DNA of 64,000 bases from Acidovorax sp. RAC01 (lineage in GTDB: Bacteria > Pseudomonadota > Gammaproteobacteria > Burkholderiales > Burkholderiaceae_C), in contig NZ_CP016447.1 in NCBI RefSeq assembly GCF_001714725.1, forward strand, positions 930,001 through 994,000, read 5' to 3'. Below the pieces are notes generated by a model. It ran no database searches, was not told where the DNA came from, and saw only the letters and a list, made by a program, of their open reading frames with translations. Of this stretch, positions 1 to 64,000 are shown piece after piece. How positions within the stretch are numbered: position 1 is the first letter of the stretch; each line of letters starts with the position of its first letter. The position numbers were made by a program, and so were the translations under genes.

Positions 1-137
1 AAGGCCTTGTAGACCATGCCAAAGCCGCCGACGCCCAGCAGCGACAGGATCTCGAACTCCCCGAGGCGGCTCCCCGGCGGTAGCGCATCGACATGGTTCA
101 TGTCGGCAGAGCGGACAGGACTGGCGAAATCCGTCAT
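1..137 (-). CDS. Serine/threonine protein kinase, N-terminal fragment (runs off window)
   Basis: Only the first 45 codons are in the window; the gene continues beyond base 1. The fragment ends in LLGVGGFGMVYKA, the glycine-rich nucleotide-binding loop (G-x-G-x-x-G) of eukaryotic-type (Hanks) protein kinases, preceded by a short polar leader of about 27 residues. The rest of the kinase and any sensor domain cannot be seen. It would phosphorylate Ser/Thr on unknown partners. It is divergent from rlmJ. The start is the ATG at 137-135; an internal Met at codon 13 is an alternative. The fold assignment is good because the loop is textbook; the function is open. Confidence 0.75.
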   Translation of the reverse strand, partial: MTDFASPVRSADMNHVDALPPGSRLGEFEILSLLGVGGFGMVYKA

Positions 138-460
138 GACACGCGTGCCCCGGCATGCAGGCAGGAGGTGGCCACAGAATGACCGGCGGCGGCCGCGGGC
201 AGCGGTACCGCAGCCAGGCAAGCATCCATGAGGGCTCTCTCGTTACGCATCAGAAACCAGGCTCCTTTGCCAAAACTGTCACCTGCGGGCTGGCGGAAAG
301 TTGCCGATTGTGCCGCGGCACCGGCCTGCACACCATGCCATGTTTGCCATTCGTCAGGTTCTTGCCGCATACCTTGCACGCCCTGCCTTGCGGCCATGGA
401 CGGCACCGCCAGCGCGCGCCACTTTCAAACCTGCCATGCACCAGTCGTTACCATTGGGCG
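138..460. other. Intergenic region between divergent kinase and rlmJ genes
   Basis: This 323-base stretch separates the kinase start from rlmJ. Open frames cross it, including an in-frame upstream extension of rlmJ, but none gives a recognisable protein. It presumably holds both promoters; I see no convincing sigma-70 boxes, terminator or repeat. Confidence 0.5.
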
Positions 461-1348
461 ATGTTCAGTTATCGACACGCCTTCCACGCGGGCAACCACG
501 CCGATGTGCTCAAGCACACCGTCCTCATTGCCGCCCTGCAACACCTCACCGAGAAAGACGCGGCGCTGACCGTACTGGACACCCATGCGGGAGCAGGCCT
601 GTACCGGCTCGACGGCGACTATGCCAGCACCAGCGGCGAGGCGGCCGATGGCGTGGCCCGCCTGTTTGCGCCCACCGCGCCAGCGCTCACCCCTGCGCTG
701 CAGGCCTACGTGGACATGGTGCGGGCATTCAACCAAGGCAGCACCCTGCGTGTGTACCCCGGATCGCCCTTCATCAGCCAGCGCCTGTTGCGTGACCACG
801 ACAAACTCAAGCTGTTTGAGCTGCACCCCACCGATCTGCGGGCGCTGGCGGGCAATGTGGCCCAGCTCGAAGCCGGCCGCCAGGTAGCCGTGCTGCACGA
901 AGACGGCTTTGAAGGCATCCGCAAGTTTTTGCCCCCACCGGCCCGCCGCGCCCTGGTGCTGTGCGATCCCAGCTATGAAATCAAGAGCGACTACGGCAAG
1001 GTGCTCGACATGGCGGCCGATTCGCTCAAGCGCTTTGCCACCGGCACCTACGCGTTCTGGTACCCCATCATCCCGCGGCCCGAGGCGCACAACCTGCCCC
1101 GGCGCCTGAAGACGCTGGCCACCAAGGCCGGCAAGGGCTGGCTGCACGCCACCCTGACCGTCAAGAACAGCAAACCCACCGAAAACGCTGCGGGTGACCT
1201 CAAGCGCCCAGGCCTGCCGGCCAGCGGCATGTTTCTCATCAACCCGCCCTTCACCCTGAAGGCGGCGTTGAAAACCGCCCTGCCGCAGATGGTCGAACTG
1301 CTGGGTCAGGACAAGCACGCCACGCACACGCTCGAATCGGGCGGCTGA
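461..1348 (+). CDS. rlmJ: 23S rRNA (adenine-2030-N6)-methyltransferase RlmJ
   Basis: The product (295 aa) transfers a methyl group from SAM to A2030 of 23S rRNA. The start was set at the ATG at 461 because the protein then begins MFSYRHAFHAGNHADVLKH, which matches the conserved N-terminus of RlmJ/YhiR. The open frame extends 102 codons further upstream, but that part is not protein-like. The catalytic motif appears as LCDPSYE (the family's DPPY-type motif). Length fits the family (about 280 aa in E. coli). It stands alone, convergent with the RlpA-like gene, with a strong hairpin between the two. Confidence 0.95.
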   Translation: MFSYRHAFHAGNHADVLKHTVLIAALQHLTEKDAALTVLDTHAGAGLYRLDGDYASTSGEAADGVARLFAPTAPALTPALQAYVDMVRAFNQGSTLRVYPGSPFISQRLLRDHDKLKLFELHPTDLRALAGNVAQLEAGRQVAVLHEDGFEGIRKFLPPPARRALVLCDPSYEIKSDYGKVLDMAADSLKRFATGTYAFWYPIIPRPEAHNLPRRLKTLATKAGKGWLHATLTVKNSKPTENAAGDLKRPGLPASGMFLINPPFTLKAALKTALPQMVELLGQDKHATHTLESGG

Positions 1349-1351
1349 TCG

Positions 1352-1376
1352 CACCGAAGGCGCACCGCCTTCGGTG
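1352..1376. terminator. Bidirectional hairpin between convergent rlmJ and RlpA-like genes
   Basis: A perfect 11-bp inverted repeat (CACCGAAGGCG / CGCCTTCGGTG) with a 3-base loop lies 4 bases after the rlmJ stop and 13 bases before the stop of the convergent gene. There is no long T tract, so it is a strong-hairpin terminator or mRNA 3' end for either strand. Its core resembles the hairpin at 57085-57111. Confidence 0.65.
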
Positions 1377-1389
1377 AGGTCTGCTGTAC

Positions 1390-1974
1390 TCACGGGGCCG
1401 GACAGGTCCGGTCGCCCTCTTCCAGCGCAAACAGCTCCACGGGCTTGAGCCCCAGGCCAACCATGCCCAGCACCTCCGCGGCGCCGCGGCTCAGGTCGAT
1501 GACGCGGTTACCCGTGTGCGGGCCGCGGTCGTTGATGCGCACCACCACCGATCGCCCCGTGATCTGACTGCGCACGCACACATGGGAGCCAAACGGCAGC
1601 GTGGGGTGGGCTGCGGTCAGCGCCTTCATGTCAAACAGCTCACCGCTGGCGGTGCGCCGCTTGTGAAAGCGCGCCCCGTACCACGATGCCAGCCCGACCT
1701 CATCGGCAGAAGGCTCCAGTACGGGCGGGGGAACCAGCGGCGCACCGGGCAGTGGCGACGCGTCGGTGGCGGGTGGGTCGATCAGCATGGCCTCCCCGGG
1801 CACGCTCAGCAGGTGCGGCGCGATGGCATCCGGTTCGGCCACCAGCCCCTGCTGCGCCACAGCAGACAGCGTGCACACCCACAGCAGCCCGCCTGCCAGC
1901 GCGGCCATGAAAGCCCGCCCCCCTGGCGGGCGCCGGGAGAGCTGCGCAGCGCCACTGCTGCCCCGTCCCTGCAT
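1390..1974 (-). CDS. RlpA-like double-psi beta-barrel septal ring protein
   Basis: RlpA-family proteins are exported and act on or bind denuded peptidoglycan at the septum. The 194-aa product has a hydrophobic signal segment (around MAALAGGLLWVCTLSA) and then a double-psi beta-barrel domain with the hallmark GLASWYGARFHKRRTASGE and VRINDRGPHTGNRVIDLS. No SPOR domain is present, so it is a short version of the family. The start chosen is the ATG at 1974-1972, which overlaps the metF stop as ATGA and implies translational coupling. A frame running further upstream inside metF is not needed. A cell-wall protein at the end of a methyl-cycle operon is unexpected. Confidence 0.85.
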   Translation of the reverse strand: MQGRGSSGAAQLSRRPPGGRAFMAALAGGLLWVCTLSAVAQQGLVAEPDAIAPHLLSVPGEAMLIDPPATDASPLPGAPLVPPPVLEPSADEVGLASWYGARFHKRRTASGELFDMKALTAAHPTLPFGSHVCVRSQITGRSVVVRINDRGPHTGNRVIDLSRGAAEVLGMVGLGLKPVELFALEEGDRTCPAP

Positions 1975-2825
1975 CAGATGCCCAGCCGGCGGCAGATCTC
2001 CAGCGTCGCCGCACTCTGGTTCATGGTGTAGAAGTGCAGCGCGGGCACACCGGCCACGCGCAGCTGGTCGCACAGGTCGGTCACCACATCCAGGCCAAAC
2101 GCCTTGATGCTGACCGTGTCGTCGCCAAAGGCCTGCAGGCGCAGGCGGATCCAGCGCGGAATCTCGGCACCGCAGGCGTCCGAAAAACGCATCAGCTGCG
2201 TCGAGCTGGCAATCGGCATGATGCCGGGCACCACCGGCACATCGGCGCCCAGCCGCTGGGCGTCTTCCACAAAGCGAAAGTACGCATCGCTGTTGTAGAA
2301 GTACTGCGTGATGGCGGCGTCGGCCCCGGCCTGCACCTTGGCCACGTAGGCCTGCAGATCGGACTCAGGCGAGCGTGCCTGCGGGTGCACCTCGGGGTAG
2401 GCCGCCACTTCGATGTGAAAGTCGTTGCCCGTCTCGGCCCGGATGAACGCCACCAGATCGCTGGCGTAGTGGAACTCGCCACCCGCGCCGTAGCCGCTGG
2501 GCAGGTCACCGCGCAGGGCCACCAGGCGGCGCACACCCATGGCCTTCAGGGTGGCCAGCTGCTCGCGCACCGACTGGCGCGTGGCACCAATGCACGAAAA
2601 GTGCGATGCGGCGCTCACACCCTCGGCCAAGATCTCGCGCACGGTGGCAAACGTGCCCTCCTGCGTGGAGCCGCCGGCGCCATACGTCACCGAGCAAAAG
2701 TCGGGCTGCAGTGCGTACAGCTGCTGGCGTGCCACGCGCAGCTTGTCAGCACCCTCGGGCGTCTTGGGCGGGAAAAATTCAAAGCTCACCGGGAATCCGG
2801 TGCCCTGTGCATTGGCGGCATTCAT
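1974..2825 (-). CDS. metF: 5,10-methylenetetrahydrofolate reductase (NAD(P)H)
   Basis: MetF is a FAD enzyme that reduces 5,10-methylene-THF to 5-methyl-THF, the methyl donor for methionine synthesis. The product is 283 aa (E. coli 296). It opens with VSFEFFPPKTPEGADKL, the conserved catalytic-Glu segment, and continues with DFCSVTYGAGGSTQ, HFSCIGATR and the ITQYFYNSDAYFRFVEDA region. It overlaps tlyA upstream and the RlpA-like gene downstream by ATGA at each end, so the three are translated as a coupled set under the ahcY leader. The pairing with ahcY makes biochemical sense: one regenerates homocysteine, the other supplies its methyl group. Confidence 0.96.
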   Translation of the reverse strand: MNAANAQGTGFPVSFEFFPPKTPEGADKLRVARQQLYALQPDFCSVTYGAGGSTQEGTFATVREILAEGVSAASHFSCIGATRQSVREQLATLKAMGVRRLVALRGDLPSGYGAGGEFHYASDLVAFIRAETGNDFHIEVAAYPEVHPQARSPESDLQAYVAKVQAGADAAITQYFYNSDAYFRFVEDAQRLGADVPVVPGIMPIASSTQLMRFSDACGAEIPRWIRLRLQAFGDDTVSIKAFGLDVVTDLCDQLRVAGVPALHFYTMNQSAATLEICRRLGI

Positions 2826-3826
2826 GCAGCGCTGCTCCTGGTTGCGTACACAAAAAATTCGCGGTTTCCGTCACCGCCCTCGATGGGGCTGTCGAGCCAG
2901 GCCTGCACGGCCAGGCCCTGCTCGGCGCAGCAGTCGCGGATGCGCTCTTCGACCACGGCGTACAGCGCCGGGCCCTTCACGATGCCCCCCTTGCCCACCT
3001 GGCCGGGCTGCAGCTCAAACTGCGGCTTGACCAGCATCAGCAGGTGGCCGCCCGCCGCCAGCAGCGGCACCAGAGCCGGCAGCACCAGCGTGAGCGAGAT
3101 GAACGACAGGTCGCCCGTCACCACCGCGAAACTGGGGGTGATGTCCACATCCGCACGATCAGCGCGACGGCGGCGCTCGACCGGCAAGGCGCCCTTGGCA
3201 CGGGCCTCGGCACGCCGGGCACGCTCGGCCTTGAAGGCTTCGATGTCGTGCTCCTTGGCATCGGCGCTGTCGTCGTAGGCTTCATCCACCAGGCCGCCGT
3301 TGCGCATCCAGCTGTAGGGCGCCTCGGGCTGGGTGTCATTGTCTTCGTCCAGCTCGACAACTTCCGACAGCGCCAGCTCGCAGCCGTCCTGCAGTGCCTG
3401 CGCGGTCATCGAGCGTGCGTTCAGGCCCTCGACGCAGACCACGCGGGCATCATCACGAAGGCGCTCATGCAGCTGGGCATGGCCCACGTCCACACCGATC
3501 ACCTGCGCAGCACCGTGCTGCAGCAGGCAGTCGGTAAAGCCGCCGGTGCTCTGGCCCACGTCCAGGCAACGCTTGCCCGTGACATCAAGACCCACCGCAC
3601 GCAGCGCGCTTTCGAGCTTGAGGCCCCCGCGCGAGAGGTACTTGGCCTCGGCATCGTCGAGCAGGCGCACCTCGGCCACAGTCGGGATGTCATCGCCGTT
3701 CTTGCCCACCTTCTGCCAGGGCGCCAGCGGTGAAAGCCGCCACTCGACCCCCGCAGCGATCAGGCGCTGGGCCTGCGACCGCGTGGCCGCATGGCCCGAA
3801 TCCACCAGAAATACGTCTGCGCGCAT
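2822..3826 (-). CDS. tlyA: TlyA-family rRNA 2'-O-methyltransferase (S4 + FtsJ domains)
   Basis: The family 2'-O-methylates rRNA cytidines using SAM. The 334-aa product starts with an S4 RNA-binding domain (MRADVFLVDSGHAATRSQAQ), followed by an FtsJ-like Rossmann fold with the SAM site DVGQSTGGFTDCLLQHG and later the catalytic-lysine region MLVKPQFE. Oddity: about 75 residues at roughly 145-220 are highly charged (acidic DEDND and later Arg/Ala-rich RRAEARAKG stretches) and fall in the middle of the catalytic domain. Typical family members are about 250-275 aa, so this looks like an inserted loop. It sits in the ahcY-metF group. The Shine-Dalgarno AAGGA lies at the edge of the adjacent repeat A copy. 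Confidence 0.9.
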   Translation of the reverse strand: MRADVFLVDSGHAATRSQAQRLIAAGVEWRLSPLAPWQKVGKNGDDIPTVAEVRLLDDAEAKYLSRGGLKLESALRAVGLDVTGKRCLDVGQSTGGFTDCLLQHGAAQVIGVDVGHAQLHERLRDDARVVCVEGLNARSMTAQALQDGCELALSEVVELDEDNDTQPEAPYSWMRNGGLVDEAYDDSADAKEHDIEAFKAERARRAEARAKGALPVERRRRADRADVDITPSFAVVTGDLSFISLTLVLPALVPLLAAGGHLLMLVKPQFELQPGQVGKGGIVKGPALYAVVEERIRDCCAEQGLAVQAWLDSPIEGGDGNREFFVYATRSSAA

Positions 3827-3837
3827 CGCGCCCGTCC

Positions 3838-3907
3838 TTTTTTTGAATAAAAACAGCCTGTAGGGCCTGTATTTAATGACTTTAAAGCTATCACTTTAGT
3901 AGCAAAC
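3838..3907 (-). repeat. Repeat A, copy 1 (upstream of tlyA)
   Basis: An AT-rich element in a G+C-rich background. Read on the minus strand it runs GCTACTAAAGTGATAGC, then a central part, then ACAGGCTGTTTTTATTCAAA. It aligns with copies at 8866, 16503, 25965, 38951, 49332 and 63344. Its end supplies the A-rich bases just before the tlyA ribosome binding site. Confidence 0.75.
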
Positions 3908-4212
3908 ACGTCACCCTGCCCGTAGGGGCACTCGGGCCAGGAACATCAGCCACTCCGCCGGTCACCGCGCTGTGCAGCCGCCGCACGACACCCGGTGCCG
4001 CAGTGGCACGGGGCCACTGCGCCAGCACGAACCGCGGCATTTTGCAGCCAGTCCCCACGCTCCACGCGGCCGACGTGGCCACCCAGCTGCAGCTGCGCAG
4101 ACGCCGGACGCTACCGTCCAGACGGACTGCACGGCAGCACAGGCCACCCCGAAGCCGTGGCCGAACAGGCCTGCAGGCTACCGCGCAGACTTGTCCGTTC
4201 GCAACCCGCCGC
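3908..4212. other. Gap between ahcY and tlyA
   Basis: About 305 bases with no gene I can support. Open frames on both strands here are Arg/Pro/Ala-rich and resemble no family. No T-tract terminator is visible, so transcription could continue from ahcY into tlyA-metF, but this is not shown. Confidence 0.5.
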
Positions 4213-5646
4213 TTAGTAGCGGTAGGTGTTGGCCTTGTAAGGGCCCTGCCTGGGCACGCCAATGTAGGCGGCCTGCTCGTCGGTCAGTTCGGTCAGCATG
4301 GCGCCGACCTTCTTGAGGTGCAGGCGCGCGACCTTCTCGTCCAGGTGCTTGGGCAGCACGTAGACCTTGCCCACTTCGTACTCGTTTTGCTTGGTGAACA
4401 GCTCGATCTGCGCAATGGTCTGGTTGGCAAAGCTGGACGACATGACGAAGCTGGGGTGACCGGTGGCGCAGCCCAGATTGACCAGGCGGCCCTTGGCCAG
4501 CAGCGTGATCTTCTTGCCATCAGGGAAGATGACGTGGTCGACCTGGGGCTTAATCTCGTCCCACTGCAGCTTCTCGAGCGAAGCCACATCGATCTCGTTG
4601 TCGAAGTGACCGATGTTGCAGACGATGGCTTCGTCCTTCATGGCGGCCATGTGCTCGTAGCGGATCACGTTCTTGTTGCCGGTGGCAGACACGAAGATGT
4701 CGCACTTGTCAGCGGCGTATTCCATGGTCACGACCTTGTAGCCTTCCATCGCGGCCTGCAGGGCGTTGATGGGGTCGATCTCGGTCACCCACACCTGGGC
4801 GCTCAGGGCGCGCAGGGCCTGGGCCGAGCCCTTGCCCACGTCGCCGTAACCGGCCACGCAGGCGACCTTGCCGGCAATCATCACGTCGGTGGCGCGCTTG
4901 ATCGAATCGACCAGCGATTCGCGGCAGCCGTACAGGTTGTCGAACTTGCTCTTGGTCACCGAGTCGTTCACGTTGATGGCGCGGAACATCAGGCTGCCCT
5001 TGGCGGCCATTTCGTTCAGGCGCAGCACGCCGGTGGTGGTTTCTTCGGTCACGCCAACGATCTGGGCGCTCTTGCGGCTGTACCAGGTGGGGTCCACGGC
5101 CAGCTTGGCCTTGATGGCGTTGAACAGGCAGGTCTCTTCTTCGCTCGTGGGGTTGGCGATCAGCGAAGCATCCTTTTCGGCGCGCTTGCCCAGGTGCATG
5201 AGCAGCGTGGCGTCGCCGCCGTCGTCCAGGATCATGTTGGGGCCCTCGCCCTCGGTGCCAGCGGCGCCAAAGTCAAAGATGCGGTGCGTGTAGTCCCAGT
5301 AGTCGGCCAGGGTTTCGCCCTTGATGGCAAACACCGGCGTGCCAGCGGCTGCGATGGCGGCAGCGGCGTGATCCTGGGTGGAGAAGATGTTGCACGAGGC
5401 CCAGCGCACATTGGCGCCCAGGGCTTGCAGGGTTTCGATCAGCACGGCCGTCTGGATGGTCATGTGCAGCGAACCGGTGATGCGCGCGCCCTTCAGGGGC
5501 TGTGCCTTGGCGAATTCTTCGCGGATGGCCATCAGGCCAGGCATCTCGGTTTCGGCGATCTTGATTTCTTTGCGGCCCCATTCGGCCAGGCCGATGTCGG
5601 CAATGATGCAGTCGGTATTGACGGGGGCGTTGACGCGGGCGTTCAT
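4213..5646 (-). CDS. ahcY: S-adenosylhomocysteinase (AdoHcy hydrolase)
   Basis: The cytoplasmic NAD-dependent enzyme splits S-adenosylhomocysteine into adenosine and homocysteine, relieving product inhibition of methyltransferases. The 477-aa protein carries the substrate-site segments [17 protein letters not shown] and [18 protein letters not shown], the Rossmann motif [16 protein letters not shown], and the C-terminal [17 protein letters not shown] and KANTYRY end typical of the family. It is the long form with the roughly 40-residue insert usual in proteobacteria. The start is the ATG at 5646-5644 ([17 protein letters not shown]), not the upstream in-frame start. An SAH riboswitch in the leader controls it; tlyA and metF follow. 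Confidence 0.97.
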
Positions 5647-5726
5647 GATGGTTTTGCTCCAAAGCACGTTTGAAAAACCACTGGTCGCGCAAGTGAAATG
5701 AAACAGCTCACCACACGAGAAGTGGA

Positions 5727-5800
5727 TGAGCGTCGTTGCTAGATGACTCCGAGCCTCACGCCCCGCTGTTGTTGCTGGGGGCGCTGCAACGCTCCTCGGA
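5727..5800 (-). promoter_or_regulatory. SAH riboswitch in the ahcY leader
   Basis: On the minus strand the leader begins CCGAGGAGCGTTGCAGCG (5799-5782), continues to GAGGCTCGGAG (5757-5747) and ends CAACGACGCTCA (5738-5727). CCGAG (5799-5795) pairs with CTCGG (5753-5749) to form P1. GTTGC pairs with GCAAC to form the internal hairpin. GAGCG (5794-5790) pairs with CGCTC (5732-5728) as the pseudoknot. Sequence and pairing order match the known S-adenosylhomocysteine riboswitch found before ahcY in beta/gammaproteobacteria, an ON switch when SAH accumulates. It ends about 80 bases before the ahcY start. Confidence 0.92.
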
Positions 5801-5807
5801 TTTGCGG

Positions 5808-5813
5808 ATTTTA
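5808..5813 (-). promoter_or_regulatory. Probable -10 box for the ahcY riboswitch transcript
   Basis: TAAAAT on the minus strand lies 8 bases before the first paired base of the riboswitch, the right distance for transcription to start just before P1. No good -35 hexamer is seen at the expected spacing, so this is a weak assignment supported mainly by position. Confidence 0.45.
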
Positions 5814-5992
5814 TGACATCCGGCCGGACAGCGCACTGCCCCGCGCCAATGCAAGCCCCGCGCCGACCCGCCAGCCACCCCGTTTCCTACAGCGCTCATC
5901 CATGCTGCTGGGTGTAATCCAAAGCGTGAGTTCGCCACCGCCCAGCCAACGGGCGGCGGTTCCCATCCAGACCTACCGAGAAAGGCTCCCCC

Positions 5993-6226
5993 ATGAAAAA
6001 GCTCATCCTCATCAGCTTCGTTGCTGCCAGCGTTGCAGGCCTGGCTGCCTGTGATGTGAAGAAGACCCAGGAGGGCAATGTCACGGTACCCAAGTACGAA
6101 GTGGAAAAGACCCAGTCGGGCGACGTGACCCTGCCCAAGTACGACGTGAAGACCCCTGACGTGAACGTGACCACCGAGAAGAAGGAAATCGAGGTGCCGA
6201 AGGTCGAGGTCACGCCCGCCAAGTAA
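5993..6226 (+). CDS. Small lipoprotein with internal repeats
   Basis: A 77-aa protein with a lipoprotein signal (MKKLILISFVAASVAGLAAC; lipobox LAAC). The mature part is a short, highly charged chain with a repeated unit: VKKTQEGNVTVPKYEVE and then KTQSGDVTLPKYDVK, followed by weaker copies around DVNVTTEKKEIEVPKVEV. The alternating Val/charged pattern suggests a beta-strand or extended periplasmic peptide anchored to a membrane. GAGAAAGG precedes the ATG at a good distance. It is divergent from ahcY. I do not recognise the family; the function is unknown. Confidence 0.85.
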   Translation: MKKLILISFVAASVAGLAACDVKKTQEGNVTVPKYEVEKTQSGDVTLPKYDVKTPDVNVTTEKKEIEVPKVEVTPAK

Positions 6227-6370
6227 GCGCGCTCACGGAGCAGACGGCAAAGAACGGCGACCTACCGGGCCCGGCGCCAGCCGGGCGCCACCCTGCACCT
6301 CGGTGCACGGGATAATCGCCGGGTCTTTGCCACTTATTGCGCCACGCGGCCCAGCGTGGCCCCTGCCTGA

Positions 6371-8005
6371 ATGTCTGCACCGTTCCTCGACGAAACCCGG
6401 CGCCGCCGCACGTTTGCCATCATCTCCCACCCCGACGCCGGTAAAACCACGCTGACGGAAAAGCTGCTGCTGTTCTCGGGCGCAATACAGATCGCGGGTG
6501 CGGTCAAGGGCCGCAAGGCCAGCCGGCACGCCACGTCCGACTGGATGGAGATCGAAAAGCAGCGCGGCATCTCGGTGGCGTCGTCCGTCATGCAGATGCT
6601 GTACCGCGAACACGTGATCAACCTGCTCGACACGCCCGGCCACAAGGACTTTTCGGAAGACACCTACCGCGTGCTCACCGCCGTCGATTCAGCCCTGATG
6701 GTGATCGACGCCGCCAACGGTGTGGAAGCGCAAACCCGCCGCCTGATCGAGGTCTGCCGCCAGCGCGACACACCCATCATCACCTTCGTCAACAAGATGG
6801 ACCGCGAAGTGCGCGACCCGCTGGACATCATGGACGAGGTGGAGCGCGAGCTGGGCATGCCCTGCTGCCCCATGACCTGGCCCGTGGGCCAGGGCAAGGC
6901 CTTCGGCGGCATCATCAACCTGCGCACCCAGACCATGACCGTGTTCGAGTCGGGCAGCGAGCGCAGGCCACAGGATTTCGAAGCCATCCCGCTGACGGAC
7001 GTGGACACTCTGCGCGCCCGCTTTGGCGCCGAATTCGACACCGCCATGGACAGCATGGAACTGGCCGTGGGCGCATCGCCCGCGTGGGACCACGCGGCCT
7101 TCCTGGCCGGCAAGCTGACCCCGGTGTTCTTCGGCTCGGGCGTGAACAACTTCGGGGTGATGGAAGTGCTGGACGCCCTGGTGGACATGGCCCCGCCCCC
7201 CGGCCCGCGCGTGAGCACGCTCGAAGTGAACAAACAGCCCGTGGTCAAGACCATCCAGCCCGAAGACGAAGGCTTCTCGGGCGTGGTGTTCAAGGTGCAG
7301 GCCAACATGGACGCCAACCACCGCGACCGCATCGCCTTTGTGCGCGTGGCGAGCGGCAAGTACACACCGGGCATGAAGCTCAAGGTGCAGCGCACCGCCA
7401 AGGAGCTGCGCCCCACCTCGGTCGTGACCTTCATGAGCCAGCGCCGCGAGGCGGTGGAAGAGGCCTATGCAGGCGACATCATCGGATTTACCACCCACGG
7501 TGGCGTGCAGCTGGGCGACACCATTACCGACGGCGCCAACCTGCAGTTCACCGGCCTACCCTTCTTCGCACCCGAGATGTTCATGACCGTGGTGCTCAAG
7601 AACCCGCTGCGCACCAAACAGCTCCAGCAGGGCCTGGCCCAGCTGGGAGAGGAAGGCGCGATCCAGGTCTTCAAGCCCGACGCCGGCGGCAACATGCTGC
7701 TGGGCGCCGTGGGCCAGTTGCAGTTTGAAGTGGTACAGCACCGCCTGAAGGCCGAGTACGACGCGGACATCCGGCTGGAAGGCTGCCAGTACACCGGCGC
7801 CCGCTGGATCACGGCCGACACGGCCGCTGACCTGCGCGCCTTCACCGACGCCTACCCGCTGCGCCTGGCGCACGACGCGGCCGACACCTTGGCCTATCTG
7901 TGCACATCGCCGTACGACGTGCGGCTGGCGCAGGAGCGGTTCCCGAAGATCCATTTCCACCCGCTGCGGGAGCATGCGGGGCTGGCGCTGCAAAAAGCGG
8001 GTTGA
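6371..8005 (+). CDS. prfC: Peptide chain release factor 3 (RF3 GTPase)
   Basis: RF3 is a translational GTPase that removes RF1/RF2 from the ribosome after termination. The 544-aa product has all G motifs: G1 SHPDAGKTT, the switch region with GISVASSVM, G3 DTPGHKDFSEDTYR and G4 VNKMDREVRDP. A beta-barrel domain and the RF3-specific C-terminal domain follow (FFGSGVNNFGV, PLRTKQLQQGLAQLGEEGA). Length is close to E. coli RF3 (529 aa). It is followed after 6 bases by a HAD phosphatase gene, so the two are probably co-transcribed. Confidence 0.97.
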   Translation: MSAPFLDETRRRRTFAIISHPDAGKTTLTEKLLLFSGAIQIAGAVKGRKASRHATSDWMEIEKQRGISVASSVMQMLYREHVINLLDTPGHKDFSEDTYRVLTAVDSALMVIDAANGVEAQTRRLIEVCRQRDTPIITFVNKMDREVRDPLDIMDEVERELGMPCCPMTWPVGQGKAFGGIINLRTQTMTVFESGSERRPQDFEAIPLTDVDTLRARFGAEFDTAMDSMELAVGASPAWDHAAFLAGKLTPVFFGSGVNNFGVMEVLDALVDMAPPPGPRVSTLEVNKQPVVKTIQPEDEGFSGVVFKVQANMDANHRDRIAFVRVASGKYTPGMKLKVQRTAKELRPTSVVTFMSQRREAVEEAYAGDIIGFTTHGGVQLGDTITDGANLQFTGLPFFAPEMFMTVVLKNPLRTKQLQQGLAQLGEEGAIQVFKPDAGGNMLLGAVGQLQFEVVQHRLKAEYDADIRLEGCQYTGARWITADTAADLRAFTDAYPLRLAHDAADTLAYLCTSPYDVRLAQERFPKIHFHPLREHAGLALQKAG

Positions 8006-8011
8006 TCTCGC

Positions 8012-8842
8012 ATGCAGCCCCTGGACCTCTGGCCGCTCTCAGCCCGCCGTGGTGTGGTGGGCGTGTTTACCGACATTGATGACACCCTCACCTCCGAAGG
8101 CGCCATCACCCCTGATGCGCTGCAGGCGCTGGCCGATCTGAAAGCGGCGGGGCTGTATGTCATCCCCGTTACGGGACGGCCCATCGGCTGGTGCGAGCCT
8201 TTCATGGCTGGCCCGTCGGGAACCACCTGGCCCGTGGATGCCATGGTGGCCGAAAACGGTGCCGTGGCCTTCGTCCGAGGCAGTGGGTCCCAGCCGCCAC
8301 TGGTCAAGCTCTACCAGCAGGACGTTCCCACCCGCAGCACCAACCAGGCCCGCATGCGGGTAATTGCAGCGCAAGTGGCTGCCGAGGTACCTGGTGTGGC
8401 ACTGAGCCGGGACAGTGCCGGGCGCGAGACCGACCTCGCATTCGACTATGCCGAGTTCGACCGGCACTCGACGGCTACCGTGCGCAAGGTGCTGTCGGTA
8501 CTGCAGCATGCCGGCATGCAGACCACCGTGAGCAGCATCCACATCCACGGCTGCTTTGGTGATTTCAACAAGTGGCAAGGCGCGAACTGGATCGTGCGCC
8601 AGCTGCTGGGGCGTGAGCTGGCCAAGGAACAAGATCGCTGGGTATTCGTAGGCGATTCAGGCAACGACCAGGCCATGTTCGAGCACTTCACCCACAGCGT
8701 GGGCGTGGCGAATATTGAACGGTTCGTGCCGCAGCTCACGCATCTGCCACGCTACATCGCGCGGGGCGAGCGCGGCGCGGGCTTTGCAGAAGTGGCACAT
8801 GCCCTGCTGGCGGCACGGACCGCAGGCGAGGCGGAGCGCTGA
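8012..8842 (+). CDS. HAD-superfamily (subfamily IIB) phosphatase
   Basis: A 276-aa Cof-type HAD hydrolase. Motif I is FTDIDDTLT (nucleophile and general acid Asp), motif II lies in VIPVTGRP, and motifs III/IV include a conserved Lys near DFNKWQGANW and the acidic GDSGNDQAMF. The C2 cap between motifs II and III is the IIB type used by sugar-phosphate phosphatases, including sucrose-phosphate and mannosyl-3-phosphoglycerate phosphatases; the substrate cannot be read from the sequence. It lies 6 bases after prfC. The ATG at 8012 has little Shine-Dalgarno, consistent with coupling to prfC. Confidence 0.88.
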   Translation: MQPLDLWPLSARRGVVGVFTDIDDTLTSEGAITPDALQALADLKAAGLYVIPVTGRPIGWCEPFMAGPSGTTWPVDAMVAENGAVAFVRGSGSQPPLVKLYQQDVPTRSTNQARMRVIAAQVAAEVPGVALSRDSAGRETDLAFDYAEFDRHSTATVRKVLSVLQHAGMQTTVSSIHIHGCFGDFNKWQGANWIVRQLLGRELAKEQDRWVFVGDSGNDQAMFEHFTHSVGVANIERFVPQLTHLPRYIARGERGAGFAEVAHALLAARTAGEAER

Positions 8843-8865
8843 CGCAGGTGCGTGACGGGAATATC

Positions 8866-8930
8866 GGAATAAAAATGGCCTTTCGCGCACGACTGGCATA
8901 GCCTTATAGCTATTTTTTTAATAGCAAAAC
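8866..8930. repeat. Repeat A, copy 2 (between convergent genes)
   Basis: On the minus strand: TTGCTATTAAAAAAATAGC, then TATAAGGCTATGCC, and ending AAGGCCATTTTTATTCC. It is the same element as at 3838-3907. It lies after the HAD gene and before the stop of the NYN gene. The self-complementary GCTATT...AATAGC part could fold as a hairpin followed by T residues and might serve as a terminator. Confidence 0.75.
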
Positions 8931-9075
8931 CAAGAATGGGCGATCAGCGAGGTCGTACGCTGCGAGGGCTGCCCACTCGACCTCGGCACAGGTGCCCAGG
9001 GATGCCAGCGAATGCAGCCAGGCGTCAAGACTGGGCGCAGGCGCCGCCGCGAAGCTGCTGCGCCCCGGGTCACGG

Positions 9076-10587
9076 CTATTGCGCCGGCGGGGATGCCGGC
9101 TTGCGTGCGCGGCTGCGAGGGCGCGCGACGGGCGCCTGGGCAGGTACCGTCACGTCGGAGTGGGCGACGGGTTCCTGCCCACCGGCTGCCGGCATCGCGG
9201 CAGCGGATTCATCGCCCGCAGCAGCCGCAGCGGTGTCTGCAACACGTGTGCGGCCCGTGCCAGCCTTGGGGCTGGCGGCGCGCGGTCGGGACCGGGCCTC
9301 TGCGATGTCCCCACTGCGCGCGCGACCACGGCGGGACGCAGCAGGTGCTGGCGAAGTGGCCTGGGCCTCTGCGGACAAGAATTCCTCGGAGCTATCCCCC
9401 TCCTCCTGCGCTGCGCGCTCCTTGTCGTGCGGCGCAAGATCCTCGCCCGCGGTCTCCGGCAAGGTGACGCCTACCGTCGCGGGCTGACTGAAGTAGCGGC
9501 TGGTCGGACGCTCTGCGCCGGCCTCGACATCCTCGGGTACGGAAAGCTCGTTTTGTGAGGTTGGGCGCCCGTCTGCGCGGTCAGCCTCTTCGCTTCGGCG
9601 GCCGCGGTTTCGCCCTGAGGACCGCAGATTTTCTGCGCCGTCAGCGCGCAGTTCGGACGCCGTAGCCACAGCGTGGAAATCATGCCGGGTTGCGGTGCTC
9701 TGGCTGGCACGCTCCCCTGCCCCTTCGGACCGTGCAAGGGCGACAGCGCCGGACGGCACGCCATGGCTGCGGTATACATACGCACCCGACTTTTCATCAC
9801 GGCCAAACTCCAGCAAGCCCCGCGCCTGGGCTTCTTCCAGCAGGTTGCCGAAAGTGCGAAAGCCGTATCGGCCCTCGCTGAAATCCGGCTTGCGGCGCTT
9901 GATGGCCTCCTTGAGCACCGACGCCCAGATCTTGCCGGTGTCGCCGCGCTCGGACAGCAGGGCCTCGAAGGTCTCGGCGGCCAGTTCCACGCCCTGCGTG
10001 CGGCGCGCGTCCTGCGTTTCCTTGCGGCTGCGCTCTTCTTCGGCGCTGCGGCGCGGGGCCGGTGGCGGGTTGCTGCCGGGGCTCTGGCGGCGGGCCTGGG
10101 CGCGCTGGTTCTCGCGCACCAGGTCGTCATAGAAGATGAACTCGTCGCAGTTGGCAATCAGCAGGTCGGATGTGGACTGCTTCACGCCCACGCCGATCAC
10201 CTGCTTGTTGTTCTCGCGCAGCTTGGAGACCAGCGGAGAAAAGTCCGAATCGCCGCTGATGATGACGAAAGTGTTGACGTGCGATTTCGTGTAGCACAGG
10301 TCCAGCGCGTCCACCACCAGGCGGATGTCGGCCGAGTTCTTGCCCGACTGGCGCACATGGGGGATTTCGATCAGCTCGAAATTCGCCTCGTGCATGGTGG
10401 CCTTGAAGCCCTTGTAGCGCTCCCAGTCGCAATAAGCCTTCTTGACCACGATGGAGCCCTTGAGCAGCAGGCGCTCCAGGATGGGCTTGATGTCGAATTT
10501 TTCGTACTGCGCATCGCGCACGCCCAGGGCGACGTTTTCAAAGTCGCAGAACAGGGCCATGCTGATGTTGTCGGAGGGGGATGCCAT
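9076..10587 (-). CDS. NYN-domain (PIN-like) protein with LOTUS/OST-HTH domain
   Basis: The 503-aa protein begins with a NYN/LabA-like PIN-fold domain whose acidic metal-site residues are visible: ALFCDFENVALG, SADIRLVVDALDL and ISGDSDFSPLV. At about residues 190-275 there is an OST-HTH/LOTUS winged-helix domain (VSVLKEAIKRRKP-type segment, GFRTFGNLLEEAQARG), a fold that binds RNA. The last 200 residues are low-complexity, rich in Arg, Ala, Glu and Pro, and probably disordered. NYN-LOTUS proteins are thought to be RNA-processing nucleases; the bacterial role is little known. The ATG at 10587 (MASPSDNIS) is preferred to an upstream TTG at 10611. Confidence 0.9.
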   Translation of the reverse strand: MASPSDNISMALFCDFENVALGVRDAQYEKFDIKPILERLLLKGSIVVKKAYCDWERYKGFKATMHEANFELIEIPHVRQSGKNSADIRLVVDALDLCYTKSHVNTFVIISGDSDFSPLVSKLRENNKQVIGVGVKQSTSDLLIANCDEFIFYDDLVRENQRAQARRQSPGSNPPPAPRRSAEEERSRKETQDARRTQGVELAAETFEALLSERGDTGKIWASVLKEAIKRRKPDFSEGRYGFRTFGNLLEEAQARGLLEFGRDEKSGAYVYRSHGVPSGAVALARSEGAGERASQSTATRHDFHAVATASELRADGAENLRSSGRNRGRRSEEADRADGRPTSQNELSVPEDVEAGAERPTSRYFSQPATVGVTLPETAGEDLAPHDKERAAQEEGDSSEEFLSAEAQATSPAPAASRRGRARSGDIAEARSRPRAASPKAGTGRTRVADTAAAAAGDESAAAMPAAGGQEPVAHSDVTVPAQAPVARPRSRARKPASPPAQ

Positions 10588-10744
10588 AAATGCTCGTGGT
10601 GTTCCGTTCAATGTTGGGACGGATCATCACACGGAACGCGTTAGCAACTTGCAGAGCACACACCGCCAGCAAGTTCCGGCAGCATGGCAACCGACGCCAG
10701 TGAGCCACAGCAAATCAGCGGACCGTCGTCACTGGCGCGCCTCA

Positions 10745-10876
10745 GGCCAGTGCCCCCGCGCAAGGGCCGCCGAGCTGCTCTGGCAGCGCGTCTCTTGCGT
10801 GCGGTGGGGGCGTCCCCCTCCCGCAAGCGCAGCGCAGCGAGAGAGGGGGAAGCGGCGTAGCCGCTCAGGGGGTGAT
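10745..10876. repeat. G+C-rich dispersed repeat after a Bug-family gene
   Basis: This stretch contains GGGGGCGTCCCCCTCCCGCA, AGCGCAGCGAGAGAGGGGGA and AAGCGGCGTAGCCGCTCAGG, with local inverted repeats. I recall near-identical sequences scattered between genes in many Comamonadaceae genomes; that is memory, not a search. It begins directly after the stop of the minus-strand binding-protein gene and could end its transcript. Confidence 0.5.
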
Positions 10877-10881
10877 TTGTG

Positions 10882-11844
10882 TCAAGACGGCTTGGCCAGC
10901 CCCAGCTTTTCCACCAGCGCCTTCTCGCGCGTGAAGGTTTCCTGCGCAAACTTCTGGTACGCGGCTGTGCTCATGTACATGGGCACCATGTCGTAGCGGG
11001 CCAGCGCCGTGCGGTAGCTTTCCTGCTCCATGGCCTGCTTGAAGGCATCGTGCAGGCGCTTGACCACGGCGGTGGGTGTGCCCTTGGGCGCACCGATGCC
11101 GAATGGCGAGTTCTGCACCAGGTTCAGGCCCAGCTCCTTGAGCGTGGGCGCATCGGGGAACTTGGCCAGGCGCTCGGCGCCCCAGGTGTTGAGCACGCGC
11201 AGCTTGCCGGCCTCGACCTGCGGCGCAAAGCCGGTGGAATCTGCCGCAGCCATGATCTGCCCGCCCAGGATGGACTGCATCAGGTCGGCGCTGCCCTTGT
11301 AGGGCACATGCAGCAGCTCCAGGCCCAGTTGCTGGGCAATCAGCTCCATGGTCAGGTGCGGGCTGGTCATGGTGCCGGTGGAGCCATAGCTCAGCTTGCC
11401 GGGGTTGGCCTTGGCCCAGGCCACAAAGTGGGTCCAGGTCTTGAGCTGCGAATCGGCGGGCACCACCACGCCGAAGGCATAGCCGGTCACATTCAGCACG
11501 TAGCTGATGTCCTTGACCGGGTCCCAGTTGATCTTGGTGGTGTAGGGCAGGCGGAACACACCCAGCGGAATCTGCGCCAGGGTGTAGCCGTCAGCGGGCG
11601 AGGTCTGCAGCGCCTGCGCGGGCAGCGTGCCGCCCGCGCCAGGCTTGTTTTCCACGATCACCGCCTGCCCGAGGATCTTGCTGGCGTTGTCGGCCAGCGC
11701 GCGCATGGTGATGTCGGTGGGGCCACCCGCCGGGAAGGCAATGACCAGTTTGATCGGCTTGTTGGGAAAGCTCTGGGCCTGGGCCATGAAAGCGGGTGCG
11801 GCCAGGCTGGCAGCTCCCCATTGGATGACGTGGCGACGTTGCAT
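10882..11844 (-). CDS. Bug/TctC-family periplasmic substrate-binding protein
   Basis: A 320-aa Bug (tripartite tricarboxylate receptor) protein: an exported binding protein for carboxylates or other small acids. The N-terminus MQRRHVIQWGAASLAAPAFM ends in AQA as a probable signal peptidase site, then the diagnostic FPNKPIKLVIAFPAGGPTD and the VENKPGAGGTLPAQALQ motif. GYTLAQIP and YKGSADLMQSILGGQI are also typical. The start is the ATG at 11844-11842, with CGAGGAA 8 bases upstream; the longer frame is discarded. No TctA/TctB membrane partner is near, so like most Bug proteins it is an orphan receptor. Ligand unknown. Confidence 0.93.
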   Translation of the reverse strand: MQRRHVIQWGAASLAAPAFMAQAQSFPNKPIKLVIAFPAGGPTDITMRALADNASKILGQAVIVENKPGAGGTLPAQALQTSPADGYTLAQIPLGVFRLPYTTKINWDPVKDISYVLNVTGYAFGVVVPADSQLKTWTHFVAWAKANPGKLSYGSTGTMTSPHLTMELIAQQLGLELLHVPYKGSADLMQSILGGQIMAAADSTGFAPQVEAGKLRVLNTWGAERLAKFPDAPTLKELGLNLVQNSPFGIGAPKGTPTAVVKRLHDAFKQAMEQESYRTALARYDMVPMYMSTAAYQKFAQETFTREKALVEKLGLAKPS

Positions 11845-12431
11845 GGCGGGTTCCTCGGAGTTCAAACAAAAAGTCTTTCCATTGAACCGCAGCGGGTGCA
11901 ATGCAACATGGTGGAAAGCCCCTAGCGAATGTCACGAACGTGGCAGAACTTTCCTCCTGCGCCTGCGCACAGGGCTGCCCTGTGCACCCGATGCACGACT
12001 CAGCGCGCCGTGCGCATCCGCGGTCGCGGGCCGTCTGCAATGGTGCAAACGCTCGGAACAGCGGGGCTGTAGTAGCGTTTTACGCCTTGCAGCCCCATCC
12101 CGATCCACAGCGCGCACCGATCGCCCGATGGGTGCGCAGGATCCCTGGCGAATGCCCATGCACTGACTGAAGTGCTCTGGGCGGTGCACTTGGCCACCGC
12201 CACGGCCCTCGCTACCGCCCTCGTGCGCAGCCAGTGCAGAACGCCTTTCTGACGCACGCAGCGTGGCATTGCATTGCATGCTGTCATGCCCATCGCAGAG
12301 CCCCGGTCGGCCCGGTCCCGGAAATGCCCGGCATCCCGAGGCGCGAGGATGGTGGAAGCCCTCAGGATGCCCCCAACGCCTCTTCAGGCGCTTGTATCGA
12401 TTGCCCGCAGTGCGCCAGGCTGAATCGCAAA
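11845..12431. other. Gene-free stretch of about 590 bases
   Basis: Several open frames cross this region on both strands, but their products are rich in Arg, His, Cys and Pro, have no family resemblance and lack good ribosome sites. I see no tRNA, repeat copy or terminator. It may hold a decayed gene or an untranslated RNA; nothing positive can be said. Confidence 0.4.
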
Positions 12432-12800
12432 TCACGATACACGGGGCGGGTGATCGGAAGGGTCCGGCGGCTGTGCGACCAGGTCCGCATCACACCCGGT
12501 GCCCGAAGCAATCCAGCGTCGTGCCAGCGCTGACAGCGCCCGCACGGCCCACGGATGCGTCCACCCCGTCACGGCGGCAGGGTCCGCCACCATGCCGCAC
12601 AGGTAACGCTGCTGGCCATCACTCCACTGCAGGGCAGCGCAGGCCCCCGTGCGCCGCCGCGAGACGAGCACCCCCAGCGGGCAGGGTTCTGCCAGGCAGC
12701 ACAGCCCGCAACCATTGCAGGGTGCGCCCACGGCTGGCTTGGCCGGCGCGGATGGCTTCAGCCAGATGGTGGTGGGCGGTTTGGAAGCGGAACGGGCCAT
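12432..12800 (-). CDS. Small Cys-cluster protein (YkgJ-like metal-binding type)
   Basis: A 122-aa protein with the cysteine cluster PCNGCGLCCLAEPCPLG at about 27-43 and two further cysteines at GACAAL and YLCGMV. The CxxCxxCC arrangement resembles the Zn/Fe-chelating YkgJ (UPF0153) family, so it probably binds a metal; no reaction is known. The tail after about residue 90 is not conserved-looking. It is downstream of a lipoprotein gene on the same strand, separated by 78 bases and a hairpin. Confidence 0.7.
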   Translation of the reverse strand: MARSASKPPTTIWLKPSAPAKPAVGAPCNGCGLCCLAEPCPLGVLVSRRRTGACAALQWSDGQQRYLCGMVADPAAVTGWTHPWAVRALSALARRWIASGTGCDADLVAQPPDPSDHPPRVS

Positions 12801-12843
12801 GGTCCCTGCGATTCTCGCGGAGACACATGGCCCGTGGGCTGCC

Positions 12844-12860
12844 GCCCCGCAAACCGGGGC
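12844..12860 (-). terminator. Possible terminator after the 12879 lipoprotein gene
   Basis: GCCCCG (12844-12849) pairs with CGGGGC (12855-12860), extendable with mismatches to GCTGCC/AGC outside. It lies 18 bases after the lipoprotein stop on the minus strand. There is no T run, so confidence is low. Confidence 0.35.
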
Positions 12861-12878
12861 AGCAACCGGAAACGCAGG

Positions 12879-13379
12879 TCAGCAGCCTGCGGGGCGGTTG
12901 GGGCGCATGGGCACGATGCCGGTCACACGCACGGTGGAGTTGGAGCCGTCGCTGGCGGTCAGCGTCTTGCCGCTGAAGCGGATCTGGTTGGCATCGCGCT
13001 GCACCGACGTGTCGGTGGACTCGCCGCTGGCGAACTCCTTGCCATCGAACGTCATAAAGACCTGGTAGGTGCCGCTGGCGTCAGGGCGGTAGCGGATGTC
13101 CCCAAATGCCGTGCCCGATGCACCCACCCTGTTGGCACCGTCGAACTTGAAGGCGCACAACTCGGGCGTGGAACCGACGGGGTTGCTCTTGTCCACATCG
13201 GTGAGGTTCAGCGCGCCATTGCCGTAAACGCCGTTCAGGCCTTCGGACGTGGCGCCGGTCACGGTGAGCACGCCCGACTGTTCGCTGGGCGTCGGATCGT
13301 CGTCATTGCCGCCGCCGCAGGCGACCAGCAACACGGAAGTGGCAGCGAGGGTGACACAGGTCTTGAAGATGTTTTTCAT
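12879..13379 (-). CDS. Predicted lipoprotein of unknown function
   Basis: A 166-aa protein starting MKNIFKTCVTLAATSVLLVA and then CGGGNDDDP, a clear lipobox (LVAC) followed by a Gly/Asp linker common in outer-membrane lipoproteins of this group. The mature part (about 140 aa) is rich in Thr, Ser, Gly and Asn, with likely beta-strands (GTYQVFMTFDGKEF, SNSTVRVTGIVP) and a terminal Cys that could pair with the internal Cys in ELCAFKFDG. The start is the ATG at 13379-13377; the longer upstream frame is Arg-rich and rejected. No family recognised. Confidence 0.8.
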   Translation of the reverse strand: MKNIFKTCVTLAATSVLLVACGGGNDDDPTPSEQSGVLTVTGATSEGLNGVYGNGALNLTDVDKSNPVGSTPELCAFKFDGANRVGASGTAFGDIRYRPDASGTYQVFMTFDGKEFASGESTDTSVQRDANQIRFSGKTLTASDGSNSTVRVTGIVPMRPNRPAGC

Positions 13380-13671
13380 GGTGAGGGTCCGCAGACGTGA
13401 AGGTGAAGGTCGAGGAAGGAAAAAGCGGGAGGATCGGCGCAATGGCTTCACCCCTGTTGCGCATCCTAGGAAGCCCTCTCCCCGCCCCGCGTGCTCCAAG
13501 TTCCGTGGTCCGCGTAGGACCTTCACCGACATCGGCGTGGGTGCAAAACCCTCGTCGATTCGCAAGCCACAGCGGCGCCACCATGCTGCTGCGCGCAACG
13601 GTCGAGCCATGACCGCACACGACCCGGCATGCCCGGCCCTGCAACAGACCCAGCAACGACTGTATGCAGCC

Positions 13672-19692
<6,021 letters not shown>

Positions 19693-19902
19693 GGAAGGCA
19701 GTCTTTTCGGGGGTAAGGCGGAAGATTCTAGGGATGCGCCGCCCGTCGCGCCGCCGTATCGCAATTGCCCCCAGAAGTCGGTGCACTGCTACTGACTGCT
19801 GCGCCAGCGCAGAACCACACGTAACGTTCGGAAACTACTGACGCGGCTGTCACCTTCGGTCGATAAACTGGTTTTGCTTTCAAAAAGATACAAGGAGACA
19901 CG

Positions 19903-21018
19903 ATGAAACCAGCCAAGAAGCTGGCCGCAATGGCGGCCCTTTTCGCTGCAGTGATGCTGCCAGCACACGCGCAGATCCTGGTCGGCCAGACCGCGGGGTT
20001 CAGCGGGCAGGTAGCCGCAGGAGTGCGCGAGACAACGGACGGCGCGCTGCTGTTTCTGGATGCGGTCAACGCCAAGGGCGGCGTCAACGGTCAGAAGGTC
20101 GAACTCGTGTCACTGGACGACAAGTTCGACCCCAAGCTGGCAGCTGAAAACGCGCGCAAGCTCATTGAAGAGCAGAGCGTGGTGGCCCTGTTTCTCACGC
20201 GCGGCACGCCGCACACGCAGGCCATCATTCCGCTGCTGGACAAGCATGGGGTCCCGCTGGTGGCGCCGTCTACCGGGGCTATCGTGCTGCACCGGCCGGT
20301 GCAAAAGTACATCTTCAACGTGCGCGCTACCTACCAGCGCGAGGCCGAAAAAGCCATGACCCACCTGGCCTCCATGGGCGTGAAGCGCATTGCGCTGGTC
20401 TCGGCCAACGACACCTTTGGCGATGACGGCATTGCCGGCGCGCTCAAGGGCCTGGCGGCCAGCAACCTGCAGCCCGTGCTGCAGGAAAAATTCGACCGCG
20501 CGAAGCCGGACTTCGCCCCCATCGTGGCCAAGGCCGCCAAGGCCGATGCGCAGGCGGTGCTGATGGTGGCATCGGGCGCAGCTGTGGTCGATGCCACCAA
20601 TGCACTGCGCCAGGCCGGCTCTGCCGCCCAGATCGTGACGCTGTCCAACAATGCCTCGAGCGGCTTCATCAAGAGCCTGGGCGCCAATGGCCGTGGCGTG
20701 ATCGTGACGCAGGTCTTCCCCAATGAACGCGCCATGACGTTCCCGCTGGTCAAGGAAGCGCAGGACCTGGCACGTGCCAAGGGGCTGGGCGAGCTGAGCC
20801 CCGCCATGCTCGAAGGCTTTGCCGGGGCCAAGGTGCTGGTCGAGGGCCTGCGCCGTGCGGGCCCCAAGCCCACGCGCGAGAAGCTGCAGGCCGCGCTGGA
20901 AACCCTGCGCAAGTTTGATCTGGGTGGGCTGGAGCTGAACTTCTCCCCCGAAGACCATACGGGGCTGGATTTCGCCGATCTTTCCATCATCGGCACGGAC
21001 GGCAAGTTCCGTCGCTGA
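19903..21018 (+). CDS. ABC-transporter periplasmic binding protein, branched-chain amino acid type (paralog 1)
   Basis: A 371-aa LivJ/Peripla_BP_6-type receptor with a signal peptide ending near MLPAHAQ. The mature protein starts ILVGQTAGFSG and has the family's two-lobe layout (GALLFLDAVNAKGGVNGQ, LDDKFDPKLAAENARKL, DTFGDDGIAG, YQREAEKAMTHLASMG). AAGGAGA precedes the start. No permease or ATPase genes are next to it, so it is an orphan receptor or is served elsewhere. It has a close tandem paralog at 21296. The ligand is unknown; amino acids, amides or aromatic acids are usual for the family. Confidence 0.93.
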   Translation: MKPAKKLAAMAALFAAVMLPAHAQILVGQTAGFSGQVAAGVRETTDGALLFLDAVNAKGGVNGQKVELVSLDDKFDPKLAAENARKLIEEQSVVALFLTRGTPHTQAIIPLLDKHGVPLVAPSTGAIVLHRPVQKYIFNVRATYQREAEKAMTHLASMGVKRIALVSANDTFGDDGIAGALKGLAASNLQPVLQEKFDRAKPDFAPIVAKAAKADAQAVLMVASGAAVVDATNALRQAGSAAQIVTLSNNASSGFIKSLGANGRGVIVTQVFPNERAMTFPLVKEAQDLARAKGLGELSPAMLEGFAGAKVLVEGLRRAGPKPTREKLQAALETLRKFDLGGLELNFSPEDHTGLDFADLSIIGTDGKFRR

Positions 21019-21295
21019 GCCCCGGCGGCGCTGCACCGGTGCAAGGGATGCCCATGCGATACGACAGTGCCACACGACCATGCCATGACGGCGCTGGCGG
21101 CATGGCAGGACGCATCGGCAATGACCTTGGAGGCGCCGCACCGGCTATGCACCGCACAGGCAGGCGCCTTCCGCCGCCACCACCGCGTGTTCATTCCGCG
21201 CGCGCCGTCGCCACATCTTTCCGGCTACGCATTTCTACAGATGCCGCGCCGTATGCCTTGCCTACACTGGCACCCCTTCCTCACACCCTACACAC

Positions 21296-22411
21296 ATGCA
21301 CGCCATCTTCAAGCTTGGGCAAGTCGCCGCAGTGGCGTCACTGACCCTGGGCATTGCCCATGCGCAGATCCTTATCGGGCAAACGGTGGGCATTACCGGC
21401 TCGGCCGCTGCCACGGTGGCCGAATCCATGCAGGGCGCAGCGCTGTACATCGATCACGTCAACGCGCGCGGCGGTGTGGGCGGGCAGAAGATCGAGGTCA
21501 TCTCGCTGGACGACAAGTTCGACCCCAAGCTGACGCTGGAAAACACGGTCACGCTCGTCGAGCAAAAGGGCGTGATTGGCCTTTTCATGACGCGCGGCAC
21601 ACCGCACACGCAGGGCATCATGCCCTTGCTGGAGCAGCATGGCGTGCCTCTGGTGGGGCCCTCGACGGGCGCCATTGCGCTGCACCAGCCGGTCAGCAAG
21701 TACATCTTCAACGTGCGCGCGCCCTACCAGCGCGAGGTGGAAAAAGCCATCACGCACCTGAACACGCTGGGCATGAGGCAGATCGGCGTGGTGCATGTGG
21801 ACGATACCTTCGGCGCAGACGGCCTGGCCGGAGCGCAGGCAGGCTTCAAGGCCAACAGCATCGAGGCGCTGTTCGTCGAGAAATTCGACCGGGCCAAGCC
21901 CGACTACAGCGCCATCGCGCCCCGCGTGGCCCAGAAGCAGCCGCAGGCGGTGATCTTCATCGGCACGGGCGCCGCGGTGGTCGATGGCATCAAGGCCCTG
22001 CGCACTGCGGGTGTCACAGGGCAGATCGTGACGCTGTCGAACAATGCGTCGGGCGGTTTTGTGAAGGCGCTGGGCAGCCAGGCCCGCGGCGTGGTGGTCA
22101 CGCAGGTGTTCCCGTCGGAGCGCTCGCTGAACTATCCGGTGATCAAGGAGGCCATGGACCTTGCGCGCGCACGCAACCAGGGCGACCTCACGCCTGCCAT
22201 GGTCGAAGGCTTCGTGAGCGCCAAAGTGCTGGTCGAGGGCATCCGGCGCGCAGGCCCCAAGCCCGACCGCGCCAGGCTGCACGCCGGCCTTGAAAGCATT
22301 CGAAAGTGGGACCTGGGCGGGATGGAGCTGAGCTACAGCGCCACCGACCACAGCGGCCTCGATTTTTCCGACCTGTCGATCATCGGCAGCGACGGGCGCT
22401 TCAGGCGCTGA
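21296..22411 (+). CDS. ABC-transporter periplasmic binding protein, branched-chain amino acid type (paralog 2)
   Basis: Exactly the same length as paralog 1 (371 aa) and alignable throughout without visible gaps: AQILIGQTVGITG against AQILVGQTAGFSG, LDDKFDPKLTLENTVTLVEQ, TRGTPHTQGIMPLLEQHG, and the shared end DFSDLSIIGSDGRFRR. It is a recent tandem duplication with diverged binding-lobe residues, so ligands may differ. The start at ATG 21296 (MHAIFKLGQVAAVASLTLGI, signal peptide) has no clear Shine-Dalgarno. No transporter membrane genes are adjacent. Confidence 0.92.
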   Translation: MHAIFKLGQVAAVASLTLGIAHAQILIGQTVGITGSAAATVAESMQGAALYIDHVNARGGVGGQKIEVISLDDKFDPKLTLENTVTLVEQKGVIGLFMTRGTPHTQGIMPLLEQHGVPLVGPSTGAIALHQPVSKYIFNVRAPYQREVEKAITHLNTLGMRQIGVVHVDDTFGADGLAGAQAGFKANSIEALFVEKFDRAKPDYSAIAPRVAQKQPQAVIFIGTGAAVVDGIKALRTAGVTGQIVTLSNNASGGFVKALGSQARGVVVTQVFPSERSLNYPVIKEAMDLARARNQGDLTPAMVEGFVSAKVLVEGIRRAGPKPDRARLHAGLESIRKWDLGGMELSYSATDHSGLDFSDLSIIGSDGRFRR

Positions 22412-22762
22412 ACAGGCCCTGGCGCTGCCCGGCGCGTTGGGCGGGCTGATCCAGGCAATGGCTGAACAGACTGCCTGGCAAGCGTCAGGGGCAACGGCCG
22501 AACCCCACAAGCCCGTAGAGGAGCCGGCAGGGCACGGGCATGGGCGACGGCAGGGCTTGCCAGCCAGCTCCGACTGACCACCACCGAGGCGGCGCGAGAC
22601 GCAGGCAGCAGCAGCGCAAAACGCGGCGGAACGCGCCTTCCAGCGCTTGCCACGTGGGCTTGAGCCCAGACGCAACACGAAACCGGTCAACCGACCGCAG
22701 CGTGCGCGCCCCGGAGCGCGTGGCCTGCCAGAAGGAAGGCCCGTGGCGATACCGGAACGGGA
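22412..22762. other. Gap between convergent genes
   Basis: About 350 bases with no gene I can support. It lies between the second binding protein and a convergent small membrane-protein gene. No hairpin with a T tract was found. Confidence 0.4.
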
Positions 22763-22969
22763 TTACTTGGCTTCGCTGGCGCCCGATGCGGGCGTGGCCG
22801 CAGTCGGCGCAGACGCGGGCGTGGCGGCTGCAGAGGCAGGCGCGGCAGGTGCGTGCGAGGTGTCCGTGCCGTGCTTTTCGCCGCCCATGTCCAGGTTGCT
22901 ACCACCCTTGATGATCACAAACATGGCGAGCGCGGCAAACACGACAAATCCAACAGCAATTTTCCACAT
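22763..22969 (-). CDS. Small single-pass membrane protein with Ala/Pro-rich tail
   Basis: A 68-aa protein: one N-terminal membrane helix (MWKIAVGFVVFAALAMFVII), a short Gly/Asp/His linker, then a low-complexity Ala/Pro/Thr/Ser tail ending ASEAK. GGAGAA lies 6 bases before the start. It follows the terminator of the transporter gene on the same strand, so it is a separate transcript. No domain or function recognised; the tail probably lies in the periplasm or cytoplasm as a spacer. Confidence 0.75.
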   Translation of the reverse strand: MWKIAVGFVVFAALAMFVIIKGGSNLDMGGEKHGTDTSHAPAAPASAAATPASAPTAATPASGASEAK

Positions 22970-22997
22970 GGCAATTCTCCGTAATTGAGGTTCACTT

Positions 22998-23025
22998 AAA
23001 AAAAGGCCTTCCGGCGGGGAAGGCC
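22998..23025 (-). terminator. Rho-independent terminator of the MHS transporter gene
   Basis: Minus-strand GGCCTTCC-CCGCC-GGAAGGCC (23025-23005) followed by a run of seven T (23004-22998): a textbook intrinsic terminator 51 bases after the transporter stop. A second GC hairpin (23037-23058) lies just before it. Confidence 0.93.
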
Positions 23026-23075
23026 CTTGATTAAGTGTCCCGGCATTGCGGCCGGGACGCCGGGCGGACCCGCTT

Positions 23076-24749
23076 TCAGTCGTCTGCGTAGATGTCGTTG
23101 TTCTTGGTTTCCTTGACGAACAGGAGACCGATCACGAACGTTGCACCCGCGATGACGATGGGGTACCAGAGGCCGTGGTACATGTTGCCGTTCTGGGCCA
23201 CCATCGCGAACGCAATGGTAGGCATCAGGCCACCGAACCAGCCGTTACCGATATGGTAGGGCAGCGACATCGATGTGTAGCGGATGCGGGTCGGGAACAT
23301 TTCCACCAGCATGGCGGCAATCGGGCCGTACACCATGGTCACGTAGATCACCAGGATCGTCAGGATCACGACGATCATGACCTTGTCGATCTTGGCGGGA
23401 TCAGCCTTGGTGGGGTAGCCAGCAGCCTTCAGGGCATCGGCCACTTCCTTCTTGAAGGCGGCAATGTTCTTGGTGCTTTCTTCGTCGAACTTGCTGTTCA
23501 CGACCTTGGCGGTGGGCGCAGCAATGACCTTGTCGCCGATCGTCACGGTCGATGGGCCGGCGGCAGTGGCCGTCACGTTCTCGTAGCTCACCGAGTTCTG
23601 GGCCAGGAAGCGCTTGGCGATGTCGCAGGACTTGGTGAAGTCGATTTCACGTGCCACGGGGTTGCCCTGGAACGAGCAGTCGCCAGCAGGTGCCGACACC
23701 ACGATCTTGTTCTTGGCCTGGGCAGCTGCCAGGTCAGGATTGGCGGCGTTCGTGAGCATGCTGAACAGCGGGAAGTACGTCACCACGGCCAGGGCCATGC
23801 CGGCCAGGATGATGGGCTTGCGGCCGATCTTGTCCGACAGCGTACCGAAGATCACGAAGAACGGCGTACCGATCAGCAGCGACATCGCCACCAGGATGTT
23901 GGCGGTGGCACCGTCCACACGCAGCACGCTGGTCAGGAAGAACAGCGCGTAGAACTGGCCCGAGTACCAGACCACAGCCTGACCAGCCACCAGGCCGAAC
24001 AGGGCCAGCAGCACGATCTTCATGTTCTTCCACTGGCCGAAGGCTTCGGTCAGCGGGGCCTTGGAGGTCTTGCCCTCGGCCTTCATCTTCTGGAAGGCAG
24101 GCGATTCGTTCATCGACAGGCGGATGTACACCGAGATGCCCAGCATCACGATCGACACGATGAACGGCACGCGCCAGCCCCAGTCGGCGAAGGCGGCTTC
24201 ACCGATGATGGTGCGGGTACCCAGAATCACCATCAGCGACAGGAACAGGCCCAGCGTTGCCGTGGTCTGGATCCAAGCCGTGTAGGCGCCGCGGGAGCCT
24301 TGCGGAGCGTGTTCGGCAACGTACGTGGCAGCACCGCCGTACTCACCGCCCAGGGCCAGGCCCTGCAGCATGCGCAGGATGATCAGGATGATGGGAGCCG
24401 CAACGCCGATGGTGGCGTAGTTGGGCAGGATACCGACGATGAAGGTCGACGCACCCATCAGCAAAATGGTCACCAGGAAGGTGTACTTGCGGCCGATCAT
24501 GTCACCCAGGCGGCCGAACACCAGCGCACCGAACGGACGCACGATAAAGCCCGCAGCGAAAGCCAGCAGCGCAAAGATGAAAGCAGCCTGCGGGTCCAGA
24601 CCCGAGAAGAACTGCTTGGCGATGATGGCCGCGAGCGAGCCGTACAGGTAAAAGTCGTACCACTCGAAGACGGTGCCGAGCGAAGACGCGAAGATGACCT
24701 TTCGCTCTTCGGCTGACATCGGCCGCGGTGCGGGATGGGTGTTTGCCAT
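23076..24749 (-). CDS. MFS transporter, metabolite:H+ symporter (MHS) type, with a large extra loop
   Basis: A 557-aa inner-membrane symporter of the MHS family (ProP/ShiA-like). Diagnostic segments are GTVFEWYDFYLYG at the start, RPFGALVFGRLGDMIGRKYT in loop 2-3, GLALGGEYGGAATYVAEHAP, and the C-terminal FPTRIRYTSMSLPYHIGNGW. Oddity: between about residues 335 and 445 there is a hydrophilic stretch rich in Ala, Lys and Asp, with two cysteines (DCSFQG, KSCDIAKR); normal MHS proteins are 430-450 aa and lack it. From topology it would lie outside the membrane between two helices of the second half. Substrate (organic acid or osmolyte) unknown. A clear terminator follows. Confidence 0.93.
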   Translation of the reverse strand: MANTHPAPRPMSAEERKVIFASSLGTVFEWYDFYLYGSLAAIIAKQFFSGLDPQAAFIFALLAFAAGFIVRPFGALVFGRLGDMIGRKYTFLVTILLMGASTFIVGILPNYATIGVAAPIILIILRMLQGLALGGEYGGAATYVAEHAPQGSRGAYTAWIQTTATLGLFLSLMVILGTRTIIGEAAFADWGWRVPFIVSIVMLGISVYIRLSMNESPAFQKMKAEGKTSKAPLTEAFGQWKNMKIVLLALFGLVAGQAVVWYSGQFYALFFLTSVLRVDGATANILVAMSLLIGTPFFVIFGTLSDKIGRKPIILAGMALAVVTYFPLFSMLTNAANPDLAAAQAKNKIVVSAPAGDCSFQGNPVAREIDFTKSCDIAKRFLAQNSVSYENVTATAAGPSTVTIGDKVIAAPTAKVVNSKFDEESTKNIAAFKKEVADALKAAGYPTKADPAKIDKVMIVVILTILVIYVTMVYGPIAAMLVEMFPTRIRYTSMSLPYHIGNGWFGGLMPTIAFAMVAQNGNMYHGLWYPIVIAGATFVIGLLFVKETKNNDIYADD

Positions 24750-25040
24750 GGGTGTGTCTCCTGTTGGTTATTCAGACCGCGTGACAGCGGACTGCACGCA
24801 TTCTTGGAGACGCCACTGACCACGCTCTGACGCCAAACCAACAGGAGCTTTCACCAAACTGACCGCTCTCTGACAACTTAGGGTGAAACCCGCACGCTTG
24901 CTTTCGACATGCGGGAGTTGGGCGGTTTCAGGCCTTCGGCGGGTCTGCACGGCTGACAGGTGTGCGCTGCATCGCGCAGCGATTTGTCAGCCCGAATCGG
25001 AAAAACCGTGCGTTCTGGCAACGCCGCACGGTGGGCCACA

Positions 25041-25694
25041 TCAGCCCCGCGGGGGCAGGCCCGAGCCGATCTGGCCTGCGGCCTCCCATTGGCCGCTTTC
25101 GAACCAGGGGTCGGCATCCAGGTAAGCGCGCAGCATCGGCAGGCCGTCCAGGCCCCAAAAGAGCTTTCCGTCCACCTCAAACGCGGGTACGCCAAACACC
25201 CCTGCGGCCTGGGCGGCCTCGGTGTTGGCACGCAAGAGGGCCTTGGGCGCGTCGCTCGCGGCATCCTGCCCCGGGCGGATCTGCTCGGCCAGTTCGGCAG
25301 CCAGGGCGCTCAGCCGCCCCGCGTCGAGCGCGTCGTGCCCGCCCTGCCACACATGGCGCAGCACGGCACCGGCCACAAAGCGGTTGATGTGGCCGTCATC
25401 GCTGCAAGCCAGCGACTGGCGCAGCAGAGGCAGCGGGTTGAACGGGTGGCGCGCCGGCATCTGCAGCGGCGTGCCCTCCGCATGGCCGAGCCACGTGACA
25501 TGGCGGTAGGTCCAGTCGCGCTTGGGCGCAATCCCGGCGGGCCCCGGGTTTCCATGCTGCTGCAGCAGCGCGCCCAGCAGCACGGGCTTGTAGGCCACGC
25601 TGTAGCTCAGGCCTTCGAGCACCTCGGGCAGGCGCTCGAACGCCAGCCAGGCGTAGGGCGACACAAAGTCGAGATAGAACGTGATGCGTTTCAT
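25041..25694 (-). CDS. DsbA-like / 2-hydroxychromene-2-carboxylate isomerase family protein
   Basis: A 217-aa cytoplasmic protein of the thioredoxin-fold GST-kappa/HCCA-isomerase group. It starts MKRITFYLDFVSPYAWLAFE, where the Ser of DFVSPY is the glutathione-proximal residue and no CxxC is present. The closing GVFGVPAFEVDGKLFWGLD is the cis-Pro segment typical of the family. HCCA isomerase acts in naphthalene breakdown, but most homologues are generic glutathione-dependent isomerases; nothing nearby suggests naphthalene use. The start is the ATG at 25694-25692, with AGGAGA upstream; the longer frame is unnecessary. Confidence 0.9.
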   Translation of the reverse strand: MKRITFYLDFVSPYAWLAFERLPEVLEGLSYSVAYKPVLLGALLQQHGNPGPAGIAPKRDWTYRHVTWLGHAEGTPLQMPARHPFNPLPLLRQSLACSDDGHINRFVAGAVLRHVWQGGHDALDAGRLSALAAELAEQIRPGQDAASDAPKALLRANTEAAQAAGVFGVPAFEVDGKLFWGLDGLPMLRAYLDADPWFESGQWEAAGQIGSGLPPRG

Positions 25695-25772
25695 GGCGGA
25701 GGTCTCCTGGGGAAATTCAGTCATCGGCATCCCTGGCACCGTGCCGGGCGGGCAGGTGCCCGAGAGGCCGCG

Positions 25773-26027
25773 TCAGGCCGACGGCGTGGCGATGCCCGCA
25801 CGCACCAGCAGCTGCCGCCAGATGCCGCGTCGCAGGTCGGCATCGGCGCGGGCCCAGATGCGGATTTCGTCCAGCGTGCGAAAGCAGCCCTCGCAGTGGC
25901 TGCGGTCGGGCGACATGCGGCATACCGAAATGCAGGGTGAGGGCACCGGCTCGACAGATTCTTGGTCAAAATAGCCTTCAGCGCTTGTCTCTATTGCCTT
26001 TTTAGCTAGTAAATCGATAGCATTCAT
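25773..26027 (-). CDS. DUF1289 small Cys-motif protein with repeat-derived N-terminus
   Basis: An 84-aa protein. Residues about 28-55 carry the DUF1289 signature SPCISVCRMSPDRSHCEGCF (four cysteines, probably a metal site) followed by RTLDEIRIWA. The first 20 or so residues (MNAIDLLAKKAIETSAEGYF) are encoded by a copy of repeat A, so the start codon and N-terminal tail appear to come from that element. ATG at 26027-26025 overlaps the stop of the YbaK-like gene as ATGA, suggesting coupling. A later start would leave out the repeat; no good alternative start is seen before the Cys motif. Confidence 0.85.
   Translation of the reverse strand: MNAIDLLAKKAIETSAEGYFDQESVEPVPSPCISVCRMSPDRSHCEGCFRTLDEIRIWARADADLRRGIWRQLLVRAGIATPSA
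25965..26022 (-). repeat. Repeat A, copy 4 (N-terminus of the DUF1289 gene)
   Basis: On the minus strand: GCTATCGATTTACTAGC, TAAAAAGGCAATAGAGAC, AAGCGCTGAAGGCTATTTTG. It aligns with the other copies along its full length and lies within the coding sequence from codon 3. Confidence 0.8.
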
Positions 26028-26530
26028 GGTGCAGGACCCTCCTGCACCACATCCACCACCGGCGCGCCGGTCAGCCGCTCCAGGTCGGACGGGTGCAGTG
26101 CAAACACGGCATGCGGGTGCCCCGCGGCGGCCCACACCACATCAAAGCGCAGCAGGTCGCGGTCGATCAGCGTGACGGGCGGTGTGGCGTGCGCCAGCGG
26201 GGCCACGCCGCCAATGGAAAACCCCGTGCGCTGCTTGACGAAGTCCGCATCTGCACGGCCCACCTTGCCCACGTGGGCCTCGACCTTTTTCTCATCCACA
26301 CGCCGGTCGCCCGAGGTGACCACCAGCACCGCGGCGTCGTCGCTCTTGCGTCGAAAGATGATGCTCTTGGCCACCTGCCCGACCAGGATGCCCAGTGCAT
26401 CGGCAGCCTGCTGCGCGGTGCGGGCTGCGTCGTCCAGCATGCGCGGCATATGGGTGTGGTTCTGCGCCTGCAGGGCTGCGGCCACGCGCTGTACGCCCTC
26501 GGGCAATGTCTTCAACTCCGCTCCGCACAT
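26024..26530 (-). CDS. YbaK/EbsC-family aminoacyl-tRNA deacylase
   Basis: A 168-aa protein of the YbaK/ProX fold, enzymes that hydrolyse misacylated tRNA (Cys- or Ala-tRNA(Pro)). Seen: AKSIIFRRKSDDAAVLVVTS with the conserved Lys near the active site, GDRRVDEKK, TGFSIGGVAPLAH (the GxxxGGxxP-type loop) and the closing HPSDLERLTGAPVVDV. It lacks any synthetase domain and is therefore a free-standing editing protein. The ATG at 26530-26528 has CAGGAG 8 bases upstream and is preferred to a start 48 codons earlier. It overlaps the DUF1289 gene by ATGA. Confidence 0.9.
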   Translation of the reverse strand: MCGAELKTLPEGVQRVAAALQAQNHTHMPRMLDDAARTAQQAADALGILVGQVAKSIIFRRKSDDAAVLVVTSGDRRVDEKKVEAHVGKVGRADADFVKQRTGFSIGGVAPLAHATPPVTLIDRDLLRFDVVWAAAGHPHAVFALHPSDLERLTGAPVVDVVQEGPAP

Positions 26531-26695
26531 TCGTTCGGCTCCTGATGGGGTGTCTGCTTGGGTAGGAATGCGATGGCCGCACCGGGGGCCCGCACACATC
26601 GGTGAGCGCGCATTGTCGTGCGGCGCGCGGGGGCATGTTGTCCGTGGGGGTGATCCACCGCAGTCCGCCCGCACGTTGACCCGTGCCCCGTGCGA

Positions 26696-27604
26696 TCAGG
26701 CCGTGCGGCGCGCCAGCAGCGCGTTGGCGGCACGAGAGTGGGGCCTCCGGCCGAGAAAGTCGCTGATGAACGCACCCGCATCGATAAGCCTGTCCAGGTC
26801 GATACCCGTCTCCACCCCCATGCCTTGCAGCATGTAGACCACATCTTCGGTAGCCAAGTTGCCCGTGGCGCCCTTCGCATACGGGCAGCCGCCCAGGCCC
26901 GCAATCGATGTCTGGAAGTTCCACACGCCCAGCTCCAGGGCAGCCAGCGTGTTGGCCAGCGCCTGGCCGTAGGTGTCGTGAAAGTGGCCCGACACCGCGT
27001 CGATGCCGAAGTGCTGCAGCGTGGCCTCCAGCGCGCGCTGCACCTTGCCCGGCGTGCCCACGCCAATGGTGTCGGCCACGTCCACGCGCTGCACGCCGAT
27101 GCCCTGGAGCAGGCCGGCGAGGTACGCCACGCGCTCAGGCGCAATGTCGCCCTCGTACGGGCAGCCCACGGTGCAGCTCATGGCACCACGCACGCGGATG
27201 CCGGCAGCCAGAGCAGCCTGCACCACAGGCGCAAAGCGCTCGATGCTCTCGGCAATGCTGCAGTTGATGTTGCGCTGGCTGAAGGCCTCGCTGGCCGAGC
27301 CGAACACCACGATTTCATCGGGCTGGTCGAGCACAGCGGCTTCAAAGCCCTTGAGGTTGGGCGTGAGCACCGAGTACGCCACGCCCGGCTGGCGCGAAAT
27401 GCCGCTCATCACCTCGTGGTTGTCGGCCATCTGCGGCACCCACTTGGGCGACACGTAGCTGGTGACCTCGATCTCCTGCAAGCCCGCAGCCTGCAGTCGG
27501 TGTACCAGCTCGATCTTGACGGCGGCGGGGACGGGGGTCTTTTCGTTCTGCAGGCCGTCGCGCGGGCCGACATCGATGAGTTGAACGCGGGAGGGAATGC
27601 TCAT
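26696..27604 (-). CDS. mvaB: Hydroxymethylglutaryl-CoA lyase
   Basis: The 302-aa TIM-barrel enzyme cleaves HMG-CoA to acetyl-CoA and acetoacetate, the last step of leucine breakdown. Visible are VGPRDGLQNEK (metal and substrate binding), MSCTVGCPYEGDI, SGHFHDTYGQALAN (metal-binding HxH) and the Cys-loop IAGLGGCPYAKGATGN. Length is normal. It stands alone on the minus strand, about 5.6 kb from the methylcrotonyl-CoA carboxylase cluster that feeds it. Confidence 0.96.
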   Translation of the reverse strand: MSIPSRVQLIDVGPRDGLQNEKTPVPAAVKIELVHRLQAAGLQEIEVTSYVSPKWVPQMADNHEVMSGISRQPGVAYSVLTPNLKGFEAAVLDQPDEIVVFGSASEAFSQRNINCSIAESIERFAPVVQAALAAGIRVRGAMSCTVGCPYEGDIAPERVAYLAGLLQGIGVQRVDVADTIGVGTPGKVQRALEATLQHFGIDAVSGHFHDTYGQALANTLAALELGVWNFQTSIAGLGGCPYAKGATGNLATEDVVYMLQGMGVETGIDLDRLIDAGAFISDFLGRRPHSRAANALLARRTA

Positions 27605-27712
27605 GGGGCTACCAGTTCAAGAGGACACAAAACACCAAGGATGCTCGATTGTCTGGCGTGTGCCCCGCCGGGGCCACCCCATTTCCTGCCAGTCCATTCG
27701 CCGGACGCGCCA

Positions 27713-28630
27713 TCAGGCTGCCCGGACATTCGCGCCTTCCACCTCGTCGCGCAGCAGCGCCACCATGGCCTGCGCCGCCAGCGACAGCGGCCGCCCGCGC
27801 AGCGTGATCAGGCCGATGGGCCGGTGCAGCACGGGCGCCTTCAGTGGCCGGGTGACCACTTCGGGCCGCTGCACCACCTGCGCGGCCAGCTCGGGCAGCG
27901 CGCTCACGCCCAGCCCTGCTGCCACCATGGCGGCGATGGTGGCCAGGTGCTCCACCTCGTAGCGGGGCGCAAAACGGATGCGGTGGGTCAGCAGGGCCTC
28001 CTGCGCGTACTGGCGCACGCTGGTGCCGGCGGGCATGGAGATGTGGGGCATCGCGGCCACATCGGCCCAGGCCACGGCGCTGCGCCCCCGGGCCAGCGGG
28101 TGCTGGCGGCCCATCAGCAGCACAAAGCGGTCAGACACCAGCGGGGTGTAGTCCAGATCGGCGTACGCCGGGTTGGCCGCCGTCAGGGCAAAGTCCACCC
28201 GGCCTGCGCGCACCATGTCAAACGCCGGGCCGGCCAGGCTGTCAAACAGCTCCAGCTGCACGCCCGGGTACTGGGCCGCAAAGCGGGCAAAGGCCCGCGG
28301 TACGGCGCCCGCTGCGAGCGATGGCAGCGCAGCCAGGGCAATGCGCCCCACCTGCAATTGCGCCACCTCCTGCACGCGGCGCACGGTTTCATCCATCTGG
28401 TGGCGCAAAAAGCGCGCCTGCTCGGCAAACACCTCGCCCGCCTGCGTGAGCTGCACCGTGCGCGTGGTGCGGTCAAACAGCCGTGCGCCCAGCATCTCCT
28501 CCAGCCGCGCCACGGTACCCGACACCGCCGACTGCGACAGGTGCATCTGCAGCGCAGTGCGCCGAAAGCTCAGCGTGTCTGCCAGTGACAGGAACACATC
28601 CACCTCGCGGGCAGACCAATTGATCTTCAT
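27713..28630 (-). CDS. LysR-family transcriptional regulator
   Basis: A 305-aa LysR regulator: N-terminal winged HTH (FLSLADTLSFRRTALQMHLS then QSAVSGTVARLEEMLGARLF), followed by a two-lobe effector domain of usual length. It is divergent from the dehydrogenase gene at 28731 with 100 bases between the starts, the classic LysR arrangement. It therefore most likely controls the 28731-31701 operon and responds to the beta-hydroxy or beta-keto acid handled there. That assignment rests on position only. Confidence 0.93.
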   Translation of the reverse strand: MKINWSAREVDVFLSLADTLSFRRTALQMHLSQSAVSGTVARLEEMLGARLFDRTTRTVQLTQAGEVFAEQARFLRHQMDETVRRVQEVAQLQVGRIALAALPSLAAGAVPRAFARFAAQYPGVQLELFDSLAGPAFDMVRAGRVDFALTAANPAYADLDYTPLVSDRFVLLMGRQHPLARGRSAVAWADVAAMPHISMPAGTSVRQYAQEALLTHRIRFAPRYEVEHLATIAAMVAAGLGVSALPELAAQVVQRPEVVTRPLKAPVLHRPIGLITLRGRPLSLAAQAMVALLRDEVEGANVRAA

Positions 28631-28730
28631 AGCCGATCAGTCTATCGAAAAAGACGTCTGGACCGCGCAATGACGGCTGCCTAGACTGGCCTCTGAAGCG
28701 AACGGATTCGCCCAACGACAAGGAGAAAGG

Positions 28731-29738
28731 ATGGACCCGATGGACAAGAGTTCGCCACGCAACGCCCGCACCGTGGTCGTCGGTGGCGGCACCATGGGCG
28801 CCGATGTGGCCGTGGTGCTGGCCCGGGGCGGCGCCCACGTCACGGTGGTCGACCCGCACGCCGACCGCCGCGCACTGCTGCTGCCCCACATCGCGCAAGA
28901 GCTGGCCGCCGCAGGCCAGGCCACCCACGCAGGCCCGGTGCAGGTGTGCGCCAGCCTGCAGGATGTGGACTGGAGCGGCGTGGTGCTGGTGGTGGAATGC
29001 ATCACCGAGCAACTGGCTGCCAAACAAAAGCTGTTTGCCGAGCTGGAAACCGTGGCGCCCCCAAACGCCGTGCTGGCCAGCAACAGCTCGGGCTTTCCCA
29101 TCAGTGCCATTGCCCAGGGGCTGACCACGGCGCAGCGCATGCTGGGGCTGCACTTTTTCATGCCCGCCCACCTGGTGCCGCTGGTGGAGGTGGTGCTGGG
29201 CGAGCGCAGCAACCCGGCCCTGGGCACCTGGCTGCACGCCTTCATGCGCGGCTGCGGCAGCGTGCCGGTGCTGGTCAGGAAGGACAAGCCCGGCTTTCTG
29301 GCCAACCGCATGCAGCACGCGCTCTCGCGCGAGGCCTTTGCGCTCATCGACGAAGGCATCGCCTCGCCGGAGGACGTGGACGCCGCCGTGCGCTTTGGCT
29401 TCGGCTTCCGCTTTCTGGCGGCCGGCCCTGTGCTGCAGCGCGACCACGCAGGCATTGAGGTGCACACCGCCGCAGCCGCCACCATGTACCCCACGCTGTC
29501 GAACACCGACATCCCCGCCCAGGCCCTGCGCGACAAGGTGGCCCAGGGCCAGCTCGGCATGAAGACGGGCAAGGGCTTTTTCGACTGGCCCGAAGACCGC
29601 AAGCAGGCCGAACGCGCGCGCTACGACACCCTGCTGCGCCAGGGCCTGGCCCTGCTTGCCAGCGAGTTGCCCACCATCGAGCCCCCCGCCGACACGTCAC
29701 CGACGGACACCCCAACGACCACTGGAGCCCGCGCATGA
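28731..29738 (+). CDS. 3-hydroxyacyl-CoA dehydrogenase-like NAD-dependent oxidoreductase (carnitine dehydrogenase type)
   Basis: A 335-aa protein with an N-terminal Rossmann domain (VVVGGGTMGADVAVVLARGG), the SNSSGFPISAIA segment, the catalytic-His segment LHFFMPAHLVPLVEVVLG, and a helical C-terminal domain (KDKPGFLANRMQHALSREAF, VRFGFGFRFLAAGP). This family includes 3-hydroxybutyryl-CoA, L-gulonate and L-carnitine dehydrogenases. Pairing with a DUF849 enzyme makes oxidation of a beta-hydroxy acid such as carnitine the likeliest role. AAGGAGAAAGG precedes the ATG at 28731. Its stop overlaps the next start by ATGA. Confidence 0.9.
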   Translation: MDPMDKSSPRNARTVVVGGGTMGADVAVVLARGGAHVTVVDPHADRRALLLPHIAQELAAAGQATHAGPVQVCASLQDVDWSGVVLVVECITEQLAAKQKLFAELETVAPPNAVLASNSSGFPISAIAQGLTTAQRMLGLHFFMPAHLVPLVEVVLGERSNPALGTWLHAFMRGCGSVPVLVRKDKPGFLANRMQHALSREAFALIDEGIASPEDVDAAVRFGFGFRFLAAGPVLQRDHAGIEVHTAAAATMYPTLSNTDIPAQALRDKVAQGQLGMKTGKGFFDWPEDRKQAERARYDTLLRQGLALLASELPTIEPPADTSPTDTPTTTGARA

Positions 29739-30592
29739 GTGCATCGCCCGCATCACCCACCATTGCCAGCCAGTGGGTTGACCCACTGATCGTGACCGTG
29801 GCGCCCAACGGCGCTTACAAGCAGCCTGCCGACCACCCCGCCGTGCCCATCGCGCCCGCCACGCTGGCTACCACGGCCAAGGCCTGCCTGGATGCGGGCG
29901 CTGCCATGCTGCACATGCACATCCGCGACGCGCAAGGCCGCCACAGCCTCGACGTGGAGGGCTACCGCGAGGCGCAGCGCGTGGTGCGCCAGGCCGTGGG
30001 CGACGCGATGGTCATCCAGATCACCAGCGAAGCCGCAGGCGTGTACCAGGCCCCCGCGCAGATCGCCATGGTGGAGGCCCTGCAACCCGAGGCCGTGTCC
30101 ATCGGACTGCGCGAAGTGGACAAGCCCGAGATCGGCGAAGCCGGACTGCAGCGCTTCTTCACTGGCCTGGCCAAGCACCGCACCATGGTGCAGGTCATCC
30201 TGTACGACATAGCCGACCTGCGCCGCTGGCAGGCACTGCGCGCCAGTGGCGTGGTGCCGGATGCGCCCTGGTTCCTGCTGTTTGTGCTCGGCCGCTACAG
30301 CGCGGGCCAGACCTCCAGCCCGCGCGACCTGCTGCCGTTTTTGAACGCCCACGATGGCCCCGAACCGTGGGCCGTGTGTGCCTTCGGTGCAGCCGAAAAC
30401 GCCTGCGTGGCCGCCGCCGCCGTGTTTGGCGGCCACGCCCGCGTGGGGTTTGAAAACAACCTGCTGTGCAAGGACGGCAGCGTGGCCCCCGACAACACCG
30501 CGCTGGTGCGCCAGGCCGTCGAAGCCGCCGCCGCGCTGGGCCGCCCGCTGGCCACCGCCGCCGACATCCGGCAGCGCTTTGGCGCAGCCTGA
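29735..30592 (+). CDS. Beta-keto acid cleavage enzyme (BKACE, DUF849)
   Basis: A 285-aa TIM-barrel Zn enzyme of the BKACE family, which exchanges the acyl part of a beta-keto acid with acetyl-CoA to give acetoacetate and a new CoA ester. Visible are LIVTVAPNGAYKQPADHPAV, the Zn-binding MLHMHIRDAQGRHSL, a conserved LREVDKPE segment and the C-terminal VGFENNLLCKDG, where the family has RVGxEDN. It is translationally coupled (ATGA) to the dehydrogenase, so it probably receives that enzyme's keto product. Known members include 3-keto-5-aminohexanoate cleavage enzyme and dehydrocarnitine cleavage enzyme; substrate not determinable here. Confidence 0.9.
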   Translation: MSASPASPTIASQWVDPLIVTVAPNGAYKQPADHPAVPIAPATLATTAKACLDAGAAMLHMHIRDAQGRHSLDVEGYREAQRVVRQAVGDAMVIQITSEAAGVYQAPAQIAMVEALQPEAVSIGLREVDKPEIGEAGLQRFFTGLAKHRTMVQVILYDIADLRRWQALRASGVVPDAPWFLLFVLGRYSAGQTSSPRDLLPFLNAHDGPEPWAVCAFGAAENACVAAAAVFGGHARVGFENNLLCKDGSVAPDNTALVRQAVEAAAALGRPLATAADIRQRFGAA

Positions 30593-30660
30593 GAACGCGC
30601 CTCACCCATTGAACCCAACCCGCAGCAGACGGGCTTCATCCATCCCCACCGGAGACAGAC

Positions 30661-31701
30661 ATGTACACTGCAAACGCTTTTTCAGCCGCCATTTCGACCA
30701 CCTTCACCCCCACCCGCCGCGCCGCGCTGCAAGCCGCCTTCGCCGTGCCCCTGGCCCTGGGCATAGCAGGCCATGCTGCTGCGCAAACAGCGGCCACCGC
30801 CTTCCCCAGCAAGACCATCCGCTTTGTGGTGCCCTACCCGCCCGGCGGCCCCACCGACCTGATGGCCCGCATGCTGCAGCCCGAGCTGCAAAGCCGTCTG
30901 GGTGTGACCGTGGTGGTGGACAACAAGGGCGGCGCTGGTGGCAACACTGGCAGCGCCGAGGTCGCCAAGCAGGCACCGGCCGACGGCCACACCCTGCTGC
31001 TGGCCGCCAGCGGCCCGATGGCGGTCAACCCGTCGCTGTACGCCAGCATGCCGTTCAACCCGATGTCGGACCTGGCACCGGTGATCCAGCTGTCGGCGTT
31101 CCCGCTGGTGCTCGAGGCCCACCCCTCGCTGGGCGTGAAAACGGTGGCTGAGCTGCTCGCCATGGCCAAGGCCGGCAAGCCGGTGCTGAGCTACGCGTCT
31201 GCCGGCAACGGCACACCGCAGCACCTGGCGGGCGAGCTGTTCAACACCACTGCGGGCGTGAAGATGGGACACATCCCCTACCGTGGAGCTGGCCCCGCGC
31301 TCAACGACCTGATCGGCGGGCAGGTGAACGTGATGTTTGACATCGTGGGCAGCTCCCTGCCCCACATCCAGGCGGGCAAACTCATCCCGCTGGCCGTCAC
31401 CTCCAGCGAACGCGCCAAGGTGTTGCCCAATGTGCCCACCATGGCCGAGGCCGGCATTGCGGGCTACCAGATCACCGGCTGGCACGGCATTGCAGTGCGC
31501 GCAGGCACCCCGCAAGCCACCATCGACAAGCTCAACGCCACGGTGAATGCGATCTTCAAAGAACCCGCCTTCCGCGCCAAATGGGAAGCCATTGGCACGC
31601 CCGTAGTCGGGGGCACGGCGGCAGACTTTGGGGCGCTCATCAAGGCCGACGCGCAGCGACTGGGCAAGCTGGTGCGCGATGCCGGCGTGACGGTGGATTG
31701 A
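30661..31701 (+). CDS. Bug/TctC-family periplasmic substrate-binding protein
   Basis: A 346-aa Bug-type receptor: a long leader with two Arg (TRRAALQAAFAVPLALGIAG) ending near AAAQT, then FPSKTIRFVVPYPPGGPTD, VVDNKGGAGGNTGSAEVAKQ and GHIPYRGAGPALNDLIGGQV, all diagnostic. It is the third gene of the LysR-linked operon, 68 bases after the BKACE gene. It is therefore the likely capture protein for the substrate degraded by the two enzymes. No TctA/TctB permease genes accompany it. Confidence 0.92.
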   Translation: MYTANAFSAAISTTFTPTRRAALQAAFAVPLALGIAGHAAAQTAATAFPSKTIRFVVPYPPGGPTDLMARMLQPELQSRLGVTVVVDNKGGAGGNTGSAEVAKQAPADGHTLLLAASGPMAVNPSLYASMPFNPMSDLAPVIQLSAFPLVLEAHPSLGVKTVAELLAMAKAGKPVLSYASAGNGTPQHLAGELFNTTAGVKMGHIPYRGAGPALNDLIGGQVNVMFDIVGSSLPHIQAGKLIPLAVTSSERAKVLPNVPTMAEAGIAGYQITGWHGIAVRAGTPQATIDKLNATVNAIFKEPAFRAKWEAIGTPVVGGTAADFGALIKADAQRLGKLVRDAGVTVD

Positions 31702-31740
31702 ACCCGGCGCCTGCCCTTTTTCGCATGGCAGTGCAGGGGG

Positions 31741-32199
31741 CTAAGCGGCCGGTCTGGAGCGCAGGCGTAGCAACAACCAGCCCGCTGCGACGCCCGTCAT
31801 GCTGGCCAGCAGCATCACGGCACCGGCCACGATCTTGACGGCGGTGGAACCGCTGATCTCAGCCTGCGAAGGGTCTTGGGCGGAGTAGCGCACCGACACG
31901 GTTTCGCCCACCCGGTGGATCGCCTGCTGTTGGCGTGCGACCGAATCCGTGAAAGTGATCCGACGTCCGTCGCCGGCCACGAATTCGACCACGCTCTTCT
32001 TGGAGAGCCCCCGCCGGTGCGAGGGACCGGTCATGATTTCCTCGTGCGCCACCACCCGGCCCTGGGCAGTCTGCGTGCCACCCAGCATGTTCAGGCCAGA
32101 CGCCAGCATCCACGCCGCACCCAGCCCCGTGAGAAGGCTGGGGACCAGCAGGATCCAGCCCAAAGGGCCCAGTAAGCCGCGAAACGAGAAGGTGCTCAT
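31741..32199 (-). CDS. DUF3592 membrane protein
   Basis: A 152-aa protein with two hydrophobic segments (GWILLVPSLLTGLGAAWMLA near the N-terminus and VAGAVMLLASMTGVAAGWLL near the C-terminus) flanking a small beta-rich soluble domain: AQGRVVAHEE, VVEFVAGDGRRITFTDS, GETVSVRYSAQDPSQAEI. This layout is DUF3592, found in many bacteria without an assigned role. The soluble part would lie outside the cytoplasmic membrane. It is convergent with the Bug gene. Confidence 0.85.
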   Translation of the reverse strand: MSTFSFRGLLGPLGWILLVPSLLTGLGAAWMLASGLNMLGGTQTAQGRVVAHEEIMTGPSHRRGLSKKSVVEFVAGDGRRITFTDSVARQQQAIHRVGETVSVRYSAQDPSQAEISGSTAVKIVAGAVMLLASMTGVAAGWLLLRLRSRPAA

Positions 32200-32238
32200 G
32201 CCGCCATTCTCTGTGGTGCAAAACCGATGCCCCGGGGG

Positions 32239-33159
32239 TCAGTACCCGCGACCAGGGTTTACCACCCCGGCCACGGCCTCGCCGCGCTCCAACGCCGCCA
32301 TCTTGCGTGCAATCTGGGCAATGCTCTCGTCGCGCAGCGTGCGCGCCGAGGTGTGGGGCGTGACGTTGATGCGCGGGTGCGTCCAGAACGCATGGCCTGC
32401 GGGCAACGGCTCGGTGCGGAACACATCGAGCGTGGCGCCTGCCACATGGCCGCTGTCGATGGCGGCCAGCAGGTCGTCGTCCACCAGGTGCGCGCCGCGC
32501 GCCACATTGATCACGTAGGCACCGGGCAACAGGCGGCCCAGCGTGTCCTTGTTGATCACATTGGCCGTGTCGGGCGTGAGCGGCAGCAGGTTGACCAGCA
32601 CGCGGCTGGCAGACAGAAAGTCATTGAACTGGTCCGCCCCCGCGAAAGCGCGCACACCGTCGATGGCCTTGGGGCTGCGGCTCCAGCCGTTGATGGGAAA
32701 GTCAAACTGCGCCAGCGCCTTGGCAACCCGCTCGCCCAGCACGCCCAGGCCCATCACGCCGATGGGGTAATGGCTGCGCAGGCGCGGCTTGCGGTAGCCC
32801 CAGCGGCCGGCCTGGGTGTCGGCCTCATAGCCGTCCAACTCGCGGAAGTGGCGAATGACCGCGTGGCACACGTACTCGGCCATCTGCACCGCCATGCCCG
32901 CGTCGTCCAGGCGCACCACCAGGGCCTTGGGAGGCAGCCGCAGCTTGAGCAGGGCATCCACCCCCGCGCCAATGTTGAACAGGGCTTTGAGCGCTGGCTG
33001 TTCGTCCATGAACTGCTGGGGTGGTGCCCAGACCACGGCGTAGTCGGCCTGCGGGGCGCCGGGTTGCCACACGGAAATCTCAGCGTTGGGCAATGCAGCG
33101 GAGAGCCCCTGAAGCCAGGGCTCGGGCTTGGTATCGGTACAGCAAAAGGTGATTTTCAT
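32239..33159 (-). CDS. ghrA: Glyoxylate/hydroxypyruvate reductase A (D-2-hydroxyacid dehydrogenase)
   Basis: A 306-aa NAD(P)H-dependent 2-hydroxyacid dehydrogenase that reduces glyoxylate and hydroxypyruvate. It begins MKITFCCTDTKPEPWLQGL and has the GhrA-type Rossmann motif IGVMGLGVLGERVAKALA, VNLLPLTPDTANVIN, the catalytic Arg segment NVARGAHLVDDDLL, and the catalytic His in NVTPHTSARTLRDE. The start at 33159-33157 was chosen over one 20 codons upstream. It is 63 bases downstream of the carboxylase alpha gene on the same strand and may share its transcript. Confidence 0.92.
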   Translation of the reverse strand: MKITFCCTDTKPEPWLQGLSAALPNAEISVWQPGAPQADYAVVWAPPQQFMDEQPALKALFNIGAGVDALLKLRLPPKALVVRLDDAGMAVQMAEYVCHAVIRHFRELDGYEADTQAGRWGYRKPRLRSHYPIGVMGLGVLGERVAKALAQFDFPINGWSRSPKAIDGVRAFAGADQFNDFLSASRVLVNLLPLTPDTANVINKDTLGRLLPGAYVINVARGAHLVDDDLLAAIDSGHVAGATLDVFRTEPLPAGHAFWTHPRINVTPHTSARTLRDESIAQIARKMAALERGEAVAGVVNPGRGY

Positions 33160-33222
33160 GGCGGCCAAGGGTAGCCGCATTGGGCGCCTTGCGCTGTCAC
33201 CAGCAGGGCGCCCCAGCAAGGC

Positions 33223-35250
33223 TCAAGTCTTTTCGGCCACCACCAGCTTGAGCAGCTCTGCCCCCTCGGTCACCTGGTCGCCCGGCGCGTACAGCAGCTC
33301 CTGCACTACACCATCCGAAGGGGCAGCAATGGTGTGTTCCATCTTCATGGCTTCCATCACGGCCAGGGGTTGGCCCTTGGTCACGGCGTCGCCCGCCTTC
33401 ACCGCAAACGACACCACCTTGCCAGGCATAGGGGCTGTGAGGCGCCCGCCTTCGGCCGCAGCCTCGCCCGCGTGCGCCAGCAGGTCGATGGCCGTGATCT
33501 GCGTGGCGCCCAGCGGGGTGAACACATGGTCCACCTCGCCCTGGGCATACACAGCGGCACGTGTGCGCTGGCCTGCAAACTGCAATTCGATGCCCTGCCC
33601 CACAGCGCTGAACACGAACGGCCCGGCCACGGCGGCATCGCCCTCACCGACGGCCAGATGCAGGCTGCCACCACGCTCGTAGGTCAGCAGCGCCTTGGCG
33701 TGCTCGCCGCCAAACTCGAACTCAAACCGGCGCTGCACCACGCCATGGGTATGGAAACCATCGCGGCGGCTGAACGGGTCCACGCCTTCGCTGGCGCGCT
33801 CGTTCAGCAGGGTTTGCGCCACGGCGGCCGCAGCGGCCAGCGGCAGGCCCACGGGCTCCTGGTGGAACAGCACGGCCTGTTCGCGCGGGATCAGCGCGGT
33901 ATCCAGCCTGGCTTGCGCAAACGCGTCCGTGCGCGCCACGCGGCGCAAAAACTGCACATTGGTGGCCAGGCCCACGATGTGCGTCTGCGCCAGCGCTTCA
34001 TCGAGCCGCGCCAGCGCCTGCGCACGCGTGTCGCCATGCACGATGAGCTTGGCCACCATGGAGTCGTAGAACGGGCTGATCGCATCACCCTGGCGCACGC
34101 CGGAGTCCACACGAACAGCACCCCGCTCAAACGTCACGCACTCGGGCAGCGCATACACGTTGAGCGCGCCGGTGGCAGGCAGGAAGTTGTTGTCGGGGTT
34201 CTCTGCGCAGATGCGGGCCTCGATGGCGTGGCCTGTGATGCGCAGGTCTTGCTGCTGGAGCGGCAAGGGCTCGCCCGACGCCACACGCAGTTGCCACTCC
34301 ACCAGGTCGAGGCCTGTGATGGCCTCGGTCACGGGGTGCTCCACCTGCAGGCGGGTGTTCATCTCCATGAAGTAGAACTTCATCTGCTCGGGCGCGTCGT
34401 AGCCGCCGGGCTGCTCGACGATGAATTCCACCGTGCCTGCGCCCACGTAATTCACCGCCCGTGCTGCGGCCACGGCAGCCTCGCCCATGCGGGCGCGCAG
34501 CTCCGGCGTCATGCCGGGGGCAGGCGCTTCCTCCAGCACCTTCTGGTGGCGGCGCTGCACCGAGCAATCGCGCTCAAACAGGTACACGCAGTTGCCGTGC
34601 GTGTCGCCAAACACCTGGATCTCAATGTGGCGCGGGCGCTGCACGTATTTTTCGACCAGCACCGCGTCGTCGCCAAAGCTGTTGACGGCCTCGCGCTTGC
34701 AGGAGTCGAGCGCCGCCGCAAAGTCCTCGGCCTTGTCCACGGCGCGCATGCCCTTGCCACCACCGCCCGCGCTGGCTTTGATGAGCACCGGGTAGCCAAT
34801 GCGGTCCGCCTCGCGTTGCAGCAGTGCCGGGTCCTGGTCCGCACCGTGGTAGCCGGGTACCAGGGGCACCTGGGCCTGCTCCATCAGGCGCTTGGACTCG
34901 GCCTTCAGCCCCATCGCATTGATCGCGCTGGCGGGGGGACCGATGAAGACCAGGCCCGCGTCGGCACAGGCCTTGGCGAAGTCTTCGTTCTCGCTCAGAA
35001 AACCGTAGCCAGGGTGAATGGCCTGCGCGCCCGTGGCCTTGGCCGCGTCGATGATGCGCTCCCAGCGCAGGTAGCTGTCCTTGGGTGCGCTGCCGCCAAT
35101 GTGCACGGCCTCGTCGCACACGGCGACATGTTTGGCGTTAGCGTCGGCGTCGGAATACACGGCGACAGTCTTCACGCCCAGACGCTTGGCCGTGGCGGCC
35201 ACTCGGCAAGCGATCTCACCGCGATTGGCAATCAAAATTTTCGTAAACAT
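33223..35250 (-). CDS. liuD: Methylcrotonyl-CoA carboxylase, alpha (biotin) subunit
   Basis: A 675-aa acyl-CoA carboxylase subunit: biotin carboxylase with ATP-grasp (KILIANRGEIACRVAATAKR, KASAGGGGKGMRAV, EMNTRLQVEHPVTEAITGLD) and a C-terminal biotin carrier domain whose biotinylated Lys is in MEAMKMEHTI. It carboxylates biotin for the CT subunit at 38201. Acetyl- or propionyl-CoA carboxylase alpha subunits look alike; the leucine assignment rests on the neighbouring hydratase, CT subunit and HMG-CoA lyase. It starts at the base after the DUF4126 stop codon, so translation is probably coupled. Confidence 0.93.
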   Translation of the reverse strand: MFTKILIANRGEIACRVAATAKRLGVKTVAVYSDADANAKHVAVCDEAVHIGGSAPKDSYLRWERIIDAAKATGAQAIHPGYGFLSENEDFAKACADAGLVFIGPPASAINAMGLKAESKRLMEQAQVPLVPGYHGADQDPALLQREADRIGYPVLIKASAGGGGKGMRAVDKAEDFAAALDSCKREAVNSFGDDAVLVEKYVQRPRHIEIQVFGDTHGNCVYLFERDCSVQRRHQKVLEEAPAPGMTPELRARMGEAAVAAARAVNYVGAGTVEFIVEQPGGYDAPEQMKFYFMEMNTRLQVEHPVTEAITGLDLVEWQLRVASGEPLPLQQQDLRITGHAIEARICAENPDNNFLPATGALNVYALPECVTFERGAVRVDSGVRQGDAISPFYDSMVAKLIVHGDTRAQALARLDEALAQTHIVGLATNVQFLRRVARTDAFAQARLDTALIPREQAVLFHQEPVGLPLAAAAAVAQTLLNERASEGVDPFSRRDGFHTHGVVQRRFEFEFGGEHAKALLTYERGGSLHLAVGEGDAAVAGPFVFSAVGQGIELQFAGQRTRAAVYAQGEVDHVFTPLGATQITAIDLLAHAGEAAAEGGRLTAPMPGKVVSFAVKAGDAVTKGQPLAVMEAMKMEHTIAAPSDGVVQELLYAPGDQVTEGAELLKLVVAEKT

Positions 35251-35970
35251 CTAAGCCACCTTGGCAGAACCAGAAAAGAAAGAGGACAAGCGCCGCACCA
35301 CGGCGCGCAGAAACTTGAACAGCACCACCAGCAGCAGTACGGACACCACCACCATCACAACCAACGCAACACCAAACGCCACCGGGTGCTGTGTGGCCAG
35401 CCACACCACGGCCACGACCAGGCCGTCTTCCAGGAACGACAGCCCCCAGTTGGAAAACGGCTCGGGCGAGGTGTTCACGGCGGCGCGGGTGGTCATCTTG
35501 GTGGCCAAGGCCGTGGCAGAGAGCGAGCCGCCCAGCAGCCCCGCGACCACGGCCATGGTGGCGTTGTCGGCGCCAAACACGCCATAGGCCAACGCAGCGC
35601 CCGCAGGCACGCGAATGAAGGCGTGGATGGCATCCCAGGCGCTGTCCACCCAGGGCACCTTGTCGGCAAAAAACTCCACCATGAGCATGAAGCCACTGAC
35701 GAGCAACACCAGCGGATGCTCCAGCATCGCCAGGCCCGGCGGCAGCGGCATCCAGCCCAGCACACCCATCATTCCGACCAGGAACACCACGGCATACAGC
35801 CGAAAACCGCTGGCCCAGCCCAGTGCGGCGGCCAGCGCCAGCAGGCTGGGCATGTCGAGCTTCGCAGTTGCTGTGGCTGCCGCGTCGCCCACGGCGCGCG
35901 CGGTGCCGCCATCCACATGCAGCCCCAGCGTGTGGAGCCACTGCACGATGTTGAACCAGAGGGTGTCCAT
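35251..35970 (-). CDS. DUF4126 membrane protein
   Basis: A 239-aa protein with about four to six hydrophobic segments (LLALAAALGWASGFRLYAVV, MLEHPLVLLVSGFMLMVEFF, VVVAVVWLATQHPVAFGVAL, VVMVVVSVLLLVVLF). ASGFRLYAVVFLVG and EFFADKVPWVDSAWDAIHAF are the conserved parts of DUF4126, an inner-membrane family of unknown function. It is embedded in the leucine catabolism operon between the hydratase (12 bases) and carboxylase alpha (no gap), and is often seen there in related bacteria as far as I recall. No transport role can be read from the sequence. Confidence 0.87.
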   Translation of the reverse strand: MDTLWFNIVQWLHTLGLHVDGGTARAVGDAAATATAKLDMPSLLALAAALGWASGFRLYAVVFLVGMMGVLGWMPLPPGLAMLEHPLVLLVSGFMLMVEFFADKVPWVDSAWDAIHAFIRVPAGAALAYGVFGADNATMAVVAGLLGGSLSATALATKMTTRAAVNTSPEPFSNWGLSFLEDGLVVAVVWLATQHPVAFGVALVVMVVVSVLLLVVLFKFLRAVVRRLSSFFSGSAKVA

Positions 35971-35982
35971 GGGCGGTTAAGG

Positions 35983-36765
35983 TCAGCTCAACCAGTTGGG
36001 CTTGCGCTTGTTCAAAAAGGACTGCACGCCCTCCTTGCCCTCGTCGCTGGCACGGATTTCGGCGATGCCTTGCACCGTGGCGGCGATGAGGCCCGCGTTG
36101 ATCTCGCGCTCGGCCACATCGATGACCAGTTTCTTGCACATGCGCACCGCGTTGGGGCTGGCAGTAGTCAGGGCCTTGAGCAGTTCATCCACCTTGGCGT
36201 CGAGCTGGTCAGCGGCCACGACCTCATGCACAAAGCCAATGCGCAAGGCTTCGGCCGCGCCAAAACGCTCGGCTGTGAGGAAGTACCGGTGCGCAGCGCG
36301 TGCGCCCATGGCACGGATCACATACGGGCTGATGGTGGCGGGGATGAGGCCCAGCTTCACCTCGCTGAGGCAAAAGCCCGCCGTGTCCACCGCCACCGCC
36401 ATGTCGCACGCAGCGACCAGGCCCATACCGCCGGCGTACACATCGCCCTGCACACGTGCCACCGTGGGCTTGGGGCACTCGTAGATCACACGCAGCATCT
36501 CGGCCAGCTTGCCCGCGTCGGCGATGTTTTCATCGCGCGTGTAGTCCGCCATGCGGCGCATCCAGTTGAGGTTGGCACCGGCGCAAAACGCCGGGCCCTC
36601 CGCGGCCAGCACCACGGCACGCACATCGGCGCGGCTGCCCACCTCGGTGAAGGCTGCGGTGATCTCGGCAATGACTTCGTCGCTGAAGGCGTTGCGGATG
36701 TCAGGCTGCGTGAGCGTGATGCGCGCCACGGCGCCTTCGTAGGTGATCTGGAGGTTGGTGGTCAT
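35983..36765 (-). CDS. liuC: Enoyl-CoA hydratase family, probable methylglutaconyl-CoA hydratase
   Basis: A 260-aa crotonase-fold protein. The oxyanion-hole segments are ITLTQPDIRNAFSDEVI and AEGPAFCAGANLNWMR, then GDVYAGGMGLVAACDMAVAV, and the ALRIGFVHEVVAADQLDAKV region. Located between the two methylcrotonyl-CoA carboxylase subunit genes, it most probably hydrates 3-methylglutaconyl-CoA to HMG-CoA, the substrate of the lyase at 26696. ANLNWMR is a variant I associate with this hydratase. Its start overlaps the DinB gene stop by ATGA. Confidence 0.92.
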   Translation of the reverse strand: MTTNLQITYEGAVARITLTQPDIRNAFSDEVIAEITAAFTEVGSRADVRAVVLAAEGPAFCAGANLNWMRRMADYTRDENIADAGKLAEMLRVIYECPKPTVARVQGDVYAGGMGLVAACDMAVAVDTAGFCLSEVKLGLIPATISPYVIRAMGARAAHRYFLTAERFGAAEALRIGFVHEVVAADQLDAKVDELLKALTTASPNAVRMCKKLVIDVAEREINAGLIAATVQGIAEIRASDEGKEGVQSFLNKRKPNWLS

Positions 36766-37280
36766 GGCTTGGGGGTGGCCTGTTGGGCCTGCAGAAAATA
36801 GACAAGGTCCAGTTCAGGGCACGGCTGTCCAAGGGCCGTCAAGGCAGCCGTGATCTGCCCGCGATGGTGGGAGCCGTGGTTGAACACATGTGCCAGCGTG
36901 GCCGCAAATGGCAGCGACGCAGCCGTGCCGCGCATGGTGGTGTAGTCCAGCGTGCCATCCCAGCGCTCCGGGGGCCAGCCGGCAATCAAGGGCCGCCAGC
37001 GTGCAGCCCCGTCGCGCAATCTCTGTGCAAGCTGCAGGCGGTCCGGTTCTACCTCGGCATCCAGTGCCACGCGTGGCGAAGTGCCTTCGGCAAACCGCAC
37101 AAACCACAGCAGATGCTCGCCCACCAGCAGGTGGTTGAGCGTGCGGTGGATGCTGCGAAAGAACAGGCCCATATCGCGGCGATAGTCGTCATCGGGCACT
37201 GCGCCCACAGCGCCGAGCAGGCGGTCGGTGGCCCACTCGTTGTAGCTAGCCAGCACGCCAAAGTGTTGCGTCGGGTTCAT
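36762..37280 (-). CDS. DinB-family protein
   Basis: A 172-aa four-helix-bundle protein of the DinB/YfiT-like superfamily. Metal-ligand histidines are visible in SIHRTLNHLLVGEHLLW and the closing HVFNHGSHHRGQITAALTAL, the best-known DinB signature. Family members are metal-dependent thiol transferases or uncharacterised. It overlaps the genes on both sides by ATGA, so it is translated as part of the leucine cluster, yet it has no evident step in that pathway. Confidence 0.9.
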   Translation of the reverse strand: MNPTQHFGVLASYNEWATDRLLGAVGAVPDDDYRRDMGLFFRSIHRTLNHLLVGEHLLWFVRFAEGTSPRVALDAEVEPDRLQLAQRLRDGAARWRPLIAGWPPERWDGTLDYTTMRGTAASLPFAATLAHVFNHGSHHRGQITAALTALGQPCPELDLVYFLQAQQATPKP

Positions 37281-38182
37281 GGTGCGACTCCGTTGCCCAG
37301 CACGCGGTGCCAGAAGGATTGCAGGGCTGCCAGCGATTGCACACGCGCCTGCGGGTTGCCGCCCTGGTGCACACCCTGGGCCGAGGTGCCGTTGGGCACA
37401 TCGCCGCGCAGGCGCACAGGCGCGGTGCCATCAAAGCCGTGGTAGCTGCCCTCGTACACGTGCACCGTCACGTCGCTGCCCGCACGGGCCTGGAGCGTTG
37501 CGGCCCAGTCCGCGCAGGGCTGTGCGGGGGTCCAGTCATCCAGTGCACCCAGTTGCATCAGCAGGGGCACGCCTTCGATCTCTGCCTTGCGCTTGAGCAG
37601 GGGGACGCAGCCCGGGTAAAACACTGCGGCGCCCGCCAGCGCGGGCTCGCCTGCCTGCGGGTGGGTGCGGCGCTGCTCCAGCAGGTGGAGCACGGTCGTG
37701 CCACCATTGGACCAGCCCAGCACGCCGATGTGCCGCGCGTCCACGCCCGGCTGTGCGCCCAGCCACACCAGCGCGGCGCGGGCGTCCTGCACGCGGTCGT
37801 TCACGCCCACGCTGCGGTCGCTGTAACGGGTCTGGCACACATCGCGCAGCCCGCGCGAGCCAAAGCTGTCGGGCATCAGCACGGCATAGCCTGCAGCGTG
37901 CAGGCTGTTGGCCGTCTCGCGGTAGCGCGATGACAGCGCGCCGCCCTTGGCATACAGGCCACCGCAACCGTGCAATGCCAGCACCGCCGGCCGGGCGGGC
38001 TGCCCAAGCTGAGCAGCCGCGGGCAACCAGTGCGCGCGCAACACCATGCCCGATGGCAGGGGCAGCTCCACACGCTGCATGTCGGGCGCAGCCTGCGCCA
38101 GCGCGGAGCCCAACAGCGCCGCAGCACAAAGCAGTACGCGCAACAGGCGTCGGGCAGGGTGAAAGCGGGCAACGCGGTGCAT
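37277..38182 (-). CDS. Exported dienelactone-hydrolase-type alpha/beta hydrolase
   Basis: A 301-aa protein with a signal peptide (LLRVLLCAAALLGSALAQAA) and an alpha/beta-hydrolase domain: AVLALHGCGGLYAKGG, LMPDSFGSRGLRDVC, nucleophile elbow GVLGWSNGGTTVLH (Ser), acid region LGALDDWTPAQPC, and catalytic His in YEGSYHGFDG. Four cysteines outside the core fit a periplasmic location. It resembles dienelactone hydrolases but with Ser rather than Cys as nucleophile. It sits inside the leucine catabolism operon; substrate unknown, an ester or CoA-unrelated polymer is possible. Confidence 0.88.
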   Translation of the reverse strand: MHRVARFHPARRLLRVLLCAAALLGSALAQAAPDMQRVELPLPSGMVLRAHWLPAAAQLGQPARPAVLALHGCGGLYAKGGALSSRYRETANSLHAAGYAVLMPDSFGSRGLRDVCQTRYSDRSVGVNDRVQDARAALVWLGAQPGVDARHIGVLGWSNGGTTVLHLLEQRRTHPQAGEPALAGAAVFYPGCVPLLKRKAEIEGVPLLMQLGALDDWTPAQPCADWAATLQARAGSDVTVHVYEGSYHGFDGTAPVRLRGDVPNGTSAQGVHQGGNPQARVQSLAALQSFWHRVLGNGVAP

Positions 38183-38200
38183 GGCAGTGGGCTCAGGCCA

Positions 38201-39808
38201 TCACATGCGGAACAGGCCGAACCTGGTGTCTTCGATCGGCGCATTGCGCGTGGCGGCCAGCCCCAGCGCCAGCACGCGGCGGGTGTCGGCGGGGTCAATG
38301 ACGCCGTCGTCCCACAGGCGGGCGGTGGCGTAGTAGGGGTGGCCCTGGTCTTCGTACTGGCGGCGGATGGGGGCCTTGAAGGCTTCTTCTTCCTCCATGC
38401 TCCACTGCCCACCCTTGGCCTCGATGCCGTCGCGCTTGACCGTGGCCAGCACGCCCGCCGCCTGGTCGCCGCCCATGACGCTGATGCGCGCGTTGGGCCA
38501 CATCCACAGGAAGCGGGGGCTGTAGGCCCGGCCGCACATGCCGTAGTTGCCCGCGCCAAAACTGCCGCCGATGATGATGGTGAACTTGGGCACGCTGGCC
38601 GTGGCCACGGCCGTCACCATCTTGGCGCCGTTGCGGGCAATGCCTTCGTTTTCGTACTTGCGGCCCACCATGAAGCCGGTGATGTTCTGCAGGAACACCA
38701 GCGGGATCTTGCGCTGGCAGCACAGCTCGATGAAGTGCGCGCCTTTCAGGGCCGATTCGCTGAACAGGATGCCGTTGTTGGCGATGATGCCAACCATCAT
38801 CCCTTCGATGCGCGCGAAGCCCGTGACCAGCGTGGTCCCGTAGCGCGCCTTGAACTCGTCGAACTCGCTGCCATCGACGATGCGGGCAATGATCTCGCGC
38901 ACATCAAAGGGCTTGCGCGTGTCCACCGGGATCACGCCATACAGCTCTTCTGCTGCAAATTTAGGAGCTTCCGGGGCAGTATCTGCAAGCGCTACCGCCT
39001 TTTTTTTATTCAAATTGCGCACTGCGTTGCGCGCCAGCTGCAGCGCATGCATGTCGTTTTGCGCCAGGTGGTCGGCCACACCCGACAGGCGCGTGTGCAC
39101 ATCGCCACCGCCCAGGTCTTCGGCCGTGACGACCTCGCCCGTGGCGGCCTTGACCAGCGGCGGGCCACCCAGAAAGATCGTGCCCTGGTTCTTGACGATG
39201 ATGGACTCGTCGCTCATCGCGGGTACATACGCACCGCCCGCCGTGCACGATCCCATGACCACGGCGATCTGCGAGATGCCCATGGCGCTCATGTTGGCCT
39301 GGTTGAAGAAGATGCGGCCGAAGTGGTCGCGGTCGGGGAACACCTCGTCCTGATTGGGCAGGTTGGCGCCGCCCGAGTCCACCAGGTAGATGCAGGGCAG
39401 GTGGTTCTGCTGCGCTACTTCTTGCGCGCGCAGGTGCTTCTTGACGGTGAGCGGGTAGTAGGTGCCCCCCTTCACCGTGGCGTCGTTGCACACGATCATG
39501 CAGTCCACGCCGCTCACGCGGCCGATACCCGCGATGAGCCCCGCGCTGGGCGCGTCGCTGTTGTACATGTTCAGCGCAGCCAGCGGCGCGAGTTCGAGGA
39601 ACGGCGTGCCCGGGTCCAGCAGCATCTGCACGCGCTCACGCGGCAGCAGCTTGCCGCGTGCGGTGTGCTTGGCGCGGGCGGCCTCGCCGCCGCCCTGGGC
39701 CACCTTGTCGAGCTGGGCGCGCAGGTCATCCACCAGCGTGCGCATGGCGGCGGCATTGGCCAGAAAATCCGCCGAGCGGGCGTTGAGTTGGGTGTCGAGA
39801 ATGGTCAT
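38201..39808 (-). CDS. liuB: Methylcrotonyl-CoA carboxylase, beta (carboxyltransferase) subunit
   Basis: A 535-aa carboxyltransferase. It has [20 protein letters not shown] at the N-terminal half, [40 protein letters not shown], the CoA/biotin-pocket motifs [19 protein letters not shown] and [20 protein letters not shown], and [16 protein letters not shown]. These match 3-methylcrotonyl-CoA carboxylase beta rather than propionyl-CoA carboxylase beta. At about residues 265-285 a repeat A copy is translated (around [20 protein letters not shown]) in a variable linker before [16 protein letters not shown]. It works with the alpha subunit at 33223. It is preceded by the synthetase gene with a 13-base gap. 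Confidence 0.95.
38951..39016 (+). repeat. Repeat A, copy 5 (in frame inside carboxylase beta)
   Basis: On the plus strand: TGCTGCAAATTTAGGAGCTT, a central CAAGCGCTACC, ending CTTTTTTTTATTCAAATT. It aligns with copy 1 end to end. It is read through in frame by the minus-strand gene, opposite to its own T-rich orientation. Confidence 0.75.
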
Positions 39809-39821
39809 ACGTGTGGCTCTC

Positions 39822-41552
<1,731 letters not shown>

Positions 41553-41650
41553 GGGGGTTGTCTCCTTGGCTTTGCCATCCGGCCCGGCCACGGGGGTCTT
41601 GGGCGTCGGTTTGCAAGCATAGAAGCCTGCACCCCGGAGGGGTTGCCACA

Positions 41651-42799
41651 ATGGTTGCAAATCGTGCCACGGCTGGCACACTCTGCGGCGTGACACCGCC
41701 CGCCCCGCTCCACGCCCACCTGCCCTCACCCTCGGCCGCCACTGCAGGCCCAGCGGCCACACCTGCCACACCTGCGGCCACGCCCATAGCCTTCGTTCGG
41801 GCTATTGCCCTCGCCTACACACAGCGCGGCCTGAGCCCCGCACGCGCCCTGGCCCAGGCACAAATCGCGCCGCAGCTGCTGCAAGACGACAGCGCCCGCA
41901 TCACCGCCTGGCAGATGGAGCAGATCTCCGACGCCGCCATGCAGGAGCTGGACGACGAAGCCCTGGGCTGGTTCAGCCGCCGGCTGCCCTGGGGCAGCTA
42001 CGGCATGCTGGCGCGCGCATCCATCAGCTCTCCCACGCTGCAGGTGGCCCTGGCCCGCTGGTGCCGCCACCACGGCCTGCTGGCGGACGACATTGCCCTG
42101 CACCTCACCACCACCGGCTACACCGCCACCCTGGCGATTACCGAGGCCCGCGACCTGGGCGCGCTCCGCGAGTTCTGCCTGGTGTCTGTATTGCGCAATG
42201 CGCACGGGCTGGCCTGCTGGATGGTGGACTCGCGCATCCCCCTCATCGCCGCCGAGTTTGCGTTTGCCGCGCCACCCCATGCCGATGCGTACGCCGTGCT
42301 GTTCCGCAGCCCGGCCACCTTCAACGCGCCGCGCACCGCCCTGCACTTCGACGCCCGCTACCTGCACCTGCCGCTGCGCCGCGACGAACAGGCCCTGCGC
42401 CAGATGCTGCAGCACGCCCTGCCCCTGACCGTGCTGCACTACCGCCGCGACCGCCTGCTGGTGCAGCGCGTGCGCCAGCTGCTGGCGGTGCCGCTGCCAG
42501 GCCAGCCCGCGCACGCCCTGCCGCAGCACAGCGCCGAAACACTGGCTGCGCTGCTGCATGTGTCGCCGCGCACGCTGCACCGGCAGTTGAAGGAAGAAGG
42601 CGCCACGCTGCAGGGGCTGAAGGATGAGGTGCGCCGCACCCGCGCGGTGGAGCTGCTGCACCGCACGCAACGACCCATCAAGCAGGTGGCCGAGGCGGCA
42701 GGGTTTGAGAACGAGAAGAGTTTTATCCGGGCGTTCCGGGGGTGGACGGGGCAGTCGCCGGCGGAATTTCGGAGGGACCGGGAGACAATTCCTAGATGA
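41651..42799 (+). CDS. AraC-family transcriptional regulator
   Basis: About 382 aa. The N-terminal domain (about 210 residues after a Pro/Ala-rich leader) is of the arabinose-binding-like type of OruR/ArgR-type AraC regulators. The C-terminal tandem HTH reads [20 protein letters not shown] and then [20 protein letters not shown] with [11 protein letters not shown], all diagnostic. It is divergent from the synthetase gene, so it probably controls the minus-strand catabolic operon; in pseudomonads the equivalent cluster uses a MerR regulator, so this is inference. The ATG at 41651 is one choice; a GTG at 41690 is another. Its stop overlaps the DUF4238 start (ATGA). Confidence 0.9.
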
Positions 42800-43569
42800 C
42801 TGATTCTCGCAATCATCACTTCATACCCCAAGGCTACTTGCGCGGCTTCGGCTCGAAGCGCGGCAAGCACCACATGGTGATAGTCCACGATCTCAATGAC
42901 AAAAAAACTTACGAAACTAACACGCGCAACGTCTGCGCTCAGCGCGATTTCATGCGATTCGAATTCAACGATCGCGCGCCTGACTGGCTTGAGACCGAAT
43001 TTGGAAAACTCGAATCGAGGTCAGTAACGGCAATACGCGAAGTGGTGTCTTCAGGGATATTTGACGGCGAAAACAAGGACTACATACTCAACCTGATGGC
43101 ACTGCTCGCAGTGCGCTCGCCCGAGCAACGGGAAAACATGCGGGAATTTCAAGCGCGCGTGGCGCAGCGCATGATGGACTTGGTGCTCTCGAAGAAAGAG
43201 CACTGGGAATCTCAAATGGAGGAGATGAAAGAAAAAACTGGCAAGTCATCTCTAGTGACGTACGAGGAAGCAAAAAACTTCCACATGCGAGGCGAATACA
43301 AAATCGAGGTCGCACGCGAACGCCATATTCAAACGGAGATCGGTCTGCATCACACAGTGTTGCAATTGCTTGGCCAGCGGAAGTGGACCTTGTACATCGT
43401 GTCCGGAGACTATGGCGAATTTATCACTACAAATCGACCTGTCGTTATCGCTTACATCAATCCCGAAAGCGTGCCATTGCTCCTGCGACACAGCCCAGGC
43501 TTTGGCCTCAAAAACACTGAAATCTATTTTCCACTGACAAGTCGCGCGCTCCTGATAGGTCGTTGGACT
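42796..43569 (+). pseudogene. DUF4238 gene, 5' part, interrupted by insertion sequence
   Basis: The first 258 codons of a DUF4238 protein: [20 protein letters not shown] is the family's diagnostic start (conserved HHF-P), followed by a mixed helical region and FITTNRPVV. The frame ends at an IS3-family element: codon ACT (43567-43569) is followed by a TGA supplied by the IS end. Joining to 46053 restores a 341-aa protein. Base composition is visibly less G+C-rich than the neighbours, suggesting acquired DNA. It starts on the last bases of the AraC gene (ATGA). DUF4238 has no established function. Confidence 0.9.
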
Positions 43570-43640
43570 TGACCTGCCCCCTTCCAGCCGTACCAGTCTG
43601 AAGTTAGTGAAGTCCGTCAACCACCAGGAGAATGACGGAC

Positions 43641-43907
43641 ATGAAGAAGAGCAGATTCAGCGAGGAACAGATCATCGGGTTCCTTAGGCAGGCCGAAGCA
43701 GGCATGCCGATCAAGGAGCTGTGCCGCAACGGCGGCTTCAGCGATGCGACGTTCTATAAGTGGCGCGCCAAGTTCGGCGGTATGCAGGTCTCGGAGGCCC
43801 AGCGCCTGCGTGAGCTCGAATCCGAGAACGCCAAACTCAAGCGGCTGCTGGCCGAGGCCCACCTCGACATGCACGCGCTCAAGAGCGTTCTTGGGGTAAA
43901 GCGCTAG
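43641..43907 (+). CDS. IS3-family transposase OrfA (outer element)
   Basis: An 88-aa HTH protein beginning MKKSRFSEEQIIGFLRQAEA and containing ELCRNGGFSDATFYKWRAKF, then a leucine-zipper-like stretch (LRELESENAKLKRLLAEAHL), typical of IS407-group OrfA. AGGAG lies 10 bases before the ATG at 43641; the ATG at 43632 is too close to it. OrfB lies in the -1 frame, so the active transposase would be an OrfAB fusion made by -1 ribosomal frameshifting near the end of orfA. Confidence 0.92.
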   Translation: MKKSRFSEEQIIGFLRQAEAGMPIKELCRNGGFSDATFYKWRAKFGGMQVSEAQRLRELESENAKLKRLLAEAHLDMHALKSVLGVKR

Positions 43908-44089
43908 CCCCACAGGCCAGGCGCGAGGCGATCCGGATCATGGTCAGCGAGCACCATTTGTCTGAACGCCGCGCGTGCCGTCTTGTGGGGCTCTCCCGCG
44001 ACAGCTACCGACATCCACCAACGGCCGACCAGGCCACGCTGGATCTGCACGAGAAGATCGTGGAGATCGCGCATGTGCGTCGGCGCTTT
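43901..44089 (+). pseudogene. Transposase OrfB 5' fragment (outer element)
   Basis: In the -1 frame relative to orfA it reads around PQARREAIRIMVSEHHLSER and RACRLVGLSRDSYRH, the usual OrfB N-terminus, and breaks after HVRRRF at the inner IS. The codon TTT at 44087-44089 continues directly with GGC at 45310 once the inner element and one CTTT copy are removed. Confidence 0.88.
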
Positions 44090-44117
44090 TGTATTGACCC
44101 AGCGGTTTCTGCGCAGG

Positions 44118-44939
44118 TCAGGCTGCTAAAGCATAAGCCTCAGCGGGGGTCTTCATGGCCAGCGCCTGGTGTGGGCGCCGGTGGTTGTAAAAGCTGATCC
44201 AGTCTGCGATCACGCGACTGGCGTGCTGCAGGGTTTCAAATCGGTGGCGGTGAACGCACTGCTCTTTGAGCGTTCTGATCACGCGCTCGACCATGCCGTT
44301 CTGCTCGGGGCTGTACGGGGTGATGAACTCCTGCTGTAGCCCGTAGCTTTTGACCAGTGCCGTGTAGCTGCGGCTGGTGAACACCAAACCGTTATCCGAT
44401 CTCAACAGGAACGGTTGCTTGACCTTACCCAAGCAACCGTACCGGGCGATCAAGGCTTGCTCCAACGCGGCCTCGGCCGTCTTGGAGCGGCCGCTGCGGC
44501 TGAGGTGCCAACCCAGTAATTCGCGGCTGTAGCAGTCGATTACCAGGGCCAGCGAAGCCCAGCCATCACGCCCTGCCCATACACGGCACAGGTCTGTGGC
44601 CCAGCGTTCATCCGGCGCCTTGGCAACGGATGGCAGAGCCTGAATGCGAGGCCTGAAGCCCACAGGTCGTTTGCGAACCTGCCAGCCCTTGAGCTGAAAG
44701 ATGCGCTGCACGGTGTTCTTGTTGAATCCCAGCAGATGCGCCACCGTCCGATACCCGAACGATGGGTTCGCCTCGATCATGGCCTTGATCGGCTTGACCA
44801 GATGATCCTGCACCTTCGGCGCAGTTTTGACGCTGCGGTAATACACCGTGCGCCGCGGCATCTCGAACCACTGACACAGCTTGACCAGGCTGACTTTGAC
44901 TCCGTCTTGTGCCAATCCCTGCTGAAGGCTGAGGATCAT
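44118..44939 (-). CDS. IS3-family transposase OrfB, DDE integrase (inner element)
   Basis: A 273-aa catalytic subunit with an HTH_21-type segment (GYRTVAHLLGFNKNTVQRIF) and an rve integrase core carrying the DDE triad: RWATDLCRVW (first Asp), LRSDNGLVFTSRSY (second Asp) and NGMVERVIRTLKEQC (Glu). It ends HRRPHQALAMKTPAEAY, as is usual. Its ATG overlaps the orfA stop as ATGA, so it is made by translational coupling rather than by the frameshift typical of many IS3 elements. It appears complete. Confidence 0.94.
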   Translation of the reverse strand: MILSLQQGLAQDGVKVSLVKLCQWFEMPRRTVYYRSVKTAPKVQDHLVKPIKAMIEANPSFGYRTVAHLLGFNKNTVQRIFQLKGWQVRKRPVGFRPRIQALPSVAKAPDERWATDLCRVWAGRDGWASLALVIDCYSRELLGWHLSRSGRSKTAEAALEQALIARYGCLGKVKQPFLLRSDNGLVFTSRSYTALVKSYGLQQEFITPYSPEQNGMVERVIRTLKEQCVHRHRFETLQHASRVIADWISFYNHRRPHQALAMKTPAEAYALAA

Positions 44940-45253
44940 TTCTCGTCCTCGTTGCCCAGCAGGGAAGCCAGCTTTTTTCTGGCACGCAGCTCCAGCATGG
45001 CTTCGCCGTAGGCCTGCTGCAAGTCACTGAGCTGGCGCTCGTACTGCTCTTTGACTTCCAGGGGCTTGGTTCGCAGAGCGTTCTCCATGCCCTTCTTGCC
45101 ATCGTCGACCCACTGCTCTACCTCAGAAGGGTTGAGGTCATAGGTCCGGCTGGCTTCCGACACGGTCGTCTTGCCTTGAATGATGTCCAGAACCAGGGCC
45201 GTCTTACGCTTGGCCGTCCAGCGCTTGATGTCGTCTTCCATCAGGGTGCTCAT
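44936..45253 (-). CDS. IS3-family transposase OrfA (inner element)
   Basis: A 105-aa DNA-binding subunit: MSTLMEDDIKRWTAKRKTAL, then VLDIIQGKTTVSEASRTYDL as the HTH, and a helical tail (QYERQLSDLQQAYGEAMLEL). It resembles the DUF1153-like OrfA proteins of some IS3 elements. The ATG at 45253-45251 was chosen over a start 8 codons upstream near the IS end. It is followed by orfB in a coupled arrangement. Confidence 0.9.
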   Translation of the reverse strand: MSTLMEDDIKRWTAKRKTALVLDIIQGKTTVSEASRTYDLNPSEVEQWVDDGKKGMENALRTKPLEVKEQYERQLSDLQQAYGEAMLELRARKKLASLLGNEDEK

Positions 45254-45309
45254 CGTCGTTTCCTTCAACGTTAACACCTGTGCAGGAATTCACTGGGTCA
45301 ATACACTTT

Positions 45310-45996
45310 GGCTATCGGCGAATCCACGATCTGCTGCGCCCGCAGTTTCCCGGCGTCAACCACAAGCGGGTGTACCGCCTTTACCGGCAAGCCAATCTGG
45401 CTGTACGCCGGCGCAAGAAGAGCAAGCGGCCTATCAATGAGCGTGTGCCGCTGCAGCTGGCACGCACGGTCAACGAGGTGTGGAGCATGGATTTCGTGAG
45501 CGACAGCCTCTCGGGTGGGCGGCGCCTGAAGTACCTCACGGTCGCTGACGACTTCAGCCACGAGAGTGTGGACATCGTGGTGGACTTCGGCATCTCGGGC
45601 CAGTACGTCACCCGCGTTCTGGACCGGGCAGCGCTGTTCCGTGGGTATCCTCAGGCGGTGCGAACCGACAACGGCCCGGAGTTCACAAGCAGGGCATTCA
45701 TGGCCTGGGCGCAAGCGCATGGAATTCGCCACATCCTGATCCAGCCGGGGCGCCCGATGCAGAACGGCTACATCGAGAGCTTCAATGGCAAGTTCCGCGA
45801 TGAGCATCTCAACGAGTGCTGGTTCCAAACCTTGCATCAGGCCAGGATGGCGGTGGCGGTCTGGCGCACGGACTACAACGAAGTCAGGCCGCACAGCAGC
45901 TTAGGGCGCATGCCACCGGCTCGTTTCGCCCAGCTGCATCGCCAGCGCGCTGGCGATGCAGCTCAACACCCTTCAACTCAAAAACAAATCGATTAA
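45310..45996 (+). pseudogene. Transposase OrfB 3' fragment (outer element)
   Basis: It continues the 43901-44089 fragment as GYRRIHDLLRPQFPGVNHKR and holds the full integrase core: VWSMDFVSDSLSGGRR (Asp), VRTDNGPEFTSRAF (Asp) and NGYIESFNGKFRDEHLNE (Glu), then VRPHSSLGRMPPARFA. Only the insertion breaks it; no other damage is seen, which makes the inner insertion look recent. Confidence 0.92.
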
Positions 45997-46052
45997 CCTT
46001 GAACCCGGACTTCCACTTTTGATTGGTACGGCTGCAGGGGGCAGGTCAGACT

Positions 46053-46304
46053 GGAAATGAGGCGACAGTCAACCCAGCAAATCAGCCGTTCATAGGGGTG
46101 ATGAACAACCAAATGATTCAGCACTCGTATGGGCTGGCTATTTCTTCGTGCCGCACAGTGCTCTACCACGACCCCCTACTTCGCCTTAGATACGATGACC
46201 AATTGATCAACAGATTCACAACTCCCCCAAGTGCGGAAGAGATAGCACAATTCAAAGCCAGTCACGGAATCGCAGACATTTCGGAAGCTAGTCAGGCAGA
46301 TTGA
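46053..46304 (+). pseudogene. DUF4238 gene, 3' part
   Basis: The last 83 codons and stop of the interrupted DUF4238 gene. Spliced to codon 258 (ACT at 43567-43569) it reads RWT-GNEATVNPANQPF..., continues through NNQMIQHSYGLAISSCRTVL and ends HGIADISEASQAD. No frameshift or stop is present after excision of the IS and one GACT copy, so the loss of function is due to the insertion alone. Confidence 0.9.
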
Positions 46305-46383
46305 TCGAACGCCAGCTAGAACCATAAGTTGCTTGCCTACTGATCACGCTGAAACTAGACAACGACGTCACTCCGGTGCCCCC

Positions 46384-47052
46384 ATGCTCCACCTCCACCA
46401 CTGCATCAGCGCCCGCTCCTTCCGCCCCCTGTGGATGCTCGAAGAGCTGCAGCTCCCCTACCAGCTCCACATGCTGCCCTTCCCACCGCGCGCCAAGGCC
46501 CGGTGGTTTCTGGACGAAAACCCGCTGGGCACGGTGCCGCTGCTGGTGCAGGGCGATGTGCACATGACCGAATCGGCGGCCATCTGCCAGTACCTGGCCG
46601 CCACGCACCCCGATGCGGGGCTGGATGTGGCGCCCACGCACCCGGCGTATGGCGCATACCTGAACTGGCTGCACATGAGCGATGCCACGCTGACCTTTCC
46701 GCAGACGCTGGTGCTGCGCTATGGCCGCTTTGAGCCGGCAGAGCGGCAGCAGCCGCAGGTGGTGGCGGATTACAGCCGCTGGTTTCTGGCACGGTTGCGG
46801 GCGGTGGAGACCGCGCTGCAGCGGGGCGAGCACCTGTGCGCGGGCCGATTCACGGCGGCGGATGTGGCGGTGGGTTATGCGCTGCTGCTGGCGCAGCACC
46901 TCACGCTCAACGAACAGTTCGGCCCGGCCACGCAGGCCTACTGGCAGCGGCTGCAGCAGCGGCCCGGCTACCAGCGGGCGATGGCGGCGCAGTTGCAGGC
47001 GGCAGAAGAGCAGGGTGTGCCGGACACCCCGGCGCCTGATGTGCGGCCCTGA
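46384..47052 (+). CDS. Glutathione S-transferase family protein
   Basis: A 222-aa GST: N-terminal thioredoxin-like domain (MLHLHHCISARSFRPLWMLE, NPLGTVPLLVQGDVHMTESA with the Glu-Ser-Ala glutathione site) and a helical C-terminal domain (LCAGRFTAADVAVGYALLLA, the conserved ADV N-capping motif). It catalyses glutathione conjugation or isomerisation; substrate unknown. The ATG at 46384 was chosen because the fold begins there, 17 codons after the frame opens. It follows the DUF4238/IS region and is convergent with a patatin gene. Confidence 0.93.
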   Translation: MLHLHHCISARSFRPLWMLEELQLPYQLHMLPFPPRAKARWFLDENPLGTVPLLVQGDVHMTESAAICQYLAATHPDAGLDVAPTHPAYGAYLNWLHMSDATLTFPQTLVLRYGRFEPAERQQPQVVADYSRWFLARLRAVETALQRGEHLCAGRFTAADVAVGYALLLAQHLTLNEQFGPATQAYWQRLQQRPGYQRAMAAQLQAAEEQGVPDTPAPDVRP

Positions 47053-47115
47053 GTGGCAGGCGCGCGTGGTGCATGCGGCGTTTTCACGCCCGCTCTCGGG
47101 TTGCCATTCCCCACA

Positions 47116-47175
47116 CCGTTCGGGCTGAGCCTGTCGAAGCCTTGCGCTGCGCTTCGACAGGCTCAGCGTGAACGG
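47116..47175. repeat. REP-like inverted repeat between convergent genes
   Basis: CCGTTCGGGCTGAGCCTGTC then GAAGC, a 10-base loop, and GCTTCGACAGGCTCAGCGTG then AACGG: a 60-base near-perfect palindrome with about 25-bp arms. It lies between the GST and patatin stops and can act as terminator for both. A copy of the same length is translated inside the UvrA paralog (18834-18893). Confidence 0.88.
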
Positions 47176-47241
47176 TTTTGGGTGAAAGGGCTGACCCTTG
47201 CCCTGCCTGGCGCGAACACCCGTTCAGCACCACACCCCCCA

Positions 47242-48672
47242 TCAGTCCCTGGCCTGCAACCCAGCCGCCGGCGCAGGCCGTTGCTCCAGCGACTGCAGCA
47301 GCGCCCGAAATTCCGGGGCATTGCGCAGCACGCTGCCCCCGGCGGCGATCAGGTCGGTGACCTCATCCTGGGTGATGGAGAACGCCGTGGGCACCTGCAG
47401 CAGGCGGCGGCGGGCGACGTCGTCCGGCGCATCCCGCAGGTTGACCGGGATGACGTGAATCTCGGCATCGGGTGCAAACGCATCGGTGCCGGTGGCGCCG
47501 CCGGAGGCCAGCGCCTCGCGCCACTGGCGGGTGATGTCGCGCAGAAACTCCTGCGTTTCGCGTGTGGCACGGGCGCCGGTGCCGAACAGCAGCGCGTCCA
47601 CCACCTGGGCCATGTTGGGCACGCGGTCGCTCATCTCGATCTTTTCCGACGGGTCGCGCTCAGCATTCACGGTGATGAGCACCAGCTTGCGGATGGTGGC
47701 GGGCGGGATGCCAACCTCGCTGAAGGTCTGGCGCAGGCCGCCGCCGGCCAGCGCGCGGTCCAGCAGGCGCTGCACACCCAGGTTGTCGGCCAGGCCGCCA
47801 TCCACCAGGTGGATGTAGGGCTTGCTCTTGGCGTCGGTATAGCTCAGCTCGTGGGCGCGGTACAGGCGGGCACGGTAGTCGGCCGGTGCGCCTGCCGCAG
47901 CAGCAGAGGCGCGCGGCGGCAGCTGGCGGGGCGGGCAGCGGTCGGCGTAGTTGCGCAGCGTCATGGGGCTGAGCAGCAGGGGCACGGCCGATGAAGACGC
48001 CACCGCAAATGACAGCGGCACGCTGCGCAGGTCCGAGCAGATCAGCGCGAACTGCTCCCAGGTGAACTCAAAGCCCGCGCCCAGCGACATGTCGGTGGCG
48101 GTGATGAACAGCTGCGGGTGGCGCGGGCGCCGCGCCACGTCGCCAAAGGTCATGCCCTTGTAGAGGTCGTCCAGCCGCCGCGCCAGCAGGTGCGAGCGGC
48201 CCAGCCAGGGCGAGGTCAGGTCTGCCAGGTTGCCGGGGCGCAGGGCCTGGGTGATCAGACTGTTCTGGAAGTTATCGCGCAGAAACTCCTGCTCAAACCG
48301 GGGCAGGCCATTGATGCCGTGCGCCGCCAGGTAGGCCGCCACGATGCTGCCGCCCGAGACGCCGCTGACCACATCGGTGGCATCCAGCAGCGTGGTCTCG
48401 GCGCCGTTCCAGTGGTAGCGCGTTTCCTGCATGGCGGTCAGCACGCCAAAGCCGAAGGCGGCCGCCCGCGCACCACCGCCCGACAGCGTGATGGCCACCA
48501 GCATGGTCGGGTCGCGCTCGGTCTTGCGCACGGGCAGGTTCTGATCTTCAGGCGGCAGGGGCTCGTTGATCCACGGCTTGCCAGATGCGCAGCCCGCCAG
48601 CATGGCCGCTGCCAGCACCAGTGCCAGCGCGGCCACCATTCTTGGAAACCGGTCCAAGCGTGTGCGGGTCAT
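47242..48672 (-). CDS. Patatin-like phospholipase lipoprotein
   Basis: A 476-aa protein: lipoprotein signal (ALVLAAAMLAGC, lipobox LAGC) then a patatin domain with the oxyanion Gly-rich ITLSGGGARAAAFGFGVL, nucleophile elbow VVSGVSGGSIVAAYL (GxSxG Ser) and catalytic Asp in HLVDGGLADNLGVQ (DGG). Patatins hydrolyse acyl esters of phospholipids. The lipid anchor places it at the inner face of the outer membrane or in the inner membrane. It is followed 15 bases upstream on the same strand by a HAD phosphatase gene that may share the transcript. Confidence 0.93.
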   Translation of the reverse strand: MTRTRLDRFPRMVAALALVLAAAMLAGCASGKPWINEPLPPEDQNLPVRKTERDPTMLVAITLSGGGARAAAFGFGVLTAMQETRYHWNGAETTLLDATDVVSGVSGGSIVAAYLAAHGINGLPRFEQEFLRDNFQNSLITQALRPGNLADLTSPWLGRSHLLARRLDDLYKGMTFGDVARRPRHPQLFITATDMSLGAGFEFTWEQFALICSDLRSVPLSFAVASSSAVPLLLSPMTLRNYADRCPPRQLPPRASAAAAGAPADYRARLYRAHELSYTDAKSKPYIHLVDGGLADNLGVQRLLDRALAGGGLRQTFSEVGIPPATIRKLVLITVNAERDPSEKIEMSDRVPNMAQVVDALLFGTGARATRETQEFLRDITRQWREALASGGATGTDAFAPDAEIHVIPVNLRDAPDDVARRRLLQVPTAFSITQDEVTDLIAAGGSVLRNAPEFRALLQSLEQRPAPAAGLQARD

Positions 48673-48687
48673 CGCGGTGTCTCCGGT

Positions 48688-49341
48688 TCAGCAGCCCAGC
48701 AGGGCGGGCAGCTCCGCCATGCTGGCAAACACCTGGGTGGCGCCGGCCGCCACCAGGGGCCCGGCGTTGCCCAGCGGGGCATAGGCATACACGGTGGCGC
48801 CCGCGGCCACGCCGGCCATCACACCGGTCACCGTGTCTTCCACCACGGCGCAGCGCGCAGGAGGCGCCTGCAGGGCGGCAGCCGCGGCCAGGTACACATC
48901 GGGCGCGGGCTTGGTGGCGGGCATCTCGTGGCCACTGAAGATGCGGCCTTCAAAGTACGGGGCCAGCCCCACCTTGGCCAGCTGCAGCTCGACCTTGTAG
49001 CGGTCGGCCCCAGAGGCACAGGCAATGCGTCCGCCATGGTGGGCATGCACGCGCTCGATGGCGGGGTGGATGTGCTCGATGGCGGTCAGCTCATCGGCCA
49101 GGCGGGTGTTGCGCCGGTCGTAGAACTCGGCCATCCACGCGTCCGTCAGCGGGCGGCCGGTGTGGGCCTCGATGCGGGCGGCCTCCCTGCGCACCGTCTT
49201 GCCGATGAAGACCTCCATGCACTGCGCCGGGCTGATGGCCCAGCCCGCCTCGTTGAGCATGGTGCACAGCACGCCGTTGGTGATGGGTTCGCTGTCTACC
49301 AGCACGCCGTCGCAGTCAAACAGGATTGCTTCAAATTTCAT
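48688..49341 (-). CDS. HAD-superfamily phosphatase (beta-phosphoglucomutase/YcjU-like)
   Basis: A 217-aa HAD subfamily I protein: nucleophile motif FEAILFDCDGVLVDSEP, a helical cap, then ACASGADRYKVELQLAKVGL (motif II), KPAPDVYLAAAAALQ (motif III Lys) and CAVVEDTVTGVMAGVAAGAT (motif IV). It acts on a small phosphorylated metabolite, perhaps a sugar phosphate; the second Asp of DCDGV suggests phosphatase or phosphoglucomutase chemistry. The start at 49341-49339 lies on the edge of a repeat A copy, so the leader and part of the promoter are repeat-derived. Confidence 0.9.
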   Translation of the reverse strand: MKFEAILFDCDGVLVDSEPITNGVLCTMLNEAGWAISPAQCMEVFIGKTVRREAARIEAHTGRPLTDAWMAEFYDRRNTRLADELTAIEHIHPAIERVHAHHGGRIACASGADRYKVELQLAKVGLAPYFEGRIFSGHEMPATKPAPDVYLAAAAALQAPPARCAVVEDTVTGVMAGVAAGATVYAYAPLGNAGPLVAAGATQVFASMAELPALLGC

Positions 49342-49392
49342 AGCATTAAAGTCAATTAAAACAAGCCCTGAAGGCACTTTTCATTCAAAAAA
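49332..49392 (+). repeat. Repeat A, copy 6 (start of a HAD gene)
   Basis: On the plus strand it runs ATAGCATTAAAGTCAATTAA, AACAAGCCCTGAAGGCACTT, TTCATTCAAAA. Especially close to copy 1 (shared TTAAAGTCA, CAGGCCC-like centre and TTCAAAA end). It overlaps the first codons of the minus-strand HAD gene. Confidence 0.75.
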
Positions 49393-49477
49393 TTCGCCAG
49401 AGTGCCTGCAATCCCCCTCCTGGCGGCATCCGGGCCCGTAGGCCGCGGCGGGCCTGCTGTGTCGCCGGCACCGGCGG

Positions 49478-49915
49478 TCAGGCCATCTGGTCGCCATCCA
49501 CATAGAGCCACTGGTCCGCTTCGCGCACGAACCGGCTGCGCTCATGCAGGCGCACTGCACGGCCGCCCACGCGGTAGCGGGCCACAAACTCCACTTCGGC
49601 GCGGTCGACGCCAGTGGGGCAGTGGCTGCGCACCGTGAGGCCCAGCCACCGGGCCCCGGGCTCAAAGTCGAGCATGGCCGGGCGGGTGCTGGGGTGCCAG
49701 GTGGCCTGCAGGTAGTCTGCACGCTGCAGCACAAAGGCGGTGTAGCGCGATCGCATCAGGCTTTCGGCGTCGGGCGCGCCCGGCGCTGCGGCACTGTCGA
49801 CATAGCGGCCGCAACAGTCGCTATAGGCCAGGAGCCGGGCACGGCTGCCACTGCCGTGGAGGCGGCCGCAGGGGCACGGTTGTGCCGCAGTGGCGTTGGC
49901 GGGGCTGGTGGGCAT
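49478..49915 (-). CDS. YchJ-family protein (SEC-C-like Cys motif)
   Basis: A 145-aa protein of the YchJ/UPF0225 family: N-terminal Cys motif [14 protein letters not shown] with a second pair SDCCGRYVD (a Zn site like SEC-C), then the NTF2-like YchJ core with [20 protein letters not shown] and [20 protein letters not shown], ending [13 protein letters not shown]. Function unknown; probably a soluble metal-binding protein. The gene stands between the HAD and DUF4197 genes on the same strand without tight spacing. Confidence 0.93.
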
Positions 49916-49968
49916 GGGGGATGGGCGGGCAATGCAGGGGATGATGTGGCGGCGAGCGGAGCGCAGGG

Positions 49969-50667
49969 TCAGCGCAGCGTCCCAAACACCTTGCGCACGA
50001 TGGCGCTGCCAGCACCGGCAGGGTCCTGGCGGATACGGCGCTCTTCCTCGCCGATCATGAAATACAGGCCGTCCAGCGTCTTGCCGGTGACGTACTGGGC
50101 CAGGTTGGCCTCTTCCGGCTTGAGCAGGCCAAAACCCGCAGCCTTGCCCGCCACGGCGTTGTACTTTTGGGTGAGGCCCACTTTCTCGGTCGCCTGGTTC
50201 ACCACGGGCAGAAAGCGCTCGCCCAGCGGCAGACGCGTCTTCTCGGCAAAGAACGCCGTCACCGACGTGTTGCCGCCCATGAGGATGTTCTTGGCGTCGG
50301 TCACGGTCATGTTCTGCACGGCCTTGACCAAGAGGTCCTTGCCCATGGGCACGGCTTCTTCGGCGGCGCGGTTCATGGCTGTGACGAGCTCATCCACCCG
50401 CCGTCCCTGCCCCATCGATTTGAGTACCTTGGCCGCATCCTGCAGGTAGCCGGGCAGGCCGATGCGCACCTGCGAGTTGCCCAGGAAGCCGTCGGTACGG
50501 CCCAGCAGCGCCACTGCCGCCTCTGCGCCCTGACCCAGCGCCGCCTTCACGCCGCTGGACGCATCGGCATGGGAGAGATCGCCCAGCGACAGGGCCCAGG
50601 CGTGCTGCGCGGTGGCGCACAGCAGCGCCCCCGCAAGGCTGGTGTGGAGGAACTGGCGGCGTTGCAT
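49969..50667 (-). CDS. DUF4197 periplasmic protein with Tat-like signal
   Basis: A 232-aa exported protein. The leader [20 protein letters not shown] then QHAWA has a twin-arginine motif (RRQFLHTS) and probable cleavage after AWA. The mature part matches DUF4197: [63 protein letters not shown]4197 proteins are helical and of unknown role. The start at 50667-50665 was chosen because it begins the signal. It is divergent from the DUF421 gene. Confidence 0.92.
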
Positions 50668-50841
50668 GGTGCGGTACTTTCGGTGATGGCGGCAGATGAT
50701 GCCCGCTGGGCGGCCCCTGCCATGAGGGCGCACGGTGCCGGGACAAGGGAGGAAATTGCCCCGGATTCTCGCTCAGCGCATCAGGGGCAGGCCGCGGGCC
50801 GTAGACTGTCCCGACCCCAGCATCCAACAAGGAACCTTGCA

Positions 50842-51321
50842 ATGTGGCAAATGAGTGTGCCGTGGTGGGAGTTTGTGCTGCGCGGCGTGGTGGTGTACCT
50901 GTTTTTGCTGGCGTTCATGCGCCTGTCGGGCAAGCGGCAGACGGGGCAATACGAGCCGTTTGACCTGATCCTGCTGCTGATCCTGTCAAACGCGGTCCAG
51001 AACTCGATGAACGCTGGCGACAACTCGCTGCTGGGCGGGCTGGTCTCGGCCAGCACGCTGATGCTGCTGCATGTGGCGCTGACGCGGCTGGCATTCCACT
51101 TTCCGCGCGTCGGGCGCTGGGTGGACGGCAAGGCCCAGGTGCTGATCCACCAGGGCACGCTGAACCAGGCGGTGATGCGCAGGGAGTTGCTGACCCGCGA
51201 GGACGTCGAGGCGGCACTGCGCGCTGGCGGCTGCCTGCACGCGCACGAGGTGGAACGCGCCACCATCGAGACCAACGGGCAGATCACCGTCGTGCTGCGC
51301 CGCCGTGGCGCGGATGGCTGA
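50842..51321 (+). CDS. DUF421 (YetF/YcaP-like) membrane protein
   Basis: A 159-aa inner-membrane protein with three N-terminal helices (VLRGVVVYLFLLAFMRLSGK, YEPFDLILLLILSNAVQNSM, GLVSASTLMLLHVALTRLAF) and a C-terminal cytoplasmic DUF421 domain (GKAQVLIHQGTLNQAVMRRE, LLTREDVEAALRAGG). RLSGKRQTGQ and LSNAVQ are hallmark residues. Function unresolved; some homologues affect spore or envelope properties. CAAGGAACC lies before the start. Confidence 0.92.
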   Translation: MWQMSVPWWEFVLRGVVVYLFLLAFMRLSGKRQTGQYEPFDLILLLILSNAVQNSMNAGDNSLLGGLVSASTLMLLHVALTRLAFHFPRVGRWVDGKAQVLIHQGTLNQAVMRRELLTREDVEAALRAGGCLHAHEVERATIETNGQITVVLRRRGADG

Positions 51322-51399
51322 CCCACCCTGCACCCACAGCAAAATTCCCTGACTTCCCTCTCCCCACAACACCCGCGATCTGAACACCCGCGACCTGAC

Positions 51400-51756
51400 A
51401 TGACTGCACTCAACGTTCTGGGCACCATGCTGATGCCCTGCTCCTACGACCCGCTGACCGGCTTCTACCGCGACGGCTGCTGCAACACCGACGAGCATGA
51501 CCACGGAACGCACGTCATCTGCGCGCGCGTGACGCAGGAGTTTCTGGACTTCTCGCTGTCGCGCGGAAACGACCTGGTGACACCCCGGCCCGAGTACCGT
51601 TTCGCAGGGCTCAAACCCAACAACCGCTGGTGCCTGTGCGCCTTGCGCTGGAAGGAGGCCTACGAAGCCGGTGTGGCACCGCCCGTGGTCCTGGAATGCA
51701 CGCATGCGCGGGCGCTCGATTTTGTGACGCTGAAGCAACTGCAAAGCGCGGGCTGA
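51400..51756 (+). CDS. DUF2237 family protein
   Basis: A 118-aa soluble protein that matches DUF2237 over its whole length: NVLGTMLMPCSYDPLTGFYR, DGCCNTDEHDHGTHVICARV, GLKPNNRWCLCALRWKEAYE and HARALDFVTLKQL. The conserved Cys (CSY, GCCNT, WCLCA) and the DEHDHG acid/His cluster suggest a metal site. No function is established. It is 78 bases after the DUF421 gene. Confidence 0.93.
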   Translation: MTALNVLGTMLMPCSYDPLTGFYRDGCCNTDEHDHGTHVICARVTQEFLDFSLSRGNDLVTPRPEYRFAGLKPNNRWCLCALRWKEAYEAGVAPPVVLECTHARALDFVTLKQLQSAG

Positions 51757-51955
51757 GCGGGGCAGCACCTGCTGCGAACCTGCGCTGGCCCGCGCAGACA
51801 GGCGCCCGCAGCGCGCGATCCACCCTTGGCGCCACGAGGCTCGCGATCTGCGCACCAGTTAACGATTTGCCTCTGGAAATCCCTGATCAAGGCCCGGGGG
51901 CAGCCAACCATAATCCGGCGATTCCCGCGCTCTGCCCCGGGGGAGGAAGAACCGG

Positions 51956-53095
51956 ATGCAGCTGGTTCCCATCGAAGAAGTACAACATAAGCTCGTGCCC
52001 GGCATGGCACTGCCATGGAATGTTCGCAACGCTCAGGGCGTGCTGCTGCTGGCCAAAGGGTCGCCGCTGCCGACCGAGGGCATGGTCGAAGTCCTGCGGC
52101 GCCGTGGCGTGTTCGTCGATGTCACCGACCTGGCGAGCGTGCAAGGCGGCGAGGGCGAAGACCGCCAACCCGCCAGCCTGGCGCACCGCTGGTACACACT
52201 GGCCGACCGCCTGGGAAGCCAGCTGCGGGCAGTCGATCAGCCCACCTTCATCCAGCGCATCCAGGAGTCGGTCTCCCAGGTCATTACCCTGGTCGATGCC
52301 GATGCCGATGAGGTCATCTTCCTCATCGTCCGCCACGATCACGCCCGGTTTTCCAGTTATGGGGTCGCGCATTCCCTGCACACCGCCACGTTGTGTGCCT
52401 TGCTCAGCCAGCAGATGCAATGGACGGTGGCAGACCGGATCAGCCTGGTGGGCGCTGCACTGACCATGAATCTGTCCATGCTGGACCTGCAGGGCGTATT
52501 GGCCTCGCGCAGCACGCCACCGACACCTGCCGAGCGCCGGAGCATCCACGAGCATCCGGCCACCAGTGCCCGATGGCTGCGGGAAGCGGGGCTGACCGAC
52601 AGTGCATGGCTCGGTGCCGTGGAACAGCACCATGAGGTCAGTGGCGGCGGTGGATACCCGCAAGGCTTGCACACGCCCGGCGAGATGTCGCAGATCGTGC
52701 GCTTCATCGACAACTTCACCGCCAAACACAGCCCACGGGCCAGTCGCAAACCGCTTCCGGCCCAACAGGCTGCGCGCGATCTGTTCATGCAAAGCAGCGG
52801 CAATCCGCTGGCCAGCCTGCTGATCAAGGAGCTGGGCATCTACCCGCCAGGCTGCTACGTCAAGCTCGCCAGTGGCGAGATTGCCGTGGTGACCCACCGG
52901 GGAGAGTCGGCCAAAACGCCCCGGGTGGCGGCCGTGACCAGCCCCAATGGCGATGTGCGCTCTCAGCCGCTGCGCCGCGACACCAGCCTGCCCACGCACG
53001 CCATCACGGGCACGGTCCCGAGCCAGGCCGTGAAGCTCCGGGTGGGAGCGCAAGACCTGTACGAGCGCCGGACGGGGCCGGTTCAGTTCGGTTAG
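51956..53095 (+). CDS. HD-GYP-type signalling protein with degenerate HD motif
   Basis: A 379-aa protein: N-terminal DUF3391-like segment (MQLVPIEEVQHKLVPGMALP, VLLLAKGSPLPTEGMVEVLR), then a domain of the HD-GYP c-di-GMP phosphodiesterase family (GVAHSLHTATLCALLSQQM, EHPATSARWLREAG, EQHHEVSGGGGYPQGL for the GYP part). The catalytic HD dyad normally found as LLHDIGK is replaced by GAALTMNLSMLDLQG, so hydrolysis may be lost and the protein may act as a c-di-GMP sensor. The C-terminal part (GCYVKLASGEIAVVTHRGE) is a family extension. A strong GGAGGA lies before the start. Confidence 0.9.
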   Translation: MQLVPIEEVQHKLVPGMALPWNVRNAQGVLLLAKGSPLPTEGMVEVLRRRGVFVDVTDLASVQGGEGEDRQPASLAHRWYTLADRLGSQLRAVDQPTFIQRIQESVSQVITLVDADADEVIFLIVRHDHARFSSYGVAHSLHTATLCALLSQQMQWTVADRISLVGAALTMNLSMLDLQGVLASRSTPPTPAERRSIHEHPATSARWLREAGLTDSAWLGAVEQHHEVSGGGGYPQGLHTPGEMSQIVRFIDNFTAKHSPRASRKPLPAQQAARDLFMQSSGNPLASLLIKELGIYPPGCYVKLASGEIAVVTHRGESAKTPRVAAVTSPNGDVRSQPLRRDTSLPTHAITGTVPSQAVKLRVGAQDLYERRTGPVQFG

Positions 53096-53275
53096 CAGCG
53101 CCACCGCTTCCCGCGGGCCTGCGGGGCAGCGTCTCCAGGCAGCTCTCCGTGACCAGGCTGCCCCGTTCCGGGCGGCCCCACCCTACTTGCGTCGGGTTGC
53201 CGCACCCCGAGGCTTGGCCAAAGATCAGCGCTTTGTCTGCACGCTCCGCACCGTGGCAGGGCGTGCACTGTCTCT

Positions 53276-53299
53276 GCCCTTTGGCCCTTTGGCCCTTTG
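53276..53299. repeat. Triplicated octamer GCCCTTTG upstream of the CsgG-like gene
   Basis: Three perfect tandem copies of GCCCTTTG within the 305-base gap between the HD-GYP and CsgG-like genes, about 100 bases before the latter's start. Short tandem octamers can change copy number by slippage and shift promoter spacing. Apart from this repeat I see no gene or promoter in the gap. Confidence 0.6.
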
Positions 53300-53400
53300 C
53301 ACTGCACCCCATGAACCTGCATACCACCCCTGCTCTCGCGGCCGAAGCCGCGGCCTGCCGAGCCCCACACTTCCCAGCCCCCCGGCACGGGCGCAACCCG

Positions 53401-54489
53401 ATGTCCGCCGCACAGCGGCCGCGCGTACCCGGCCGCATGGCTGCCGCTGCCGTGCTGGGTGTGGCCGCGCTGCTGGCGGGCTGTGAAACCACGAACATGC
53501 GCATGGGCAGTTCGGAAGCCAAGACGGTGGCCACGGGCAGCGCAGCCGGTGCGGCCAACGCCAATGCCAGCGATGCGCTGGAGCGCTGCGAGAGCCCGCT
53601 GGGCACCGTGTCGCTGATCGAAAACCAGCAGGCCGGCTGGTACACCATCCTGCGCGACCAGTACCGCCTGCCGCCCACCGCCAATTTGCTGCGCCTGCTG
53701 GTGCAGCAATCGAACTGCTTTGTGGTGGTGGAGCGCGGTGCCGCAGGCATGAACGCCATGACGCGCGAGCGCGCCCTGATGCAGTCGGGCGAGATGCGCC
53801 AGGGCAGCCAGTTTGGCCAGGGGCAGGTGGTGGCGTCCGACTATGGCCTGTCGCCCGAGATCGTGTTCCAGAACAACAACGCCGGGGGTGCCTCGGCATC
53901 GCTGGGCGGCCTGGTGGGCGGGCGCGCGGGCGGGCTGCTGGCCGTGATTGGCGGCAGCCTCAACACCAAGGAGGCAAGCGCGCTGCTCACGCTGATCGAC
54001 AACCGCTCGGGCGTGCAGGTGGCGGCCTCGGAAGGCAGCGCATCCAAAACCGACTTTGGCGCCATGGGCCAGCTGATGGGCGGCTCGGGCGGCGCGCGCA
54101 TGGGCGGCTACTCCAACACGGCCGAGGGCAAGGTCATTGCCGCGGCTTTCATGGATGCGTTCAACCAGATGGTGATATCCCTGCGCAACTACAAGGCGCA
54201 AACGGTCCGCGGCCAGGGTCTGGGCGGCGGCGGCCGACTGGGTGTGGACGGCGCTGCGCCGCCAGCGCAGACCTCAGCCCCCCGTGCAGCCACGGGCGCA
54301 CAGGCGGGCGTGGCCATGCCGCTGCGCGATGCACAGGCCCGGCTGAACGCGCTGGGCTACAACACCGGCACACCCGACGGCGCCATGGGCCAGCGCACGG
54401 CCGCCGCGCTGCGGGCATTCCAGAAGGACAAGGGCCTGCCCCAGAGCGGGCGGCTGGATACCGCGACCGCCGACGCGCTGGCGCAATGA
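53401..54489 (+). CDS. CsgG-type lipoprotein with C-terminal peptidoglycan-binding domain
   Basis: About 362 aa. Lipobox VAALLAGC (Cys 28), then a CsgG/HfaB-like domain: LLRLLVQQSNCFVVVERG, a Gly/Ala-rich LGGLVGGRAGGLLAVIGGSL, TLIDNRSGVQVAASEGSASK and AAAFMDAFNQMVISLRNYK. After a Pro/Ala linker there is a peptidoglycan-binding fold (RDAQARLNALGYNTGTPDGA, RTAAALRAFQKDKGLPQSGR). CsgG proteins form outer-membrane export pores; this would be an anchored form tied to the wall. No curli genes are nearby. Start at ATG 53401 lacks a Shine-Dalgarno; an ATG at 53437 is an alternative. Confidence 0.87.
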   Translation: MSAAQRPRVPGRMAAAAVLGVAALLAGCETTNMRMGSSEAKTVATGSAAGAANANASDALERCESPLGTVSLIENQQAGWYTILRDQYRLPPTANLLRLLVQQSNCFVVVERGAAGMNAMTRERALMQSGEMRQGSQFGQGQVVASDYGLSPEIVFQNNNAGGASASLGGLVGGRAGGLLAVIGGSLNTKEASALLTLIDNRSGVQVAASEGSASKTDFGAMGQLMGGSGGARMGGYSNTAEGKVIAAAFMDAFNQMVISLRNYKAQTVRGQGLGGGGRLGVDGAAPPAQTSAPRAATGAQAGVAMPLRDAQARLNALGYNTGTPDGAMGQRTAAALRAFQKDKGLPQSGRLDTATADALAQ

Positions 54490-54526
54490 CCGGCTGCGCA
54501 ATGCCCTGGCATGGAGCCACAGCGCA

Positions 54527-55534
54527 GTGAAGGTTATCGAATGCACGCGCTACGGCACACCTGACGTCCTGCAATGGGCCGAACGCCCCATGCCCCGGCC
54601 TGGCAGCCACGAGTTGCTGGTACGCGTGGTGGCCACCACGGTCAACAGCGGCGACTGGCGCGTGCGCGCGCTGCATCTGCCGCCTGGCTTTGGCCCGCTG
54701 GGCAGGTTGGCGCTGGGCCTGCGCCGCCCCAGGCAGCCGGTGCTGGGCACCGAATTTTCGGGTGTGGTCGAAGACACGGGCGTGCTGGCCTGCCGCTTCA
54801 GGCCGGGCGACCGGGTGTTTGGCTTTACAGGGTCGCGCATGGGCTGTCATGCCCAATACCTTTGCATGGACGAACACGGCCCGGTGGCACCCACACCGCC
54901 CCAGCTCGGTTGCGAGCAGGCGGCTGCGCTGTGTTTTGGCGGCAGCACCATGCTGCACTTTCTGCGCCGCGCCCGCTTGGCCGCAGGCGAGAAGGTGCTG
55001 GTCATCGGTGCCAGCGGCACGGTAGGCTCGGCCGCAGTCCAACTTGCGCGCAGCCAGGGGGCCCGCGTGACCGCAGTGTGCAAAGCCGCCAATGCGCCGC
55101 TGATGCACCGGCTGGGTGCCCTTCACACCATCGACCCGGCGCGGCATGACTTCACGGCGCTGGGCGAACGTTACGACGTGGTGGTGGACTGCGTGGGCAC
55201 GTTTGCGCCCGAGGAAACCCTGGACATTCTGACCCCCGGTGGGCGCCTGCTGCTGCTGGCCGCCGGGCTGGCTGACCTGCTGCGCGCACCTTGGCTGGGC
55301 CGATCGCGCGGGCTGCGCGTGATCGCCGGGCCCGCACGGGAGCGCGCTGCCGATGTGGGTGAGCTGGCGGACCTGACAGCCCGCGGCGCGTTCGTGCCCG
55401 TCATTGACAGCGTGTACCCGTGGTCCGACTTCCGCCTGGCCCATGCCCGCGTGGAAAGTCGGCGCAAGGTGGGCACCGTTGTGCTGCGGGTATCCGGACA
55501 GACCAAGCAGCAGCCAGCCCCGATCCCGGCCTGA
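54527..55534 (+). CDS. Zn-independent medium-chain oxidoreductase (quinone-reductase type)
   Basis: A 335-aa MDR enzyme: N-terminal GroES-like domain (YGTPDVLQWAERPMPRPGSH, TTVNSGDWRVRAL, VLGTEFSGVVEDTGVLA) and a Rossmann domain (EKVLVIGASGTVGSAAVQLA). It lacks the Zn-binding Cys/His set of alcohol dehydrogenases and matches NADPH:quinone/enone reductases. GTG start at 54527 with GGAG some 10 bases upstream. It follows the CsgG-like gene on the same strand by 37 bases; a functional link is not evident. Confidence 0.92.
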   Translation: MKVIECTRYGTPDVLQWAERPMPRPGSHELLVRVVATTVNSGDWRVRALHLPPGFGPLGRLALGLRRPRQPVLGTEFSGVVEDTGVLACRFRPGDRVFGFTGSRMGCHAQYLCMDEHGPVAPTPPQLGCEQAAALCFGGSTMLHFLRRARLAAGEKVLVIGASGTVGSAAVQLARSQGARVTAVCKAANAPLMHRLGALHTIDPARHDFTALGERYDVVVDCVGTFAPEETLDILTPGGRLLLLAAGLADLLRAPWLGRSRGLRVIAGPARERAADVGELADLTARGAFVPVIDSVYPWSDFRLAHARVESRRKVGTVVLRVSGQTKQQPAPIPA

Positions 55535-55729
55535 GCAGGCAGGCCAGGGCCCGCCAAGGCGGTTGCCTGCCGCTCCCAAGACCGCCGGGCAGGTCCGGCG
55601 TCGCCGCATCCCGGCCTGCAGTCCCACCGCACCACACCACACCCGGCAGAGCGGGCTGGCATGGCAGATGCGCCAGCAGCAAGGCGCATCCATCCACTCG
55701 CCTACTGGCCTACTGGCCCGCCATCCCTG

Positions 55730-56791
55730 TCAGTTCTGCGTGTAGCAGATCTTGTTGGGGATGATGGTGTTGGTGTAGCTCTCCACGCTGGCTGCCGTCG
55801 GGAACGCCGACGGGGTCTGGTCACCCAGGATGCACAGACGCGAGCCCGTGCGTGCCCACACTGCTCGCGATGTCAGGCCCGAGGGCTGCGTCCACAGGCC
55901 CCAGAAGGCCGTCAGTGTGGGTGTGCTGCCGTTGCGATCGAACACCACCGTGCCCACATCGCTCAAGGGCCCGGCCACCGTCCCCGCGCCCGAGCAGTTC
56001 GCGTCGCCGTAGATGGCTGCGCCAATCTGTGCGGTCACACGGGTATCGCTCTGGCGCGTGATGCGCCAGAGCGAGCGCCCCCACTGGCCCGGGCGCACCT
56101 GGCTGCAGAACTCCTGCTTCCAGTCGCCCTCGGGCAGCGCCACCACCGTGCCGCAATTCACCTCGACCGATCCCACGTTGGCGGCCGACACCGTGCCCGC
56201 GCCGTTGCGCACCGTACAGGCCTGCCCGGCTGGCTGCGTGCGCACGCTGACGGCATAGGCAGCGCCCCCGGCCAGCGGCGTGGCAAAGGTGAAACCGCCA
56301 TTGCTGGCGACCGCGAGGTCATCGCCGCCATTGTTTTGCAGCACCACGGTGCCGCCCACCAGGCCCGCCACCGAGCCACCCACGCTGAACGTGGCGGCGG
56401 GCAGGTTTTCGCAACGCACCTGCACGTCCGTCACATTGGCCGTGGCCTTGCCGCTGCCTTGCGCCACGGCGCAGCGCTGGCCGGCCGGCTGCGTCTTGAC
56501 CGTGACGGCATAGGCCACACCGCTGTCGAGCCGGGTGACGAAGACGAAGGAGCCGTTGGCATTTACCGACAGGTCGTCGCCCGCGTTGTTCTGCAGCGTC
56601 AGCGTCTTGCCGCTGCCCAGGCCGGCCACTGTACCGCCGATGGTGAAAGCGCCGACCGAGGGGGGTGGCGTGGTGCCATCGTCATCGCCGCCGCCGCAGC
56701 CTGCCAGCAAGACGGCAGCCACGGCCACCGGCGCCCAGCGAAAGGCAGGTCGGGCACAGCGCCCGCCGCCCCAAGCATCTGGATTGGTCAT
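55730..56791 (-). CDS. Repeat-containing lipoprotein, paralog 1
   Basis: A 353-aa lipoprotein: PVAVAAVLLAGCGGGDDD holds the lipobox. Two tandem repeats of about 85 residues follow, starting FTIGGTVAGLGSGKTLTLQN and FSVGGSVAGLVGGTVVLQNN and ending in ANVTDVQVRC / AANVGSVEVNC, a beta-sandwich-like unit found in many betaproteobacterial surface proteins. A unique C-terminal domain (EGDWKQEFCSQVRPGQWGRS, TAFWGLWTQPSGLTSRAVWA, IPNKICYTQN) is shared with the paralog at 57128. The start at 56791-56789 was chosen because it gives the signal. It is divergent from a response-regulator stub. Probably surface-exposed; function unknown. Confidence 0.88.
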   Translation of the reverse strand: MTNPDAWGGGRCARPAFRWAPVAVAAVLLAGCGGGDDDGTTPPPSVGAFTIGGTVAGLGSGKTLTLQNNAGDDLSVNANGSFVFVTRLDSGVAYAVTVKTQPAGQRCAVAQGSGKATANVTDVQVRCENLPAATFSVGGSVAGLVGGTVVLQNNGGDDLAVASNGGFTFATPLAGGAAYAVSVRTQPAGQACTVRNGAGTVSAANVGSVEVNCGTVVALPEGDWKQEFCSQVRPGQWGRSLWRITRQSDTRVTAQIGAAIYGDANCSGAGTVAGPLSDVGTVVFDRNGSTPTLTAFWGLWTQPSGLTSRAVWARTGSRLCILGDQTPSAFPTAASVESYTNTIIPNKICYTQN

Positions 56792-56846
56792 GAACAGAAC
56801 TCCGTATCTTGAAAAGGGGCGGATTCTGCGCCGCGCTCGCTGCAGC

Positions 56847-56874
56847 ACGTAACCCTACCGGGGCAGGGTTACGT
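56847..56874. promoter_or_regulatory. Candidate operator, copy 1
   Basis: A perfect 10-bp inverted repeat, ACGTAACCCT-N8-AGGGTTACGT, in the divergent region between lipoprotein 1 (start 56 bases away) and the response-regulator stub (81 bases away). The core ACCCT-N8-AGGGT is repeated at 58673-58690 before the intact regulator, so it is probably the binding site of that regulator. Confidence 0.6.
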
Positions 56875-56954
56875 CTTTCCCACCGCGGGGCATACTTGGC
56901 GAGATTTGTCTTGTCCCAGATTCCGGGCCGCCAAGTCCCGTCACCGGTACCGCC

Positions 56955-57059
56955 ATGGCTTCGTACGCACTGATCATTGACGATCAACCGCTGGTCGCGC
57001 GCGGCGCGGCCCAGGGCCTGGGCGGCGGCGGCCGCCCGACGCATGTCCCGCGGCTTTAG
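56955..57059 (+). pseudogene. Response-regulator remnant (34-codon stub)
   Basis: MASYALIIDDQPLVARGAAQ matches the receiver start of the intact regulator at 58790 (LPYALILDDHPLVAQGVAAF) and then runs into unrelated GLGGGGRPTHVPRL and a stop. Position relative to lipoprotein 1 and to the candidate operator equals that of the intact regulator relative to lipoprotein 2. It is best read as the remains of a duplicated regulator gene. Confidence 0.75.
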
Positions 57060-57084
57060 CGAGCTCACCCAACCGCCCTGCACG

Positions 57085-57111
57085 GCCCGAAGGCGCATTG
57101 CGCCTTCGGGC
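57085..57111 (-). terminator. Hairpin after lipoprotein 2
   Basis: A 27-base near-perfect palindrome, GCCCGAAGGCGCA-T-TGCGCCTTCGGGC, 16 bases after the stop of the 57128 gene. No T tract. The core CGAAGGCGCA...GCCTTCGG is like the hairpin at 1352-1376. Confidence 0.6.
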
Positions 57112-57127
57112 TGAACGGCACCCTCCG

Positions 57128-58189
57128 TCAGTTCCGCGTGTAGCAGGTTTTGGATGGAATCGTGGCGTCGGTGTACTGCTCGACCTGAGCGGCCGTGGGC
57201 AGGGCCAGGCGCTCCTCGCCCCCCAGCAAGCAGAAGTAGCCGCCCTTGAGCGACCAGACCGTCCGCGTCGTGCGACCGGACGGCAATACCCACGGACCCC
57301 AAAAGGCTGTCAGGGTAGCCGTGCTGTCCCTCCGGTCATAGACGAACTGGCCGGCGTCAAAAAACAGGTCCTCGCGGGTCGTTCCGGCACCGGCGCAACT
57401 CGCATCCGTGAACGTGACCACACTCTGACGCACATTCACCCGGTCATCGCCTTGGCGAGTCAGCCGCCACAGTGATCGCGCCCACTGTCCGGTGCCGGCA
57501 GCGTTGCAGGCCTGCTGCTTCCAGTCGCCCTCGGGGAAGCCGGAAACCGCTGGATTGGAAGCACAACGCACGTCCACCGAGCTGACATGGGCGGTTCCCA
57601 CCGTGCCTGCACCATTGGCGACGGCACACTCCTGGCCGGTGGGCTGGGTTTTCACGGTCACGGCATAGCCCGTGCCGCTGGCCTGCGCGGTGGCAAAGCT
57701 GAAGCCTCCGTTGGCGGTGATAGCAAGGTCGCTGCGCCCATTGTTCTGCAGTACCAGTCCGGTGCCCGACAACCCCGAAACCGTTCCGCCCACGGTATAG
57801 GTGGCCGCAGGGAGATCGTCGCACCGCACCTGCACATCACGCACATTGGCCGTAGCGCGGCCCGCGCCCTGCGTTACGGTGCAGCGCTGACCGGGGGGCT
57901 GTGTCTTGACCGTGACCTCATAGGACACCCCATGGTCCAGCAGGGTGGGGAACGAAAAACTGCCGTTCGCACTGAGGGACAAATCGTTCGCAGCGTTGTT
58001 TTGCAGCGTGACAGAGCGACCTGCGGCCAGCCCGCTGAGCACGCCTCCAACAGAGTAAGCGCCCACGGTGGGCTCTTGGGATTCGTCGCCGCCGCCGCAG
58101 GCAGACAACAGGGAAACAGCCATCGCGACGGAGGCTAACTGCATCAGCACATGGCCCTCGCGGCGGTGCATCCGATATTCAGCGTTCAT
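57128..58189 (-). CDS. Repeat-containing lipoprotein, paralog 2
   Basis: Also 353 aa. Signal ASVAMAVSLLSACGGGDESQ (lipobox LSAC), then two repeats (YSVGGVLSGLAAGRSVTLQN and YTVGGTVSGLSGTGLVLQNN) each ending in a conserved Cys, and the same C-terminal domain as paralog 1 (EGDWKQQACNAAGTGQWARS, TAFWGPWVLPSGRTTRTVWS, IPSKTCYTRN). Likely the outcome of a duplication that also copied the divergent regulator. The upstream frame (119 extra codons) is rejected: it is not protein-like and the ATG at 58189 gives a good signal peptide. Function unknown, presumably sensed or controlled by the adjacent two-component proteins. Confidence 0.88.
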   Translation of the reverse strand: MNAEYRMHRREGHVLMQLASVAMAVSLLSACGGGDESQEPTVGAYSVGGVLSGLAAGRSVTLQNNAANDLSLSANGSFSFPTLLDHGVSYEVTVKTQPPGQRCTVTQGAGRATANVRDVQVRCDDLPAATYTVGGTVSGLSGTGLVLQNNGRSDLAITANGGFSFATAQASGTGYAVTVKTQPTGQECAVANGAGTVGTAHVSSVDVRCASNPAVSGFPEGDWKQQACNAAGTGQWARSLWRLTRQGDDRVNVRQSVVTFTDASCAGAGTTREDLFFDAGQFVYDRRDSTATLTAFWGPWVLPSGRTTRTVWSLKGGYFCLLGGEERLALPTAAQVEQYTDATIPSKTCYTRN

Positions 58190-58789
58190 GGGACAGTTAC
58201 TTTCAAGTGGAAGGAGGGAAGTCAGATTCCACCCCGCGGGTGGGGAACGAGAATTCTGCGCAGCGGCATACGCCCCGCGAACCCCACCCACGTCGGGGAG
58301 CCGCATGAGCCAACGTTGCGCAAAGCACGCACCAGAGCGGCGGCAGTCACCCCCCCCTCGCCCCGGAGAACGTGGCGCTACCGGCGACCCCATAAATTGG
58401 GGGGATGGACGCAGGCAGTCGTGCCACTCGAGACCGATCCCGCCCAACAGGCGCCGACACCCCGAACGGGCCGCTGCACTTGGGGATGGGAACCCCCCAG
58501 GCATCTGCATGCTCTGTTCGGGCGATGTGCCACACGACGGCGTCATGGACGGAAATGCTCAGCCCTGGACAGCAAGTGCGCCATACGTGCTGCGGCCCGC
58601 GGAGGGCGAGAGGGACCCGGCAGACCCGCACCTTACCGACGTGATGCAGTCTTGGCTGGCCTGCGACCCACCACCCTCCTTTGGTAGGGTTTCCATCGCT
58701 CTATTTCCGCGTCACACTGGCACACTGCTGCGCCAGACCCGTAGCGCGGCGGTATTCGTCGCGCACGGGCAGTCCACTTGCGCGATCAC
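58190..58789. other. 600-base divergent region between lipoprotein 2 and the response regulator
   Basis: Longer than the equivalent region of copy 1 (163 bases between 56791 and 56955). No gene is supported; open frames are Arg/Pro-rich. It holds candidate operator copy 2 near the regulator end. The extra length lies between the operator and the lipoprotein start. Confidence 0.5.
58673..58690. promoter_or_regulatory. Candidate operator, copy 2
   Basis: ACCCT-N8-AGGGT, with the same arms and the same spacing as at 56847-56874, 100 bases before the ATG of the intact response regulator. Outer bases differ from copy 1, so only the five-base arms are conserved. Confidence 0.5.
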
Positions 58790-59446
58790 ATGCTCCCGTA
58801 CGCACTCATCCTGGACGATCACCCGCTGGTAGCGCAGGGCGTTGCCGCCTTCGTGCGTGCACGACTTCCCTCTCTGGAGGTGGTCGTGGCCGCTCAGGCC
58901 GAAGCGGCCCGCGAGATCCTGGCATTGCGCGGCGCCCCCTCGATCGCACTGGTGGACTACTGGATTGCCCACGATACGACGCTGGACCTGGTGACCGACC
59001 TGCGCGCGCGCTTCCCGGCCACGCCTGTGGCCGTGATGAGCGGCGATGATGATCCGGCGGTGGTGGCGCAGGTGCGTGCAGCGGGAGCCCACGGCTTCAT
59101 CCACAAGCAAGAGCCGCCGGAGGTCGTGGCCCAGGCGGTCGAGGCTCTGCTGGGGGGCCTGGCCTGGTTTCAGCCACTTCCGCATCCCGCTTCGCCGGTA
59201 CGGTCGCGCGAGATTCCAGTGAGCCCCGCCGAACTGGGCCTTTCCACGCGGCAGGGTGAGATCCTCGCCCTGGTGCTTCAGGGCTTTCCCAACAAGCGGA
59301 TTGCCCGCGAGTACGACTTGTCGGAAAGTACCGTGAAAGAACACATGACCGCCATCCTGCAACGGCTGGGCGCCCGCACGCGGGTGGAAGTCATTACGCA
59401 GCTGCGCGGGCGCCGGCTGGTGCTGCCACCGGCGCCGGCCGACTGA
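58790..59446 (+). CDS. Two-component response regulator, NarL/FixJ (LuxR HTH) type
   Basis: A 218-aa regulator: receiver domain with acidic pocket (LILDDHPLVAQ), phospho-acceptor Asp56 in ALVDYWIAHD, VAVMSGDDD and Lys106 in HKQEPPE, followed by a LuxR-type HTH (STRQGEILALVLQGFPNKRI and AREYDLSESTVKEHMTAILQ). It binds DNA when phosphorylated, probably by one of the two hybrid kinases downstream (59597 and 61528). The ATG at 58790 is preferred to an upstream TTG at 58778. The candidate operator copies suggest autoregulation and control of the lipoproteins. Confidence 0.94.
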   Translation: MLPYALILDDHPLVAQGVAAFVRARLPSLEVVVAAQAEAAREILALRGAPSIALVDYWIAHDTTLDLVTDLRARFPATPVAVMSGDDDPAVVAQVRAAGAHGFIHKQEPPEVVAQAVEALLGGLAWFQPLPHPASPVRSREIPVSPAELGLSTRQGEILALVLQGFPNKRIAREYDLSESTVKEHMTAILQRLGARTRVEVITQLRGRRLVLPPAPAD

Positions 59447-59596
59447 AATGCCCGGGCAACCCTCGATGGGGCGCGCATTCCAGCCCTGGGCAGGCTCGTC
59501 CCGCGCATCGGGTGGATGGCCGGCCACGGCTCAGCCGGCACGCGCAGCAGGCCGGGCGCCAGGGGCGGTGCATTACGCTGCACGGGGCCTGCAGTG

Positions 59597-61531
59597 ATGG
59601 ACACCTCGTTCTGGCGCCGCTGGTTTCCGCGCCCGCTGGACGGCGGCGAACTGGGTGACCGCGGCCATGTGCGCATGCTGGAACTTACCCACCAGCGGCT
59701 GGTTTTGAGTATTTGCGCCATGCCGCTGCTGGGGGCGCCGCTGACCATGTGGTTCCAGGGCCTGGGGCGCAATCCGCTGGGGTTAGGTCTGTGGACGGCG
59801 CTGTACACGGTGGCTGCACTGGCCGTGTGGCAGCAGTCCCGCCGGCTGCGCCACAGCAGGGTGGCACCTCAGGGGCAGGACGACGCACAGTGGCTGGCGC
59901 AATGGCGGCCCCGTGTGCGGGCTACCAGCCTCATCCACGCACTGGGGCTGGCGGCGCTGGGCGCCATCGTGGTGGCCACGCCGGGCCGGGCGCACTACGA
60001 CTTCATCCTGCTGCTGCATGTGACTCTGGCCGTGGTGATCGTGGGCAACGCCACGTTCCAGCTTCCCTCGGTGGGCATGTTTTTGCGCATGTACGGGCTG
60101 GGCTGGGGCGTGGCTACCGTGGTGCTGCCGGTGGCGCTGATGCAATGGCCCTCGCTCATGCATGGGCCGGGCGATGCCGGGGGCGGCGCTGCGTCGCCCT
60201 GGCGCTTCATCATTCCCGTATCGCTGCTGCTGCTGATTGCGCTGTACCGCCACGCGGTGGTAGCGAACAATTTTTTTGTGCAGCAGGTACGGCTGGAGGA
60301 AGAAGGCCTGCACCTGGCCCGGCAGGCAAGCCTTGCGCATGAAAAAGCCGAGGCCGCGCTGGTGGACAAAAACCTGTTTCTGCGCACCGCCAGCCACGAC
60401 CTGCGCCAGCCGGTGCATGCCATGGGCTTTCAGATCGAGGCCATCCGCCAGCGCAACCAGGACCCGGCGCTCACGCCCGCGCTGGAAGACCTGCGGCGCA
60501 GCGTGCAATCGGTGCACCTCATGTTCAATGCGCTGCTGGACCTGTCGCGCATGGAGAACCGGGCGTTGCCCGAACGCCTGGTGCCAGTGGCATTGCCCCC
60601 CCTGCTGTGCGACATCGCGCAGCTGTTCCGCGAAGAAGCCGCGGGGCTGGGCCTGGCGCTCAGGGTGCGCGCGCCGACAGGGGGCGCCACGGTGCTGGCA
60701 GACCCTGTGCTGCTGCGACAGTCCCTGGTGAACCTGGTGCACAACGGCTTGCGCTACACCGGGCGCGGCGGCCTGCTGCTGGCAGCACGCCGGCGCGGCA
60801 CCGACTGGTGTATTGAGGTGTGGGACACCGGCCTGGGCGTGGCACCCGAGGACCACGCCCGCATCTACGAGCCCTTCTACCGCCCTGCGCATACGGCGCC
60901 CCTGCACCACGCCGGTCATGGCCTCGGGCTGGCTGTAGTGGCCCGCTGTGCCGAGCTGATGGGTGCGGCGCACGGCATGCGCTCGCGACCCGGGCGTGGC
61001 TCGTGCTTCTGGCTTCGGCTGACCGCAGCGCCAGACACGCTGCCGGACGATGCCACGGAGGCGATGGAGACCACGCCCTTCAGACCATTGGCCGGGCGTT
61101 GCCTGGTGGTGGATGACGACCCCCATGTGCTGCGCGCGTGGTCGTCGATGATGGCCAGCTGGGGCCTGGAGACCCGGACCGCCAGCGATGCAGCAGCGGC
61201 CCTGGCAGCACTGGACGCAGGCTTTGTGCCTGACGCGATCTTCTGCGACCAGCGCCTGCGCAGCGGCGACAGTGGTTTTGATGTGCTGCTCGCTTTGCTG
61301 GAGCGCTGCCCACGGGCGCGCGGGGCCATGGTGAGTGGCGAACGGGATGCGCCCGAACTGGCTGCGGCACAGGCGCAGGGCTATCTGGTGCTGAGCAAAC
61401 CGGTGGATGTTGTCACGCTGCACACCTTGCTGGTGCAGTGGCTGGCACTACAGCCAGAAGACCGGGCCATGGGAGCCGATCACGGGGGGACTGGTGGTAT
61501 CGCGGCGCACACCCGGAGTACGCCGGCATGA
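59597..61531 (+). CDS. Hybrid sensor histidine kinase with C-terminal receiver (HK1)
   Basis: A 644-aa membrane protein: about six N-terminal membrane helices (LVLSICAMPLLGAPLTMWF, FILLLHVTLAVVIVGNATFQ and WRFIIPVSLLLLIALY among them), a helical linker, DHp domain with phospho-His267 in RTASHDLRQPVHAM, HATPase with N box LVNLVHNGLRYT, G1 VWDTGLGVAPED and G2 GHGLGLAVVARC, then a receiver with Asp551 in DAIFCDQRLRSGD. The membrane region, not a periplasmic domain, is the likely sensor. The start at ATG 59597 removes a 27-codon Arg/Gly-rich leader. It is 150 bases after the regulator gene and overlaps HK2 by ATGA. Confidence 0.93.
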   Translation: MDTSFWRRWFPRPLDGGELGDRGHVRMLELTHQRLVLSICAMPLLGAPLTMWFQGLGRNPLGLGLWTALYTVAALAVWQQSRRLRHSRVAPQGQDDAQWLAQWRPRVRATSLIHALGLAALGAIVVATPGRAHYDFILLLHVTLAVVIVGNATFQLPSVGMFLRMYGLGWGVATVVLPVALMQWPSLMHGPGDAGGGAASPWRFIIPVSLLLLIALYRHAVVANNFFVQQVRLEEEGLHLARQASLAHEKAEAALVDKNLFLRTASHDLRQPVHAMGFQIEAIRQRNQDPALTPALEDLRRSVQSVHLMFNALLDLSRMENRALPERLVPVALPPLLCDIAQLFREEAAGLGLALRVRAPTGGATVLADPVLLRQSLVNLVHNGLRYTGRGGLLLAARRRGTDWCIEVWDTGLGVAPEDHARIYEPFYRPAHTAPLHHAGHGLGLAVVARCAELMGAAHGMRSRPGRGSCFWLRLTAAPDTLPDDATEAMETTPFRPLAGRCLVVDDDPHVLRAWSSMMASWGLETRTASDAAAALAALDAGFVPDAIFCDQRLRSGDSGFDVLLALLERCPRARGAMVSGERDAPELAAAQAQGYLVLSKPVDVVTLHTLLVQWLALQPEDRAMGADHGGTGGIAAHTRSTPA

Positions 61532-63333
61532 CACTGCCCGTCTCCGACCTCGCTTCAGACCCCCTGGCGAATGACACCCCCAGCGCCGCAGGACAGCTGC
61601 GCCTGCTGGAAGCATCGTTCGCGCGCCTGCGGCTGGGCATGTCTGCGATGCCCCTTACCGGCCTGATCTTCGGTGTGCTGATGAATGCACAGGATGGCCC
61701 GGGCGTCAGGATGTTCTGGTGGGGTGGCGCCTACGTGCTGGCGCTGTTGCTGGTCTGGTGGGGGCATCAACGGTATCGGCAGCAGCGAACCCACGAGCCT
61801 CCCGAGGTCATGCTGCGCATCTGGTACGGACGCGTGTGCTGGCTGGCGCTTGCACACGGCCTGGGCATGTCGCTGTCCGTGGCGCTGTCGCTCGATCACG
61901 CCCACTACGAATACATGTTGATGCTGCACGTGGCTCTGTTGGGTATCCTGACTGCCAACGCGGCACAGATGACCGCGGTGCTTCGGGTGTACCAGATGTT
62001 CATGGCGGGTGCAGTCAGCGGTTTGGTCGTGGGACCCTTCGCATTTCCCACCATATGGCCGTTCTTGTTCCCGATGACCCTGATCATGTCGTTCGTGATC
62101 TACCGCAGCGGCGTCAAAGCGCACGGCTTTCTGGTCCGGCAAGTTCTGCTCGAAGAGCGCAGCCGCGACCTGGCCGAACGTTACCGCGCTGCCAGCAGTG
62201 CTGCACTGGAGGCGCTGGCCGAGAAAAACCACTTCCTGGGTGCGGCTGCGCACGACCTGCGCCAGCCTGTCCACGCCATGGCCCTCTTGGCCGAAGCCAT
62301 TGCACTGCACGGCCAGCATGTTGCCGGGCTGGCCCCGCTGCTGCAGCAATGGCGCCAGAGCATGCGCTCCGTGAACCACATGTTCAATACGCTGCTCGAC
62401 CTGTCGCGCATCGAGTCGGGCACCATGAAGGCGCGACCCACAACCGTTTCCATTGCGCAGCTACTGGACGAAGTGGGCCTGCAGTTTGGCGAGGATGCGC
62501 GAGCCCGTGGGCTGGTGCTGCGGCTGCGCCCTGCGCCACCCGAGGCCCTGCTCTGGACCGACCCGGCCCTGGTGCGGCAGGCGCTGTTCAACCTGGTGCA
62601 CAACGCCTTGCGCTACACACCCCACGGCGGCGTGCTGGTGGCGGCGCGCCGGCGGGCGGGTCGCTGGCGCATCGGGGTCTGGGACACCGGCACCGGGATG
62701 GCCGAACAGGAACAGACACGCATTTTTGAGGCCTTCTACCGCGGCGCGGGCGCCCATGCCGCAGTGCCCGGTGGCCACGGGCTGGGCCTGGCCGTGGTGG
62801 CGCGGTGCGTGGCGCTCATGGATGCCCGACAGGGCGTGCGTTCACACCCCGGCCGCGGCTCGTACTTCTGGCTTGAACTGCCTGCGGCCACGGCCAAGCA
62901 GGCCACGTCGGTCCCCTCTTGCACCTATCAGACACCCCCGCCTTCACCGCGCCTGCGCGGAAATTGCCTGGTCGTCGACGATGAGCCCCAGGTCCTGCAG
63001 GCTTGGTCAGCCCTGCTCGGCAGCTGGGGGCTGCATCTGCGCACCGCCACCGGTTTGCAACAGGCATGGGCGCAACTGGACGCCGGGTTCGTGCCGGACG
63101 TGATCCTGTGCGACGAGCACCTGGGCCATGGCGAGCGCGGTTTCGCCGTTTTGCAGGCGCTGCTCGAGCGCTGCCCCGCAGCGCGCGGTGCGATGGTCAG
63201 CGGTGAATTCGACACACCCTCCCTGCAGGACGCGCTGGGCGAGGGCTATCTGGTACTGCACAAGCCGGTAGACCCGGAAACCCTGCACGACATGCTCAGC
63301 CGCTGGCTGGATGGCAATCAAAATGCCACTTAG
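61528..63333 (+). CDS. Hybrid sensor histidine kinase with C-terminal receiver (HK2)
   Basis: A 601-aa paralog of HK1 with the same plan: membrane sensor of about six helices (MFWWGGAYVLALLLVWWG, YMLMLHVALLGILTANAAQM, WPFLFPMTLIMSFVIY), DHp with His242 in GAAAHDLRQPVHAM, N box FNLVHNALRYTPHG, G1 VWDTGTGMAEQEQ, G2 GGHGLGLAVVARC, and a receiver with Asp529 in DVILCDEHLGHGE. Its ATG overlaps the HK1 stop (ATGA), so both are made from one mRNA and may form heterodimers. The membrane parts have diverged more than the catalytic parts, which fits different inputs feeding one regulator. Confidence 0.93.
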   Translation: MTLPVSDLASDPLANDTPSAAGQLRLLEASFARLRLGMSAMPLTGLIFGVLMNAQDGPGVRMFWWGGAYVLALLLVWWGHQRYRQQRTHEPPEVMLRIWYGRVCWLALAHGLGMSLSVALSLDHAHYEYMLMLHVALLGILTANAAQMTAVLRVYQMFMAGAVSGLVVGPFAFPTIWPFLFPMTLIMSFVIYRSGVKAHGFLVRQVLLEERSRDLAERYRAASSAALEALAEKNHFLGAAAHDLRQPVHAMALLAEAIALHGQHVAGLAPLLQQWRQSMRSVNHMFNTLLDLSRIESGTMKARPTTVSIAQLLDEVGLQFGEDARARGLVLRLRPAPPEALLWTDPALVRQALFNLVHNALRYTPHGGVLVAARRRAGRWRIGVWDTGTGMAEQEQTRIFEAFYRGAGAHAAVPGGHGLGLAVVARCVALMDARQGVRSHPGRGSYFWLELPAATAKQATSVPSCTYQTPPPSPRLRGNCLVVDDEPQVLQAWSALLGSWGLHLRTATGLQQAWAQLDAGFVPDVILCDEHLGHGERGFAVLQALLERCPAARGAMVSGEFDTPSLQDALGEGYLVLHKPVDPETLHDMLSRWLDGNQNAT

Positions 63334-63343
63334 GGCAAGTCTC

Positions 63344-63386
63344 ACAAAGATTCAAAGCTATTATTTTTATAGCATCAAAAATGCCC
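63344..63386 (-). repeat. Repeat A, copy 7 (partial)
   Basis: Minus strand: GGCATTTTTGATGCTATAAA and AATAATAGCTTTGAATC. It matches the GCTAT...ATAGC half of the other copies and lacks the rest. It lies between HK2 and the chemotaxis gene; the hairpin it can form might end the HK transcript. Confidence 0.55.
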
Positions 63387-63408
63387 CAGGCACGGAATCA
63401 TTTAACAA

Positions 63409-63437
63409 TTGATAACAATTGCATCTTGCTGATAAAT
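63409..63437 (+). promoter_or_regulatory. Probable sigma-70 promoter of the chemotaxis receptor gene
   Basis: TTGATA (63409-63414) and ATAAAT (63432-63437) with 17-base spacing, in a strikingly AT-rich patch, about 45 bases before the ATG at 63483. The -35 overlaps two copies of the palindrome CAATTG (63406-63411 and 63416-63421), which could be a regulator site. Confidence 0.45.
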
Positions 63438-63482
63438 GATGAAATTGATAACTTCAACGCTGTTCTAACTCGGTGATCCGCC

Positions 63483-64000
63483 ATGAAACGCTCTGCCCTG
63501 TCCACTGCCCAACGCCTGATGCTCGGTTTCGGGTTGGTGATCGCCCTTTTGGTGATGTGCATCGCCTTTTCGTACCGTGCGCTCACGGTGTCCGACGCGT
63601 CGATGCAGACGATCTACGAAGACAGGACCGTGGCGCTGGAGCAGCTGGGGGACATCCGCTACCTGATCGCCCGCAACCGCCTCATCCTGATGGACGCGCA
63701 GGAGAGCCGGGACGCTGGGGTGACGCAACGCCGCGTGACGGAATACGACAAGAACACCCAGCGCGCTGCCGACTTCTGGAAGGCGTACGCCTCCACGCTC
63801 CTCACTCCCGATGAAAAGCAGCTTGTCACGCAAATGGAAGGCGAATGGGCTACCTACCGCGACAAGGCCGAAAAGCCCACCGCGGAGGCCCTGCGCGCCC
63901 AGAACTATGAAGAAGCCGCAACCGGGCTGAAGGCCATCAGCAAGCTTTCGCCACCGGTGCAAAAGACACTGGATGCACTGATCGACCTGCAGGTGAAGGT
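63483..64000 (+). CDS. Methyl-accepting chemotaxis protein, N-terminal part (runs off window)
   Basis: The first 172 codons: a short cytoplasmic start, TM1 (LMLGFGLVIALLVMCIAFSY) and most of a periplasmic four-helix-bundle ligand domain (4HB_MCP type) with IYEDRTVALEQLGDIRYLIA near its start, the typical opening of Tar/Tsr-like receptors of betaproteobacteria. The second membrane helix, HAMP and signalling domains would lie beyond base 64000. Ligand unknown. The start is the ATG at 63483, just before TM1. Confidence 0.88.
   Translation, partial: MKRSALSTAQRLMLGFGLVIALLVMCIAFSYRALTVSDASMQTIYEDRTVALEQLGDIRYLIARNRLILMDAQESRDAGVTQRRVTEYDKNTQRAADFWKAYASTLLTPDEKQLVTQMEGEWATYRDKAEKPTAEALRAQNYEEAATGLKAISKLSPPVQKTLDALIDLQVK

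Follow-up and report, generated by a model that had tools for sequence, protein, structure and literature searches.

The window, i.e. the whole 64,000-nucleotide stretch of Acidovorax sp. RAC01 DNA analyzed here, contains the genes and sites listed in Table 1. A sequence-only reading of this DNA had described two 353-aa lipoproteins, a 34-codon regulator stub, an intact NarL-type response regulator (RR), and two hybrid kinases overlapping by ATGA, and all of these were confirmed. Lipo1 and lipo2 are identical at 196 of 349 aligned residues (56%). Sequence inspection revealed a signal peptide and a lipobox Cys, followed in both proteins by GGG. Of stub residues 1-19, 13 are identical to those of the intact RR, and the match stops beyond this point. 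The intact RR consists of REC and GerE domains (Pfam), with the DD pair, D56, Ser, and Lys all present. HK1 and HK2 share 273 of 598 aligned residues, and each is built as HisKA-HATPase-REC with H, N, G1, and G2 boxes; the locus has the HisKA H-box, N/G boxes, REC Asp, and RR with REC and GerE HTH of a two-component system. No Rfam match at the gathering threshold was found in 55000-64000.

Table 1. Genes and sites of the locus, in window coordinates
Feature	Position	Strand	Remarks
Operator variant CACCCTACTTGCGTCGGGTT	53179..53198		Upstream of CsgG-like gene
CsgG-like lipoprotein	53419..54489	+	C-terminal peptidoglycan-binding domain; start uncertain, ORF opens 53149
lipo1	55730..56791	-	353 aa, lipobox; 90% identical to G030 lipoprotein
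Conserved lipoprotein-side element	56821..56850	-	ATTCTG at 56823-56828 (CAGAAT on - strand); best 30-nt matrix match in window, 24.2
Operator O1, AACCCTACCGGGGCAGGGTT	56851..56870		1 mismatch; upstream of lipo1
Regulator stub	56955..57059	+	34 codons; remnant of G030-type RR
Inverted repeat, 12 bp, 3-nt loop	57085..57111		Directly past lipo2 stop; 11 pairs in predicted fold
lipo2	57128..58189	-	353 aa; 56% identical to lipo1; groups with G007/G062 lipoproteins
lipo2-side promoter-like element	58251..58280	-	ATTCTG at 58253-58258; second in window, 16.4 (third 6.8)
Decayed lipo2-side operator AACCCCACCCACGTCGGGGA	58280..58299		5 mismatches
Operator O2, CACCCTCCTTTGGTAGGGTT	58672..58691		3 mismatches; in front of RR
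Intact NarL/LuxR-type RR	58790..59446	+	ATG start; TTG 58778 possible
HK1, hybrid histidine kinase	59516..61531	+	Membrane sensor type 2; alternative start ATG 59597
HK2, hybrid histidine kinase	61528..63333	+	601 aa; membrane sensor type 1

The inverted repeat past lipo2 is a possible terminator, though it is without a T run. Lipo1 is predicted to contain two CnaB/prealbumin-like domains (residues 47-131 and 132-216) and a C-terminal beta-barrel with a helix (217-353). Cys32 was conserved in at least 90% of 35 lipoprotein rows. The model predicts a stalk of two CnaB-like domains bearing a cysteine-rich, possibly lipocalin-like barrel; CnaB/prealbumin-like stalks occur in Gram-positive pilins and adhesins, whereas the present protein is a lipoprotein of a Gram-negative bacterium and has conserved Cys pairs. 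Matches to DUF4369 (PF14289), at 23.3 and 13.8 bits, were under the gathering cut-off of 25. A sequence search of the lipoprotein against the PDB gave no solved chain at E ≤ 1, and a Foldseek search with the multi-domain lipoprotein model gave TM-scores by query length all <0.3 among the 50 matches listed. The fold search with the kinases returned mainly kinase-core and REC matches and barely probed the membrane sensor.

A palindrome, AACCCTACC-N2-GGTAGGGTT, sits between the lipoprotein and RR genes. With up to three mismatches it was found at 2 places in the window's genome, and its reversed control at 1. The degenerate form MACCCKACYNNRGTMGGGTT, with at most one mismatch, occurred at 3 places genome-wide, all within 5.5 kb and preceding the CsgG-like gene, lipo1, and the RR gene. 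At two mismatches the degenerate pattern had 3 more places elsewhere in the genome, and its reversed control gave 2 forward and 2 reverse matches. The lipo2-side site ranked fourth in the window by operator matrix (3.8; next 1.5). Scored together with its flank it reached -11, vs. 46-76 for true sites left out in turn and -31 or less for unrelated places. The sequence-only reading had missed the operator palindromes of Table 1. A sigma-54 reading of TTGGCAGAATTTGC, for which the consensus GG-to-GC spacing was the yardstick, was ruled out by its 8 nt between GG and GC.

Twenty-four operator-anchored sequences were aligned; these rows were picked by their operator, so that of their conserved features, i.e. 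at least 1.5 bits in 17 of 20 operator columns (centre free) and CAGAAT-like elements in the flanks, only the latter count as independent evidence. The CAGAAT-like elements lie ~35 nt from the operator centre on the lipoprotein side and ~43 nt on the RR side. In the window, ATTCTG at 56823-56828 is a putative -10-like element, and an upstream element before the stub, ACTTGGCGAGATTT at 56894-56907, is still conserved.

We searched 47 Acidovorax genomes for the palindrome (≤2 mismatches), the RR (E ≤ 1e-40), and the full-length lipoprotein (E ≤ 1e-60, at least 310 residues covered). All three were present in the same 25 genomes and absent from the other 22. These genomes share kinship, and 25/47 does not stand for 47 independent events; recurrence of the set in 25 of 47 congeneric genomes exceeds chance. 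The operator at ≤2 mismatches occurred at 38 places in the 47 genomes, and its reversed control at 2. By coordinates, such a site preceded the RR gene by no more than about 250 bp in 24 of the 25 genomes; the exception was the window's genome, with 3 mismatches in its RR-side site. In each of the 22 loci read among the 25 RR genomes, one or more hybrid kinases accompanied the RR, the RR loci of G060, G065, and G066 being assessed by coordinates alone. The lipoprotein, RR, and kinases evidently form a conserved unit, as had been proposed. One RR is accompanied by 1-3 kinases, and the kinases are of four sensor types; sensors and lipoproteins are exchanged among loci, and the operator sites lie next to conserved promoter-like elements.

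The earlier reading would have been refuted by lipoproteins occurring without the regulator. No full-length case was found, but partial lipoprotein relatives are carried by six RR-less genomes (G027, G029, G024, G008, G026, G018), and in G005 and G068 lipoproteins and RR are on separate contigs. In G035 a distance of 8 kb separates lipoprotein and RR, with a 1-mismatch operator at each. The unlinked G005 lipoprotein had no operator at ≤5 mismatches, the G032 C10 lipoprotein had no site better than 5 mismatches, and at six further lipoprotein paralog loci no convincing operator was found. Neighbours of some secondary operator sites were read in part, G067 C1:1155626 and G068 C20 being outside this reading.

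The CsgG-like gene product matched CsgG (PF03783; E 4.9e-5, 23.2 bits, cut-off 20.8) and PG_binding_1 (E 3.1e-16). Its orthologs (≥83% identity) in RR-positive genomes had an operator-like site with 2-5 mismatches in 14/14 cases; no such site preceded the gene in 2 RR-negative genomes (7 and 9 mismatches). By this pattern of sites, the CsgG-like lipoprotein is probably a further target of the RR.

RR matches numbered at least 29/399, with 7 candidates scored per genome. A divergent lipoprotein, often of another family, was found by rule at 13 of 27 non-Acidovorax RR loci (15 by eye), vs. 21/1080 random anchors, and at the other 14 none was found by this rule; a stricter automatic filter had given 3/27 and was replaced. 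At six of the 27 loci (G233a, G425, two in G451, two in G332), the stretch read contained no kinase match >150 bits. In G105, a genome of another genus, RR and kinase follow an exact palindrome, and a lipoprotein 1.5 kb away has a second site with 2 mismatches in front of it. In five g54 genomes, another genus outside the RR matches scored, the palindrome lies upstream of a gene identified by eye as GrpE-like, with an adjoining DnaK-like ORF. These g54 palindromes were set aside; because of them, the palindrome sequence alone is insufficient proof of this RR. They would fit a reading in which another, unlinked regulator binds the palindrome and the RR has other targets. However, site and RR presence agree in 47/47 congeners, the site is just upstream of the RR gene, and 18 of the 27 other-genus RR relatives carry related ACCC-core palindromes within 300 bp, at -82 to -160. 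Binding by an unlinked regulator is therefore very improbable.

Lipo1, the stub, and HK1 agree with the nearest relative, G030, which has a single lipoprotein facing an intact RR at this locus. Lipo2 joined G007/G062 with support of 99/98.9 in a 22-row tree, which omits two long-branch rows (the G010 second lipoprotein and the G032 C4 lipoprotein), and 100/99 in a 24-row tree; the trees contain no lipoproteins of G060, G065, G066, or G068. The stub had 85 identities over 102 bp with the start of the G030 RR gene, vs. 38 over 45 bp with the intact RR gene. RR codons 21-80 diverge most from G030 and the last 38 codons are native-like, the 3′-end likeness to G030 being partly plain HTH conservation. 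HK2 diverges from G030 in its sensor part, the break lying around residue 205 (about 62140). Overall, the locus has the appearance of a mosaic formed by recombination. Since the stub is closest to the G030 RR and lipo2 is of another lineage, a divergent lipoprotein/RR segment seemingly recombined into the native RR gene, giving rise to lipo2 and the stub. The sequence-only reading had instead proposed a lineage-specific tandem duplication of the lipoprotein and regulator unit with subsequent loss of one regulator. Two tandem regulator starts and a pair of equally long lipoproteins that are 56% identical would agree with this, and the tandem second lipoprotein of G010 indicates that tandem copies do arise. 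In its simple form, however, duplication conflicts with the grouping of lipo2, with the single lipoprotein of G030, and with a stub nearest the G030 RR rather than the intact copy. An AU test rejected a clade of lipo1, lipo2, and G030 (p = 0.003, lnL 33.4 lower, 22 rows); this clade was chosen after the first tree had been viewed, although the hypothesis came from the earlier reading. We consider such a duplication improbable; an older one with losses elsewhere may have occurred, and the lipo2 branch is long (0.57).

Comparison with known systems placed the kinase core and C-terminal REC closest to NF041832 (NahK/ErcS′). HK1 scored 206.7 and HK2 254.4 bits, below the curated cut-off of 400 bits, and the kinase-REC cores aligned to positions 1-368 and 5-368 of 370. 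In NahK/ErcS′ (NF041832, NF041831) and Pseudomonas ped/exa, a hybrid kinase adjoins a LuxR-type regulator, as here, according to PMC12997753. The PedS1 relative is described as soluble, whereas the kinase N-terminus here is a membrane domain; the predicted targets here, unlike those of NahK/ErcS′ and ped/exa, are lipoproteins. The best NCBIfam match of the RR was ErdR (NF041830; 96.2 bits, under the cut-off of 390). In the MxtR/ErdR (CrbS/CrbR) acetate system, CrbR works via an imperfect inverted repeat with an ACTU motif, as stated in PMC5715377; the palindrome here is likened to it by description, not by sequence letters. MxtR/ErdR differs in its targets, which here are predicted to be lipoproteins, and, unlike MxtR/CrbS, neither HK1 nor HK2 has an SLC5 domain (Pfam). 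The Burkholderia BiofilmReg operon (RR, FecR/peptidoglycan-binding protein, kinase, and DUF4136 gene) is, as far as the portion of PMC5192318 available describes it, likewise a Burkholderiales locus that couples RR and kinase genes with envelope proteins; it has another gene order and other families, its kinase is NtrB-like, and that portion describes no divergent lipoprotein with a shared palindrome. Pfam matched no FecR or DUF4136 domain in the RR, the kinases, the lipoproteins, or the CsgG-like gene product. A search of the open-access literature found no description of this locus.

We propose that the locus is likely a dedicated two-component switch for outer-membrane lipoproteins, self-activating and with exchangeable sensors and surface lipoproteins. 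In this scheme, phosphate would travel from one or several membrane hybrid kinases, whose core is NahK/ErcS′-like, to the single NarL-type RR, either directly or via an HPt protein. An RR dimer would then bind AACCCTACC-N2-GGTAGGGTT between the divergent promoters and activate both sides: the lipoprotein gene and, as positive feedback, the operon encoding the RR itself and the kinases. The RR of this strain would also activate the nearby CsgG-like peptidoglycan-binding lipoprotein gene and, weakly if at all, lipo2. Judging from the sites and their flanks, the RR probably switches on both its own genes and surface lipoproteins nearby via one conserved 20-letter site, and we infer activation rather than repression. 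The outer-membrane and surface location of the lipoprotein, like the function of its barrel, is presumptive. The earlier suggestion that one RR serves both sensors and both lipoproteins was borne out in part: each lipoprotein promoter has an operator-like site and a single RR is accompanied by 1-3 kinases, but the lipo2 site is weak. An alternative role for the lipoprotein seems unlikely, namely that of a sensor accessory: a ligand-binding subunit that would bind a ligand, small or hydrophobic, and complete a feedback loop by modulating the membrane kinases. As a speculative but possible extension of the two-component switch, the locus may be a portable surface-identity switch, whose regulator-operator chassis stays fixed while recombination, within the RR gene and where sensor and kinase parts join, re-fits it with new membrane sensors and apparently unrelated surface lipoproteins; in this view the lipoprotein could also feed back on the kinases as a ligand-binding subunit.

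The signalling system has apparently not been described before in Acidovorax or related genera, and in it a family of orphan lipoproteins gains a probable regulator and regulon. It can be tested precisely and cheaply (a single 20-bp site, RR, and genome region) and provides a natural series for exchange of sensors and surface proteins around a constant regulator. The lipoproteins around this chassis were of CnaB-barrel, DUF4177-like repeat, cadherin/CshA-like, and BNR-like kinds.

The window corresponds to C1:930001-994000 of a 4.57-Mb Acidovorax genome, and the two lipoproteins, the regulator stub, the intact response regulator (RR) and the two hybrid kinases (HK1 and HK2) of the sequence-only reading were all found where it had placed them. 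The lipoproteins, lipo1 and lipo2, are both 353 aa long and share 56% identity. RR consists of REC and GerE domains; the stub has 13 of 19 N-terminal residues in common with it and is divergent beyond. HK1 and HK2 each comprise a membrane domain, HisKA, HATPase, and REC, with the expected motifs present. A chemoreceptor-like gene (by eye) lies from 63483 onward, downstream of HK2 beyond an AT-rich gap, and is outside the unit as far as seen.

RR (E≤1e-40), a full-length lipoprotein (E≤1e-60, at least 310 residues covered), and the palindrome AACCCTACC-N2-GGTAGGGTT (≤2 mismatches) were each present in 25 of 47 Acidovorax genomes. The 25 genomes were identical for all three, and the remaining 22 carried none at those thresholds; lipoprotein, RR, and palindrome are therefore a real unit, and the co-occurrence of regulator and lipoprotein in relatives, proposed earlier as a check, was confirmed. 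Some RR-less genomes hold partial lipoprotein relatives (repeats or C-terminal domain). By coordinates, lipoprotein and RR lay side by side in divergent orientation in 22 of these genomes; they were on separate contigs in G005 and G068, and 8 kb apart in G035, where an operator with 1 mismatch is kept at both genes despite the intervening stretch. The ~8 kb of intervening genes in G035 (L142 6600-14650) include sugar-kinase-like and TetR-like ORFs (by eye). In another genome, G010, the first lipoprotein is followed in tandem by a second one from this family that has diverged strongly (L153 12018-13124).

The palindrome was first spotted by comparing the lipo1/stub spacer with the nearest relative, G030, and was scanned for afterwards. 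At ≤3 mismatches it occurred at two places in the RAC01 genome, the putative operators O1 and O2; a reversed control pattern occurred at one. The degenerate form MACCCKACYNNRGTMGGGTT occurred at three places with ≤1 mismatch, the extra one being the operator variant, and at three more with 2 mismatches (reversed control, 2 forward and 2 reverse matches). An operator matrix built on 14 other genomes ranked the four tabulated sites highest in the window, in the order listed.

Operator-like sites in the window
Feature	Position	Match	Evidence	Associated gene
Operator O1	56851	1 mismatch	palindrome scan and matrix	
Operator O2	58672	3 mismatches	palindrome scan and matrix	
Operator variant	53179	≤1 mismatch to degenerate form	degenerate form and matrix	CsgG-like gene
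Decayed operator (putative)	58280		matrix	lipo2 side

A second matrix, covering 30 nt of the lipoprotein-side flank and excluding the operator, ranked 56821 first (24.2) and 58251 second (16.4), the third place scoring 6.8. Because 58251 was second here and 58280 fourth with the operator matrix, a promoter of its own, accompanied by a decayed operator, seems to serve lipo2. The lipo2 flank plus operator scored -11; true sites left out in turn scored 46-76, and unrelated places -31 or lower. The operator centre has CAGAAT-like elements on either side, at ~35 and ~43 nt, an arrangement suggestive of divergent activated promoters, with putative start sites, around a single operator.

Relative to G030, lipo1 and HK1 are native, with nucleotide identity mostly 82-97% (lower in the linker and the two ends of HK1). 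Identity in RR drops to 55-65% over codons 21-80 and is back at 90-92% in the last 38 codons; the latter may partly be ordinary HTH conservation, because several other species reach 79-84% (aa) there. The HK2 sensor (codons 1-204) is 45-70% identical, and the gene from about codon 205 mostly 75-92%, but 50-63% in the linker ahead of REC. The earlier proposal was that a lipoprotein-regulator unit had been duplicated and one regulator lost. However, a grouping of lipo1, lipo2, and G030 was rejected (p=0.003), the stub and its promoter match the RR start of G030, and lipo2 clusters with lipoproteins of G007 and G062. Given these results and the identity profiles, the simplest account would be that a divergent lipoprotein/RR segment recombined into the native RR and that a sensor was exchanged in HK2, either here or in G030.

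RR loci were read in 22 of the 25 RR-carrying genomes (G060, G065, and G066 left out), and all 22 had at least one hybrid kinase (1-3 per genome). Grouped with an identity cut-off of 42%, these kinases made up four sensor types. Types 1 (HK2) and 2 (HK1) are membrane sensors; type 3 had no Pfam domain ahead of the kinase core in two members scanned; type 4 has TPR repeats (Pfam, two of five members scanned) and is periplasmic by signal peptide (by eye). In kinases of this locus at L145 6208-8748 and L143 11642-14203, a signal-peptide-like start and TPR repeats replace the membrane sensor domain. In G004 (L148 10884-13432) a TPR-type kinase seems to be broken up over two frames that overlap (ORFs of 820 and 213 aa), which may reflect a frameshift or assembly error.

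At least 29 of the 399 family genomes, from 14 of the 141 genera, carried an RR relative (E≤1e-45). Among 27 non-Acidovorax RR places, 21 had a kinase match, 18 an ACCC-core palindrome within 300 bp (≤1 core mismatch, at least 5 of 9 symmetric), 13 a divergent lipoprotein by rule (vs 21 of 1080 random anchors), and 12 both palindrome and lipoprotein. When 4000 stretches of 500 bp were drawn at random from these loci, 189 satisfied a looser palindrome rule. Further divergent lipoproteins were seen by eye in G090 and G134, and in G105 an exact palindrome precedes RR and kinase, with a second site ahead of a lipoprotein 1.5 kb away. One lipoprotein of genus g72 is homologous to lipo1 (48%), and one from g112 and one from g43 to each other (40%); BLASTP detected no relation between the g43 protein and lipo1. 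Eight lipoproteins were scanned: two had sub-threshold DUF4177, one (g40) Big_9/CshA-like domains, and one (g89) a sub-threshold BNR match. Judged from these sequences, the chassis is kept across genera and the lipoprotein changes. The locus is a two-component system, ordinary in kind but apparently undescribed in form: a single-locus regulon that shares one palindrome and in which both sensors and lipoproteins can be exchanged, RR binding and activation being putative. Among the matches listed in searches of open-access literature, none described the locus; nothing wider is claimed.

The 38 palindrome places at ≤2 mismatches comprised a single site per genome (RR-side or lipo1) for the 25 genomes, the second G035 site, and 12 others, of which 10 were inspected at least in part. 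These included the CsgG-like gene of G016, a place near an ABC_trans_aux lipoprotein (G032), and three places (G001, G035, G006) with a chemoreceptor-like gene on one side and a small lipoprotein on the other (both by eye). In the window, 53149-54489 encodes a CsgG-like and peptidoglycan-binding lipoprotein, with the operator variant at 53179. A site was present at this gene in all 14 RR-carrying genomes with a close ortholog (≥83%) and absent from two RR-less genomes carrying the gene (71-72%; a small negative set, n=2); 11 of the 25 RR-carrying genomes had no close ortholog. By coordinates, the gene directly adjoins the lipoprotein in 12 of the 14; in RAC01 and G030 the two are separated by a gene that looks oxidoreductase-like by eye (54527-55534). 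At L222, L223, and L230 a palindrome with 1-2 mismatches lies in the gap separating a chemoreceptor-like gene from a small lipoprotein of the ISQEGLEQRTS type (by eye), possibly a further target or the site of a sister regulator. In five genomes of another genus, g54 (L216-L220), the same 20-bp palindrome with 0-1 mismatch lies just upstream of a GrpE-like gene.
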